IMG/VR virus record: IMGVR_UViG_3300046499_000490
Span: 1-34,149 of that record
Direction: 5' to 3' (one strand)
Length of the DNA stretch: 34,149 bases
DNA from: a virus
Shown here: piece by piece, positions 1-34,149 of the stretch
How the letters are laid out: the number at the start of each line of letters is the position of its first letter
Position numbering within the stretch: the first letter of the stretch is position 1
Program-made: the position numbers and the translations under genes
Notes under the pieces: model-generated
What the model was told of the DNA's origin: nothing
The model's database searches: none
Seen by the model: the letters and a program-made list of their open reading frames with translations, nothing else

Positions 1-315
1 CACCTCTACCCCAAGCCCGACGGCTCCTGGGACCTGCGCGCACCCGACGACGCCGAGAACGTCGGCAAAAAGTTCAACCTGGACCCGCTCACCGGGGCGG
101 CGTTGAAGGCGTACCTGGCCGTACGCCCCGAGCCGGCAGACCCCGGCGAGCACGCCCTCATCCTCTCCAGCCGCGGCACCGCCACCTTCTCCCGCTGGCC
201 CAACAAACTCATCGGCCAGATCGCCGCCACCCACCCCCTCCTCGCCGAACGCGACCCCGCCATCACCGCCGACGCCGTCGCCCACACCGGCCTGTGGGAC
301 ACCCCCGAGGCCTGA
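1..315 (+). CDS. C-terminal part of an unidentified protein (5' end outside window)
   Basis: The frame is open from the first base and stops with TGA at 313-315, so about 104 C-terminal residues are visible and the start lies left of the window. The piece containing LDPLTGAALKAYLAVRP, then a Leu-Ile-Leu-Ser-Ser-Arg-Gly stretch, is faintly like the middle of a tyrosine recombinase catalytic domain. No HxxR box or catalytic tyrosine follows, and the protein ends in an acidic tail (LWDTPEA). A TTG at 103 is internal to the open frame and has no clear ribosome binding site. The gene is followed 38 bases later by another rightward gene, and both may belong to an early phage operon or to the host. 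Function is unknown to me. Confidence 0.55.
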   Translation, partial: HLYPKPDGSWDLRAPDDAENVGKKFNLDPLTGAALKAYLAVRPEPADPGEHALILSSRGTATFSRWPNKLIGQIAATHPLLAERDPAITADAVAHTGLWDTPEA

Positions 316-353
316 GTAAGATCGCAGCCCACCACGCACCTTGAGAGGCAGCG

Positions 354-572
354 ATGACACTGACGCCGGGCGAGTACGAGTTCACCTGCAGCGAGTGCTC
401 CGGCGACGGGTCCTTGCAGGCTGTCACCGGAGACGACGACGACCAGGCAGTCCTCGTGTGGATCCAGTGCGAGGACTGCCACGGCGAAGGCACCGTATGC
501 GTGGACGACGAAGAAGCCGCTGAACGCATCGAGCTCGGGCACACGCCGCTTCGTACCCCCGCAGCCACCTAG
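354..572 (+). CDS. Small protein with two DnaJ-type CxxCxGxG zinc motifs
   Basis: A 72-residue acidic protein preceded by GAGAGG six bases upstream of the ATG. It carries two copies of the DnaJ zinc-finger signature, CSECSGDG (residues 12-19) and CEDCHGEG (about residues 39-46). They are separated by an acidic Asp-rich segment, so the two motifs could fold into one zinc site. Isolated motifs of this kind are common in small actinobacterial and actinophage proteins, and no J-domain is present, so it is not a DnaJ chaperone. Its stop codon lies one base from the stop codon of the convergent integrase gene, with no terminator hairpin between them. The function is unknown. Confidence 0.7.
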   Translation: MTLTPGEYEFTCSECSGDGSLQAVTGDDDDQAVLVWIQCEDCHGEGTVCVDDEEAAERIELGHTPLRTPAAT

Positions 573-573
573 G

Positions 574-1692
574 TCAGGTCGTGCCCGTGAAGCGGTCGAC
601 GAGGTGGTCGTACACGGCGACCGCGGCCGCAGCGTGCTTGGCCTTCAGGGCCTCGTCGTCACGCTGGCGGATGTAGCGCAGCGTGGTCTGGACGTGGGCG
701 TGATCGGCGAACTGCCGGATCTCCTCCAACGGGACGCCCTGGTCGTGCATGTGGGTGAGCTTGGAGGCGCGCAGGACGTGCGGGGTCAGGTCGCGGCCCG
801 GTAGGACGCCTGCGGCCCGTCCGAGCCGGTTCAGCAGGTAGTCGATGGCGTGCCGGTGCAGGGGCCGGTCCTGGTCGTCCAGGAGCAGCTGGCCCCTGGT
901 GCGGTCGCCGGAGGCTACGTCCAGGAGCTCGCACAGGCGGGGCGGGAGGGCGAAGACGCGGCCCTTGCCGCCCTTGCGGCGCAGGTCCAGCTTCCGCTGC
1001 CCGCCCTCCTCCTGGACGTTGTGCAGCCCGGCCGTGCAGCACTCGGAGACGCGGCCGGCGAGCGTGTAGATGAGGGCGGGGACCAGCATCTCGCGGGCGG
1101 TGGCGGCCGCTTGCAGGACGGCCTGGAACTCGTCGACCTCGAGCACGGGGGTGGCGGTGGTGTGGTCGTTGGGGTCGACCTTGGGCTTGTCGAACTTGGT
1201 GACCGGGTTGCGCAGGTCGACGTCGGGGTTGGCCCAGGCGGTGAAGTTGAACAGGGACGACAGGGAGTCCATGCGGCGCTTGATGGTGCGCGGCGCGCTG
1301 TGGCGGTCTTCCTCGCGCTGCCGGTAGGCGCGTACGGCGAACGGGGTGACGTCCTCGAGGGCGAAGTAGGCGATGCCTTCCTCTTGTTGGAGGAAGAGGG
1401 CCCAGTGGCGGATGTCGTCGGCGTAGTCGCGCTTCGCGCCGGCGGAGGCGATCAGGGTGGAGGAGAGCCAGGAGACGATGTGCCGGAACGTCTCGGGTGC
1501 GCACAGCTCGGCCAGGAGCTCGAGGCGCCACCGCCGGGGGGCGAGGCGGCGAGTGTGCGGGTCGCGGGGGGCGACCTGGCCGAGGAGGTCGCGCAGGTGC
1601 AGGAGTTGCTGTTCTACTGCCCGGTTGACGGCTGTACCGGATCTGAGGTCGACCTCGGCGCCCGGTCCTGGGGTGATGGTCTGCTCGGTCAT
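574..1692 (-). CDS. int: Tyrosine site-specific recombinase (phage integrase)
   Basis: A 372-residue XerD-like integrase that would catalyse recombination between phage and host att sites. The N-terminal half holds the SAM-like core-binding domain (about residues 65-160). The catalytic domain shows the full set: Arg214 (AGRVSE), Lys240/243 (RRKGGKGR), His305-x-x-Arg308 (HVLRAS), His331 (DHAH) and nucleophile Tyr340 nine residues later (TLRYIR). The ATG at 1692 is chosen because it overlaps the stop of the upstream gene as ATGA; the frame stays open 27 codons further but that extension lies inside the upstream gene. Translational coupling and a shared transcript with the gene at 1689-2033 are likely. 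The gene ends one base from a convergent gene. No att core, tRNA target or excisionase is recognisable nearby. Confidence 0.95.
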   Translation of the reverse strand: MTEQTITPGPGAEVDLRSGTAVNRAVEQQLLHLRDLLGQVAPRDPHTRRLAPRRWRLELLAELCAPETFRHIVSWLSSTLIASAGAKRDYADDIRHWALFLQQEEGIAYFALEDVTPFAVRAYRQREEDRHSAPRTIKRRMDSLSSLFNFTAWANPDVDLRNPVTKFDKPKVDPNDHTTATPVLEVDEFQAVLQAAATAREMLVPALIYTLAGRVSECCTAGLHNVQEEGGQRKLDLRRKGGKGRVFALPPRLCELLDVASGDRTRGQLLLDDQDRPLHRHAIDYLLNRLGRAAGVLPGRDLTPHVLRASKLTHMHDQGVPLEEIRQFADHAHVQTTLRYIRQRDDEALKAKHAAAAVAVYDHLVDRFTGTT

Positions 1693-2033
1693 GGCGCCTC
1701 GGTCGCCGCATCGGTGCCCAGCTGGTGGGCCAGCAGTGCGAACTCGCTGAGGTACTCCGGGTGGTCGGTCCACTCCTTGGCCATGCTGGCGAGTTCTCCC
1801 CAGGCCCGGGTCATGGCAAAGTTGACCGCTACGGCCAGCTCTGGCTGATCGCGTTGTTCTGCGAGGCTTCCCGTGGACCGGATCTCCGCCACGCCGCGCC
1901 GGAGTGCGCGCAGCGATCGGGATACCGGCTCTTCGTCCCAGTGCCGTGAGGAGTGGTCTCCGGTGAACTGTTCGTCGATGCGCGCCTCGACAAAGTCCGC
2001 GATGCGGTTGATGTGCCCTGCGGTGACAGTCAT
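1689..2033 (-). CDS. Small unknown protein, cotranscribed with the integrase
   Basis: A 114-residue protein, N-terminus MTVTAGHINRI, mainly charged and predicted helical. Its segment EWTDHPEY near residue 90 is like the DHP(D/E)Y ending I associate with DUF6221-type small Streptomyces proteins, but this link is weak. It overlaps the integrase start by four bases (ATGA), so the two are probably coupled. There is no Shine-Dalgarno sequence before the ATG; instead a TAGAAT hexamer ends six bases upstream, which fits a leaderless mRNA starting at the A of the ATG. Given its position it could be a directionality or regulatory factor for integration, but no DNA-binding motif is visible, so this is inference only. 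Confidence 0.75.
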   Translation of the reverse strand: MTVTAGHINRIADFVEARIDEQFTGDHSSRHWDEEPVSRSLRALRRGVAEIRSTGSLAEQRDQPELAVAVNFAMTRAWGELASMAKEWTDHPEYLSEFALLAHQLGTDAATEAP

Positions 2034-2039
2034 GATCTG

Positions 2040-2045
2040 ATTCTA
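2040..2045 (-). promoter_or_regulatory. Candidate -10 box of a leaderless promoter for the integrase operon
   Basis: On the minus strand TAGAAT fits the actinobacterial -10 pattern TAnnnT and ends six bases before the ATG at 2033, which would place the transcription start at the A of the start codon. No convincing -35 is seen 16-18 bases upstream. This is common in actinobacterial promoters. The absence of a ribosome binding site before this ATG supports the reading. Confidence 0.45.
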
Positions 2046-2066
2046 GAGCTCACGCTTAAGTCCTAG

Positions 2067-2432
2067 TTATGCGCGTCCCAGCGAGGGATCGTCAGCTGGG
2101 AGACGCCATCCGGTTGCTCGGCAGGGTGGGCAGACGATGGCGTTCCTGTAGGCGCGGGCCTCCGCGCAGTCGCCGACACCGCTGCCGTCGCAGCGCATGG
2201 TCCCGGTGGGCCCGAACGGCTGGTCGTGCGGGGTGTGATTGGGCGGCGGGACGTTCCCCCACTCGGCGGCCATAGACGCTTGCCATCCCTTGGTCTCGGA
2301 GACGAACCGGGTTGCGTCGTCCTGGTCGTCCACACGGACGAACTGGCCATCCCGCACCGCGAGGTAGCCGCCGCAGTCGTTGATGCAGCACACCAGGACG
2401 TTCGGCAGATGAACGAAGGCGCGGTCGGTCAT
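2067..2432 (-). CDS. Cysteine-rich small protein of unknown function
   Basis: A 121-residue protein with Cys pairs near the N-terminus (CCINDC) and later CDGSGVGDC and CPPC, suggesting one or two zinc sites. The ATG at 2432 overlaps the stop of the upstream gene (ATGA at 2429-2432), so I prefer it over an in-frame ATG nine codons earlier that lies inside the upstream gene. The two genes are probably coupled and transcribed leftward with the integrase genes, although a 33-base gap with its own candidate promoter separates this gene from the one at 1689-2033. I do not recognise the family. Confidence 0.7.
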   Translation of the reverse strand: MTDRAFVHLPNVLVCCINDCGGYLAVRDGQFVRVDDQDDATRFVSETKGWQASMAAEWGNVPPPNHTPHDQPFGPTGTMRCDGSGVGDCAEARAYRNAIVCPPCRATGWRLPADDPSLGRA

Positions 2433-2851
2433 CCGGCGGCCAGCCGGGCACGGATCCACTCAGCGTCCGACTCGGCGACGTGCGCGCCGGCGGAACGTGC
2501 CACGACGATCTGCATCGGCTGGCCGTCACCGTCCCGCTCGGCCCCGACGTAGGCGCTCCACGGCTGCGATCCACCAGTGGGCAGGGTGTGCCCGTCGGGG
2601 CAGTGCGGGCAGTCCATGTCCTGCGCGGGCGGCTCGGGGTCGTCCCAGACGATGGTGGTGTGGCCGCCGTGTCCGTGCACATGCAGGGCGTTGGCGATCG
2701 AGTGCCAGAAGACGGTGGAAGGCATGGGCCCCGTCCAGCGGATGGATACGGTTCCGTCAGGCCAGAGGATGCCGTCGGCAACGCGGCCCGTGCCGGACAC
2801 GCCAGTGATGTCGGTGTCGCGCTGGAGATGGAAGCGGCGGGACTCGGTCAT
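2429..2851 (-). CDS. Actinophage-type small protein with a CPHC zinc motif
   Basis: A 140-residue protein. The N-terminal part (RFHLQRDTDITGVSGTG, then WPDGTVSIRWTG and HGHGGHTTIVWDD) is a pattern I know from small proteins repeated across Streptomyces phages and chromosomes, with no assigned activity. A single Cys-Pro-His-Cys motif follows at about residue 80, and the C-terminus (AESDAEWIRARLAAG) is helical. AAGGGAG lies six bases before the ATG, a good ribosome binding site. It is the first gene of the leftward pair at 2067-2851. The 121 bases upstream contain several short inverted repeats that may act as operators. Function is unknown. Confidence 0.8.
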   Translation of the reverse strand: MTESRRFHLQRDTDITGVSGTGRVADGILWPDGTVSIRWTGPMPSTVFWHSIANALHVHGHGGHTTIVWDDPEPPAQDMDCPHCPDGHTLPTGGSQPWSAYVGAERDGDGQPMQIVVARSAGAHVAESDAEWIRARLAAG

Positions 2852-2871
2852 GCGAACTCCCTTGCAGGCTT

Positions 2872-2946
2872 TGGGAGTCCCATGATTGCGTCATCCGGCC
2901 AGCCCGTTCCCCCAGCCCGAGTGGAGGAACATTACTTGGAGCCAAG
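2872..2946. promoter_or_regulatory. Cluster of three short inverted repeats upstream of the 2851 start
   Basis: Within 75 bases lie TGGGAGTCCCA (2872-2882), ATGA-TTGCG-TCAT (2882-2894) and CTTGG-AG-CCAAG (2935-2946). They occupy the gap upstream of the leftward gene starting at 2851, where a promoter is expected. On the minus strand TAATGT (2934-2929) could be a -10 box, but no good -35 is present. The cluster could bind a lysogeny regulator; this is inferred from position and symmetry only. Confidence 0.3.
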
Positions 2947-2955
2947 CGGCACGTT

Positions 2956-2969
2956 GCCCGGGCGCGGGC
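2956..2969 (-). terminator. Possible weak terminator after the 2973-3230 gene
   Basis: GCCCG, a GGCG loop and CGGGC form a five-base-pair stem starting three bases beyond the stop of the leftward gene. There is no T-run, and the stem is short. Confidence 0.25.
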
Positions 2970-2972
2970 GCG

Positions 2973-3230
2973 TCAGGGCCCCGTCTTCTCCGCGATCCAG
3001 CGCTCGAGCGCCGCCTGCTCCTCGGGTGAGGCGTTCCTCTGCGCGTAGCCGCGGACCACGTCGTAGAGGCGGCCCCGGAGATCGCCGAACTCGTCGAAGC
3101 GCTGGAGGACCGCCCGGCAGAACTCGCCGATGGAGACGTCGTCGTCCTCATCGGCCTTGGCGGCCGCATCGTGGAAGGCGGCCACAACAAGAAGGTGCGC
3201 GGTGGCCTCATCGTCGGGACTCGCGTACAC
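2973..3230 (-). CDS. Small acidic helical protein of unknown function
   Basis: An 85-residue protein if the GTG at 3230 is used. The visible part is helical and charged, with the segment IGEFCRAVLQRFDEFGDLRG and a C-terminal EQAALERWIAEK helix. The frame is open to an ATG at 3368, but the extra 46 codons contain many A/T-ending or rare codons (AGA, ATA, TCA, CCA, TTT), unlike the rest, so I treat that part as noncoding. A G-rich GGGGGTGG lies just before the GTG. It diverges from the ribbon-helix-helix gene at 3419. The 188 bases between them contain a perfect palindrome that may be an operator. Function is not known. Confidence 0.55.
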   Translation of the reverse strand: MYASPDDEATAHLLVVAAFHDAAAKADEDDDVSIGEFCRAVLQRFDEFGDLRGRLYDVVRGYAQRNASPEEQAALERWIAEKTGP

Positions 3231-3280
3231 GGGCCCACCCCCGTCCGGATCTTCCCTTGGGAGAGGCGAGCTTATCGCGC

Positions 3281-3295
3281 CTGACGTAGCGTCAG
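3281..3295. promoter_or_regulatory. Perfect palindrome in the divergent regulatory region (candidate operator)
   Basis: CTGACG-TAG-CGTCAG has six-base arms. On the minus strand one arm reads CTGACG, a -35-like hexamer, 15 bases before TAAGCT (3274-3269), a TAnnnT-type -10. An operator overlapping the leftward promoter is therefore plausible. The short spacer makes the promoter call tentative. Confidence 0.35.
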
Positions 3296-3380
3296 ATTCT
3301 TCGTCAGGAGCGATTCTGCGCTCGGGCTGCCCAGTGAGGAGAAAGCCCGACGCGCGCACTCTCGCCATTCCGCATCACAT

Positions 3381-3397
3381 TGGTGCACATGTGGTGC
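3381..3397 (+). promoter_or_regulatory. Two TGGTGC direct repeats one helical turn apart, before the RHH gene
   Basis: TGGTGC occurs at 3381-3386 and 3392-3397, 11 bases apart. A CACAT/ATGTG inverted pair overlaps the first copy (3376-3380 and 3389-3393). Ribbon-helix-helix dimers typically bind such closely spaced short repeats. The location just upstream of the -10 box of the RHH gene fits autoregulation. This is inference from spacing and context. Confidence 0.4.
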
Positions 3398-3405
3398 GCT
3401 TCTGA

Positions 3406-3411
3406 TAGGGT
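3406..3411 (+). promoter_or_regulatory. Candidate -10 box of the RHH cassette, near-leaderless
   Basis: TAGGGT fits the TAnnnT -10 pattern and ends seven bases before the ATG at 3419, so transcription would begin at or next to the start codon. The same bases include AGGG eight bases from the ATG, which could instead be a weak ribosome binding site, so a leadered mRNA from farther upstream is not excluded. Confidence 0.4.
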
Positions 3412-3418
3412 TGACTTC

Positions 3419-3643
3419 ATGGCCGACGTGAGCAACCTGAAGCAGTCCAAGCGAATGAGCGTCACGCTCATCCCCAAGGCCAATACCGAATTGGAGTGGC
3501 TCCAGGGTCACACCAATCTCAGCCAGGCCGACATCATCAACCGCGCGATCCAGATCATGGGGTTCCTGGAGCGACAGGCCGCCGACGGCGGTGAACTCCT
3601 GATCCGCAAGAACGGCGAAGTCGAGAAAGTCACCATCATCTGA
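3419..3643 (+). CDS. Ribbon-helix-helix (CopG/Arc-like) DNA-binding protein
   Basis: A 74-residue protein. Residues 12-20 (RMSVTLIPK) give the DNA-contacting beta strand. They are followed by helix 1 (NTELEWLQGHT), the Asn-Leu-Ser turn and helix 2 (SQADIINRAIQIMGFLE), the standard RHH arrangement. The C-terminal GGELLIRKNGEVEKV tail is like that of other small actinobacterial RHH proteins. It is the first gene of a three-gene rightward cassette bounded by a candidate promoter and a strong terminator, and runs opposite to its surroundings. It likely represses its own promoter and possibly the divergent gene. Whether it has any role in phage immunity or as an antitoxin cannot be told from sequence. 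Confidence 0.85.
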   Translation: MADVSNLKQSKRMSVTLIPKANTELEWLQGHTNLSQADIINRAIQIMGFLERQAADGGELLIRKNGEVEKVTII

Positions 3644-3655
3644 AAGGAGGACAGC

Positions 3656-4045
3656 TTGTCCATCTCACCCGCAGAGCTGGCCGCTCTGCCCACTGCACCC
3701 ACCGTCTCAGCCGCTCTCGATGACGCGGCCCGCTACGCCGACGACGGCGCCATCCTGGCCCTGTCCCGCGCCGTGTACGGGTCCACCAACCCGGCCGACT
3801 ACGCAGCCGTCGTCAGCCCCGAACACACCCTCGCCTGGGCCACCGGAATTATTGCGACGGCGCGCATCATCGACCCGGCCATCGGCTCGGACTTGCCCGA
3901 CGGATCTTGGGACGAGGACCGATTCGGAGGCGTTGTCCTGGAGGCGCACCAGTTGCTCACCGGATGGGCGGAGGCGCGCCCCTCGGAGGAGCTCGCTGAC
4001 CTGTTCCGGACCGCTGCCCGCGACGTCCGCGACCACGAGAAGTGA
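3656..4045 (+). CDS. Unknown 129-residue protein, second gene of the RHH cassette
   Basis: It starts at TTG 3656, with a near-ideal ribosome binding site AAAGGAGG at 3643-3650, five bases upstream; no better start exists. The protein is Ala-rich and mostly helical with no membrane segment. Recognisable stretches are YADDGAILALSRAVYGSTNP and PEHTLAWATGIIATARIIDP. I do not recognise the family. It lies 12 bases after the RHH gene and is followed by a third gene, so the three probably form one transcript. A toxin-antitoxin role would fit the RHH partner, but no toxin-family residues are evident, so no function is assigned. Confidence 0.75.
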   Translation: MSISPAELAALPTAPTVSAALDDAARYADDGAILALSRAVYGSTNPADYAAVVSPEHTLAWATGIIATARIIDPAIGSDLPDGSWDEDRFGGVVLEAHQLLTGWAEARPSEELADLFRTAARDVRDHEK

Positions 4046-4056
4046 GGACACCGACC

Positions 4057-4350
4057 GTGGCAGCAACCTTCCAGATCACCAACGACCGTCGCACGATCGA
4101 CCTTCGAGTCAGCGGCATTCCCGGCATCCAACTCCCCAACGGGCTTGCCGTACTTCCGGTCGGCGTTCGGATCGACTACGACCGAGCCTCCTACGGCGAC
4201 CACGTGGAAGTCCGTATCGACGGGCGCGACGGCAATGGCCACCTCGACTACTACAACCTCACGGCCCCGGAGACCTGGCCCACTTGGCTGACCGGACTGG
4301 TCGACAAGTACCGACTGGCCGACCCCATCGCGTCGGACGACGACAAGTAG
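4057..4350 (+). CDS. Unknown 97-residue protein, third gene of the RHH cassette
   Basis: The GTG at 4057 is preceded by TGAGGA (4043-4048) at eight bases. An in-frame GTG at 4042 overlaps the previous stop but has only GAGA before it. The N-terminus (FQITNDRRTIDLRVSGIPG) and the alternating hydrophobic pattern suggest a beta-rich fold, and the end is acidic (SDDDK). I associate the N-terminal pattern with small conserved Streptomyces proteins of unknown role. It closes the rightward cassette 60 bases before the bidirectional terminator. Confidence 0.75.
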   Translation: MAATFQITNDRRTIDLRVSGIPGIQLPNGLAVLPVGVRIDYDRASYGDHVEVRIDGRDGNGHLDYYNLTAPETWPTWLTGLVDKYRLADPIASDDDK

Positions 4351-4410
4351 GGACGCCGGGAACGGCGGTCCGTAGACGACAGCATCATGGAGTAGCAGAG
4401 AACTCATGGC

Positions 4411-4445
4411 GGTGCCCCCGGCTGAGGAAAGCAGCCGGGGGCACC
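4411..4445. terminator. Strong bidirectional hairpin terminator
   Basis: GGTGCCCCCGGCTG (4411-4424), a seven-base loop AGGAAAG, and CAGCCGGGGGCACC (4432-4445) form a perfect 14-bp stem. It sits between the convergent genes ending at 4350 and 4456, so it can end both the RHH cassette and the leftward late transcript. There is no T-run, which is usual for Streptomyces terminators. Confidence 0.85.
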
Positions 4446-4455
4446 GTCGTGCAGG

Positions 4456-4713
4456 CTACTTCAGACGGACCGTCACCTGGCCGCCCGCGGCTATCTGCTC
4501 CGCGAACTGCGTCAGCTCCGGGTCTGTGATGCTGCCGCCACCCGTGCCGCGGCTCCACGCACCCTGCACGGCACGCTTTACCTCGTCGACCGGCTTCCCC
4601 TCGCACTGAGCAGTCAGCGCGTTCAACTGCCGGGTCAGATCGGCAGCCATCTTCCGCACACCGTCGTTGACGACCTTCTTGATCGCCTTGTCGTCGAACT
4701 TGATCTTGGCCAC
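4456..4713 (-). CDS. Small basic protein of unknown function, last gene of the late strand
   Basis: An 85-residue protein starting at GTG 4713, with GAGGAGG five to six bases upstream. It opens with a Lys-rich helix (KFDDKAIKKVVNDGVRKMAA), has one Cys, and a Gly-rich segment SRGTGGGSITDPELTQFAEQ before the C-terminus. The fold looks largely helical. It is followed only by the bidirectional terminator, so it would be the last gene of the leftward transcript. A GC-rich hairpin at 4749-4763 lies between it and the previous gene. I do not recognise a family. Confidence 0.75.
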   Translation of the reverse strand: MAKIKFDDKAIKKVVNDGVRKMAADLTRQLNALTAQCEGKPVDEVKRAVQGAWSRGTGGGSITDPELTQFAEQIAAGGQVTVRLK

Positions 4714-4748
4714 GCGGGCCTCCTCGTGCAGGGACTCCCAGGCTCATA

Positions 4749-4763
4749 GAGCCCCGCGGGCTC
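4749..4763 (-). terminator. Short GC hairpin between two small late genes
   Basis: GAGCCC, a CGC loop and GGGCTC give a perfect six-base-pair stem. It lies downstream of the gene ending at 4818 and upstream of the ribosome binding site for 4713, so it may be a partial terminator or an mRNA-stabilising element. Confidence 0.3.
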
Positions 4764-4817
4764 CCGGCAATCCGAACTGTCCCCAACGGTACCGGGCGCC
4801 ACCGACAACCAGGCCCG

Positions 4818-4973
4818 CTACTTCTTCGCCTGCCGTTCCAGGACTGGGGCCAGGCAGACGACGCACAGCGGGCAGCCGCCGAGCCCGTACCGGTGGGTGG
4901 GGTGGCCGCAGCCCGCGCACGGGCCGACTTGGGCGGGCGGGCAGACGGGGGCGGGAGGGACAGGCGTGGTCAT
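4818..4973 (-). CDS. 51-residue zinc-ribbon miniprotein
   Basis: Starting at ATG 4973, the protein has six cysteines at positions 11, 19, 22, 34, 37 and 40. CAGCGHPTH followed by CPLCVVC gives a CxxC...CxxC zinc ribbon with additional histidines. The frame is open further upstream, but the extension is Arg-rich and overlaps the end of the collagen-like gene, so it looks noncoding. GGG five bases before the ATG is the only ribosome binding signal. A 14-bp perfect palindrome lies eight bases upstream of the start. It could be a small DNA-binding or adaptor protein; the function is unknown. Confidence 0.55.
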   Translation of the reverse strand: MTTPVPPAPVCPPAQVGPCAGCGHPTHRYGLGGCPLCVVCLAPVLERQAKK

Positions 4974-4980
4974 GGAGCCC

Positions 4981-4994
4981 ATCGTACGTACGAT
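4981..4994. promoter_or_regulatory. 14-bp perfect palindrome before the zinc-ribbon gene
   Basis: ATCGTACGTACGAT is fully self-complementary and lies in the 37-base gap between the collagen-like gene and the zinc-ribbon gene. It could be an operator or a cleavage or binding site. Its nature is unknown. Confidence 0.35.
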
Positions 4995-5010
4995 CGGACC
5001 GGGAGCGCGG

Positions 5011-6318
5011 TCATGGGCCCACCGCAACCCACGGCCCGGCGAAGTCCGTCCCGATGTTCGACGCGGGAGTGATCGACGCAGGCAGTGCCGTCCGGCCGGT
5101 CCCGTTCTTCGCGAACCGGTACGCCGCCACAGCCAGGCCCATGTTCGCGGCCGTGTCGACACCGGTCCAGCCGGAACCGCGGGTCAACGTCGGCGTGACC
5201 GACGCGTTGAACAGCATCGCAACCCAGTAGAACGATCCGGCCGACAGCGCCGTGGCCGGGATAGTGGTGGCCTTCAGCGTGGCCGAGGAGAACGACGTGT
5301 CCACGTTCGCGGACGCCAGGAGCGTGCCGCTGGAGTTGTACAGGCCAGCCCAGTTCTGGTTGGTGACGGCCGATGACCCGGTGTTCGCCACCCACCAGTA
5401 GAGTTTCGTGACGTTGATGGCCGCAGCAATGTCGACCCGGGTCAGGTACAGAGTCCCGCCGGTCAACTGGGTGGAGTTCACGGCCAGAGCCGGGTCGTAG
5501 CACCAGGCGGCGGCCCCATGGACGGCTGGCGTGTCGGTGCCGTCAGCGCCTGACGGCCCCTGAGGCCCAGTCGCGCCGGTCGCTCCTGCCGGGCCTGTTG
5601 CCCCGGTGTCACCCTTCGGCCCCTGAGTTCCGGTGGCGCCTGTTGAGCCTGCGGCTCCCTGGGGGCCGGGATCCCCTTGCGCTCCGGTGTCGCCCTTGGG
5701 TCCTTGGGTGCCGGCTGCTCCGGTGGGTCCTTGCGGGCCCTGGTCTCCGGTGTCCCCCTTGGGGCCCTGCGCGCCTGTTGGTCCGGCCGGCCCGGTGGCC
5801 CCGGTGGCGCCGGTGGGTCCCTGCGCTCCGGGATCACCGGTGTCGCCTTTCGGTCCCTGTGCTCCGGTGGCTCCTGCCGGTCCCGTTGGTCCGGTCGCTC
5901 CCGCAGGTCCGGGATCGCCCTGCGGGCCAGGGGGGCCAGACTGCCCCGTGCCGAGGTAGACGACGGTTCCCTGTCCGGTCTGGGTGCTGGACAAGTCCGC
6001 ACGGATCGACCCCACCCAGTACGAGCCGGTCTCCGGGACGACGATGTAAGTGACGATCGGTGAGCCGTCGCGGGCGCGCCCCTCTTGGATGGCCCACAGG
6101 GTGTCGCCCGACTGCGACTCGATGAGCGTGTTGGCGGTCAGCGTGACCGTCCATACCCCGTCGCTGGCCGCCTGGATGGGGACGTCCTTGACCAGCTCGC
6201 CCGACACAGAGGCGACGTAGCCGACTGCGGGCTGCCCCGTCACGTCGACCAGGGTCGCTTTCATCTCCACCCGCTGCGGAGCGGCCGCGCCGATCAGCTT
6301 GCCGGTCACCGTGGTCAT
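5011..6318 (-). CDS. Collagen-like fibre protein with C-terminal globular domain
   Basis: A 435-residue protein in three parts. Residues 1-125 form a beta-rich N-terminal domain ([18 protein letters not shown]) likely to dock on the virion. Residues about 126-262 are about 45 Gly-X-Y triplets with recurrent GPKGDTG blocks, which would form a collagen triple helix. Residues about 265-435 form a Ser/Thr/Asn-rich domain with [10 protein letters not shown] and LYNSSGTLL strands, like the jelly-roll receptor-binding ends of phage fibres. AGGAGAAG precedes the ATG. It lies after the lysis genes rather than with the main fibre genes, and next to a second collagen-like gene. Host-surface binding is the likely role. 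Length is expected to vary between relatives because of the repeats. Confidence 0.85.
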
Positions 6319-6328
6319 CTGGCTTCTC

Positions 6329-7024
6329 CTAGCTGCGGCGGGAAAGCAGGTTCAGCGGGAGCAGGCCTGACGAACTGTCGCTCGGGGAGGGCTGCTGGCT
6401 GGGACTGGGGGATGGAGACGAAGTCGGTTCCGGGTTGGCGGTGCTGGTCTGCGTGCACCGGTAGCGCGGGTTGTCCGGGTCGAAGCCGTCGACGGGGACG
6501 CACCGGTACTCGTTGCCGTACTGATCGGTGTACGTCCACTCCGACGGCGGCGCACCGTTTTGGCCGTTCGTACCGTCTTTCCCGTTCGTTCCGGCGGCGC
6601 CGTCGGCCCCGTTCTGGCCGGCCGGGCCGGTGGGCCCGGGCACGGTGGAGTCCGCCCCCTTAACTCCCGCGGGGCCGACAGGACCGGACGGGCCGGGGCT
6701 GGGGGTGATGGTCGGCGCGTCCTTGCCCGCCGCGCCGGAGGGGCCGGGAGGCCCGGACGGACCCGGTGCGCCGACCGTTGCCTTGCCAGGCTCGCCGCGG
6801 GATCCCGGAGGCCCGGCCACCGGCTTCTCCCCCAGCGACTGAACCTGGCGGGCCAGCGCATCACGGGCGTCATTGGAGGTACGCAGGTCCCGATCCTGAG
6901 ACACGACCTTGACGGACAGCCACCCCAGCAACAGCACGACGAACACCAGGGTGACCGCGATCAGATACTCCGCGCGCGGCAGCTTGATGAGGCGGCGCGG
7001 CGGCTTGTGCTTTCCCTCAGTCAC
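6329..7024 (-). CDS. Membrane-anchored collagen-like protein
   Basis: A 231-residue protein starting at GTG 7024, overlapping the upstream stop as GTGA. A basic N-terminus is followed by one membrane segment (residues about 20-42, around [16 protein letters not shown]), so the rest should lie outside the cell. Then come a short coiled coil, interrupted Gly-X-Y repeats (about 70-158), a domain with two cysteines (C175, C190) around [13 protein letters not shown], and a Ser/Pro-rich tail. It is not a classical virion fibre because it has a membrane anchor. Position in the lysis region suggests a role at the host envelope, either in lysis or in surface alteration; this is inference. Confidence 0.8.
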
Positions 7025-7374
7025 TTGGAGACCACCGCCCAGACGGCGACGCCCACCGACAGGACGGCCATGAAGACCGGGATGACGGCCTGGTACAGGC
7101 GCTTCTGCCGCTCTTCCTCACGCCGCTTGGCCTCGTCACGCTGGTACTGCTCGAAGTCGTCTTCGAGTTTGTTGGTGGCTTCGTGGCCGCGCTGGATATC
7201 CGCCTGAAGCTGGGCCAGGCGCTGCTCCACGTGCGTGGTCTGGATCGCATAGACATCAAGGCTGACGACCTTGTCGAGGCGGGTGTTGAGTTCGGCGAAG
7301 CGGGTGTCCAAGCGTCCGATCTGCCGACCCAACTCGCCTAGCGTCACCAGGTTCGGGTCAGCAGAATCGGCCAT
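7021..7374 (-). CDS. Coiled-coil protein with C-terminal membrane segment (possible holin partner)
   Basis: A 117-residue protein. Residues 10-92 are a long charged coiled coil (RLDTRFAELNTRLDKV to EAKRREEERQKR). Residues about 95-115 form one membrane helix (AVIPVFMAVLSVGVAVWAVV), giving a tail-anchored topology. GGAG lies six bases before the ATG at 7374. It follows the holin by 39 bases and overlaps the next gene by four. Actinophage lysis cassettes often carry two small membrane proteins, and this one could be an antiholin or accessory holin. The assignment rests on topology and context only. Confidence 0.75.
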   Translation of the reverse strand: MADSADPNLVTLGELGRQIGRLDTRFAELNTRLDKVVSLDVYAIQTTHVEQRLAQLQADIQRGHEATNKLEDDFEQYQRDEAKRREEERQKRLYQAVIPVFMAVLSVGVAVWAVVSK

Positions 7375-7413
7375 GTCGTGCTCCGTGTGGGGGGCGTAAT
7401 CGTGCGGGCAAGG

Positions 7414-7797
7414 TCAGGACACAGGCCGCGGCTTCACAGGGCTGGACTCCTCGAGCGGTGCAACCGGCACCGGCGCGGTGACCTGGGTCCGCTCGAACAG
7501 CGCCAGCAGCGCGGCGGCCATCGCCATCACCAGTCCCTGCTTGTCCGCGGACCAGTCCAGGCCGAACCCGACGAACAGCGCCATCACCGTCTGCGCGAGC
7601 TGGATGAGGGCAGCCGCCCAGGCACCGCTGTGGACGACGATGGCGAGCCACACGCCGACACCGGCGGCGAGGACGGCGTTGATGAGGGTCTGCTGATCCG
7701 CGGTGACGTCCATGCCGAACGCGGTGAGCAGCTTGAGGGCCGCGGCGGCGAAGCCGAGCAGAAGCGCCGGCTCTCGGCCGAAGATCTTCGGGGACAC
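7414..7797 (-). CDS. Holin
   Basis: A 127-residue protein starting at GTG 7797 with AAGGAGA upstream. It has three to four hydrophobic segments at about 9-27, 38-56, 60-80 and 87-102, separated by short polar turns (DVTADQQ, DWSADKQ), and a hydrophilic Pro-rich C-terminus. Size, topology and position directly downstream of the endolysin fit a phage holin that permeabilises the cytoplasmic membrane at the end of the lytic cycle. The two DW/DVxADKQ-like turns suggest an internal duplication of a two-helix unit. Confidence 0.8.
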   Translation of the reverse strand: MSPKIFGREPALLLGFAAAALKLLTAFGMDVTADQQTLINAVLAAGVGVWLAIVVHSGAWAAALIQLAQTVMALFVGFGLDWSADKQGLVMAMAAALLALFERTQVTAPVPVAPLEESSPVKPRPVS

Positions 7798-7839
7798 GGT
7801 GGTCTCCTTCTGGAGGTGGGATGGTTGACGGGGTGCGGG

Positions 7840-9105
7840 TCAGACCTTGGCGACCTTGAGGGCCGCCCACGTCTTCGGGCCGGGGTAGCCGTCGGCGTCG
7901 CCTCGGAGGTCGGCGCGCGACAGCTGGAAGTCGCGGACGTTCTCCCGGTCGGCGTTCGTCCAGTCCGGGCCCGGACCGTGCTGGTAGTGCTTGCCGAAGC
8001 CGAGCTGGACCAGGCGTCGGCCCATCGCGGTGATGATCGTGCTGTGGCGGCCGCCGTGGAAGAAGCCCTTGCCGGGGAACGGCTCGTAGACCGGCTGCGC
8101 GGGCTTCGGGGTGGGCTTCTCGGGCAGGGAGCCGAGGAGCTTGATCAGGCTGGTTGCCCCGGGAACGCCGTCGGCGTCCTGTCCGGCCGCGGTGCCCTTG
8201 TAGCCGAGGGACTTCTGGAAGTCGGAGAAGTTCCGGGTGTCGGCGTCCGCCCACGTCTCGTCCGTGCCGGTCGTGGTGTTCTTCCCGAACCCGTCCTTCG
8301 CCAGGGCCTTGCGGACGGCCGTGACGTGCGCGCCCTTGGCGCCGTATCCGTACTCCAGGCCGCCGATGGTGACCTTGTATCGGGCCGGGGTGGAGGCGGT
8401 GACGCCTCCGACTGCGGGGTACTTGGGGCGGCCGAATCCTGCGATGTCGTGGACGACGCGGACGCGGCGGGCGCACACGTTCCCGCTGTTGCCTTCGATC
8501 GTGTACACGTACTTGCCGTCGCTGGAGACGCTGGTGACGACGCCGACGTGGTCGATGGCGCCGATGTTGGAGGAGCCGTCCCAGTCGAAGAAGATGACGT
8601 CACCGCGGCGTATCCCCGACTTGAGGATCCCGGCGGTCATCGCGGTCCACTGGCCCGCGCCCTTGAAGGCGGAGGCATGGGCGACGGTGTAGGCCCAGTC
8701 CTTGCCGAAGCAGACGGCTTCGTAGTTGTCGGAGCCGTAGGCCGACAGCGTGACGGTGGCATCGCACCAGGCGAAGTTGCCGGAGTAGTCGGCGCCGTTG
8801 CGCCCCCGGTACCAGGCCTGGATGGCATTCGGCTCGCCGGTGCCGAGCCACGCCTCCATGGCCTGGATCATCTTCTCGAGGCCGCCGGTGTTCCCGCCGA
8901 GCTTGCGTGGCTCGGCGCCGTCTTCCGGGGTGTCCTCGGAGTCGGTGTCTGGGGCGCCGTAGATTCCGTGGTCGTTGGCCGGACCGAACTCGGCAGCGAG
9001 GAGTTCTTCCTCGTTGTCGACGGTGGGGCCGTTGCCGGTGCTGGTGAGCAGGGCGGCTTGCCGCTGCTGCGTGATGTCGTCCTCGATGGGGCGGGGCTCG
9101 CCCAT
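7840..9105 (-). CDS. Endolysin: CHAP-type amidase/peptidase with two C-terminal binding repeats
   Basis: A 421-residue peptidoglycan hydrolase with no signal peptide, as expected for holin-dependent release. The N-terminal 70 residues are acidic and disordered. The catalytic region (about 75-230) has the CHAP triad Cys114 (NFAWCDATV), His186 (AIDHVGVV) and Glu204/Asn206 (YTIEGNSG), and the typical GDVIFFDW strand. Two related segments follow (about 245-312 and 350-421), each with Trp-Ala/Thr-x-Ala-Asp, DFQ and D-A-D-G-x-P-G elements, resembling actinophage peptidoglycan-binding repeats. GAAGGAGA precedes the ATG. It lies between the papain-like peptidase and the holin. Confidence 0.9.
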   Translation of the reverse strand: MGEPRPIEDDITQQRQAALLTSTGNGPTVDNEEELLAAEFGPANDHGIYGAPDTDSEDTPEDGAEPRKLGGNTGGLEKMIQAMEAWLGTGEPNAIQAWYRGRNGADYSGNFAWCDATVTLSAYGSDNYEAVCFGKDWAYTVAHASAFKGAGQWTAMTAGILKSGIRRGDVIFFDWDGSSNIGAIDHVGVVTSVSSDGKYVYTIEGNSGNVCARRVRVVHDIAGFGRPKYPAVGGVTASTPARYKVTIGGLEYGYGAKGAHVTAVRKALAKDGFGKNTTTGTDETWADADTRNFSDFQKSLGYKGTAAGQDADGVPGATSLIKLLGSLPEKPTPKPAQPVYEPFPGKGFFHGGRHSTIITAMGRRLVQLGFGKHYQHGPGPDWTNADRENVRDFQLSRADLRGDADGYPGPKTWAALKVAKV

Positions 9106-9141
9106 GGTCGTCTCCTTCTCGGGGGCGTGGGGTGGGATGGG

Positions 9142-9969
9142 CTACTGGCGTGCTGCGTCCAGGCGCGGCTGCACAAGGTCGATCTCGGCACGGAGGGCCT
9201 CGTAGATGGCCAGGGACATGCGGAACCCGCCTGAGTCCCCCCAGGAGGAACTCCAGCTATTCCGGATGCGGAGGATCGTGCGCGCGGGGTCGAGGTGTCC
9301 GCTGGCGTCCAGGGCCACGTCCTCGAGGGCGGTGATGCAGACTTCGTGTCCGCCGGCGACTGGGGAGTCCTGCCAGCCGGGGATGTCGTCCAGGAGGGCG
9401 GAGGATCCGACCGGCTCGAACCACGCTTGATACCAGACGGTGCCCATGAGGACGGGGCCGTTCTGCAGGTCGCGGCACAGTTCGAGGGCGGTCGTGGCGT
9501 GCCCGTACTGGTCGATGAGACCGCGGGCGCGCAGGGCCTTGGCGACGCCGAGGCCGGAGGATCCGCAGTCGACGTTGGGCCATGTCTGGTCGTGCCACTG
9601 GTCGCGGTGGGTGGCGTCGGAGTACAGGCCGATCGCCCACCGCTCGGCTGCGATCGGGGCGGTGACGTCCAGGCCTGCCACGGAGAGGGTGTCGGCGTCT
9701 TGGAGGATGGATACGAGGGCTGTGGCCGCGTTGGCGGTGCAGGAGCCCAGGGCGTCCGCGTCGTCGACGCCGTCGACCAGCTGCGAGGTGTGGATGCCCT
9801 GGGCGAGGAGGTCCTGCTGGTCCAGGACGGGGACCTTGGGCGCCCACTCGGTGGGCTTCAGCGGTTCGCCGGTGTAGCGGCGCCGGTAGGCGAGGCTCCG
9901 CGGGTCACGAACGAGGTGCCTGCCGAGCTGTGGCGTGACGTCGTACTGCTTGATGTCGAGGTCGGGCAC
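9142..9969 (-). CDS. Papain-like (C1 family) cysteine peptidase
   Basis: About 275 residues from the GTG at 9969, which has CAGGAG nine bases upstream; a GTG at 9987 would add six residues but its G-rich motif is too close. The C1 signature is complete: DQQDL to LGSCTANA with nucleophile Cys77, GGHEVCITAL with His208, and IRNSWSSSWGDSGGF with Asn237 (numbering from 9969). Papain-fold enzymes cleave peptide bonds. No secretion signal or propeptide is evident. The gene sits 36 bases before the endolysin start and after the fibre module, so roles in virion maturation, tail-tip digestion of a host surface protein or lysis are all possible. It is not a standard part of siphovirus late operons as I know them. 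Confidence 0.85.
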   Translation of the reverse strand: MPDLDIKQYDVTPQLGRHLVRDPRSLAYRRRYTGEPLKPTEWAPKVPVLDQQDLLAQGIHTSQLVDGVDDADALGSCTANAATALVSILQDADTLSVAGLDVTAPIAAERWAIGLYSDATHRDQWHDQTWPNVDCGSSGLGVAKALRARGLIDQYGHATTALELCRDLQNGPVLMGTVWYQAWFEPVGSSALLDDIPGWQDSPVAGGHEVCITALEDVALDASGHLDPARTILRIRNSWSSSWGDSGGFRMSLAIYEALRAEIDLVQPRLDAARQ

Positions 9970-10016
9970 TCGCCCGTGCTCCTGCACTCCCCGCGCCCAG
10001 AGCTGACTTTGTGGCG

Positions 10017-10034
10017 GACCGCTGTGGTGCGGTC
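10017..10034 (-). terminator. Hairpin in the 157-base gap before the peptidase gene
   Basis: GACCGC, loop TGTGGT and GCGGTC form a perfect six-base-pair stem upstream of the papain-like gene. It may act with the hairpin at 10100-10118 as a partial terminator or as a processed mRNA end. Confidence 0.35.
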
Positions 10035-10099
10035 GTCCCTCGGGGGTGTGGAGCGGGTGCGGGCGGAGGGTCGCCCGGTGATCTCAGGCTACGTGCTGG

Positions 10100-10118
10100 C
10101 GGGGCTGGTGTTGCCCCG
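10100..10118 (-). terminator. Hairpin just after the 94-residue gene
   Basis: CGGGGC, loop TGGTGTT and GCCCCG form a perfect six-base-pair stem, beginning eight bases beyond the TGA at 10127. The position fits a terminator or attenuator between the fibre module and the peptidase and lysis genes. No T-run is present. Confidence 0.4.
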
Positions 10119-10126
10119 GCTCAATG

Positions 10127-10411
10127 TCAGGGCTGTGTGGGCTGCGGCGGAACGTACACGATGTCGCGCGCCTCGCCGCGGGTGCCGCTCCACGCTCGGT
10201 CCACGTACACGATGTAGTCGGGGTGGTCGGTGTTGATGCGGTTCACGATGATCCGGACGATGTCGTCGATGTCCTGGTCGGTGAGGTTGTCGATGGCGAA
10301 GCCGGCGAAAGTGAGCGGGACAGGGAACAAATCGTAGGTATCGTCGTTGGGGCCGCCGTTGATGCTGACGGTGAGCTTGTTGAACAGTGCATCGGCGGGT
10401 TTGGTCAGCAC
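10127..10411 (-). CDS. 94-residue unknown protein following the large fibre gene
   Basis: Starts at GTG 10411 with AAGGAGA six bases upstream, partly overlapping the TAA of the fibre gene. The frame extends far upstream but that region is the shadow of the fibre gene. The protein has an acidic helical stretch (NLTDQDIDDIVRIIVNRIN), a short aromatic segment (DHPDYIVYVDRAW) and a Pro-rich end. No membrane segment or known motif is visible. Its tight coupling to the fibre gene suggests a fibre assembly factor or a small tip protein, which is only an inference. Confidence 0.75.
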   Translation of the reverse strand: MLTKPADALFNKLTVSINGGPNDDTYDLFPVPLTFAGFAIDNLTDQDIDDIVRIIVNRINTDHPDYIVYVDRAWSGTRGEARDIVYVPPQPTQP

Positions 10412-10422
10412 GGGTTGTCTCC

Positions 10423-13400
10423 TTAGTCCTGGATGAAGGTGATGTGCAGGCGCAGGTTGCGGCCCTGGCCAGACTGGGTGGCGTCGCCGACGATGTCGCC
10501 GTAGGCGGTACGCAGGGTGCAGATGCCGTCTGTCCCGACGACCCAGCCGCCGAAGGTGATTCCGTCGTCCCAGGCGCCGTTGATGGTGTTGTGGGTGGGG
10601 CGCCATCCGGCAGGCAGGGTCGCGATCGTGGTGTCGGTGATGTTTCCGCTGGCGGTGGTAATCGTGGTGCCGCTGCGGTGCATGTACAGGTCGATCGCAA
10701 CGACCTTGCCGAACCGGTAGCCGTAGAAGCCGCCGCTGTTGATGGTGAATCCGCTGGCTGCGGTCAGCCCGGTCGTGGTCGACGATGAGGCGGCGGTGAT
10801 GGTTCCGGAGGCGGTGGTGTTGCCGTCTTTGTCGACGGTGAACTTGTCGGCTGCGGCAACGCTCAGCCGTAGCAGGTTGCCGGTGTGGCCTGCGTCGGCC
10901 GTGGCGTACAGGGCGCTGCTGCTTGAGGCTGGCGCGTAGACCTCGTACCGGGATTTCGACAGCTGGGTAACCCCGGTCGAGAACATGGTCAGGATGGCGT
11001 CCTGGGTGGCGGCTGTCGAGTCCTTGTAGCCGAAGGCGGCAGCCGCGTCGGTGAGGGCAATACGGCCGCCGATTACGGTGCTGGTCACGGAGTCCCGGAC
11101 GCGTTCGGCAGCCCAGAAGTCGCTGGTTCCGGACAGACCGAAGATGGTGCGCCACTTCATGTCCGAGAACGAGCTGCCTGCGTAGAGGCCGGAGTTGAGG
11201 CCCAGGACGGCGTTCGTGCCGGACACATTGATGATGGCTGAGGCGGTCTGGCCGACGTTCGTCAGTTTCAGGTTGGGGAACGCATTGTTCGGGTCGAGCT
11301 GCAGGATGGCGCCGTTAGTGCCTTTGACGAGGAGTCCCGAGTCGGATAGCTCTCCGATCGCTGTCCCGCTCGAGTTGTAGACGAGGACCTTGTTGGCGGA
11401 CGCTTCGTTGAGGGTGATGCGCTGCCCGGACGTGGCGGTCTGAATGAGGGCGCCGGTGATGGTGCCGCCGGTGATGGTCTTGCCCGTGATGGCGTCTGCG
11501 GCGAGCGCGGTGGCATCAACGGCCCCGGCCTGGATCTTTCCGACGGTGATGGCGTTCGCTGCGATCTCAGCGGCCGTGATGGTGAGCGCGGCAATCTCCC
11601 GCGCCGTCACCACGTCCGATGCGATCTTCCCGGCGGCGATCGCGTCCGCGGCAATGTTCCCGGCGAGGATCGTCAGAGCGGCGATCTTCTGGGTGGTGAT
11701 GACGCCGTCCTGGATCTGCGTGCCGCCCGCGACGGGGCGCACGGCGGCGTTGTCGAACCACAGGTTTCCGGCGGTGCCGCTGGTGGAGGCCACGTTCAGC
11801 TTCACGCGTGCGGCGTTGGCGGGGGCGGTCACCGTGGCGGAGATCCGCTGCCATGTCGCGCCAACGGTGGGCGGGCTGGCCTGCGCGGCGCCGGAGGACA
11901 GGAAGGCTCCGCTGGAGTCCTCCCAGCGGGCGTAAATGCGAGGGGTGCCGAGGTAGTCGGTGGAGGCCTGGTAGTCGACGGCCAGGTACAGCTGATCGCC
12001 GGGCAGGACGGCCATGTCGAAGAGGGTGAGGTCGCGGTTGGTCGGCGTGCCGGCGACCGCGTTGACCTTGAGGGACTTCGTGGAGCCGTTGCCCTTGGTG
12101 GCGTCGACGGACCAGAAGGCATTCCCGGACACGAGGGTCGCGGTGTAAGCGCCTTCGAAGGACGGGTCGGACAGCAGGTTCGCGCCGCCGGTGACGGTGA
12201 GCTTGTCGGTGGTGATGGCTCCCGCTGCTACGGCGGCCGCGGTGATGGCGTTCGCGGCGATCTCGGAGGCGGTCACCGACGAGGCGGCGATCTCCCGCGC
12301 GGTGACAGCGTCGGCGGCGATCTTTCCCGCTGCGATGGCGTCCGCCGCAATGTTCCCCGCGAGGATCGTCAGGGCGGCGATCTCCGTGGCGGTGACGGAT
12401 CCGGCGGCGATCATGCCGCCCGCCACCAGGGTGCGCACCTCGGCGTTGTCGAACCAGGCCTCTCCCGCAGTAACGGCGGACGCTTCGACCAGGAGGACGG
12501 CGGTCTTGGTGCCGGTGGGGGCCTGCACCTGGGCGGTGGCCCGCGCCCACGGATCGCCGGGGGTGAACGCGTGGTCTGCGACGCCGTAGCCGAGCACGGT
12601 GGCGGCCGCGTCCTCGTAGCGGAACATCAGCTTGACGCCGCTGCCGTTGAAGAGCGCGGACGTCTTGTAGTCGACGGCCAGATAGTGGCGTTCCCCGGGG
12701 AGGACCGGGTAGCGGGCGAGTTCGATGTTCTTCCACGTGACGCCGCCAGACGTACAGTCGACGTGCAGGGCGTGCCCGGAGTTGTTGCCGGGCGCGGTGA
12801 CTGACCAGTCGGCATGTCCGACGATCAGCGCCGCCGTGTAGGCGCCTTCGAAGGACGGGTCGGGGGCGAGGTTGCCGATACCGAGGGCGAGCTGGTCGGA
12901 GCCGATCGCGCCGACAGCGACCTTCGCCGCCGTGACCGCGTCGTCCGCGATTTTCGTGTCGGTAATGACCTGGTCGGCGAGCTTGCCGGTGGTGACGGCC
13001 AGATCAGCGAGCTTCTCCTCGAGGACCGCGCCGTCCTGCAGCGCGGTGGAGCCGACCGCGGCGGCCGCGATTTTCGCCTCCGTGACGGCGTCGTCGGCGA
13101 GTTTCACCGAGGTGACGATCCCGTCCAGGATGTCGTCCGCGACAACCGGGGTGGGCCCGAGCGGCCCGATCGTCCCGGATGGTGTGGAGGCGGTGCCGGA
13201 GGTGTTGCGGGCCACCAGGCGCACGTAGACCGGGGTGTCGCAGGGGACGACGACGGTGGCGCCCTGCGCGGTCTCAATCGTGCCCTGCAGCGTGGCGGGG
13301 ACCGGCTCATACACGGGCGTGATCGCAGCGTGTACCTCCACGCGCTGCCAGTCCAGCGGCAGGACCGCACCCCCGGCGAACTGGCCATCCCACGACACCG

Positions 13401-13644
13401 TGACCCCGCCCAGGACGGACGCCACGATCGGATTGGACGGCTGCGGCGGTGCGGCCCCGTTGACGATGTTCACTGCGGCTGTTCCGTCGGCCTGCACGCC
13501 GACCAGCCCCTTCAGGCCGCCCGTACTGTCGCGGATCTCCACCGACGTGTTGTCGATGGAAGCGTGGGACAGCCGCGGGGAGCGCTCCATGCGGGTCAGG
13601 CGGGCGTTGAGCTGCTGGAGTGCACGGCCGATGTCGATGCTCAC
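10423..13644 (-). CDS. Large modular tail fibre / minor tail protein
   Basis: A 1073-residue protein from GTG 13644, with GGAGG eight bases upstream. Parts in order: N-terminal coiled coil and attachment (1-60); a fibronectin III-like domain (about 66-160); short Ala-rich repeats (about 168-255, [12 protein letters not shown] type) expected to form a trimeric stalk; a carbohydrate-binding-like beta domain (about 257-405); more Ala/Ile stalk repeats (405-485); a second copy of the same domain (about 489-637); a third stalk (637-735); and a long Ser/Thr/Gly-rich C-terminal region. The two domains both begin with Asn-Leu, then SFEGAYTA, and end in W-FDNA-VR. Host receptor or cell-wall sugar binding is the likely role. 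The duplication spans about 700 bp of DNA. Confidence 0.88.
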
Positions 13645-13645
13645 G

Positions 13646-14743
13646 TCACACGCCTCCGTACTGGTACATGGAGGCCGGCTTGAGGCTGATGACGGCCTGC
13701 GGTCCGCCCTGCGCGGTGGGCTTGATGGTCCAGCCGGTGATGCGGCACCAGCCGGTGTAGTCGGTCCATGCGTTGTGGATCCGGACGTAGATGTCGTCGC
13801 CGACCTGCCAGGACCCGAACGGGGCGGCGGTCGTGTTGCGGATGGTGACCTGCTCTACCGAGCCGAGGGTCTGGCGCCAGGCGCGTTCCCATTCCACGCG
13901 CTGTTTGAGGACGTCGTTGCCGTTGATCTCCGGGTAGTCGACGGCGGCCTCGAGGCGCAGGCGCCCGTTGCGGACGGCGGAGATCTGCCGGAGCTTGGCG
14001 CTGCCGTCGCCGGCGCCGGAGCCGATGACGACCTGCGCGTAGTCGTCGCCCGCCAGGGCCTCTTCGGGCTCTTCGATGATGTTGACGCCGGACGCGATGG
14101 TGATGTCGGTTCGGCGGGCGCCAAGGCGGGGCCATCCGATCCTGATCTTCTTCACCACGTCGGTCTTGGCCGCGTTCCAGGCGGTGGCGCACGTGTAGTC
14201 GGGGGTGGCGTCGTCGGCAACGAGGTCGTCGACCTGGTCGCCCAGCGCTTTCATGTCGTACCAGAACGAGTTGTACGGCTCGGCCGGGGTGCCAACCTTC
14301 GACGTGGACGTGGTGGAGTCGACCAGGACGCCGAGGTTGCCGTCGGCGATGGACTGCGCGTACGTCCAAATGTTGCGGATCACGTCGCAGCGGTCGGCGT
14401 AGGTGTAGGGGCCGCGGCCGCCGTGCTGGCCGTCCACGTCGAACCGCTTCTGCAGGTACGACGACCAGGACGCGGCCTCGATGCTGTAGTCGTTGCCCTG
14501 GGCGCGGACGTCCCAGACGATGCCGCCCCACTGCAGCTGGCCGGATGATTCGACGTAGATGAGCGTGTTGCCGGGGTCGGCGAGCGTCGGGCTCGAGGCC
14601 ACCAGGCGCGGCGACAGCTTTCCCGACAGGCTGCCGGGCCCATTGAGTTCGTCGCCGTATTCGAGGTCGGTGACGGGCAGCGCGGTGGACAGCCAGGCGC
14701 CGGTGAGGGCGTTCTGGGTGAGGACCCGGTCGGGGACGGTCAC
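13646..14743 (-). CDS. Tail hub / minor tail protein (Gp37-like)
   Basis: A 365-residue protein starting at GTG 14743 inside the stop of the upstream gene (GTGA), with GAGGAGG seven to eight bases upstream. The pattern [20 protein letters not shown] at the N-terminus and [11 protein letters not shown] to INIIEEPEE-like middle region match the siphovirus tail-hub proteins I know from actinophages, sometimes called Gp37-like. These proteins sit at the tail tip below the distal tail protein. Its place right after the distal tail and baseplate genes, and before the main fibre, agrees. No catalytic residues are recognised. Confidence 0.75.
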
Positions 14744-15675
14744 CGGGGGGCCTCCTCGAACTCCACGTCGGCAATCAGGGTGGTGAACGTGGAGACGTTG
14801 ATGCGGCCCGCGTTCCCTGCGGCGCCGTTGGCCTGGGCGCGCAGCAGCTGGGTGGTGCCGCGATAGGCGGACGGGACAGCGAGGGTGTCGGCGATCGCGG
14901 CGGGCACCTTGCGGATTCCGGTGCCCTGGTCGTCGTCCAGGGAGATGGCCTGGAGGGTGAGGCTGGATCCGAAGGTGGCCCGCAGCTGTCCGGTGTAGTT
15001 GTTGACGGAGTAGCGGATGGGGCTGACGTCGACGCGGAGGCGGACGGTGGTGGCCCAGTCGGGGACGGCGATGTTCCAGCCGGCGGCGGTGGAGAAATAG
15101 GTGAAGGTGGTGGACGAGCCGAGGAGTCCGCTGTCGGCGGTCGGGGACTGGGTGTAGAGGCGGCGGTCGCGGCGCGGGTTGGCGATCTGCCGCAGGTCGG
15201 TGATCATCGCGTTGGTGATGGTCGACGTGGAGGCGGGGATGTCGATGCGGGCCAACGGAATGCCGGTGCGTCCGTCGGGGATCGCAGTGGCTGAGCTGGA
15301 CACGTTGGAGATGACCTGGAAGTAGGCGATCTGGTCGACAGCCGGATTGAGGGTGCCCTCGTACTCAGGGTCCTCAACCCGCAGGATCACCATGTCGGAG
15401 CGGCCGGTGCCGCCCGTCGAGCTGATGGTGACGTCGGCGGTGCCGATGTTGCATGCCGCGTAGGAGCCCTGGAAGGTGTTCGCCCGTCCGCGGACGACAC
15501 TGGACCCGTCCGACACCGATACGCCGCCGCCCGGGGTGGCCCGTTGCGTGACCTTCAGGTCGTCGCCCTGGGTGACACCCTCCGCGCCGCGGGCGAGGTC
15601 GCGGACCAACATGCGGAACTGCTGGGCGCTGTGGGTGGCGCCGTTGACGAGGATGGGCCGGGGAAACAGGGACAT
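14740..15675 (-). CDS. Minor tail / baseplate upper protein-like
   Basis: A 311-residue protein with ATG at 15675. The N-terminal region (PRPILVNGATHSAQQFRML) and the middle (SDMVILRVEDPEYEG, PLARIDIPA) resemble N-terminal parts of siphovirus baseplate or appendage proteins. The C-terminal about 130 residues form a beta-rich segment (FTYFSTAAGWNIAVPDWATT) with possible carbohydrate-binding character. It follows the distal tail gene by 13 bases and overlaps the next gene by four. The structural assignment rests on position and on general pattern. Confidence 0.7.
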   Translation of the reverse strand: MSLFPRPILVNGATHSAQQFRMLVRDLARGAEGVTQGDDLKVTQRATPGGGVSVSDGSSVVRGRANTFQGSYAACNIGTADVTISSTGGTGRSDMVILRVEDPEYEGTLNPAVDQIAYFQVISNVSSSATAIPDGRTGIPLARIDIPASTSTITNAMITDLRQIANPRRDRRLYTQSPTADSGLLGSSTTFTYFSTAAGWNIAVPDWATTVRLRVDVSPIRYSVNNYTGQLRATFGSSLTLQAISLDDDQGTGIRKVPAAIADTLAVPSAYRGTTQLLRAQANGAAGNAGRINVSTFTTLIADVEFEEAPR

Positions 15676-15688
15676 GGCGGCTCTCTCC

Positions 15689-16591
15689 TCAGAGGGCGAT
15701 GTAGGCGTCGCGCCAGGTCAGGCGCATATGGGCGGTGTTGGTCGCGTCGAACGCGGTGAAGCGGAGTTCGGACTGGCCGGGCGGCAGGGAGAACAGGTCG
15801 ATGCGGGAGGACGGCGACAGGTAGACAGCAGCGTTGCCGCCGTTCTCCCGGGTCACGGTCCGGTAGCCGGGCCGGGTGTCGATCTCCACCCACTGTCCGG
15901 CCGTCAGCGACAGGGTGGGCAGCGCCAGCGCCCGCCCGGATTCGGCATGCAGAACCGTCACGTTGGCGCACGGACCGAAGATCCGGATGATGGGCCAGGT
16001 GTCCGCATCCCCGGCGTTGACGGCCCAGCCCGGCCGGTCCGCGGCCACCGTGCCGTCCTGCACGTAGATGGGTGCGACCACGGGGGCGGCGAACCCGCCG
16101 CCGGTGAGCCAGCCGATCGGTACATCGGTGGTCGTGTCCGTGTCGGCGTAGAACGTGGGGTCGTGCGCGACGAACTCCATGTCCAGCGGCACCCAGCCGT
16201 GGATGATCTGTTCGTCGTCGGGATCCAGCCTGCGTGAGCGGACCGTCAGGGATTTCGTCGGCCGGCCGGGGCGTTTGATGCGCAGCACCATGCCCTGCCC
16301 GCCGACCAGCCGTACGTCGGCGGCGTCGGTCACGGCCTGAATCTGGCCGATCATGTCCTGGCAGGCGGCCGGGTTCCCGGGGATTTTGATCGCTGCGTCG
16401 AGCTGAACCTGTCGGGCCGACCAGTAGTCGGGGCCGGCGAACTGGCCGTCCATGGACGGCTGGTCGACGTCGGCGTCCCGGACCGGCGGCCGGCCCAGAC
16501 CGTCGGTCTTGATGACGTTCACGCTGGTGCCGGCCCCGATGAGGACTCCGCCCAGGTCGTACTGCCAGTCGTCGAGCTCAAGCAGCGGCAC
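15689..16591 (-). CDS. Distal tail protein (Dit-like)
   Basis: A 300-residue protein with GTG at 16591 and a GGGGAGGGG ribosome binding site. It overlaps the tape measure stop by 14 bases. Typical features of phage distal tail proteins are present: an N-terminal beta domain beginning LLELDDWQYDLGG, the RPPVRDADVDQPSMDGQFAG loop region and a C-terminal galectin-like beta domain (WPIIRIFGPC, TLTAGQW-like LSLTAGQWVEIDTRPG). It forms the hexameric ring joining tail tube and baseplate. Its place immediately downstream of the tape measure is the usual siphovirus order. Confidence 0.85.
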   Translation of the reverse strand: MPLLELDDWQYDLGGVLIGAGTSVNVIKTDGLGRPPVRDADVDQPSMDGQFAGPDYWSARQVQLDAAIKIPGNPAACQDMIGQIQAVTDAADVRLVGGQGMVLRIKRPGRPTKSLTVRSRRLDPDDEQIIHGWVPLDMEFVAHDPTFYADTDTTTDVPIGWLTGGGFAAPVVAPIYVQDGTVAADRPGWAVNAGDADTWPIIRIFGPCANVTVLHAESGRALALPTLSLTAGQWVEIDTRPGYRTVTRENGGNAAVYLSPSSRIDLFSLPPGQSELRFTAFDATNTAHMRLTWRDAYIAL

Positions 16592-19500
16592 GGGCGGCCA
16601 CCCCTCCCCTGCGGGCCCGGCGCACGCTGCGCCCGACCTGGCTTCCGATGTCCGAGGCGGTGGCGTTGGTGCGGACCGCGGTGACGTTGACGTGGGTGTC
16701 GCCGCCGCCGCGGACGATGACGACGGGGCGGGTGGCGGCCACGTCGGTCAGGCCGACGCCGAAGCGGTGCGCGACGTCGGCCAGGACCGGCAGCGCGTGG
16801 CGCCGCTTGTTCGGCCCGAGGGGGAGGAATGCCTCGCCGCCCGTCTCTGGCTCCGCGAAGGTGACCGCTCCGCCGCGGGTGCTGTAGATCCCCGCGCGGA
16901 TGCCGCCGTTGGCGTACGCGAGGTGCTTGTTGGCGTTGCCCAGGTCGGCGAGGAACTTTGTGGAGCGGGAGCCCAGCGACGACTGGATCTGGCTCTTCGC
17001 CTTGTTGGCGACGGTGATGATCTCGTCCTCGCCGATGCCGGTCTTCCCGGCAACGTCGTGAATGCCGGTCTTGCTGCTGGAGATCGCGGCAATGATCTGA
17101 ACCAGTTCGCCGAGCTGGTCGCCGGACAGGGCGTTCGCCGAGGCCTTCGCCGCGCTGTTGGCCTTGGCCGCAGACGACTTCGACTTCACCGCGTCGGCGG
17201 CCAGCTTCTGCGCTGCCTCGTCTCCCTGGGCGGCAAGCTGGGTGGCCAGGTCGCCGTAGCCCATGCCGGCGAGCTTCGCGAGGTTCGCCTGGAACGCGGC
17301 GGAGGTCTTGGTGGAGGCGTTCAGCTGCTTCGTATAGTCGGCGAGGGTGGCCTTCGCGATCGGTGCCAGCTTCCGCAGATTCGCGACGATGCTGTTGAAC
17401 TGCGACTTCGACGCCTTGGCGAGAGCGGCGACCATAGTGGCGCCCTCAGCGCCCATGTCCCGCAGCTGGTCGATGACGTCCGCACCACCCCGGGATGCGA
17501 TCTTGTTCAGGTTCGCTTCGTAGGCGCTGTTGGACTTCACCGCACCGGACAGGGTCTTGTTCCAGTCGGAGAGGGAGAACTGCCGCTTGTAGCGGGCCTC
17601 GGCGGTCTTCGCGGCGTCGGTGGCGGTGGCCACGCCACGGCGGGCCTTGGCGACCGCGTTCTCTGCTGCGACCAGCTGGGCGCGGGTGTGCTTGCCCCTG
17701 CGGACCTGCGCCAGCCGGGCTTCGGCCGTGCGCAGCGAGCCGACTGCGTTCGCCTGCGCGCGGAGCTTCTTGGTGTACTCGTCCTTGGTGATCGTCTGAT
17801 GGGCGCTGGTGTACGCGGACGACACGTCAGAGATGGACTTCATGGTGCCGGTCGGGCTGTAGGTGAACCCGCCGGACGCGAAGTGCTGTACACCGCCGGC
17901 GATGCCGCCGTCGGCGAACCGCATGGCCGTGCCGTAGCGACCCCACATATTGAGGGCCTTGATGATGCCCTGGCCGCCCATCCCGGTGGTGGCCCCCAGC
18001 TTGCGGACGGTTTCGGGGACGAGGACGCCTTCGCCCGGGGAGAGAACGGCGGGGACGATGTCGCGGCGCGGGGCGTAGCCGGGCACGAACAGGCCGTTTG
18101 CGGCGTGGGCGACGATGCCGCCGTCGGCGTACTTCGATACGCCGCCCTGGCCCTGGGCGGGGCGGCCGATCGTGGAGTACTTGGCGATCGTCTCCCGGAC
18201 AGTGGTGACGGTGACGGTCTTGCTGCGCAGCGCGGCGAGCGCGGCCTGGATTTCGCGGGCGATGGCGCTGGCCCGGTCCCGCGCCGCAATGGTGATCGTT
18301 TTGTTCTTCAGGCCGTCTCGGGCCGCCTGGACTGCGGCCAGGTTCTTCTTCGCGGTGCCGGTCTCAGCGGTGACCTTGAAACGCCCGTCGGGCAGCCGGG
18401 TCACCTTGAAGCCGAGGTCGCGCAGCATCGACACGGCGTCGCTGGTGAGCGCGCTGACGGTGACGGATTTGGAGTTCGGGGTCTTCTTGATGGCGGCGAT
18501 CACCGCGTCGAGGCCGTTGATGGCGTCCTCGGTCCGCATCTCCAGGGTGGTGGTCTTCTTGTTCGGGATGTCGAGGTAGGCCTTGGCGAGGGCCTGCGCC
18601 TGGGTCTTGGTGAGGCCCATCTTTTGTGCAGTTTCGACGAACTTGGCCTGGCCGCGGTCCATGATTCCCTGGACGAACTCCCACGATTTGCCCTGCTCGC
18701 GGGCCTTCGCGGCGGCGTCGTCGGTGCTTGCGGCCAGACCGCGCAGCGCGGACTCGGCGTCACGGGCCTTCTGGGAGCCGAGGTCCAGTTCGCCGTGGTT
18801 CATCTTCAGGGCGCCGGAGTTGTCCTTGGCGGCTTTCGCGGCGTCGTCGATGGCCTGCTCGAACGCGTTCATCGCGCCGCCCGCGGCCCGGTTGACGTCG
18901 TTCAAGGCCTGGATACTTTGCCTCAAGCCGTCGGCGGACTTCTTCTGTGCGTCGAGCTTCGCCTGGGTGTCCTGCGCGGCCTTCCCGAACAGGCCCATCG
19001 ACCGGGCGGCGAGTTCCTGCTCGAACTTCTGGTCGGCAAGGGCCGACTTGTAGTCGTCCAGCTGGCTGGTGATCTGCTTGGCAGAGAAGCCCTGCTTCTT
19101 CATCTCCGATGTGATGTTCTTCAGGGCGCTGGCAGCGAGATCGGCCTGCCCGTTCTTCACCAGGTTCGCCAGCGCCTTGTCGACTGCGTCGATGTTCGCC
19201 TTGGCGTCCTTCACCGGAGTGGAGTCGGCTCCGAAGAACGACACGATGGACTGCTGGACCTTGTCCAGGCCCTTCGGGTCGGTCACCTTCTGCAGGCTGT
19301 CCGCAAACCCTGAAAGGTCCTTCCCGAAGGATCGCGCCGCCTCCCCAGCCACCTTCCCTGTGGATCCCAACGTCCTCAGCGAGGTAGTCAGCTTGTCGAC
19401 GTCCGGCGGCGCCTTCTTACTCATCTCCGACAGCGCCGCCAGCGCCACCAGAACGATTCCGATGCCGGACGCGATGAGGGTGGTGCGGGCTGCCACGCCC

Positions 19501-21050
19501 AACGCCAAGAACGCGGCCCGCAGGCCGGCCAGTCCGCCGCCCGCCGCCGTTGACGCGGCCACCAGGCCGACGATGGCCGTGCGCACCCGGGCGAGCCCTC
19601 CGGCGAGGGCGGCCATGCCCGCACCGGACAGCTGCAGCAGCTTCAGGGCGGACGCCACGCTGAGGATGATCCCGACGAGTTCCGGGGGCAGCGCGGCAAC
19701 CAGGCGGGCTGCGGCGGTGACGAGAGTGAGCATGCCGGGTCCGGCCTGGGCGGCGCCCTGCGCGAGGGTGATGACGGCCTGCGAGATCGCGCGGATTGCT
19801 TCCCGGGCGGCGGGCCCGTTCTGCCGCGCGTAGTCGATGATCGCGCCCAACGCACCGTTACCGACGTCGCCCTCGGACAACACCCGGATGAAGTGGATGA
19901 CCTGGTCGGTCAGCTGGTCCAGCTTCCCGTCCGTGAAGGATGCGATCTTCGTGGACAGGGCGTCGAATCCGGGGGTCGCGATGGCGCCGCCCGCGACGGC
20001 AACAAGCCGGTTCAGCTGGGTGGAGGCGGACTTCACCTCGGGGGTCAGGCGGGGGATCAGCGAGTCCAGGACCGTGATGCCGTTGGTGACCGGCTCCATG
20101 GTGAAGCGGGCCATGCTGTTGGACCAGTCGCTGAAGTTGCCCTTCAGCGTGGACAGCGCGATCGCGGCCTTCTGGGTTGCGGGCGGCAGTTGCGCCAGCT
20201 GCTGCTGGTAGGCGAGGGCGGCAGCCTGCGCCTGCTTGGACGTCGCGCCGTGCTGGACGACCGCGTCGCGGTACTTCTTTTCCGCATCGGCAGCATCGCC
20301 CAGCGGTCCGATCTGCCCGGCCACGGCAATCCCGAACGCGGCGCCAGCAATGCCTGCCGCACCGAACTCGGCGGCGAGCGGTGCCAGGTTCGCGGCCAGG
20401 CCGGCCGCAAGGGGGATGGCGGCCGGGGCGAGCGTCAGAAGGCCGGCGAGACCGCCCTGGAGCCCTCCGTCCCCTCCGCCGCCGCCGCCGGTCGGGAGGG
20501 TGCGGGGCAGGCTTCTCAGGGGGCTGGTATCAGGTTCCACCCGAACGCGGATGGTCTGGTTCATGGACGCCCACCGCACTGCGGCGGACACGTCCCGGCG
20601 GAGCTGCATGGTGTCGGCGAGACCGATCGGAATCTCGATGCGGTGGCCCATCGAGGCCCACCGGACGGCGTCCTGCACGTCGCGGCGCAGCTGCATGGTG
20701 TCGGTCAGGGTGAGACGGACGCCAAGGCCCTGCCCGGCGCCTGCCGTGGTCACCGCTGCCCGTACTTCGTCGCGCAGGTGGTCGCCGTCGACACTGAGGC
20801 GGACGTTGATGCCCTGCCCGGTGCCGGCTGCCGTCAGGGCGGCCTGGACGTCGCTGCGCAGGTGGTTGCCGTCCACGTTCAGGCGGACCGTGATGGCGCC
20901 TGCGGCTGCGGCCCGCAGCTCGGCGATGGCCCGCTTGGCGTCGTTGACGCGGTCGGTGAGCTTCCCGGCTTCCTTGGCGCTGTCGCGGAGTGTGGCCGCC
21001 AGGTCGGAGCCCTGCCCGGTCAGCTGTACGGAGAGGTTCCACTGGGACAC
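16578..21050 (-). CDS. Tape measure protein
   Basis: A 1490-residue protein from GTG 21050, with AAGGAG six bases upstream. The N-terminal region has four tandem segments of about 30 residues (residues 53-165) built on V-R-L-x-V-D-G-x-H-L-R-x-D-V or TMQLRRDV. Hydrophobic helices follow at about 198-247 and 430-540. The remainder is long helical, Lys/Ala-rich, with the motif FAEPETGGEAFLPL near the C-terminus, common in tape measure proteins. At the usual 0.15 nm per residue it would give a tail of about 220 nm. It sits directly after the frameshifted chaperone pair. Confidence 0.95.
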   Translation of the reverse strand: MSQWNLSVQLTGQGSDLAATLRDSAKEAGKLTDRVNDAKRAIAELRAAAAGAITVRLNVDGNHLRSDVQAALTAAGTGQGINVRLSVDGDHLRDEVRAAVTTAGAGQGLGVRLTLTDTMQLRRDVQDAVRWASMGHRIEIPIGLADTMQLRRDVSAAVRWASMNQTIRVRVEPDTSPLRSLPRTLPTGGGGGGDGGLQGGLAGLLTLAPAAIPLAAGLAANLAPLAAEFGAAGIAGAAFGIAVAGQIGPLGDAADAEKKYRDAVVQHGATSKQAQAAALAYQQQLAQLPPATQKAAIALSTLKGNFSDWSNSMARFTMEPVTNGITVLDSLIPRLTPEVKSASTQLNRLVAVAGGAIATPGFDALSTKIASFTDGKLDQLTDQVIHFIRVLSEGDVGNGALGAIIDYARQNGPAAREAIRAISQAVITLAQGAAQAGPGMLTLVTAAARLVAALPPELVGIILSVASALKLLQLSGAGMAALAGGLARVRTAIVGLVAASTAAGGGLAGLRAAFLALGVAARTTLIASGIGIVLVALAALSEMSKKAPPDVDKLTTSLRTLGSTGKVAGEAARSFGKDLSGFADSLQKVTDPKGLDKVQQSIVSFFGADSTPVKDAKANIDAVDKALANLVKNGQADLAASALKNITSEMKKQGFSAKQITSQLDDYKSALADQKFEQELAARSMGLFGKAAQDTQAKLDAQKKSADGLRQSIQALNDVNRAAGGAMNAFEQAIDDAAKAAKDNSGALKMNHGELDLGSQKARDAESALRGLAASTDDAAAKAREQGKSWEFVQGIMDRGQAKFVETAQKMGLTKTQAQALAKAYLDIPNKKTTTLEMRTEDAINGLDAVIAAIKKTPNSKSVTVSALTSDAVSMLRDLGFKVTRLPDGRFKVTAETGTAKKNLAAVQAARDGLKNKTITIAARDRASAIAREIQAALAALRSKTVTVTTVRETIAKYSTIGRPAQGQGGVSKYADGGIVAHAANGLFVPGYAPRRDIVPAVLSPGEGVLVPETVRKLGATTGMGGQGIIKALNMWGRYGTAMRFADGGIAGGVQHFASGGFTYSPTGTMKSISDVSSAYTSAHQTITKDEYTKKLRAQANAVGSLRTAEARLAQVRRGKHTRAQLVAAENAVAKARRGVATATDAAKTAEARYKRQFSLSDWNKTLSGAVKSNSAYEANLNKIASRGGADVIDQLRDMGAEGATMVAALAKASKSQFNSIVANLRKLAPIAKATLADYTKQLNASTKTSAAFQANLAKLAGMGYGDLATQLAAQGDEAAQKLAADAVKSKSSAAKANSAAKASANALSGDQLGELVQIIAAISSSKTGIHDVAGKTGIGEDEIITVANKAKSQIQSSLGSRSTKFLADLGNANKHLAYANGGIRAGIYSTRGGAVTFAEPETGGEAFLPLGPNKRRHALPVLADVAHRFGVGLTDVAATRPVVIVRGGGDTHVNVTAVRTNATASDIGSQVGRSVRRARRGGVAARAAA

Positions 21051-21068
21051 TGCGGGCTCCTTTCTGGC

Positions 21069-21446
21069 TTATCGGGCTGCGTGGTGGGTGCGGGCGACTT
21101 GCATGGCCGCGTGCACGCTGGTGGGGATCAGGAGGATTTTCACGCCGTGCCCTTCGTCGCCGTCGGGGACGGTTTTCTGCCGGTCGGCGAGGAGTTGGCA
21201 TCCGATGCAGCGGTGTGTGATGGCGGTGTAGGCGTCCTCGTCTCCGCCGGCGTCCTCATCCCATTCCTCGGCGCGTGTGCCGCAGGAGGGGCAGGCCGCT
21301 TTGGTGTAGTCGGACCAGGCGAGGGCTTTGCGCCGGTCCAGGTCGGTCCAGGTGCCGTCACCGAGGCCGCGGAAGTGGCTGTGCGGGATGCGGTAGCGCT
21401 CGCACAGTTCCATCTCGGCTCGGAAGTCGGCATCGTCTCTCAGCCT
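21069..21446 (-). CDS. Tail assembly chaperone T extension, made by -1 frameshifting
   Basis: This frame has no start of its own. It is joined to the G gene by a -1 shift at 21446, adding 125 residues after Lys176 to give a 301-residue G-T fusion. The extension begins RLRDDADFRAEMELCERY and contains a likely zinc ribbon, CPSCGTRAEEW then HRCIGCQLLADR. It ends at TAA 21069-21071, 18 bases before the tape measure start. As in lambda G-T, the extension should recruit major tail protein to the chaperone-coated tape measure. Confidence 0.88.
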   Translation of the reverse strand, partial: RLRDDADFRAEMELCERYRIPHSHFRGLGDGTWTDLDRRKALAWSDYTKAACPSCGTRAEEWDEDAGGDEDAYTAITHRCIGCQLLADRQKTVPDGDEGHGVKILLIPTSVHAAMQVARTHHAAR

Positions 21447-21973
21447 TTTCCCAGGTCGGTCCGCTGCTGGTGCTGCACGGTCCAGGCCGCGTTCCACAGC
21501 CCGGCGGCGTCGGCCGAGTGCCAGGTGTCGAGGTACTTCTGGGCGGCGTCGGCCGGCATGCCGTCCAGGGACGCGGCGGCAATGAGGGCGGGGGCGAAAG
21601 TGTCCATCGCGTAGTCCTGGCCCGCGGCCTCGTCTGCCTCGGTGGGCGGGTTCGCCTTCTGGAGCTTCTCGAGGTCCTTGCGTTCCAGGGCGGTGAAGCG
21701 CAGCACGATGACGTGGTCGTTGTAGGCCTTTGTGGCGGCCACAAGTTCGGCGGCAGCCTGCCGCGCCTCGCGCTGGTAGATGGCCCGCGTGTCGGGGTCG
21801 GTGTCCTTGGCGAGGCCCTTCAAGGCGGCCTGGGCCTGCTCGTTGGCGTACTGGGCTTCGCGGAAGCGGTTGCGGATGTCGGTGTCCTGGCACAGCCTGA
21901 ACGTGCTGACCGGCTTCTGGACGTTGTCGAGGCGCTTCGCGAGGGCGTCCCAGGTGCTGGCGGTGTTCGTCAT
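21440..21973 (-). CDS. Tail assembly chaperone G
   Basis: A 177-residue helical acidic protein starting at ATG 21973 (N-terminus MTNTASTWDALAKRL), between the major tail protein and the tape measure gene. An upstream in-frame start at 22030 would extend into a GC-palindromic leader and lacks support. In siphoviruses the gene at this place encodes the chaperone that coats the tape measure before tube assembly. The last codons read CTG GGA AAA GGC TGA, with the slippery heptamer in the right phase four codons before the stop. Confidence 0.9.
   Translation of the reverse strand: MTNTASTWDALAKRLDNVQKPVSTFRLCQDTDIRNRFREAQYANEQAQAALKGLAKDTDPDTRAIYQREARQAAAELVAATKAYNDHVIVLRFTALERKDLEKLQKANPPTEADEAAGQDYAMDTFAPALIAAASLDGMPADAAQKYLDTWHSADAAGLWNAAWTVQHQQRTDLGKG
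21446..21452 (-). promoter_or_regulatory. Programmed -1 frameshift site GGGAAAA
   Basis: On the minus strand G GGA AAA sits in zero-frame phase as X XXY YYZ, just before GGC TGA. A -1 slip continues as AGG CTG AGA into the T frame. This is the classic lambda-like arrangement. Fraction of slippage cannot be judged from sequence. Confidence 0.9.
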
Positions 21974-21985
21974 TTCGGGTCTCCG

Positions 21986-22023
21986 TGGGAAGGCCCGGCC
22001 GGGCGCGCGCGGCGCCCTTCCCA
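21986..22023 (-). terminator. GC-rich hairpin between major tail protein and chaperone genes
   Basis: TGGGAAGG and CCTTCCCA pair over eight bases and enclose the self-complementary CCCGGCCGGG. It starts 13 bases upstream of the G start codon. A partial terminator or mRNA-processing hairpin here would keep tape measure and chaperone levels below major tail protein levels. Confidence 0.5.
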
Positions 22024-22064
22024 GATACACCGGGGCCCGGCCGGGGGCTGAGGGGGCGGGCTGG

Positions 22065-22526
22065 TTACGGCGCGGTCCCGTTGAACAGCGGGCGTGCGGT
22101 GATAGTGAACTGGACGGTGATCTTCGCGGCCTCGTTGTCCGCCGTGTACGCCTTCGAGTTCGACACCACGGTCACCGGGTAGACGTCCATGCCCTTGGCG
22201 CCGGTCGTCTTGCCCTTGGAGAAGATGACGATGTACCCGCTGGTGCCCTTGGCCAGGTCGGTCTCGACGTCGTCGAGGGCGGAGTCCTCGTAGAACGTCA
22301 GCGAGGAGTCCGCGGCGGAGTCGTCGCCGCCGATCTTGGAGACGAACGTGGACGCCATGTCCGGGGTCTCGATGGGCTGGTTTTCAAGCGACCATCCGTC
22401 GATGGCGTTGATCTGCGCCGTGTAGTCGGTACCGGCGGTGATCTCCGAGGTGGTCGGGATCAGCGTGGTCGCCGCGATCGTCGGCAGGTAGTAGATCTTG
22501 GTGGTGCCCTTGCGGTTGAACCTCAT
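22065..22526 (-). CDS. Major tail protein
   Basis: A 153-residue protein starting at ATG 22526, with GAGGGG six bases upstream. A longer frame to 22553 exists but would begin inside the hairpin leader. The protein is beta-rich with an N-terminal RKGTTKIYYLPTIA strand, an ITAGTDYTAQINAIDGW segment, an acidic SKIGGDDSAADSSLTFYED loop region and a final TAKITVQF-like strand, the pattern of siphovirus tube proteins. It lies directly upstream of the tail chaperones, the standard order. Its ribosome binding site is part of an 8-bp hairpin (22530-22552). Confidence 0.88.
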   Translation of the reverse strand: MRFNRKGTTKIYYLPTIAATTLIPTTSEITAGTDYTAQINAIDGWSLENQPIETPDMASTFVSKIGGDDSAADSSLTFYEDSALDDVETDLAKGTSGYIVIFSKGKTTGAKGMDVYPVTVVSNSKAYTADNEAAKITVQFTITARPLFNGTAP

Positions 22527-22529
22527 GAG

Positions 22530-22552
22530 TGGCCCCTCGCGGATAGGGGCCA
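22530..22552 (-). promoter_or_regulatory. Hairpin sequestering the ribosome binding site of the major tail protein
   Basis: On the minus strand TGGCCCCT, a seven-base loop, and AGGGGCCA form a perfect 8-bp stem ending four bases before the ATG. The AGGGG of the 3' arm is the ribosome binding site itself. It could limit initiation or require an assisting factor, or simply protect the mRNA 5' end after processing. Confidence 0.6.
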
Positions 22553-22555
22553 ATG

Positions 22556-22619
22556 GGGACCCCTGCTACACGTGTTGGTGTGGCGGCCACCTGTCGTGGT
22601 GGCGTCCGCGTGGGGTCCC
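22556..22619 (-). other. Structured region between the tail-terminator and major tail protein genes
   Basis: GGGACCCC (22556-22563) pairs perfectly with GGGGTCCC (22612-22619), and GCCACC (22586-22591) with GGTGGC (22598-22603) inside it. Together with the ribosome binding site hairpin this fills most of the 121-base gap. It could contain a terminator or an attenuator. No promoter boxes are evident. Confidence 0.45.
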
Positions 22620-22647
22620 GCCGCGGTGCGGTCGAACTACGCCCTTG

Positions 22648-23115
22648 TCAGGCGGTGGCTTCCAGATAGAACCGGAAACGGATCACTGAAGTGATGATTG
22701 CATCTCCCGCATCGGATGTTCCCCCCGCTTCCCGCGCCTCCCGGCAGTAGCAGTTGACGCCCGGGATGGTCAGCGGATACCGGTAGCCGGGGCTGCCGTC
22801 CACGGGACGCTCGATCACCTGACGCCCCTTGTCGGCCATCCACTGCGACTGGACGACGGTCCCCCGGCTGTCTGGGTGGCCCGGTATGGGACCGGACACG
22901 AACGTCGCCTGGTAGGTGGAGACGGCCGCCCGGTGCCGGTCGGCCAGGGTGCCGTCGTCAGATCTGTGGTCCAGCGGGTACAGCAGCGTGTAGGGCGGCG
23001 GGTACGGCTGGTTGGTGTCCGGGTCCATGGGCACGGTGACGAGCCCGACAGGCTTTCCCGTGAGGGTGGCCAGGAGGCCCATGACCCCGTCGGTGACGGG
23101 CTGACGGTCGATCAT
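22648..23115 (-). CDS. Probable tail terminator / tail completion protein
   Basis: A 155-residue protein, start ATG 23115 overlapping the upstream stop as TGATG. The sequence MIDRQPVTDGVMGLLAT, PYTLLYPLDHRSDDG, ATFVSGPIPGHP and ADKGRQVIER resembles small siphovirus proteins encoded just before the major tail protein, which cap the tail tube and join it to the head. The last strand (SVIRFRFYLEA) is typical of that fold. It is followed by a 121-base structured gap, unlike the overlapping genes upstream. Confidence 0.7.
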   Translation of the reverse strand: MIDRQPVTDGVMGLLATLTGKPVGLVTVPMDPDTNQPYPPPYTLLYPLDHRSDDGTLADRHRAAVSTYQATFVSGPIPGHPDSRGTVVQSQWMADKGRQVIERPVDGSPGYRYPLTIPGVNCYCREAREAGGTSDAGDAIITSVIRFRFYLEATA

Positions 23116-23510
23116 CAGGCGCCCCCGAAGATCCGGTCCAGAGCGTCCTTGAACGCGTCCTCGTACTGGTCGGACAGCTCGTTCACGGATGGTTCCACGT
23201 GCGGGAACGGCGGCTGGAAGTAGTGCCGGCCCAGTGAGTCGGTCATGTCGTAGAAGCCGAACTCGAGGCGCCTGCCCTGCGGCTCTCGGGTGCCCACCTC
23301 TACTCCCCCGCCGTCCGGCACGGCGAACGGCTCCGGCTCCCACGATCCTCGGTAGTCACCAGAGATGACGTTCGGGCCCGGGCGTCCGGAGGCGCGCTCC
23401 ATGATGAGGGCGCGCAGCAGACGGCCTTGCTGCTGCACCGTCCGGTTCACCTCCGGCCCCACCCGGTCGGCGGCCTGCTCGAGACGGCCGGCGAGCTCGT
23501 CGAGGTCCAT
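23115..23510 (-). CDS. Head-tail connector protein (HK97 gp10-like)
   Basis: A 131-residue protein with ATG at 23510, chosen for its one-base TGATG overlap with the upstream stop. N-terminal helix DLDELAGRLEQAADRV, then a beta segment with GTREPQGRRLEFGFYDMTDSLGRHYFQPPFPH, where the E-F-G and PPxPxxxP-like stretch is characteristic of HK97 gp10-type tail-completion proteins, and a C-terminal helix. It would act at the head-tail joint. It stands between the DUF6093-like gene and the tail terminator-like gene, the expected place. Confidence 0.75.
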   Translation of the reverse strand: MDLDELAGRLEQAADRVGPEVNRTVQQQGRLLRALIMERASGRPGPNVISGDYRGSWEPEPFAVPDGGGVEVGTREPQGRRLEFGFYDMTDSLGRHYFQPPFPHVEPSVNELSDQYEDAFKDALDRIFGGA

Positions 23511-23953
23511 CAGCTGGCCTCCCGGGTCTGCTGCACCTGGTCCAGCCCGGTGATACGGACCACGGCGATCGTTCCGGCGTTCGACGGATCCTGGACCTGC
23601 CACTGCCGACCAAGCAGCGCCAGGTCACCACCGGCATGGACGGCCAGGACCGTGACGAGCATGTCCTTCTCGGCGATCGGCGCGTCCAACGGCGTGAGGG
23701 CCATGTACTTGGAGTTCGTTTCCGGCGTCCACGGCAGGTTCGCCCCCGGCACTGCCGTGATCCCTCCGGGCACCCCTACGACCTGCACGGCCCCCTTGCC
23801 CTCGTACACGGAGTCCGCCTCCGGCCACACGTATTCGCCCGTCTCCTGGTTGAAGACCGGCGCCCCGGCGCCGGGCCGGGAGATGCGGACCGTGTCAAGG
23901 AGGATGAACCCCTCGAGGAACGTCGCGACCGAGGACAGATCCAGTCCGGCCAT
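23510..23953 (-). CDS. Head-tail connector-type protein (DUF6093-like)
   Basis: A 147-residue protein from ATG 23953, with AGGGA about five bases upstream and a TGATG overlap; a GTG one codon earlier is the alternative start. DTVRISRPG, FNQETGEY and GKGAVQV segments, a long beta-rich middle and LLGRQWQVQDP near the end fit the small phage family I recall as DUF6093, found in Streptomyces phages between head and tail genes. A stopper-like role at the portal is likely. The family name is from memory. Confidence 0.65.
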   Translation of the reverse strand: MAGLDLSSVATFLEGFILLDTVRISRPGAGAPVFNQETGEYVWPEADSVYEGKGAVQVVGVPGGITAVPGANLPWTPETNSKYMALTPLDAPIAEKDMLVTVLAVHAGGDLALLGRQWQVQDPSNAGTIAVVRITGLDQVQQTREAS

Positions 23954-24339
23954 CACGTCCCTTTCCCCTGCGCCCAGTCGGTGAGGGTGGCGAGCATGGC
24001 CCGCGCGGTGGCTCCCTGCCCGCCGCCGTAGTCGGACCGGTTCAGTGCGGCCTGGTCAAGGAGGACGGGGTCGACCTCGGCAAGGAACGCGGCCACCAGC
24101 TCGCCTGGGCTCTGGGAGACGCCGACCGCGACGCGGGCCAGGCCCTCCCACGCGGCGCCGTCGGGCTGCCGGGTGTGCAGGACGAGAGTGGGCAGCTGAT
24201 CGGCGATGGAGTGGTGCAGGGTGTAGCCGGTGACCTGCCCGGCGGGCAGCGGCGTGCCGTCCAGGGTGATGGTGGCGCTGCCAGGCTGCGCGTCGATGTG
24301 GACGCCGTGGGCCTGCGGTTCGGTCGGGGTATCGGTCAC
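23953..24339 (-). CDS. Unknown 128-residue structural-region protein
   Basis: Start GTG 24339 overlaps the upstream stop (GTGA), with GGAG seven bases before it. The first 60 residues alternate hydrophobic and polar positions (GSATITLDGTPLPAGQVTGY), suggesting beta structure; the rest is helical and ends with TDWAQGKGT. I do not recognise the family. It is embedded in the connector module and is coupled on both sides, so a head-tail joining role or an assembly role is probable. Confidence 0.7.
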   Translation of the reverse strand: MTDTPTEPQAHGVHIDAQPGSATITLDGTPLPAGQVTGYTLHHSIADQLPTLVLHTRQPDGAAWEGLARVAVGVSQSPGELVAAFLAEVDPVLLDQAALNRSDYGGGQGATARAMLATLTDWAQGKGT

Positions 24340-25172
24340 AGCAGCGCTCCGGATCGGATTTCGGTACGTCCGATGAGGTCGAGGCGGGGAAGGAACTCTC
24401 TCTGGCAGTGGGGGTGTGCCACGGCGTGGGCGAGGGCGTCCTGGACGGTGCGCAGGGTGCGGTTGGCCCGGTCCGGGTCATCGTGGGACGTCCAGCCGCA
24501 GTCAGCGCCGTCGCGGACCTCCAGCCACTCGGTGCCGAGTTCGTCCAGGGCGGTGCGGGCGGCCGCGGTGTTGGCTGTGGTAACGGCCTGCCAGGTGAGG
24601 GAGGCGCGCGCCCACGCGTCCACCGGGTGCCGGGCGTTGTTGGCGTAGATGACCGTGTCCAGGGGGTGGTCACGGCGCAGCTGGTCGGTGTTGACGTGGC
24701 CGGTGGTGTCGCGGGAGGCGTCCTGGGCGGCGCGCAAGAACGCGCGGGCCCGGCGCAGCGCTTCCTGGATTCGGCCGGTGAGGTCGGCGTAGTACTGCGC
24801 GGACGCGGTGGTGATGGCGGCGCGGTGCCGGTCGGTCCACGCGAACAGGCTGTTGGACCGGTCGGCGTTGTCGAGGAGGGTGAGGGCGCCCTCGCGGTAG
24901 ATGAGGGGCAGGTCGGTGGAGGCCCACCGTTCCGCGAACGCCCCGGCGGCCCGGCTGAACGCGGCCAGGGACATGTTGAACACGGCGATCGCTGCGCGCA
25001 CGCGCCGGCTGACGCCGTTGCGGGTGGGCGGGATGGTGGCCAGCGCGTTCAGGAGGCGGGTCTGCGCGATGGTGAGGATGTTCCAGGCGTCGCGGAGCCG
25101 TCCAACCGCATCGGTGATGTAGGCCAGGAGTCGGGAGCGGAGGGTGCGGCCGCGCCGTATGCGGGTGGTCAT
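24336..25172 (-). CDS. Minor head protein with MuF-like C-terminus
   Basis: A 278-residue protein from ATG 25172, overlapping the upstream stop as ATGA. The N-terminal 170 residues are long Arg/Ala-rich helices. The C-terminal part carries WLEVRDGADCGWTSHDD and AHPHCQREFLP, the Cys...His...His-Pro-x-Cys pattern of MuF-type minor capsid proteins, which enter the head with the DNA or shape the capsid. In many phages this gene follows the portal; here it comes after the major capsid protein and a small connector gene. No C-terminal toxin domain is fused. Confidence 0.75.
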   Translation of the reverse strand: MTTRIRRGRTLRSRLLAYITDAVGRLRDAWNILTIAQTRLLNALATIPPTRNGVSRRVRAAIAVFNMSLAAFSRAAGAFAERWASTDLPLIYREGALTLLDNADRSNSLFAWTDRHRAAITTASAQYYADLTGRIQEALRRARAFLRAAQDASRDTTGHVNTDQLRRDHPLDTVIYANNARHPVDAWARASLTWQAVTTANTAAARTALDELGTEWLEVRDGADCGWTSHDDPDRANRTLRTVQDALAHAVAHPHCQREFLPRLDLIGRTEIRSGALL

Positions 25173-25501
25173 CGCCGTGGCCGTTCGACCAGGTACAGCA
25201 CGCCCAGGTCGCCACTGATGCCGGTGCCGTCGTCCGGGTCATCGGGCGCCGGAGGCTCGCCTGCCTCAAGGGAGGCGATCTGCCGCTCGTAGGCCTTGAT
25301 GTTCTCGGTGAAGGACACGCCGACGACGCTGGACACGTTGACGGTGGACGGCTGCTGGCGCAGGGCTGCCAGCCGCTCGCGGAGCACCTCGAGGGCGACG
25401 GCGCGCGCCGTTCCGAGGCGGGTGTAGCGGGTCTGCAGGTCGGCCTGGTCGGTGGCCGTGCCGAGCTGGGCGAGCAGCCAGGCCCGTACGTCGACGTCCA
25501 T
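25169..25501 (-). CDS. Probable head-tail connector protein
   Basis: A 110-residue protein starting at ATG 25501 with GGAGG seven bases upstream. The first half is helical (DVRAWLLAQLGTATDQADLQ, ARAVALEVLRERLAAL), followed by VSSVVGVSFTENIKAYERQI and an acidic Pro/Asp-rich linker. Small helical proteins encoded after the major capsid gene usually form the first connector ring below the portal. It is coupled to the MuF-like gene by a four-base overlap. Family not securely identified. Confidence 0.65.
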   Translation of the reverse strand: MDVDVRAWLLAQLGTATDQADLQTRYTRLGTARAVALEVLRERLAALRQQPSTVNVSSVVGVSFTENIKAYERQIASLEAGEPPAPDDPDDGTGISGDLGVLYLVERPRR

Positions 25502-25597
25502 CAGGCTGCCTCCATGAGCTGGTTGAGGGGGGAAGGGTGGGTGCGGGTGCGGGCCCGCCGGATGGCGCCCCCACCACGGGGGCGGGCCCGCACTCGC

Positions 25598-25858
25598 TTA
25601 GTCGCCGCTGTCGCCCTCGTCAGCGGCGCTCCGGCCCCGAGCCGGTTTGCGGGCCGCGGTCTTCTTCGCGGCCGGCTTGGACTCCGCAGCGTCGTCGCCC
25701 TCGGGCGTCTCGTCTGCGGTCTTGTTGTCGTCCCAGGCTGCCGGGTTGGTGACCAGGTCAGCGAGACGCTTCTCTGGTGTGGACCCGGCCTTCAGGATGA
25801 CGGTCTGGTGGCTGTCCGGGTCGGTGACGTACACGTCTGCTGCCAGCGTGCGCGCCAT
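25598..25858 (-). CDS. Small protein with basic Ala/Lys-rich tail, after the capsid gene
   Basis: An 86-residue protein whose ATG at 25858 lies two bases after the capsid gene stop. Residues 1-45 look folded (VYVTDPDSHQTVILKAG, RLADLVTNPAAWDD). Residues 46-86 are disordered, with an acidic stretch followed by KPAAKKTAARKPARGR, like histone H1 or nucleoid-protein tails, and an acidic end. Similar small genes follow the capsid gene in many actinophages. The basic tail could contact packaged DNA; this is inference. Confidence 0.7.
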   Translation of the reverse strand: MARTLAADVYVTDPDSHQTVILKAGSTPEKRLADLVTNPAAWDDNKTADETPEGDDAAESKPAAKKTAARKPARGRSAADEGDSGD

Positions 25859-25860
25859 GA

Positions 25861-26907
25861 TCAGAACACCGAGGCTGCGATGTGGATGTCCGGCACGTAC
25901 AGCACCGGCATCGCGACGGCCGCGCCCTTCGTCCACACCTGGACCGGGTCGTCGGTGTGTCCGTGGGTGACGACGATGCCGGGCGCCTCTTCCCGCTCGA
26001 TGGCCGGGTTGCCACCGCTCGAGAGGACCAGGGACTCGGCGGTCACGCCGTACTGGGTCTCGCCCCACGTCTGGGGGTTCGGCGGCAGCATCAGCCACTT
26101 GTTGTCGGGGATCGGGCGGGCCATGGTGCCGTCGTCCTTGGGGATCTGGACGTCGTACACCTCGATGGGCGGGAGGTTGTAGCGGGCGCGGACGGCGTCG
26201 ACCTCGTTGGGTGCGAGGGTGCCGGTGGGGGTCTGGCTGGAGGGCTGGCCGTAGAACGCACGCCGGTAGGCGTCGTTGGAGGCGAGCAGGGCGCGCGCCT
26301 TGTAGGAGGTGACGACGCGGGTGGGGAGCGGGGCCCCACTGGCGCGCAGCACCTCGGTCCACGCCATCTCGTCCGCGAGGGCGTCCGCGGCCGGGTTGGT
26401 CCACGCGGTGGCGGCGGTGGGCATGTTCGCGGACGGCACCCCGGCGTCGTACTCCACCGTCAGGCCGTTCTCCCCGGCGAGGGTGAACTTGCCGTCGGTG
26501 AGGAGGTCACCGACCGCGAGTTCGAGGCGGGACTTGATGGACTGCACGTGCGCCGCCACGTCCTGGTAGAGGAGCTCCACCAGTTCGGAGGCGTCCGCGC
26601 CGCGCGAGGTGTCGAGGAGGATCTGCTCCAGCTCGCCGACTAGGTACTTCTGACCGAGCGGGGGCAGCATGCCCTCGGTGACGATGCGCGTCGCCTGGCG
26701 GGTCGCCACGGAGGTCTGCGCGTCCCACGCCCGGTACTTCGCCGCGTTCACGCGGCGGGACGTGGACTTGATGCGGAACTTCACGCTGTTGATGGTGCGT
26801 TCCGGCATGACCGAGAGGGTCAGCGCATAGTCCGCGGGCGTCTGCACGGCCCGCGCGAACGCGTTGATCTCGGTGGCGTCGATGTCCCTGAGCAGGGCCT
26901 CAAGCAT
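25861..26907 (-). CDS. Major capsid protein (HK97 fold, lambda E-like family)
   Basis: A 348-residue protein with ATG at 26907. Features matching the capsid E family include an N-terminal segment with INAFARAVQ and PERTINSVKFRI, the central WTNPAADALADEMAW helix region, PTRVVTSYKARALLASN, and the C-terminal VDAVRARYNLPPIEVYDVQ plus VTHGHTDDPVQVWTKGAAVA. It should form the icosahedral shell. No N-terminal delta domain of HK97 type is obvious, consistent with the separate scaffold gene. The ribosome binding site is weak (GGGCG about 12 bases upstream), so the start may differ slightly. Confidence 0.88.
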   Translation of the reverse strand: MLEALLRDIDATEINAFARAVQTPADYALTLSVMPERTINSVKFRIKSTSRRVNAAKYRAWDAQTSVATRQATRIVTEGMLPPLGQKYLVGELEQILLDTSRGADASELVELLYQDVAAHVQSIKSRLELAVGDLLTDGKFTLAGENGLTVEYDAGVPSANMPTAATAWTNPAADALADEMAWTEVLRASGAPLPTRVVTSYKARALLASNDAYRRAFYGQPSSQTPTGTLAPNEVDAVRARYNLPPIEVYDVQIPKDDGTMARPIPDNKWLMLPPNPQTWGETQYGVTAESLVLSSGGNPAIEREEAPGIVVTHGHTDDPVQVWTKGAAVAMPVLYVPDIHIAASVF

Positions 26908-26925
26908 CTGGGTTCACGCCCTTTC

Positions 26926-27336
26926 TCAGGAGAAGTGGATGTTGTCGGTGCGGCTGGCGGCCGCGGGGACCGTGAGCGCGACGGGCAGCTTCGCGGTGTC
27001 GACGTCGCCGTGGACCAGCAGCGCCCCGCCGACCTTGGTGACGGCCGGGTTGAAGGACGTCTCGGTGGCGAGCAGGCCGGCGAAGATCTGGCTGCCGTCG
27101 GAGGCGCCGGACGCGTACGGCGCGTACAGGCCGGACGCGGTCAGCTTGCCGAGCGGCAGACCCGACTTGAACACCGCGTACGGGTTCGTCGCGGTGGCCG
27201 CCGTGTAGTGGGTGCTCACCGTGAACTTGGTGACGTCCAGGGTGATCGTGGCGTTCATGCCCGAGCCGTGCAGGTTCTTCAGCCACCGGCGGTCGGCGGT
27301 CACGGTCTCGGTGGTGGTCATCGGCTGGATGTCCAC
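26926..27336 (-). CDS. Head decoration protein (lambda gpD-like)
   Basis: A 136-residue protein from GTG 27336, with GGGAGGAG six bases upstream. An ATG five codons later has no ribosome binding site. It is beta-rich: NATITLDVTKFT, VFKSGLPLGKLTASGLYAPY, and DGSQIFAGLLATETSF, where the F-K-x-G-x-P-L-G-K-x-T segment and GLLATE are typical of HDPD-type capsid stabilisers. It immediately precedes the capsid gene in transcription order, the lambda D-E arrangement. It would bind the expanded capsid surface at three-fold positions. Confidence 0.85.
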   Translation of the reverse strand: MDIQPMTTTETVTADRRWLKNLHGSGMNATITLDVTKFTVSTHYTAATATNPYAVFKSGLPLGKLTASGLYAPYASGASDGSQIFAGLLATETSFNPAVTKVGGALLVHGDVDTAKLPVALTVPAAASRTDNIHFS

Positions 27337-27447
27337 GCCGATCTCCTCCCGTGGAATGGGGATGGCACAAGGGGTGCGGGCGACCATCGGTGTGGTGCCG
27401 TCCACGGGGTGGTGCGGAGAGGGCGTGGTCCCTCAGCTCTGGGTGGG

Positions 27448-28200
27448 TCAGGCGGCTGCGTCGGGTCGCCTGAATCCCATCGATTCGGCCCGTTTCCGGG
27501 CGCGTGTCTGAACGTCGTCCTTGCTGGCCTGCGGGCGGGGTCCACCGCCGGCAGGTGCGCCACCGGGAGCCGGGGGAAGATTGCTGGGCTGCGCGGCGAC
27601 CTTGGCGCCAAACAGTTCGGGGCGGCGCTCCTTCAGCTTCTCGGCGGCCTCACGGACGACCTTCTCGTCGGCGTCGTCCGCGACGCGCAGCAACGCGGCC
27701 GCATCCTCCAGGTCGTCGCCGGTGGCGCCCAGACCCACGAGAACAGCACGCCGGCCAGCGTCCCGTTCGCGGGCAATAGCAGAGGCCTCCCGGGTGGCCA
27801 GCTCCTGCTCGCGGCGGTCCAGTTCCTCCTGCCGCTTCTGGTCCTCAGTCTTCTTCGCCTCTTCGGCCTGGCGGGCGGCAGCGATGAATGCCTTGGCGTC
27901 GTCGACGTTGGAGAAGCCGTGTTCGGCGGCGAACTCCTCGAGGGCCTTGCGGGCTCCAGCGCGTTCGCCCTGGGACTTCTCCTTGGCGGCGATCCGGTCC
28001 AGGTCTTCCTGGCTGAACTCCTTGACCGGTCCGGGCGGCGGGCCGGGCTTCGGCGGGTCGACGGGCGCCGCGGCGGGTGGCGTGGCTGGGGCGCCGCCGT
28101 CGTTGTAGAAGACGGCGTGGGCGAGCGGGCCGGCGTACGGGTGCGTCCACCCGTGGCCGGTGGCGGTACGGGCGGGGCGGGGCTGCGCGGGGCGACGCAT
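27448..28200 (-). CDS. Capsid scaffolding protein
   Basis: A 250-residue protein from ATG 28200, with GGGAGGA nine bases upstream. An in-frame GTG at 28266 overlaps the portal stop, but a 14-bp repeat that is intergenic at two other loci falls between the two starts, so I prefer 28200. The N-terminal third is Pro/Ala-rich. A long charged coiled coil follows (FSQEDLDRIAAKEKSQGER to ELDRREQELATREASAI), then a Pro/Gly-rich stretch and a basic end (ARKRAESMGFRRPD). Such architecture, between portal and decoration/capsid genes, is typical of siphovirus scaffolds that are removed on maturation. Confidence 0.82.
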   Translation of the reverse strand: MRRPAQPRPARTATGHGWTHPYAGPLAHAVFYNDGGAPATPPAAAPVDPPKPGPPPGPVKEFSQEDLDRIAAKEKSQGERAGARKALEEFAAEHGFSNVDDAKAFIAAARQAEEAKKTEDQKRQEELDRREQELATREASAIARERDAGRRAVLVGLGATGDDLEDAAALLRVADDADEKVVREAAEKLKERRPELFGAKVAAQPSNLPPAPGGAPAGGGPRPQASKDDVQTRARKRAESMGFRRPDAAA

Positions 28201-28226
28201 AGGTGCAAGTCCTCCCATGGACTGTC

Positions 28227-28240
28227 CAGGCCCCGCGCCT
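28227..28240 (-). repeat. Start-associated repeat, copy A (scaffold)
   Basis: Minus strand AGGCGCGGGGCCTG, identical to copies at 30171-30184 and 32731-32744. It ends ten bases before the GGGAGGA ribosome binding site of the scaffold gene. Confidence 0.8.
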
Positions 28241-28262
28241 AGATCCAAGTTGAGCACAGATG

Positions 28263-30155
28263 TCACGGCGTGTTCCCCCCGCTCCCCTGCTGCCCCTGCG
28301 GGTCGGTGTTCAGGGCAGGGTCGCCGACGGCTGCCGGAAGCCCGGGCAGGGTCGGCTCGGGCGGTGTGGGGTCTGGGTTGAGGTCGATACCGAGGAAGTT
28401 TCCGACTGCGCCGGTGTCCCCGGTGGCGTCGGCCAGGGCGCGGGCCTTCTCGAACTGGCGGGCCTGAATGCGGTCGATCTCGTCGGCGGCGTCCTCGATG
28501 GGGAACCCGGCCTCCATGAGCATTTTGACCGCAGTCTCCAGGGACAGCACGCCTCCGGCGACTCCGGTGGTGACCTGCTCGAGGACGGCGGCCTTGTCGG
28601 TGGGCGTGTACGGGCCGAACACCAGCTGCGCGGGCATAGGCGTGATACCGGCCCAGTCGGGATGCTGGCCGGCGATGTGGAGGCGCTGGGCGAACTTCAG
28701 CAGCAGGGCGTACTTGTGGGCGCGGGCCAGCCGCATCGCGCCGATCAGGGAGTCCAGCGGGCCCAGGGACAGCTGCATGGCGTACCCGGAGGGAACCTTC
28801 GACGGGTCCAGGGTGCCCAGGGACACGGCGGGCAGGCGGGCGTTGGCGGAGGCCCGGTCGGCGAGGTCGTGGACGTGCTCGCGCAGCTCCCGCAGGGCGG
28901 GGCTGGTGTCGATGGTGGTGAGACGGCCGTTCTCGCCCATGCGGAACACGGCACCTGGGGCGACGTTGTAGGCCTGTCGGGCATCGGTGATACCGGAGAT
29001 GCCAATCATCGGTATTCCGGTGGTGGCGGAGGCGCGGGCGGAGTCGGTGTCGGCTCCCTGGAGGTCGTCGAACACCTGCAACACCTTGGCCAGGGACGGC
29101 TTCCCCCAGTGCTCCTCCGCGTCCGGAACGGTGTTGGGGACGTGGATGACCGGCACGAAGTCGATGAGAAGGTCGAGGTGGTCGAGGACTTCGCCGTCGG
29201 AGCGGGTCGCGAACGCCGCCTTCTCCATGGGGAGGTCGTCGACGTCGTGCCCGGCCTTCAGGTCACCGATCTCCCAGGTCGCGTCGGTGAGATAGCAGGT
29301 AAGGGTGGAGGGGGCGTCGTTCCACGGGTACTGGCGGGTGACCGTACCGGTGTCCGCGTTAAGGACGTCGCCCTGGCCCAAGACCGGAACGGCTTCCCCA
29401 TCGGGTCCTTCGGTGGTCAGCACCGCCCGCACCGGGCGCCCACCGCCGTCGACACCGGTAGAGGTGGCCGCGCCGATCGGGGCGAGCTCGAAAGTCACGC
29501 GCCGCAGACGGGGCTTGAGGCCCTTCTTCACGTCCTCGGGGAGCTCCCACGCAAAGTGCAGCCGGGTGGGGAACTCGCCGCCGTCGTCGTCCTCACCGAT
29601 GACCGGGAAGTAGAAGCCCGGGTCGATGGCGCGGACGGTGGCGCGTTGCTTGGCCGGGTCCCACGCCATCCGGTAGACGCCATCCCCCAGGGAGACGGCC
29701 TTACGTTCGGTCTGCTGGATCCTCATGGGCAGCAGCTCGGTCTCTGCCCACTCCCGCAGCAGATCCTCCACGTGCCCGGCAGCCTGCGTCTCGGGGGACG
29801 GGTCGCCCGCCCCGTCGTGCTCCGCGCCAGGGACGACGATGTGCTGCTCACGGCCCAACACGTTCGCCAAGAGCGCCTCGATGAACATCGCCGGGTCGCC
29901 GAATTCTCTGCGGTCCCGGGCCGCTTCACCGTCCAGGAACACGGCCAGTTCGGCGGCCTGGTTGTTGTCGTAGGCGGCGAGCAGCTTGTACGCGGCGAGG
30001 CGGCGTTCGTCGGCGGCCGGCACCCATGAGGCATGCGCCTCGGGGAACGCACGCCGGTGGGGCATGCCGCGGGTGGGGTCGCTGAAGACGGGCTTGTAGT
30101 TCAGCCAGCTCCACCCGTCGATGACGAGTCGGCGGCAGCCAGCAATGAGGCCCAC
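28263..30155 (-). CDS. Portal protein
   Basis: A 630-residue protein from GTG 30155 with GGAGGG four bases upstream. The N-terminal part (GWSWLNYKPVFSDPTRGMP, ADERRLAAYKLLAAYDNNQ) and the central WDPAKQRATVRAIDPGFYFPV, DFVPVIHVPNTVP and GKPSLAKVLQVFDDLQGA segments fit phage portals. The dodecameric ring at one vertex carries DNA passage and binds the terminase. The C-terminus has a helical EEAGFPIEDAADEIDRI-like region and a Pro/Gly-rich tail. It follows the nuclease gene and precedes the scaffold, with the 14-bp repeat upstream of its start. Confidence 0.88.
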   Translation of the reverse strand: MGLIAGCRRLVIDGWSWLNYKPVFSDPTRGMPHRRAFPEAHASWVPAADERRLAAYKLLAAYDNNQAAELAVFLDGEAARDRREFGDPAMFIEALLANVLGREQHIVVPGAEHDGAGDPSPETQAAGHVEDLLREWAETELLPMRIQQTERKAVSLGDGVYRMAWDPAKQRATVRAIDPGFYFPVIGEDDDGGEFPTRLHFAWELPEDVKKGLKPRLRRVTFELAPIGAATSTGVDGGGRPVRAVLTTEGPDGEAVPVLGQGDVLNADTGTVTRQYPWNDAPSTLTCYLTDATWEIGDLKAGHDVDDLPMEKAAFATRSDGEVLDHLDLLIDFVPVIHVPNTVPDAEEHWGKPSLAKVLQVFDDLQGADTDSARASATTGIPMIGISGITDARQAYNVAPGAVFRMGENGRLTTIDTSPALRELREHVHDLADRASANARLPAVSLGTLDPSKVPSGYAMQLSLGPLDSLIGAMRLARAHKYALLLKFAQRLHIAGQHPDWAGITPMPAQLVFGPYTPTDKAAVLEQVTTGVAGGVLSLETAVKMLMEAGFPIEDAADEIDRIQARQFEKARALADATGDTGAVGNFLGIDLNPDPTPPEPTLPGLPAAVGDPALNTDPQGQQGSGGNTP

Positions 30156-30170
30156 AGTTCCCTCCGTCTT

Positions 30171-30184
30171 CAGGCCCCGCGCCT
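30171..30184 (-). repeat. Start-associated repeat, copy B (portal)
   Basis: Minus strand AGGCGCGGGGCCTG in the 34-base gap between nuclease and portal genes, ending five bases before the GGAGGG ribosome binding site of the portal gene. Confidence 0.8.
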
Positions 30185-30189
30185 AACGA

Positions 30190-30570
30190 TCAGAGTACGG
30201 GCTGGGCGGGGTCGGCTTCCCCCGGCTGTGCGGGCAGGAGACGCTTGCCGCCGTCGTAGGGGACGGCGTGGCCGTCGGTGATGAGGTCGGCGTTCAGGGT
30301 GCGGGCGCCCGCGCTGATGGTTCCGAGCATCCTTCCGAACTTCTCGTGCTTGTCCTTCACGGTGCGCAGGGTGAGGGCGGGTCCGTTCTGGGCGAGCCAC
30401 TGGGTGGTGTACGCGGTGGCGTTGGCGCCAGCCAGGGTGCCGTGCTCGGGGCAGTTCACGCCGACCAGGCGGATCCGTTGGCGAATGTGGACGTCAAAGC
30501 CCAAGTCCGCGATCACGTCGACAGTGTCGCCGTCGACGACCCGCTCGGCGCGTGCGGAGTACTCGTACAC
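30190..30570 (-). CDS. Thermonuclease-like (SNase fold) protein
   Basis: A 126-residue protein starting at GTG 30570 with GGAG seven bases upstream. It aligns by eye to staphylococcal nuclease: VVDGDT gives Asp15 (SNase Asp21), Arg34 in RIRLVGV (Arg35), Glu42 in NCPE (Glu43) and Arg80 in FGRMLG (Arg87). The calcium ligand Asp40 is replaced by Asn39 and Thr41 by Cys40. No signal peptide is present, so it acts in the cytoplasm. Its position between large terminase and portal suggests a packaging-associated nuclease or host DNA degradation. Activity is probable but the Asn substitution could reduce it. Confidence 0.85.
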   Translation of the reverse strand: MYEYSARAERVVDGDTVDVIADLGFDVHIRQRIRLVGVNCPEHGTLAGANATAYTTQWLAQNGPALTLRTVKDKHEKFGRMLGTISAGARTLNADLITDGHAVPYDGGKRLLPAQPGEADPAQPVL

Positions 30571-30585
30571 GGTGTTCTCCAGGGG

Positions 30586-32163
30586 TTATCGGCGCCCGGC
30601 CAGGCGCTGGTCGGTGTAGTTGGACGTGCCGAGGCCCTGCGTGGCGGGGTCGGCGAGTTCGGTGAGGGCGTGGACGGCGGCGTCCATACGGTCCGGGGAG
30701 TCCATTCCGGGCAGCCAGGTGACCATCTGGCCCTCGAGCTCTACGTGCTCGCCGACGTGGTGGACCTTGCCCTGGCGGTACAGCTGAGCGATGGGTTCGG
30801 CACGGAGCCGTTTTCCCTGTTTGGCGTGGACTTCGATGATTGCGGGCATCAGTAGGCCCTTGGTCTGGCCTTCGCGTTGGAGTTCCGTCCATGCCTGGGT
30901 GACGATCTGCCGGGCCATGTCGCCGCCGAAGTTGTTCTCCACGATGATCGCGTCGGCCTGGCGTTCGATGGCGAGCAGGCAGACTTCGGTTCCCCAGGTG
31001 TCGGCGCCCATGGTGCGGGAGCGGTCGTCCAGTACGTAGAGGTGGCCGTCGCGGTCGCGGGCGGCGCAGACGAGGCCGACTTCGTCGTTGCGGAGGGAGT
31101 CGCCGCCGGCGTGGTCAACGGCGACGACGACCCGGGTGGGGGTGATGCCGGGCCAGGCTTCGGGCTTGATTCGGTTGCTGGTGATCCACGCCCATTTCCA
31201 CACGCCGCCTTCGAGGGGGCGCGGTTTCTGCTGGTACATCGAGTACCAGATGCGCTCTCCGAGGGTCTCGCGTGTGTCGGCGAGGTCGGCTTCGTCGTAC
31301 TGGGAAGGCCAGAGCGCTTCGCCGATCTGCCGGCCGAGGGGGTCGTCGGGGCTGTCGGCGATGGCGGGGAGGTCGATCTGGATCCAGCGGTGCGATTCGT
31401 TTTGCAGGAGCCTGCCGGACAGGTCGTCTTCGTGCCAGCGGGTGTTGATCAGGATGATGGAGGCGCCGGGGGCGCGGCGGGTGTAGAAGACGGACCGGTA
31501 CCAGTCGTAGACGCGGTCGCGTTGGGCGGGGCTTCCGGAGTCGTCGTTGCCTTTGAATGGGTCGTCGATGATGCCGAGGTTGAAGCCCTTGCCGGTGAGG
31601 CCGCCTCCGACGCCGGCGGTGACCATGCCGCCGCGGACGGACGACCCGCGGGGCTGCTCGAGGTCGAATCGGTTTGCAGCGTGTGAGGCGGGGTTGAGGC
31701 GGATGCCGAGGGCGGGCGCGTACTCCTTCAGCTGGTCGCGCACCCAGCGGCCGTGGTCGTCTGCGAGTTCCGCACCGTAGGAGGCGATCATGACGCGGTG
31801 GGTGGGGTTGCGACGCAGGTACCACAAGGGGCCCCAGCGGGAGGCGCGCTGGGACTTCCCGTGCCGGGGCGGGCAGGTCAGCATGACCTGCAGTTGTTCG
31901 CCGTTCGCGATCCGCTTGAACGCCTGGTCGATCATCCGTAGGTGCGGTGCCTGTAGCTCCCGGCCTTCCGTGAGGACGGCGGCCAGCCCCCCGGGGGACC
32001 GGTCCATCGTCATCTGCTGCTCTTCGTACATGAGGCGCGCGCGTACCTCGGGGGCTGCCTGTCGGGCGAGGTGCTTGCGTTCGGCGAAGGGCAGGGAGCG
32101 GTAGTGGTCGATCAGGCGTTGTTCTGCGACCTCCCGCTCATCGACGTCAAGCAGTGTTGTCAC
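30586..32163 (-). CDS. terL: Terminase large subunit
   Basis: A 525-residue packaging motor from GTG 32163, overlapping the small subunit gene by 17 bases. ATPase: Walker A CPPRHGKS (97-104), Walker B LGIIDDP (196-202), and a coupling-motif-like INTRWHEDD stretch (about 239-247). Nuclease: Asp350 (VVAVDHAGG), Glu409 (IIVENNFGG) and Asp494 (PDRMDAAVHAL), the RNase H-like triad. All catalytic residues are present, so it should be functional in cutting and translocating phage DNA. The family resembles the terminase-6-like large subunits of actinophages. Confidence 0.95.
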   Translation of the reverse strand: MTTLLDVDEREVAEQRLIDHYRSLPFAERKHLARQAAPEVRARLMYEEQQMTMDRSPGGLAAVLTEGRELQAPHLRMIDQAFKRIANGEQLQVMLTCPPRHGKSQRASRWGPLWYLRRNPTHRVMIASYGAELADDHGRWVRDQLKEYAPALGIRLNPASHAANRFDLEQPRGSSVRGGMVTAGVGGGLTGKGFNLGIIDDPFKGNDDSGSPAQRDRVYDWYRSVFYTRRAPGASIILINTRWHEDDLSGRLLQNESHRWIQIDLPAIADSPDDPLGRQIGEALWPSQYDEADLADTRETLGERIWYSMYQQKPRPLEGGVWKWAWITSNRIKPEAWPGITPTRVVVAVDHAGGDSLRNDEVGLVCAARDRDGHLYVLDDRSRTMGADTWGTEVCLLAIERQADAIIVENNFGGDMARQIVTQAWTELQREGQTKGLLMPAIIEVHAKQGKRLRAEPIAQLYRQGKVHHVGEHVELEGQMVTWLPGMDSPDRMDAAVHALTELADPATQGLGTSNYTDQRLAGRR

Positions 32164-32701
32164 GTGCGTCGTCCGCCGTGCCTGCCGGGTCTTCGTTTTC
32201 CTCGGTGTCGAGGTCTGCGTCCGCTTCCCGGGCCATGCCGAAGAGCTTCTCCAGCTCGTCGAGGGAGCCGGTGGACAGTGGGATGGGGCCGCCGCCGGGG
32301 CCGGAGAGCTCGTTCTTCACGGGCATGTCGAGGCCGTTGAGCTTGGCGCGCCGGTCCATGAGGCGCAGGACGGTGTCGACGGCCCGCATGTCCAGTTCGT
32401 GGCCGACGACTTCGCCTTCTTTGTCGAAGACCGGGCTGGGCTTGGTGGCGCGCGGCCATGCGGCCTCGAGGAGCGCGTCCAGACGTTCGTTCTCCTGCTG
32501 CCGGTACACGCCCACCTCGGCGGCTTCCTCGTCCCGGTGGATCCTTAGGGCGCGGACGAGGTCCTTGCGGGCACTTCCCGTGTCCTTGTAGCCGAGGGCG
32601 AGGATGCGCTCGTCGTCGTAGCGGACGCCTTCACGGCGCAGTTTGAGGAGTTTCGTGCGGCGGACGGTGGTCTCGTCTTGCTTCAGCTTGGACGCTGCCA
32701 T
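32147..32701 (-). CDS. Terminase small subunit
   Basis: A 184-residue protein from ATG 32701, with GGGAG ten bases upstream. The frame remains open far upstream but that part is antisense to the lipoprotein gene and rejected. Residues 1-60 are basic and helical (TTVRRTKLLKLRREGVRYDD, ARKDLVRALRIHR), the likely DNA-recognition part. The central VDTVLRLMDRRAKLNGLDMP segment is a hallmark of actinophage small terminases I know, and the C-terminus is acidic. It recognises the packaging site, which is usually nearby; the gap 32702-32813 is one candidate location. Confidence 0.82.
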   Translation of the reverse strand: MAASKLKQDETTVRRTKLLKLRREGVRYDDERILALGYKDTGSARKDLVRALRIHRDEEAAEVGVYRQQENERLDALLEAAWPRATKPSPVFDKEGEVVGHELDMRAVDTVLRLMDRRAKLNGLDMPVKNELSGPGGGPIPLSTGSLDELEKLFGMAREADADLDTEENEDPAGTADDARDNTA

Positions 32702-32730
32702 GGCGGTGGGGCTCCCGCTTGTGTGGTTGT

Positions 32731-32744
32731 CAGGCCCCGCGCCT
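32731..32744 (-). repeat. Start-associated repeat, copy C (small terminase)
   Basis: Minus strand AGGCGCGGGGCCTG, ending 14 bases before the GGGAG ribosome binding site of the small terminase. It lies in the divergent gap shared with the lipoprotein gene. In this copy the internal inverted arms extend to five bases (CAGGC/GCCTG). Confidence 0.8.
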
Positions 32745-32813
32745 GTCACAGATGATCGCCGATTTCCGTCTTTCTGTTCCCCTCGCCCGGGTTGTGGCTG
32801 CACGATGCGCGCT

Positions 32814-33518
32814 ATGAGTGAGATGCGCTGGAGGGGGACGGCTGCCGTGGTTGTGGCGGCCGTGGTGGTGTTGGGGGGCTGCTCGAGCGGCGGAGGCGGG
32901 GGCACAGCCGACGGGAAGCCGTCTGCGAGTGCGCCGGTGGAGGATCCGTCTCCGACGGACGATCCGCTGGTCGATGACGGGTCGGCGGACGAGTCGACGG
33001 ACGAGTACCCGGACACCCCTAAGTCGGAGGCGTTCGATGCGAAGGCTGCGTCGGAGGGCTGGACGGTGGACGGGTATACGCAGGCGTCCGAGTACGTGCT
33101 GATGATGTGCGAGTCGATGGACGCGTGGGAGCCGGGAGCGGCGCAGACGTTGGCGAAGAACCAGGTCCCGGACATGGGAGCTGCCGAGAAGCAGGTGCTG
33201 CGGGCCGGGGCCAAGCCGTTGTGCCCGAAGCACGCGTCGGAGATTGTCGAGGCTCTGGGCGGGTCGGTGTCGGTGCGGACGATGTCGTCGGGCACGTACG
33301 AGATCGTGAAGGGTGCCGGGCTCGGGGACGATGTAGCGCCGCCGGGGACGTACAAGACGTCGGGGGACCTCGCGGATTGCTACTGGGAGCGGACCTCGAA
33401 GGGCGGCAGCATCATCGACAACCAGTACGCGAAGGCCGCCCGGTCGATCTCGGTGACGGTGCGGTCTGGTGAGCTGTTCACGTCGCAGGATTGCGGGACC
33501 TGGAGTCTGGTGAAGTAG
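32814..33518 (+). CDS. Lipoprotein, candidate lysogenic-conversion (moron) gene
   Basis: About 234 residues on the strand opposite to the late operon. The signal peptide (MSEMRWRGTAAVVVAAVVV) ends in the lipobox Leu-Gly-Gly-Cys23, followed by a Gly/Ser/Asp linker. A helical middle domain has two cysteines (VLMMCESMDAW and AKPLCPKHA). The C-terminal domain (PPGTYKTSGDLADCYWER, IIDN, SQDCGTWSLVK) is a module I know from many secreted Streptomyces lipoproteins. The start could also be ATG 32805 or 32823; none has a clear ribosome binding site. The protein should be anchored on the outer face of the membrane. Phage lipoproteins in this setting often block superinfecting phages, but that is inference. 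Confidence 0.8.
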   Translation: MSEMRWRGTAAVVVAAVVVLGGCSSGGGGGTADGKPSASAPVEDPSPTDDPLVDDGSADESTDEYPDTPKSEAFDAKAASEGWTVDGYTQASEYVLMMCESMDAWEPGAAQTLAKNQVPDMGAAEKQVLRAGAKPLCPKHASEIVEALGGSVSVRTMSSGTYEIVKGAGLGDDVAPPGTYKTSGDLADCYWERTSKGGSIIDNQYAKAARSISVTVRSGELFTSQDCGTWSLVK

Positions 33519-33528
33519 CCGGGCGTGG

Positions 33529-33576
33529 GACGGCCCAGCGACCGTCACTGGGGGTGGAGGCGGTCGCTGGGCCGTC
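33529..33576 (+). terminator. Strong terminator after the lipoprotein gene
   Basis: GACGGCCCAGCGACCG (33529-33544) pairs perfectly with CGGTCGCTGGGCCGTC (33561-33576), a 16-bp stem with a 16-base loop. It begins ten bases after the TAG and would also stop leftward transcripts from the nuclease gene. Confidence 0.85.
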
Positions 33577-33635
33577 TTGCTCGGGTGCCAGGGGGGAAGG
33601 CGTTCCCGAGCGGTCTGGGGCGTGGTTCGGGGGTG

Positions 33636-33702
33636 TGCACGGCCCGGCGGCCGCGTAGGACGGGCGCGGGGACACCAGATCCGGTTGGACGCGGGCCGTG
33701 CA
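33636..33702. repeat. 11-bp inverted repeat spanning 67 bases
   Basis: TGCACGGCCCG (33636-33646) and CGGGCCGTGCA (33692-33702) are perfect inverted copies 45 bases apart, in the noncoding stretch 33577-33760. The interior is GC-rich with further short complementary runs. It could be a small structured RNA, a protein-binding site or a packaging-related site. Nothing else is recognised in this stretch. Confidence 0.5.
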
Positions 33703-33760
33703 GTTCTGATGGTGGGGTACAGGGCGCGGTTTGTCTGGGCTGCCTTCCCCCGGCGGCTGT

Positions 33761-34149
33761 TCACCAGGGGGCGTGTCCGCCGTTGGCCCAGGTGATGAGG
33801 CCGTGTCCGTCGATGAGGCGGATGGGCTGCGGAAGCATTGTGTTGGTTTCCACGGCGGCGCGGGTGAAGCCGGCGGTGGTGACGATGACGGCCTGGTGGC
33901 AGTGGTGGATGTCGCGGTAGACGCCGTTGATGGTCTGGATGGTCTCGGAGCCGACGTTGTTGCCGTCCCGGTACTTCTTGCACTGGATGAGGATGCGGCG
34001 TCCGTCGGTGAGGTGGACATGGACGTCCAGGCCGCGGTCGTTGGCTTGTCCGACGGCGATTGCCTGGAGGACGTCCGGGTCCTTCTGTGCGAGTTCGGCG
34101 ATGGCTTGTTCGAAGCGGGCCGGGGTCATGCGGTGGAAGGCGTTCAGGG
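33761..34149 (-). CDS. Mrr-like restriction endonuclease fold protein (5' end outside window)
   Basis: The open frame continues to the window edge; at least 122 residues from an ATG at 34129 are visible and a farther start is likely because the frame is open. The Mrr_cat pattern is present: RFEQAIAELAQ helix, GLDVHVHLTDGRR with the catalytic Asp, ILIQCKKY with Gln-x-Lys, then AVIVTTAGFTRAAVE and IRLIDGHGLITWA. This fold cuts DNA, often modified DNA. It is on the late strand ahead of the small terminase, where many actinophages carry an HNH nuclease. The strong hairpin and the antisense lipoprotein gene separate it from the terminase. Confidence 0.82.
   Translation of the reverse strand, partial: LNAFHRMTPARFEQAIAELAQKDPDVLQAIAVGQANDRGLDVHVHLTDGRRILIQCKKYRDGNNVGSETIQTINGVYRDIHHCHQAVIVTTAGFTRAAVETNTMLPQPIRLIDGHGLITWANGGHAPW

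What the first reader, a model, noticed from the sequence alone, without database searches (positions are those of the whole stretch)
9142..9969. Papain-like cysteine peptidase beside the endolysin
All C1 catalytic signatures (GSC, GGH, NSW...WGDSGG) are intact in a phage protein placed between the fibre module and the endolysin. Siphovirus late operons rarely carry a C1 peptidase. It could be a virion enzyme acting on host surface proteins during entry, a maturation protease for the fibre, or a third lysis enzyme.
Basis: partly seen in the sequence, partly recalled or inferred. Interest (0 to 1): 0.62.

Follow-up and report, generated by a model that had tools for sequence, protein, structure and literature searches.

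The report
Papain-like protease heading lysis operon
A Streptomyces phage carries a papain-like protease as the first gene of its cell-bursting operon, and that operon starts with a conserved promoter-like box and a folded RNA leader that related phages place directly in front of their wall-digesting enzyme.

Summary
An intact papain-fold peptidase is encoded at 9142-9969 on the minus strand (275 aa, GTG start), with Cys77, His208, Asn237 and Gln51. AlphaFold2 gives pLDDT 91; the best solved match is xylellain (Z 20.4). Phage C1A peptidases are already known (PHROG 16701), so the gene alone is a new member of a known kind. Its clade has a ~20-residue insert between the oxyanion Gln and the catalytic Cys (36 of 36 clade sequences, 0 of 42 others).

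The surroundings show where it belongs. Its stop codon overlaps the next gene's start by 4 nt in 28 of 38 related loci. A ~110-nt leader precedes it: a -10-like box, a 5' hairpin whose loop can form a pseudoknot, and a covarying second hairpin; no Rfam match. Of 76 assessable viral copies, 75 lie directly before a lysis gene: the peptidase (37), amidase-type endolysins (23, one label weak) or a wall-binding ORF (15). Prophages without the peptidase put the same leader before the endolysin. The gene is therefore an optional first gene of the lysis operon, most likely an accessory lysis protease. Its substrate and the leader's mechanism are inferred, not shown.

The parts
9142..9969 (-). papain-like peptidase gene, GTG start 9969, stop TAG 9142-9144, 275 aa
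9865..9969 (-). codons 1-35: conserved N-terminal segment (G16 R17 D22 R24 S25 invariant in 74), overlays pro-segments of solved pro-enzymes
9817..9819 (-). codon of Gln51, the presumed oxyanion-hole Gln
   Evidence: 74 of 74
9754..9813 (-). clade-specific insert (about residues 53-72) between Gln51 and Cys77
   Evidence: 36 of 36 clade sequences, 0 of 42 others; conserved residues
9739..9741 (-). codon of catalytic Cys77
   Evidence: 74 of 74
9346..9348 (-). codon of catalytic His208
   Evidence: 74 of 74
9259..9261 (-). codon of catalytic Asn237
   Evidence: Asn in 70 of 74, Gln in 4
9979..9983 (-). Shine-Dalgarno AGGAG, 9 nt before the start codon
9989..9996 (-). conserved GCGCGGGG before the ribosome site
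   Evidence: GCGCnGGGGA in 67 of 73 leaders
10017..10034 (-). leader hairpin P4, GACCGC/GCGGTC
   Evidence: covariation
10035..10041 (-). GAGGGAC; GAGGG can pair with the P1 loop (pseudoknot)
   Evidence: complementarity invariant in 33 of 33 leaders not chosen by motif; no covariation, so not proven
10061..10076 (-). leader hairpin P1, GGGCG-ACCCTC-CGCCC
   Evidence: CG/TA compensatory changes
10086..10091 (-). -10-like box TAGCCT (TANNNT), 9 nt before P1
   Evidence: TANNNT in 73 of 73 leaders 6-10 nt before P1, shuffled mean 1.9
10109..10117 (-). conserved GGGGCAACA upstream of the -10-like box in the peptidase clade
7840..9105 (-). endolysin: CHAP domain plus C-terminal wall-binding module; 36 nt after the peptidase stop

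Best explanation
The peptidase is the first, optional gene of the phage's lysis operon. Shown by sequence: a conserved -10-like box, a ~110-nt leader with covarying hairpins, then the peptidase gene, then the endolysin gene, often overlapping by 4 nt in relatives. Inferred: the operon is transcribed late, starting near hairpin P1; the leader sets the level or timing of lysis proteins; the peptidase, with no evident signal peptide (judged by eye from the sequence), stays in the cytoplasm, held latent by its N-terminal segment across the active-site cleft; when the holin opens the membrane it leaves with the endolysin and cleaves protein or peptide material of the envelope, helping the wall hydrolase. 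The insert beside the active site probably narrows substrate choice.
For: Shared leader: of 80 viral loci with the motif, the next gene is the peptidase in 37, an Amidase_2 endolysin in 21 (one, L262, a weak label), a wall-binding ORF in 15, an amidase-like endolysin in 2; 4 were too short to tell and 1 had none (82 stretches found, 80 held); the reversed control pattern gave 3 stretches. In 295 Streptomyces genomes 11 have the motif and the reversed control 0; next gene: peptidase 2, wall-binding ORF 3, amidase 5, broken amidase 1. Coupling: 4-nt overlap with the next ORF in 28 of 38 loci, 25 of 35 without duplicates. The endolysin's catalytic type swaps (sequence groups of 19, 6, 6, 1, 1 among 33) while the peptidase stays. 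Elsewhere: endolysin-type gene directly downstream in 27 of the 38 distant viral loci with an assessable ORF, of 44; lysin, peptidase, holin order in four Gordonia phages, and a lysin and membrane genes beside it in Mufasa8. Fold and catalytic residues intact. Latency: model residues 9-35 overlay pro-segments.
Against: No activity, expression, virion or phenotype data. Relatives also sit inside tRNA arrays (Shaeky, Sycamore, L111, L116, L120) and far from lysis genes in mycobacteriophages CRB2 and DrLupo, so the family is not tied to lysis everywhere. Many leader-bearing phages do without it (38 of the 75 lysis-linked viral loci). Adjacent genes may be co-expressed without acting together. Latency rests on overlay ranges of a predicted model. 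The loci are mostly related Streptomyces phages, so counts are not independent events; on the tree, lysis against other context changes only 3 times.
Confidence: 0.62

Rival explanations
1. It is itself a second endolysin: a peptidoglycan endopeptidase that cuts stem peptides or cross-bridges, complementing the amidase, CHAP or lysozyme encoded next to it.
For: Lysis-operon place; papain-like folds are common among wall hydrolases, and a papain-family N5 domain is predicted in mycobacteriophage LysA (PMC6116114, passages); viral structure matches carry labels such as 'Peptidoglycan binding-like' and 'N acetylmuramidase' (labels only).
Against: No wall-binding domain was found in it; nearest solved relatives are protein peptidases; it stays the same whichever wall bond the neighbouring endolysin cuts.
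Confidence: 0.25
2. It is a virion protease, acting on fibres during assembly or on host surface proteins during entry.
For: It follows the fibre gene in the window and its clade.
Against: Own promoter-like box and leader separate it from the tail genes; in four Gordonia phages it lies between lysin and holin genes; prophages with the same tail genes and leader lack it.
Confidence: 0.1
3. It is an intracellular protease against a host protein or defence system, carried wherever an extra gene fits.
For: Relatives in tRNA arrays and in non-lysis regions; no evident signal peptide.
Against: In the window clade its place and leader are those of lysis genes.
Confidence: 0.12
4. The leader is only a DNA-level control region (promoter plus protein-binding inverted repeats), not a working RNA.
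For: Strong -10-like box; inverted repeats could be operators; the proposed pseudoknot pairs never vary.
Against: P1 and P4 keep pairing while their sequence changes: 45 cells with changes on both sides against 13.6 in shuffles, 97.6% cells paired against 41-58% when slid (rows had been chosen for P4 pairing, which inflates the percentage paired).
Confidence: 0.2

Closest known systems
Xylellain-type C1A peptidases (xylellain, PDB 3ois)
   Same: Papain fold; best Z (20.4, rmsd 3.0, 216 residues) and best profile match (8.8e-14); the aligned range includes the N-terminal region.
   Different: About 20-residue insert between the oxyanion Gln and Cys; phage-encoded, in a lysis operon. That xylellain-type C1A genes were acquired by Siphoviridae and Myoviridae is in print (PMC10380794, passages seen).
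PHROG 16701 'peptidase' and actinophage proteins annotated 'cysteine protease'
   Same: 74 of 74 aligned relatives match; some lie in lysis cassettes.
   Different: The insert and the leader-headed operon.
Cathepsin X mini-loop
   Same: A loop beside the active site that sets specificity: a three-residue mini-loop gives carboxypeptidase action (PMC13257197, passages seen). That this loop lies between Gln and Cys is recalled.
   Different: Here about 20 residues, effect unknown.
Streptomyces phage ZL12 and ~85-94 kb Streptomyces phage-plasmids
   Same: Same gene order and leader; peptidase 56% identical in ZL12.
   Different: In ZL12 the wall-binding module is a separate ORF between peptidase and endolysin.
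Rfam RNA families (release 15)
   Same: None matched.
   Different: No match in the window at gathering score, none up to E 5 in its leader stretch, none in four other leader loci.

Membership tests
C1A papain family | papain fold | tested here: met
   pLDDT 91.4; xylellain Z 20.4, papain 2cio Z 15.4
C1A papain family | Cys, His, Asn in this order | tested here: met
   C77, H208, N237; 74/74, 74/74 and 70/74 (Gln in 4). Geometry was not measured: no coordinates were available
C1A papain family | oxyanion Gln six residues before Cys | tested here: not met
   Gln51 is conserved but 26 residues before Cys77; the insert is clade-wide. Hence described as a divergent papain-fold relative, not a standard member
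C1A papain family | Pfam PF00112 score above the curated cut-off | tested here: not met
   15.3 against 20.7; 38 of 74 relatives match at E <= 0.01, the window protein does not
C1A papain family | PROSITE PS00139, PS00639, PS00640 patterns (recalled) | tested here: not met
   window 0 of 3; the 83 sequences match 0, 6 and 0 times
C1A papain family | thiol peptidase activity | not testable with these tools
   needs purified protein
PHROG 16701 | profile match | tested here: met
   3.8e-23
Xylellain-type peptidases | N-terminal segment covering the active-site cleft (recalled feature) | tested here: inconclusive
   residues 9-35 align with pro-segments; coordinates not inspected
Phage endolysin | cleaves peptidoglycan | not testable with these tools
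   only the lysis-operon place is shown
Known Rfam leader or riboswitch family | covariance-model match | tested here: not met

The most novel reading that the evidence does not exclude
Streptomyces phages share an undescribed lysis-control RNA: a transcript that begins just after its -10 box with a pseudoknot (P1 loop CCCUC pairing GAGGG), followed by hairpin P4, and that switches expression of the lysis operon. In one large clade the first protein it controls is a latent papain-like protease with a gated active site that acts as a further lysis factor.
Probability: 0.3. Interest if true: 0.8.

Novelty: new variant of a known kind. Interest (0 to 1): 0.6.

Why it matters
Phage lysis is usually described as holin, endolysin and (in some) spanin or lipase. 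A protease that heads the lysis operon of a large Streptomyces phage-plasmid clade would be a further lysis factor. The leader is the more testable part: one short, conserved, folded element placed before lysis genes of different enzyme type would be a handle on how these phages time lysis, and a marker for finding lysis operons in Streptomyces prophages. The insert beside the active site makes a defined test case for how papain-fold peptidases change specificity.

Tried and rejected
A universal small partner gene: in four Gordonia phages a ~123-aa ORF overlaps the peptidase start, but in Mufasa8, L121 and L127 the overlapping ORF is a hydrophobic protein instead, so no common partner was found. 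A closing helix CCCC/GGGG in the leader (suggested) is not supported: several leaders break it without compensation. The minimum-energy fold of the window leader differs from the covarying one and was not used. N-terminal fusions suggested by long open frames upstream of some distant peptidases were not pursued: long chance frames are common at this G+C. C1 as strictly universal in the wider phage group: rejected, L283 has tail genes and leader without it. As a core test, 17 loci were fetched by the Dit protein: all 11 that reach past the fibre have the peptidase, five end too early and one distant relative (L156) lacks it; the 11 contigs are already in the peptidase-seeded list, so this is weak support. 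One covariance-model hit (G199, E 7.8e-4) has no lysis gene next to it and was taken as chance. The Gordonia terminase matches to the leader were taken as chance. L037 was dropped as truncated and L065-L068 and L131-L139 were not put in alignment A2. The regular expression for leaders missed L065 and L161; the model later found L065.

Full report
WHAT IS THERE. The frame is on the minus strand, 9142-9969, 275 aa from the GTG at 9969. PHROG 16701 'peptidase' matches at 3.8e-23; Pfam C1 only below its cut-off. With 74 relatives the profile reaches xylellain in the PDB at 8.8e-14. AlphaFold2 on that alignment gives mean pLDDT 91.4, pTM 0.91; the best solved match is xylellain (Z 20.4, 216 residues, rmsd 3.0), and mature papain 1-212 lies on residues 36-271. 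Q51, C77 and H208 are invariant in 74, N237 is Asn in 70 and Gln in 4; ZL12 itself has Gln there. Selection is purifying: dN/dS 0.225 to the closest relative.

TWO UNUSUAL FEATURES OF THE PROTEIN. First, between the oxyanion Gln and the catalytic Cys all 36 distinct sequences of the ZL12-like clade carry about 20 extra residues with their own conserved positions (L54, Q57, I59, D70, A73), while all 42 other sequences keep the usual DQGxLGSC spacing. The region is predicted with high confidence (block pLDDT 90-94). Cathepsin X is a known case of a loop beside the active site making a carboxypeptidase (PMC13257197, passages seen); whether this insert does anything alike is open. Second, the N-terminal segment is the most conserved non-catalytic part (G16, R17, D22, R24, S25 invariant), and residues 9-35 align with pro-segments of solved pro-enzymes while mature enzymes align only from about 36. 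I infer a latch; coordinates were not inspected.

DISTRIBUTION. The gene is not rare in actinophages: 28 phage records, 231 of 271 candidate IMG/VR stretches, of which the best 80 were kept, and 26 plasmid records, 25 Streptomyces and one Kitasatospora, nearly all 85-94 kb. At E 1e-15 it is in 4 of 199 Streptomyces genomes and 8 of 296 genomes drawn from the phylum. Phage acquisition of xylellain-type C1A genes is in print (PMC10380794, passages seen).

GENE ORDER. In 38 of 39 clade loci the Dit and next minor-tail homologues lie upstream; in the other (L014) the held stretch begins later. The peptidase stop overlaps the start of the next ORF by 4 nt (ATGA, GTGA or TTGA) in 28 of 38 loci, 25 of 35 without duplicates; in the window there is a 36-nt gap with an AAGGAG site. 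The next gene's catalytic part varies: among 33 endolysins there are sequence groups of 19, 6 (CHAP, with the window), 6, 1 and 1; Pfam finds CHAP in 6, Amidase_2 in 6 and lysozyme family 25 in 1. In distant loci an endolysin-type gene is directly downstream in 27 of 38 with an assessable ORF, of 44 (type assigned from one scanned member per similarity group). In Gordonia phages Mareelih, Morgana, GMA2 and Lilbeanie it lies between lysin and holin genes, and in Mufasa8 beside lysin A and membrane proteins. In distant genomes, L166 and L171 look to have amidases and L167 a chitinase-like gene as neighbours, judged by eye from sequence. Against this, Shaeky, Sycamore, L111, L116 and L120 have it inside tRNA arrays and CRB2 and DrLupo far from lysis genes. 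On the tree, lysis against other context needs 3 changes.

THE LEADER. The sequence before the gene is conserved across the clade (33 aligned). Reading down the minus strand of the window: GGGGCAACA, TAGCCT (10091-10086), hairpin P1 GGGCG-ACCCTC-CGCCC (10076-10061), GAGGGAC (10041-10035), hairpin P4 GACCGC-ACCACA-GCGGTC (10034-10017), GCGCGGGG (9996-9989), AGGAG, GTG. TANNNT stands 6-10 nt before P1 in 73 of 73 distinct viral leaders (shuffled mean 1.9, maximum 7; L196 and L206 had been left out as chance). P1 position 4 is C-G 54, T-A 15, T-G 4. On 45 leaders with P4 at its place, 97.6% of cells pair (41-58% when slid), 45 cells have changes on both sides against 13.6 in shuffles, and 5 of 6 P4 pairs have compensatory changes. 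Those 45 rows were chosen for P4 pairing and by a motif that fixes most of P1 and the pseudoknot arms, so the percentage paired is inflated and the pseudoknot pairs could not vary; in 33 leaders not chosen by motif the two arms are also invariant, which permits but does not prove the pseudoknot. P4 at its place occurs in 45 of 75 distinct elements (shuffles of all 80 gave a mean of 9.5, maximum 17); the remaining ones have other hairpins there or none at that offset. Rfam has no match.

WHERE ELSE THE LEADER IS. The motif GACCCTCCRCCC...GAGGGAC gave 82 viral stretches, 80 held; the reversed pattern gave 3. Next gene: peptidase 37, Amidase_2 endolysin 21 (L262 a weak label), wall-binding ORF 15, amidase-like endolysin 2, too short 4, none 1. 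So 75 of 76 assessable copies head a lysis gene. In 295 Streptomyces genomes 11 carry it, with no reversed match: next gene peptidase 2, wall-binding ORF 3, amidase 5, degenerate amidase 1. A covariance model finds 13 of 295, one of them (G199) with no lysis gene, and in 296 genomes of the phylum only the reference genome itself. Three amidase copies looked at in context lie in prophages with tape-measure, Dit and minor-tail homologues and no peptidase (L281, L282, L283). In the loci searched with the model, the distant peptidase loci gave nothing better than E 0.015, so the leader belongs to the window's clade and to other Streptomyces phages, not to the peptidase family as such.

READING. 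The leader precedes lysis genes whether or not the peptidase is present, and where present the peptidase is the first gene behind it and usually overlaps the next gene. That makes it an optional first gene of the lysis operon. The step from there to function (release with the endolysin, cleavage of envelope protein or peptide) is inference. A second-endolysin role is the main rival; papain-family domains are predicted in mycobacteriophage LysA (PMC6116114, passages seen), and a Gordonia phage announcement names a cysteine protease-like gene product as a predicted endolysin (PMC4982276, passage seen; its relation to this family was not tested).

LITERATURE. Ten paper searches were made; none found a study of a phage C1 peptidase's function in the listings seen. 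None concerned the leader.

Noticed in passing
window 9970-10117, minus strand: Conserved promoter-like box plus folded RNA leader before lysis genes of Streptomyces phages, not in Rfam; outside the finding's coordinates and more novel than the peptidase itself.
   Followed up: yes
L003, L009, L111, L116, L120: Relatives of the peptidase sit inside phage tRNA arrays in at least two unrelated phage groups; no explanation.
   Followed up: partly
window 7843-8101 (C-terminal part of the endolysin); L013, L019, L036, L001: The endolysin's C-terminal wall-binding module is a stand-alone ORF between peptidase and endolysin in ZL12 and some relatives, a split endolysin.
   Followed up: partly
window 10127-10411, minus strand: 94-aa ORF between fibre and leader, no PHROG match, homologues in L022 and L023 only among the clade loci.
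   Followed up: no
window 33761-34129, minus strand: 122-aa ORF that looks by eye like a Mrr-type restriction endonuclease domain beside the terminase genes; not scanned.
   Followed up: no
L004, L005, L006, L008: A conserved soluble ~123-aa family of unknown function overlaps the peptidase start by 4 nt in four Gordonia phages.
   Followed up: partly
L036, L038, L044, L049, L001, L010: Catalytic Asn replaced by Gln in some peptidases, including ZL12 and DrLupo; probably reduced but not lost activity (recalled from papain mutants).
   Followed up: no

What the first reader, a model, noticed from the sequence alone, without database searches (positions are those of the whole stretch)
28227..32744. 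A 14-bp repeat sits just upstream of three head-module start sites
AGGCGCGGGGCCTG occurs identically at 32744-32731, 30184-30171 and 28240-28227 on the late strand, always 5-14 bases before the ribosome binding site of small terminase, portal and scaffold. All three copies are in short noncoding gaps and have the same orientation. This resembles the start-associated sequences described in some mycobacteriophages, but the sequence is different. It could bind a late activator, act in translation or mark packaging. It also argues for the 28200 start of the scaffold gene.
Basis: partly seen in the sequence, partly recalled or inferred. Interest (0 to 1): 0.68.

Follow-up and report, generated by a model that had tools for sequence, protein, structure and literature searches.

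The report
Late-gene leaders matched to small RNA
The repeated 14-letter sequence is the predicted start of three Streptomyces phage messages for head-building proteins, and it is complementary to the loop of an unrecorded small RNA encoded just upstream, so the phage may control its head genes with an RNA.

Summary
The three exact 14-mers are real, all on the late strand, 15-29 bases before the small terminase, portal and scaffold start codons. Relatives keep them: 227 of 232 exact copies in related loci lie on the late strand. The 14-mer is not a start-associated sequence of the mycobacteriophage kind. It is the downstream end of a composite late promoter with fixed spacing: GGGGAA(C/G), 18 bases, -10 box, 8 bases, GGCGCGGGG. 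That puts the predicted RNA 5' end on the repeat. Distant chromosomal Streptomyces prophages keep TANNCT-N6-9-GGCGYGGGG (80 late-strand hits, 0 on the other strand).

About 0.9 kb upstream, on the same strand, the window holds an unannotated structured RNA (33701 to about 33530). Its long hairpin has strongly covarying stems and the apex GGUGU-CCCC-GCGCC. CCCCGCGCC is complementary to the core GGCGCGGGG. The hairpin occurs in nearly all phage-plasmid relatives, and a hairpin with the same loop core occurs in many of the chromosomal prophages. No Rfam family matches.

Best reading: a phage-encoded antisense small RNA that pairs with the 5' ends of three late head mRNAs. The promoter and the RNA structure are well supported by comparison. 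Expression and pairing are inferred.

The parts
32731..32744 (-). 14-mer copy 1, predicted 5' end of the TerS mRNA (GGCGCGGGG core 32743-32735)
   Evidence: exact match; promoter alignment
32776..32782 (-). GGGGAAC box of the TerS promoter
   Evidence: box ends 30-32 bases before the repeat in 68 of 73 nonredundant TerS sites; 0 of 73 in a control stretch
32752..32757 (-). GATCAT, -10-like box of the TerS promoter (18 bases after the box, 8 before GGCGCGGGG)
32147..32701 (-). small terminase candidate (184 aa; HTH seen in relatives)
30171..30184 (-). 14-mer copy 2, predicted 5' end of the portal mRNA
30192..30197 (-). TACTCT, -10 box of the portal promoter
   Evidence: consensus TACnCT in 62 nonredundant relatives
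30216..30223 (-). GGGGGAAG box of the portal promoter, inside the end of the upstream nuclease gene
28263..30155 (-). portal gene (GTG start)
   Evidence: phrog_64, E 2e-10
28227..28240 (-). 14-mer copy 3, predicted 5' end of the scaffold mRNA
28248..28256 (-). TGC-TCAACT, extended -10-like box of the scaffold promoter
   Evidence: TGTGCT..CTT conserved in relatives
28272..28280 (-). GGGGGGAAC box of the scaffold promoter
27448..28200 (-). scaffold gene (ATG 28200)
   Evidence: phrog_2303, E 2e-24
33636..33702 (-). hairpin 1 of the candidate small RNA, stem TGCACGGCCCG/CGGGCCGTGCA
   Evidence: covariance model R1, 56.9 bits; covariation in 40 relatives
33663..33671 (-). CCCCGCGCC at the apex of hairpin 1, complementary to GGCGCGGGG of the three leaders
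   Evidence: sequence; (the alignment was gathered with this 9-mer)
33709..33737 (-). inferred promoter of the small RNA: CAGACA (33737-33732), 17 bases, CACCAT (33714-33709)
   Evidence: conserved in relatives
33744..33751 (-). GGGGGAAG box upstream of the small-RNA promoter
   Evidence: G-rich box within 22 bases upstream in 53 of 60 relatives
33579..33611 (-). hairpin 2 (GCTCGGG/CCCGAGC) with C-rich loop
   Evidence: sequence; similar hairpins in relatives
33530..33575 (-). hairpin 3, terminator-like (ACGGCCCAGCGACC/GGTCGCTGGGCCGT) with C-rich loop
   Evidence: sequence; similar hairpins in relatives

Best explanation
The repeat is the initially transcribed end of three late promoters. Each has GGGGAA(C/G), 18 bases, a -10 box and 8 bases before GGCGCGGGG, so the three head mRNAs begin at or near GGCGCGGGG. 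A small RNA of roughly 175 nt, made from its own promoter upstream of the terminase genes on the same strand, exposes CCCCGCGCC at the tip of its first hairpin. The most likely mechanism is that this tip pairs with the 5' ends of the three late mRNAs, starting at the CCCC loop and zipping into the weak, U.G-rich apical stem. This would block ribosome loading (the SD begins 5-14 bases downstream) or cause early termination, and so hold head genes down in the plasmid or prophage state. Shown by comparison: the promoter layout, the conserved RNA hairpin, its strand, and the complementarity. Inferred: transcription start, expression, pairing and the sign of the effect.
For: Promoter: GGGnAAC ends 30-32 bases before the repeat in 68/73 TerS, 68/108 portal and 35/51 scaffold sites, against 0, 3 and 3 in a control stretch. 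-10 boxes and spacing. In distant prophages TA...T-N5-9-GGCGYGGG gives 80 hits on the late strand and 0 on the other; permuted 8-mers give 0-1 except two that overlap the motif. In 14 host genomes the composite pattern lies mostly in the prophage. Small RNA: stems change on both sides and stay paired (8 of 16 pairs; 29 cells against 4.3 in shuffles, 0/500); mean fold z -3.9. The model hits 20 of 24 records at E<1e-4, scoring higher on the late strand than on the reverse (window). U.G pairs in the apex point to the late strand. 60 of 69 loci with enough flank have the pattern 150-1107 bases upstream of the TerS element; 0 on the opposite strand in 2.5 Mb. Hits in 393 Streptomyces genomes lie beside a TerS element in 8 of 9 cases, about half unseen by the model. 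Chromosomal prophages have another stem with the same CCCC(C)GCGCC loop. The core variant GGCGUGGGG keeps pairing by G.U.
Against: No expression or start-site data. Duplex energy alone does not single out the phage-plasmid sites: 1-2.7% of genome windows score as well at this GC content. Bases CCTG after the core are conserved in phage-plasmids but do not pair with the loop. Loop and target length change together only weakly (about two events), and eight phage-plasmid loci have C5 loops with G4 targets. A few relatives lack a clear hairpin (L040, L118; records G003, G021, G023). The alignment set was gathered with the 9-base loop core, so loop invariance within it is partly by construction.
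Confidence: 0.55

Rival explanations
1. A DNA-binding protein (phage repressor or activator) binds GGCGCGGGG at +1 of each late promoter, and the copy in the hairpin region is a fourth operator; RNA pairing plays no part.
For: The element sits at +1, where operators often lie, and a double-stranded site would also be seen on the other strand. The conserved GGGGAAC box may be a protein site too.
Against: The fourth copy lies at the tip of a hairpin whose stems covary, with U.G pairs that make sense only in RNA. No candidate regulator other than TerS was seen among proteins shared by the two groups in the genomes compared; no sigma region 2 was found.
Confidence: 0.2
2. The repeat acts in cis as a short 5' hairpin (AGGC-GCGGG-GCCT) that sets mRNA stability or translation.
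For: The 14-mer is an imperfect palindrome; GGC/GCC is kept in 130 of 138 phage-plasmid sites.
Against: No covariation (103 paired against 102 expected) in phage-plasmids; GCC lost in 34 of 76 distant sites; folding no better than shuffled.
Confidence: 0.1
3. TerS recognises the sequence as a packaging site.
For: TerS, an HTH protein, is shared by both groups; the elements lie near terminase genes.
Against: Copies sit at promoters of portal and scaffold, also where portal is 23 kb from the large terminase (G025); fixed spacing to -10 boxes.
Confidence: 0.06
4. The repeats are conserved gene-boundary sequences that help exchange of head modules by recombination.
For: Portal and terminase identity to the window are uncoupled in some relatives (L056: portal 93%, terminase 63%).
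Against: Does not explain -10 spacing, strand bias, the nine-base core in distant prophages, or the complementary hairpin.
Confidence: 0.04

Closest known systems
C4 antisense RNA of phages P1/P7 (and, from general knowledge, CI RNA of satellite phage P4)
   Same: Phage-encoded structured RNA whose loops are complementary to sequences around a ribosome binding site (PMC12197685).
   Different: C4 targets the antirepressor operon; here three separate late head leaders are matched at their 5' ends. No Rfam match to it or to any family.
6C RNA of Actinobacteria (RF01066)
   Same: Consecutive hairpins with C-rich loops.
   Different: 24.3 bits against a cut-off of 47, and only for hairpins 2-3; the conserved tip is CCCCGCGCC on a long covarying stem, linked to phage late genes.
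Start-associated sequences of cluster K mycobacteriophages
   Same: Short one-orientation repeat upstream of phage gene starts; RNA or protein partner left open (PMC3203893).
   Different: Different sequence, 15-29 bp from the start instead of 3-7, no SD, structural instead of non-structural genes, tied to a -10 box.
Streptomyces housekeeping-sigma promoters (TANNNT -10; from general knowledge)
   Same: -10 boxes TANNCT at portal and in distant prophages.
   Different: No TTGAC -35; a GGGGAAC box instead in phage-plasmids and none in distant prophages; a conserved element at +1 that host genomes hardly show.

Membership tests
Start-associated sequences (cluster K) | consensus GGGATAGGAGCCC containing AGGAG | tested here: not met
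   sequence AGGCGCGGGGCCTG; definition
Start-associated sequences (cluster K) | 3-7 bp from the start codon, in the non-structural half | tested here: not met
   15-29 bp, head genes
6C RNA (RF01066) | Rfam gathering score of 47 bits | tested here: not met
   24.3 bits; no hit in nine relatives
Phage trans-acting antisense RNA (works like C4) | conserved RNA secondary structure | tested here: met
   covariation, 0/500 shuffles
Phage trans-acting antisense RNA (works like C4) | loop complementary to the leader near the RBS of its targets | tested here: met
   nine-base complementarity at three leaders
Phage trans-acting antisense RNA (works like C4) | expressed and regulates the targets | not testable with these tools
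   no expression data here; RNA-seq of S. ambofaciens with pSAM1 is published
C4 RNA proper | targets an antirepressor operon | tested here: not met
   matched leaders are TerS, portal and scaffold
Late promoter family | -10 box at a fixed distance from the repeat, one strand only | tested here: met
   80 against 0; spacing
Late promoter family | transcription starts at the repeat | not testable with these tools
   inferred from -10 spacing

The most novel reading that the evidence does not exclude
Streptomyces phage-plasmids and related prophages carry an undescribed small RNA that controls late head morphogenesis by pairing with an identical 5'-terminal sequence on three separate late mRNAs, so that one RNA sets the whole head module in the lysogenic state.
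Probability: 0.5. Interest if true: 0.82.

Novelty: new variant of a known kind. Interest (0 to 1): 0.72.

Why it matters
How Streptomyces phage-plasmids keep late genes silent and then switch them on is largely open. A conserved small RNA with three matched late leaders gives a directly testable switch, and may bear on why small start-linked repeats are conserved in other actinophages. It also supplies a late-promoter signature that marks head modules in unannotated sequence.

Tried and rejected
Cis hairpin in the 14-mer: no covariation and not kept in distant relatives. Phage sigma factor: no Sigma70_r2 in 24 relatives; r4-like HTH hits are few, scattered, and include TerS. Shared phage regulator: the proteins shared between G007 and three chromosomal prophages are the head and tail genes, plus one other gene shared with G025. 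Host use of the element: the composite pattern is mostly confined to the prophage in 14 host genomes. Duplex energy as a target finder: not specific enough at this GC content. Known RNA family: none. Pairing of the scaffold leader with scaffold codons 3-6 (GCCCCGCGC): conserved but explicable by the protein; not used as evidence. Literature searches found nothing on this element, in an open-access library only.

Full report
Observation. The 14-mer AGGCGCGGGGCCTG is present exactly three times, at 32744-32731, 30184-30171 and 28240-28227, all on the minus strand, and nothing else in the window is within one mismatch. The genes behind it are the small terminase candidate, portal and scaffold. 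The window is a 34 kb IMG/VR virus record related to Streptomyces phage-plasmids such as ZL12 and pSAM1.

Conservation. Searches with the large terminase and portal gave about 190 loci. In them the exact 14-mer occurs 227 times on the late strand and 5 times on the other. Each of 24 large records (83-152 kb) has only 1-6 copies at up to one mismatch; in most, the late-strand copies are the TerS, portal and scaffold sites, while a few have extra scattered copies and the two 140-150 kb records have one weak copy each.

The repeat is the end of a promoter. Aligned on the repeat, all three site classes share a second box, GGGGGAAC, that ends about 31 bases upstream: within 30-32 bases in 68 of 73 TerS sites, 68 of 108 portal sites (many of the rest are distant prophages) and 35 of 51 scaffold sites, against 0, 3 and 3 in a control stretch. 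Between them lies a -10-like box: TACnCT at portal, GATCAT at TerS, an extended TGn..CT form at scaffold. In the window all three have the same layout: GGGGAA(C/G), 18 bases, six-base box, 8 bases, GGCGCGGGG. Distant chromosomal prophages of Streptomyces (terminase mostly 55-61% identical) have no conserved GGGGAAC but keep TANNCT-N6-9-GGCGYGGGG: 80 hits on the late strand, none on the other; permuted octamers give 0-1 unless they overlap the motif itself. In 14 host genomes this pattern falls mostly in the prophage. The -10 spacing puts the RNA 5' end on the repeat; this is inferred.

The palindrome in the 14-mer is not the conserved feature. Distant sites keep GGCGYGGGG but change the 3' half (GCC to GGC, GCT, GAC); the flanking pair shows no covariation in phage-plasmids, and folding of the leader is no better than shuffled.

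A complementary RNA. Listing all GGCGYGGG sites showed a fourth conserved copy, on the opposite strand upstream of TerS. Read on the late strand it is GGTGTCCCCGCGCC between inverted arms. In relatives the arms differ in sequence but stay complementary (GCACGGCCCGG, GTGTCGGCCCGG, TTGAGCGGCCTGG, GCCTGGGCGGGG and others). On 40 nonredundant sequences 8 of 16 pairs have changes on both sides, 29 cells against 4.3 in shuffles, 0/500, and sliding the partners destroys the signal. The mean folding z is -3.9. The apical stem uses U.G pairs, which points to the late strand as the RNA; covariance-model scores agree (63.5 against 35.1 bits in one record). Upstream on that strand lie conserved promoter-like boxes, (C)AGACA-N17-CACNNT, 7 bases before the stem, with a GGGGGAA box further up. 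Two further hairpins with C-rich loops follow in the window; the last looks like a terminator (sequence; relatives). Rfam has no matching family: only a weak 6C match (24.3 bits, cut-off 47) to hairpins 2-3.

Link between the two. CCCCGCGCC at the tip is complementary to the leader core GGCGCGGGG. The pattern occurs in 60 of 69 loci with enough flank, 150-1107 bases upstream of the TerS element, and 0 times on the opposite strand in 2.5 Mb. Eight of nine model hits in a scan of 393 Streptomyces genomes have a TerS element within 1.5 kb on the same strand; about half were not in the training set. Many chromosomal prophages have a hairpin with another stem (CGGTGCCTGGCGGGT...) and CCCCCGCGCC in the loop, and their TerS elements often have the matching fifth G. 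Permuted loop cores gave 1-6 hits against 27; the opposite strand gave 16, not examined one by one. The core variant GGCGUGGGG keeps pairing by wobble.

Weak points. There is no expression evidence. Energy alone does not single out the three leaders in the phage-plasmids. Bases CCTG after the core are conserved in phage-plasmids without pairing to the loop. The alignment set was gathered with the loop core, so the invariance of the core within it is partly built in; the stem covariation is less affected, although arm ends were set from predicted folds. A DNA-binding protein at the core remains the main rival.

Place among known systems. It works like phage antisense RNAs such as C4 of P1/P7, whose loops pair around a ribosome binding site (PMC12197685), but the targets and sequence differ. 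It is not a start-associated sequence: the definition in PMC3203893 fails on sequence, distance, SD content and gene class.

Data in hand elsewhere. pSAM1 of S. ambofaciens ATCC 23877 has the hairpin in an unannotated gap just before the terminase genes, and RNA-seq of that strain covering pSAM1, including a condition with strong pSAM1 expression, has been published (PMC11302927, PMC5427115), so the main prediction can be tested without a new experiment.

Noticed in passing
window 28200-28175, minus strand: Scaffold codons 3-6 (GCCCCGCGC) are the exact reverse complement of GCGCGGGGC in the repeat about 40 bases upstream; kept in most phage-plasmid relatives as CGCCCC(G/A)CG, perhaps only through the protein sequence.
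   Followed up: partly
window 32725-32699, minus strand: TerS leader GCGGGAGCCCCACCGCCATG is strongly conserved in the phage-plasmid group and could pair with GGGGC of the repeat.
   Followed up: no
G025 (Streptomyces olivoreticuli chromosome) 3584482 and 3607577: Portal lies 23 kb from the large terminase in this prophage, each still with its own late element.
   Followed up: no
chromosomal prophages: L134 about 6134, L141 about 5629, L128 about 890: A further late-type promoter with GGCGYGGGGCTGGAG before a GTG start several kb upstream of TerS; gene not identified.
   Followed up: no
L056: Portal 93% but large terminase 63% identical to the window: exchange within the head module.
   Followed up: no
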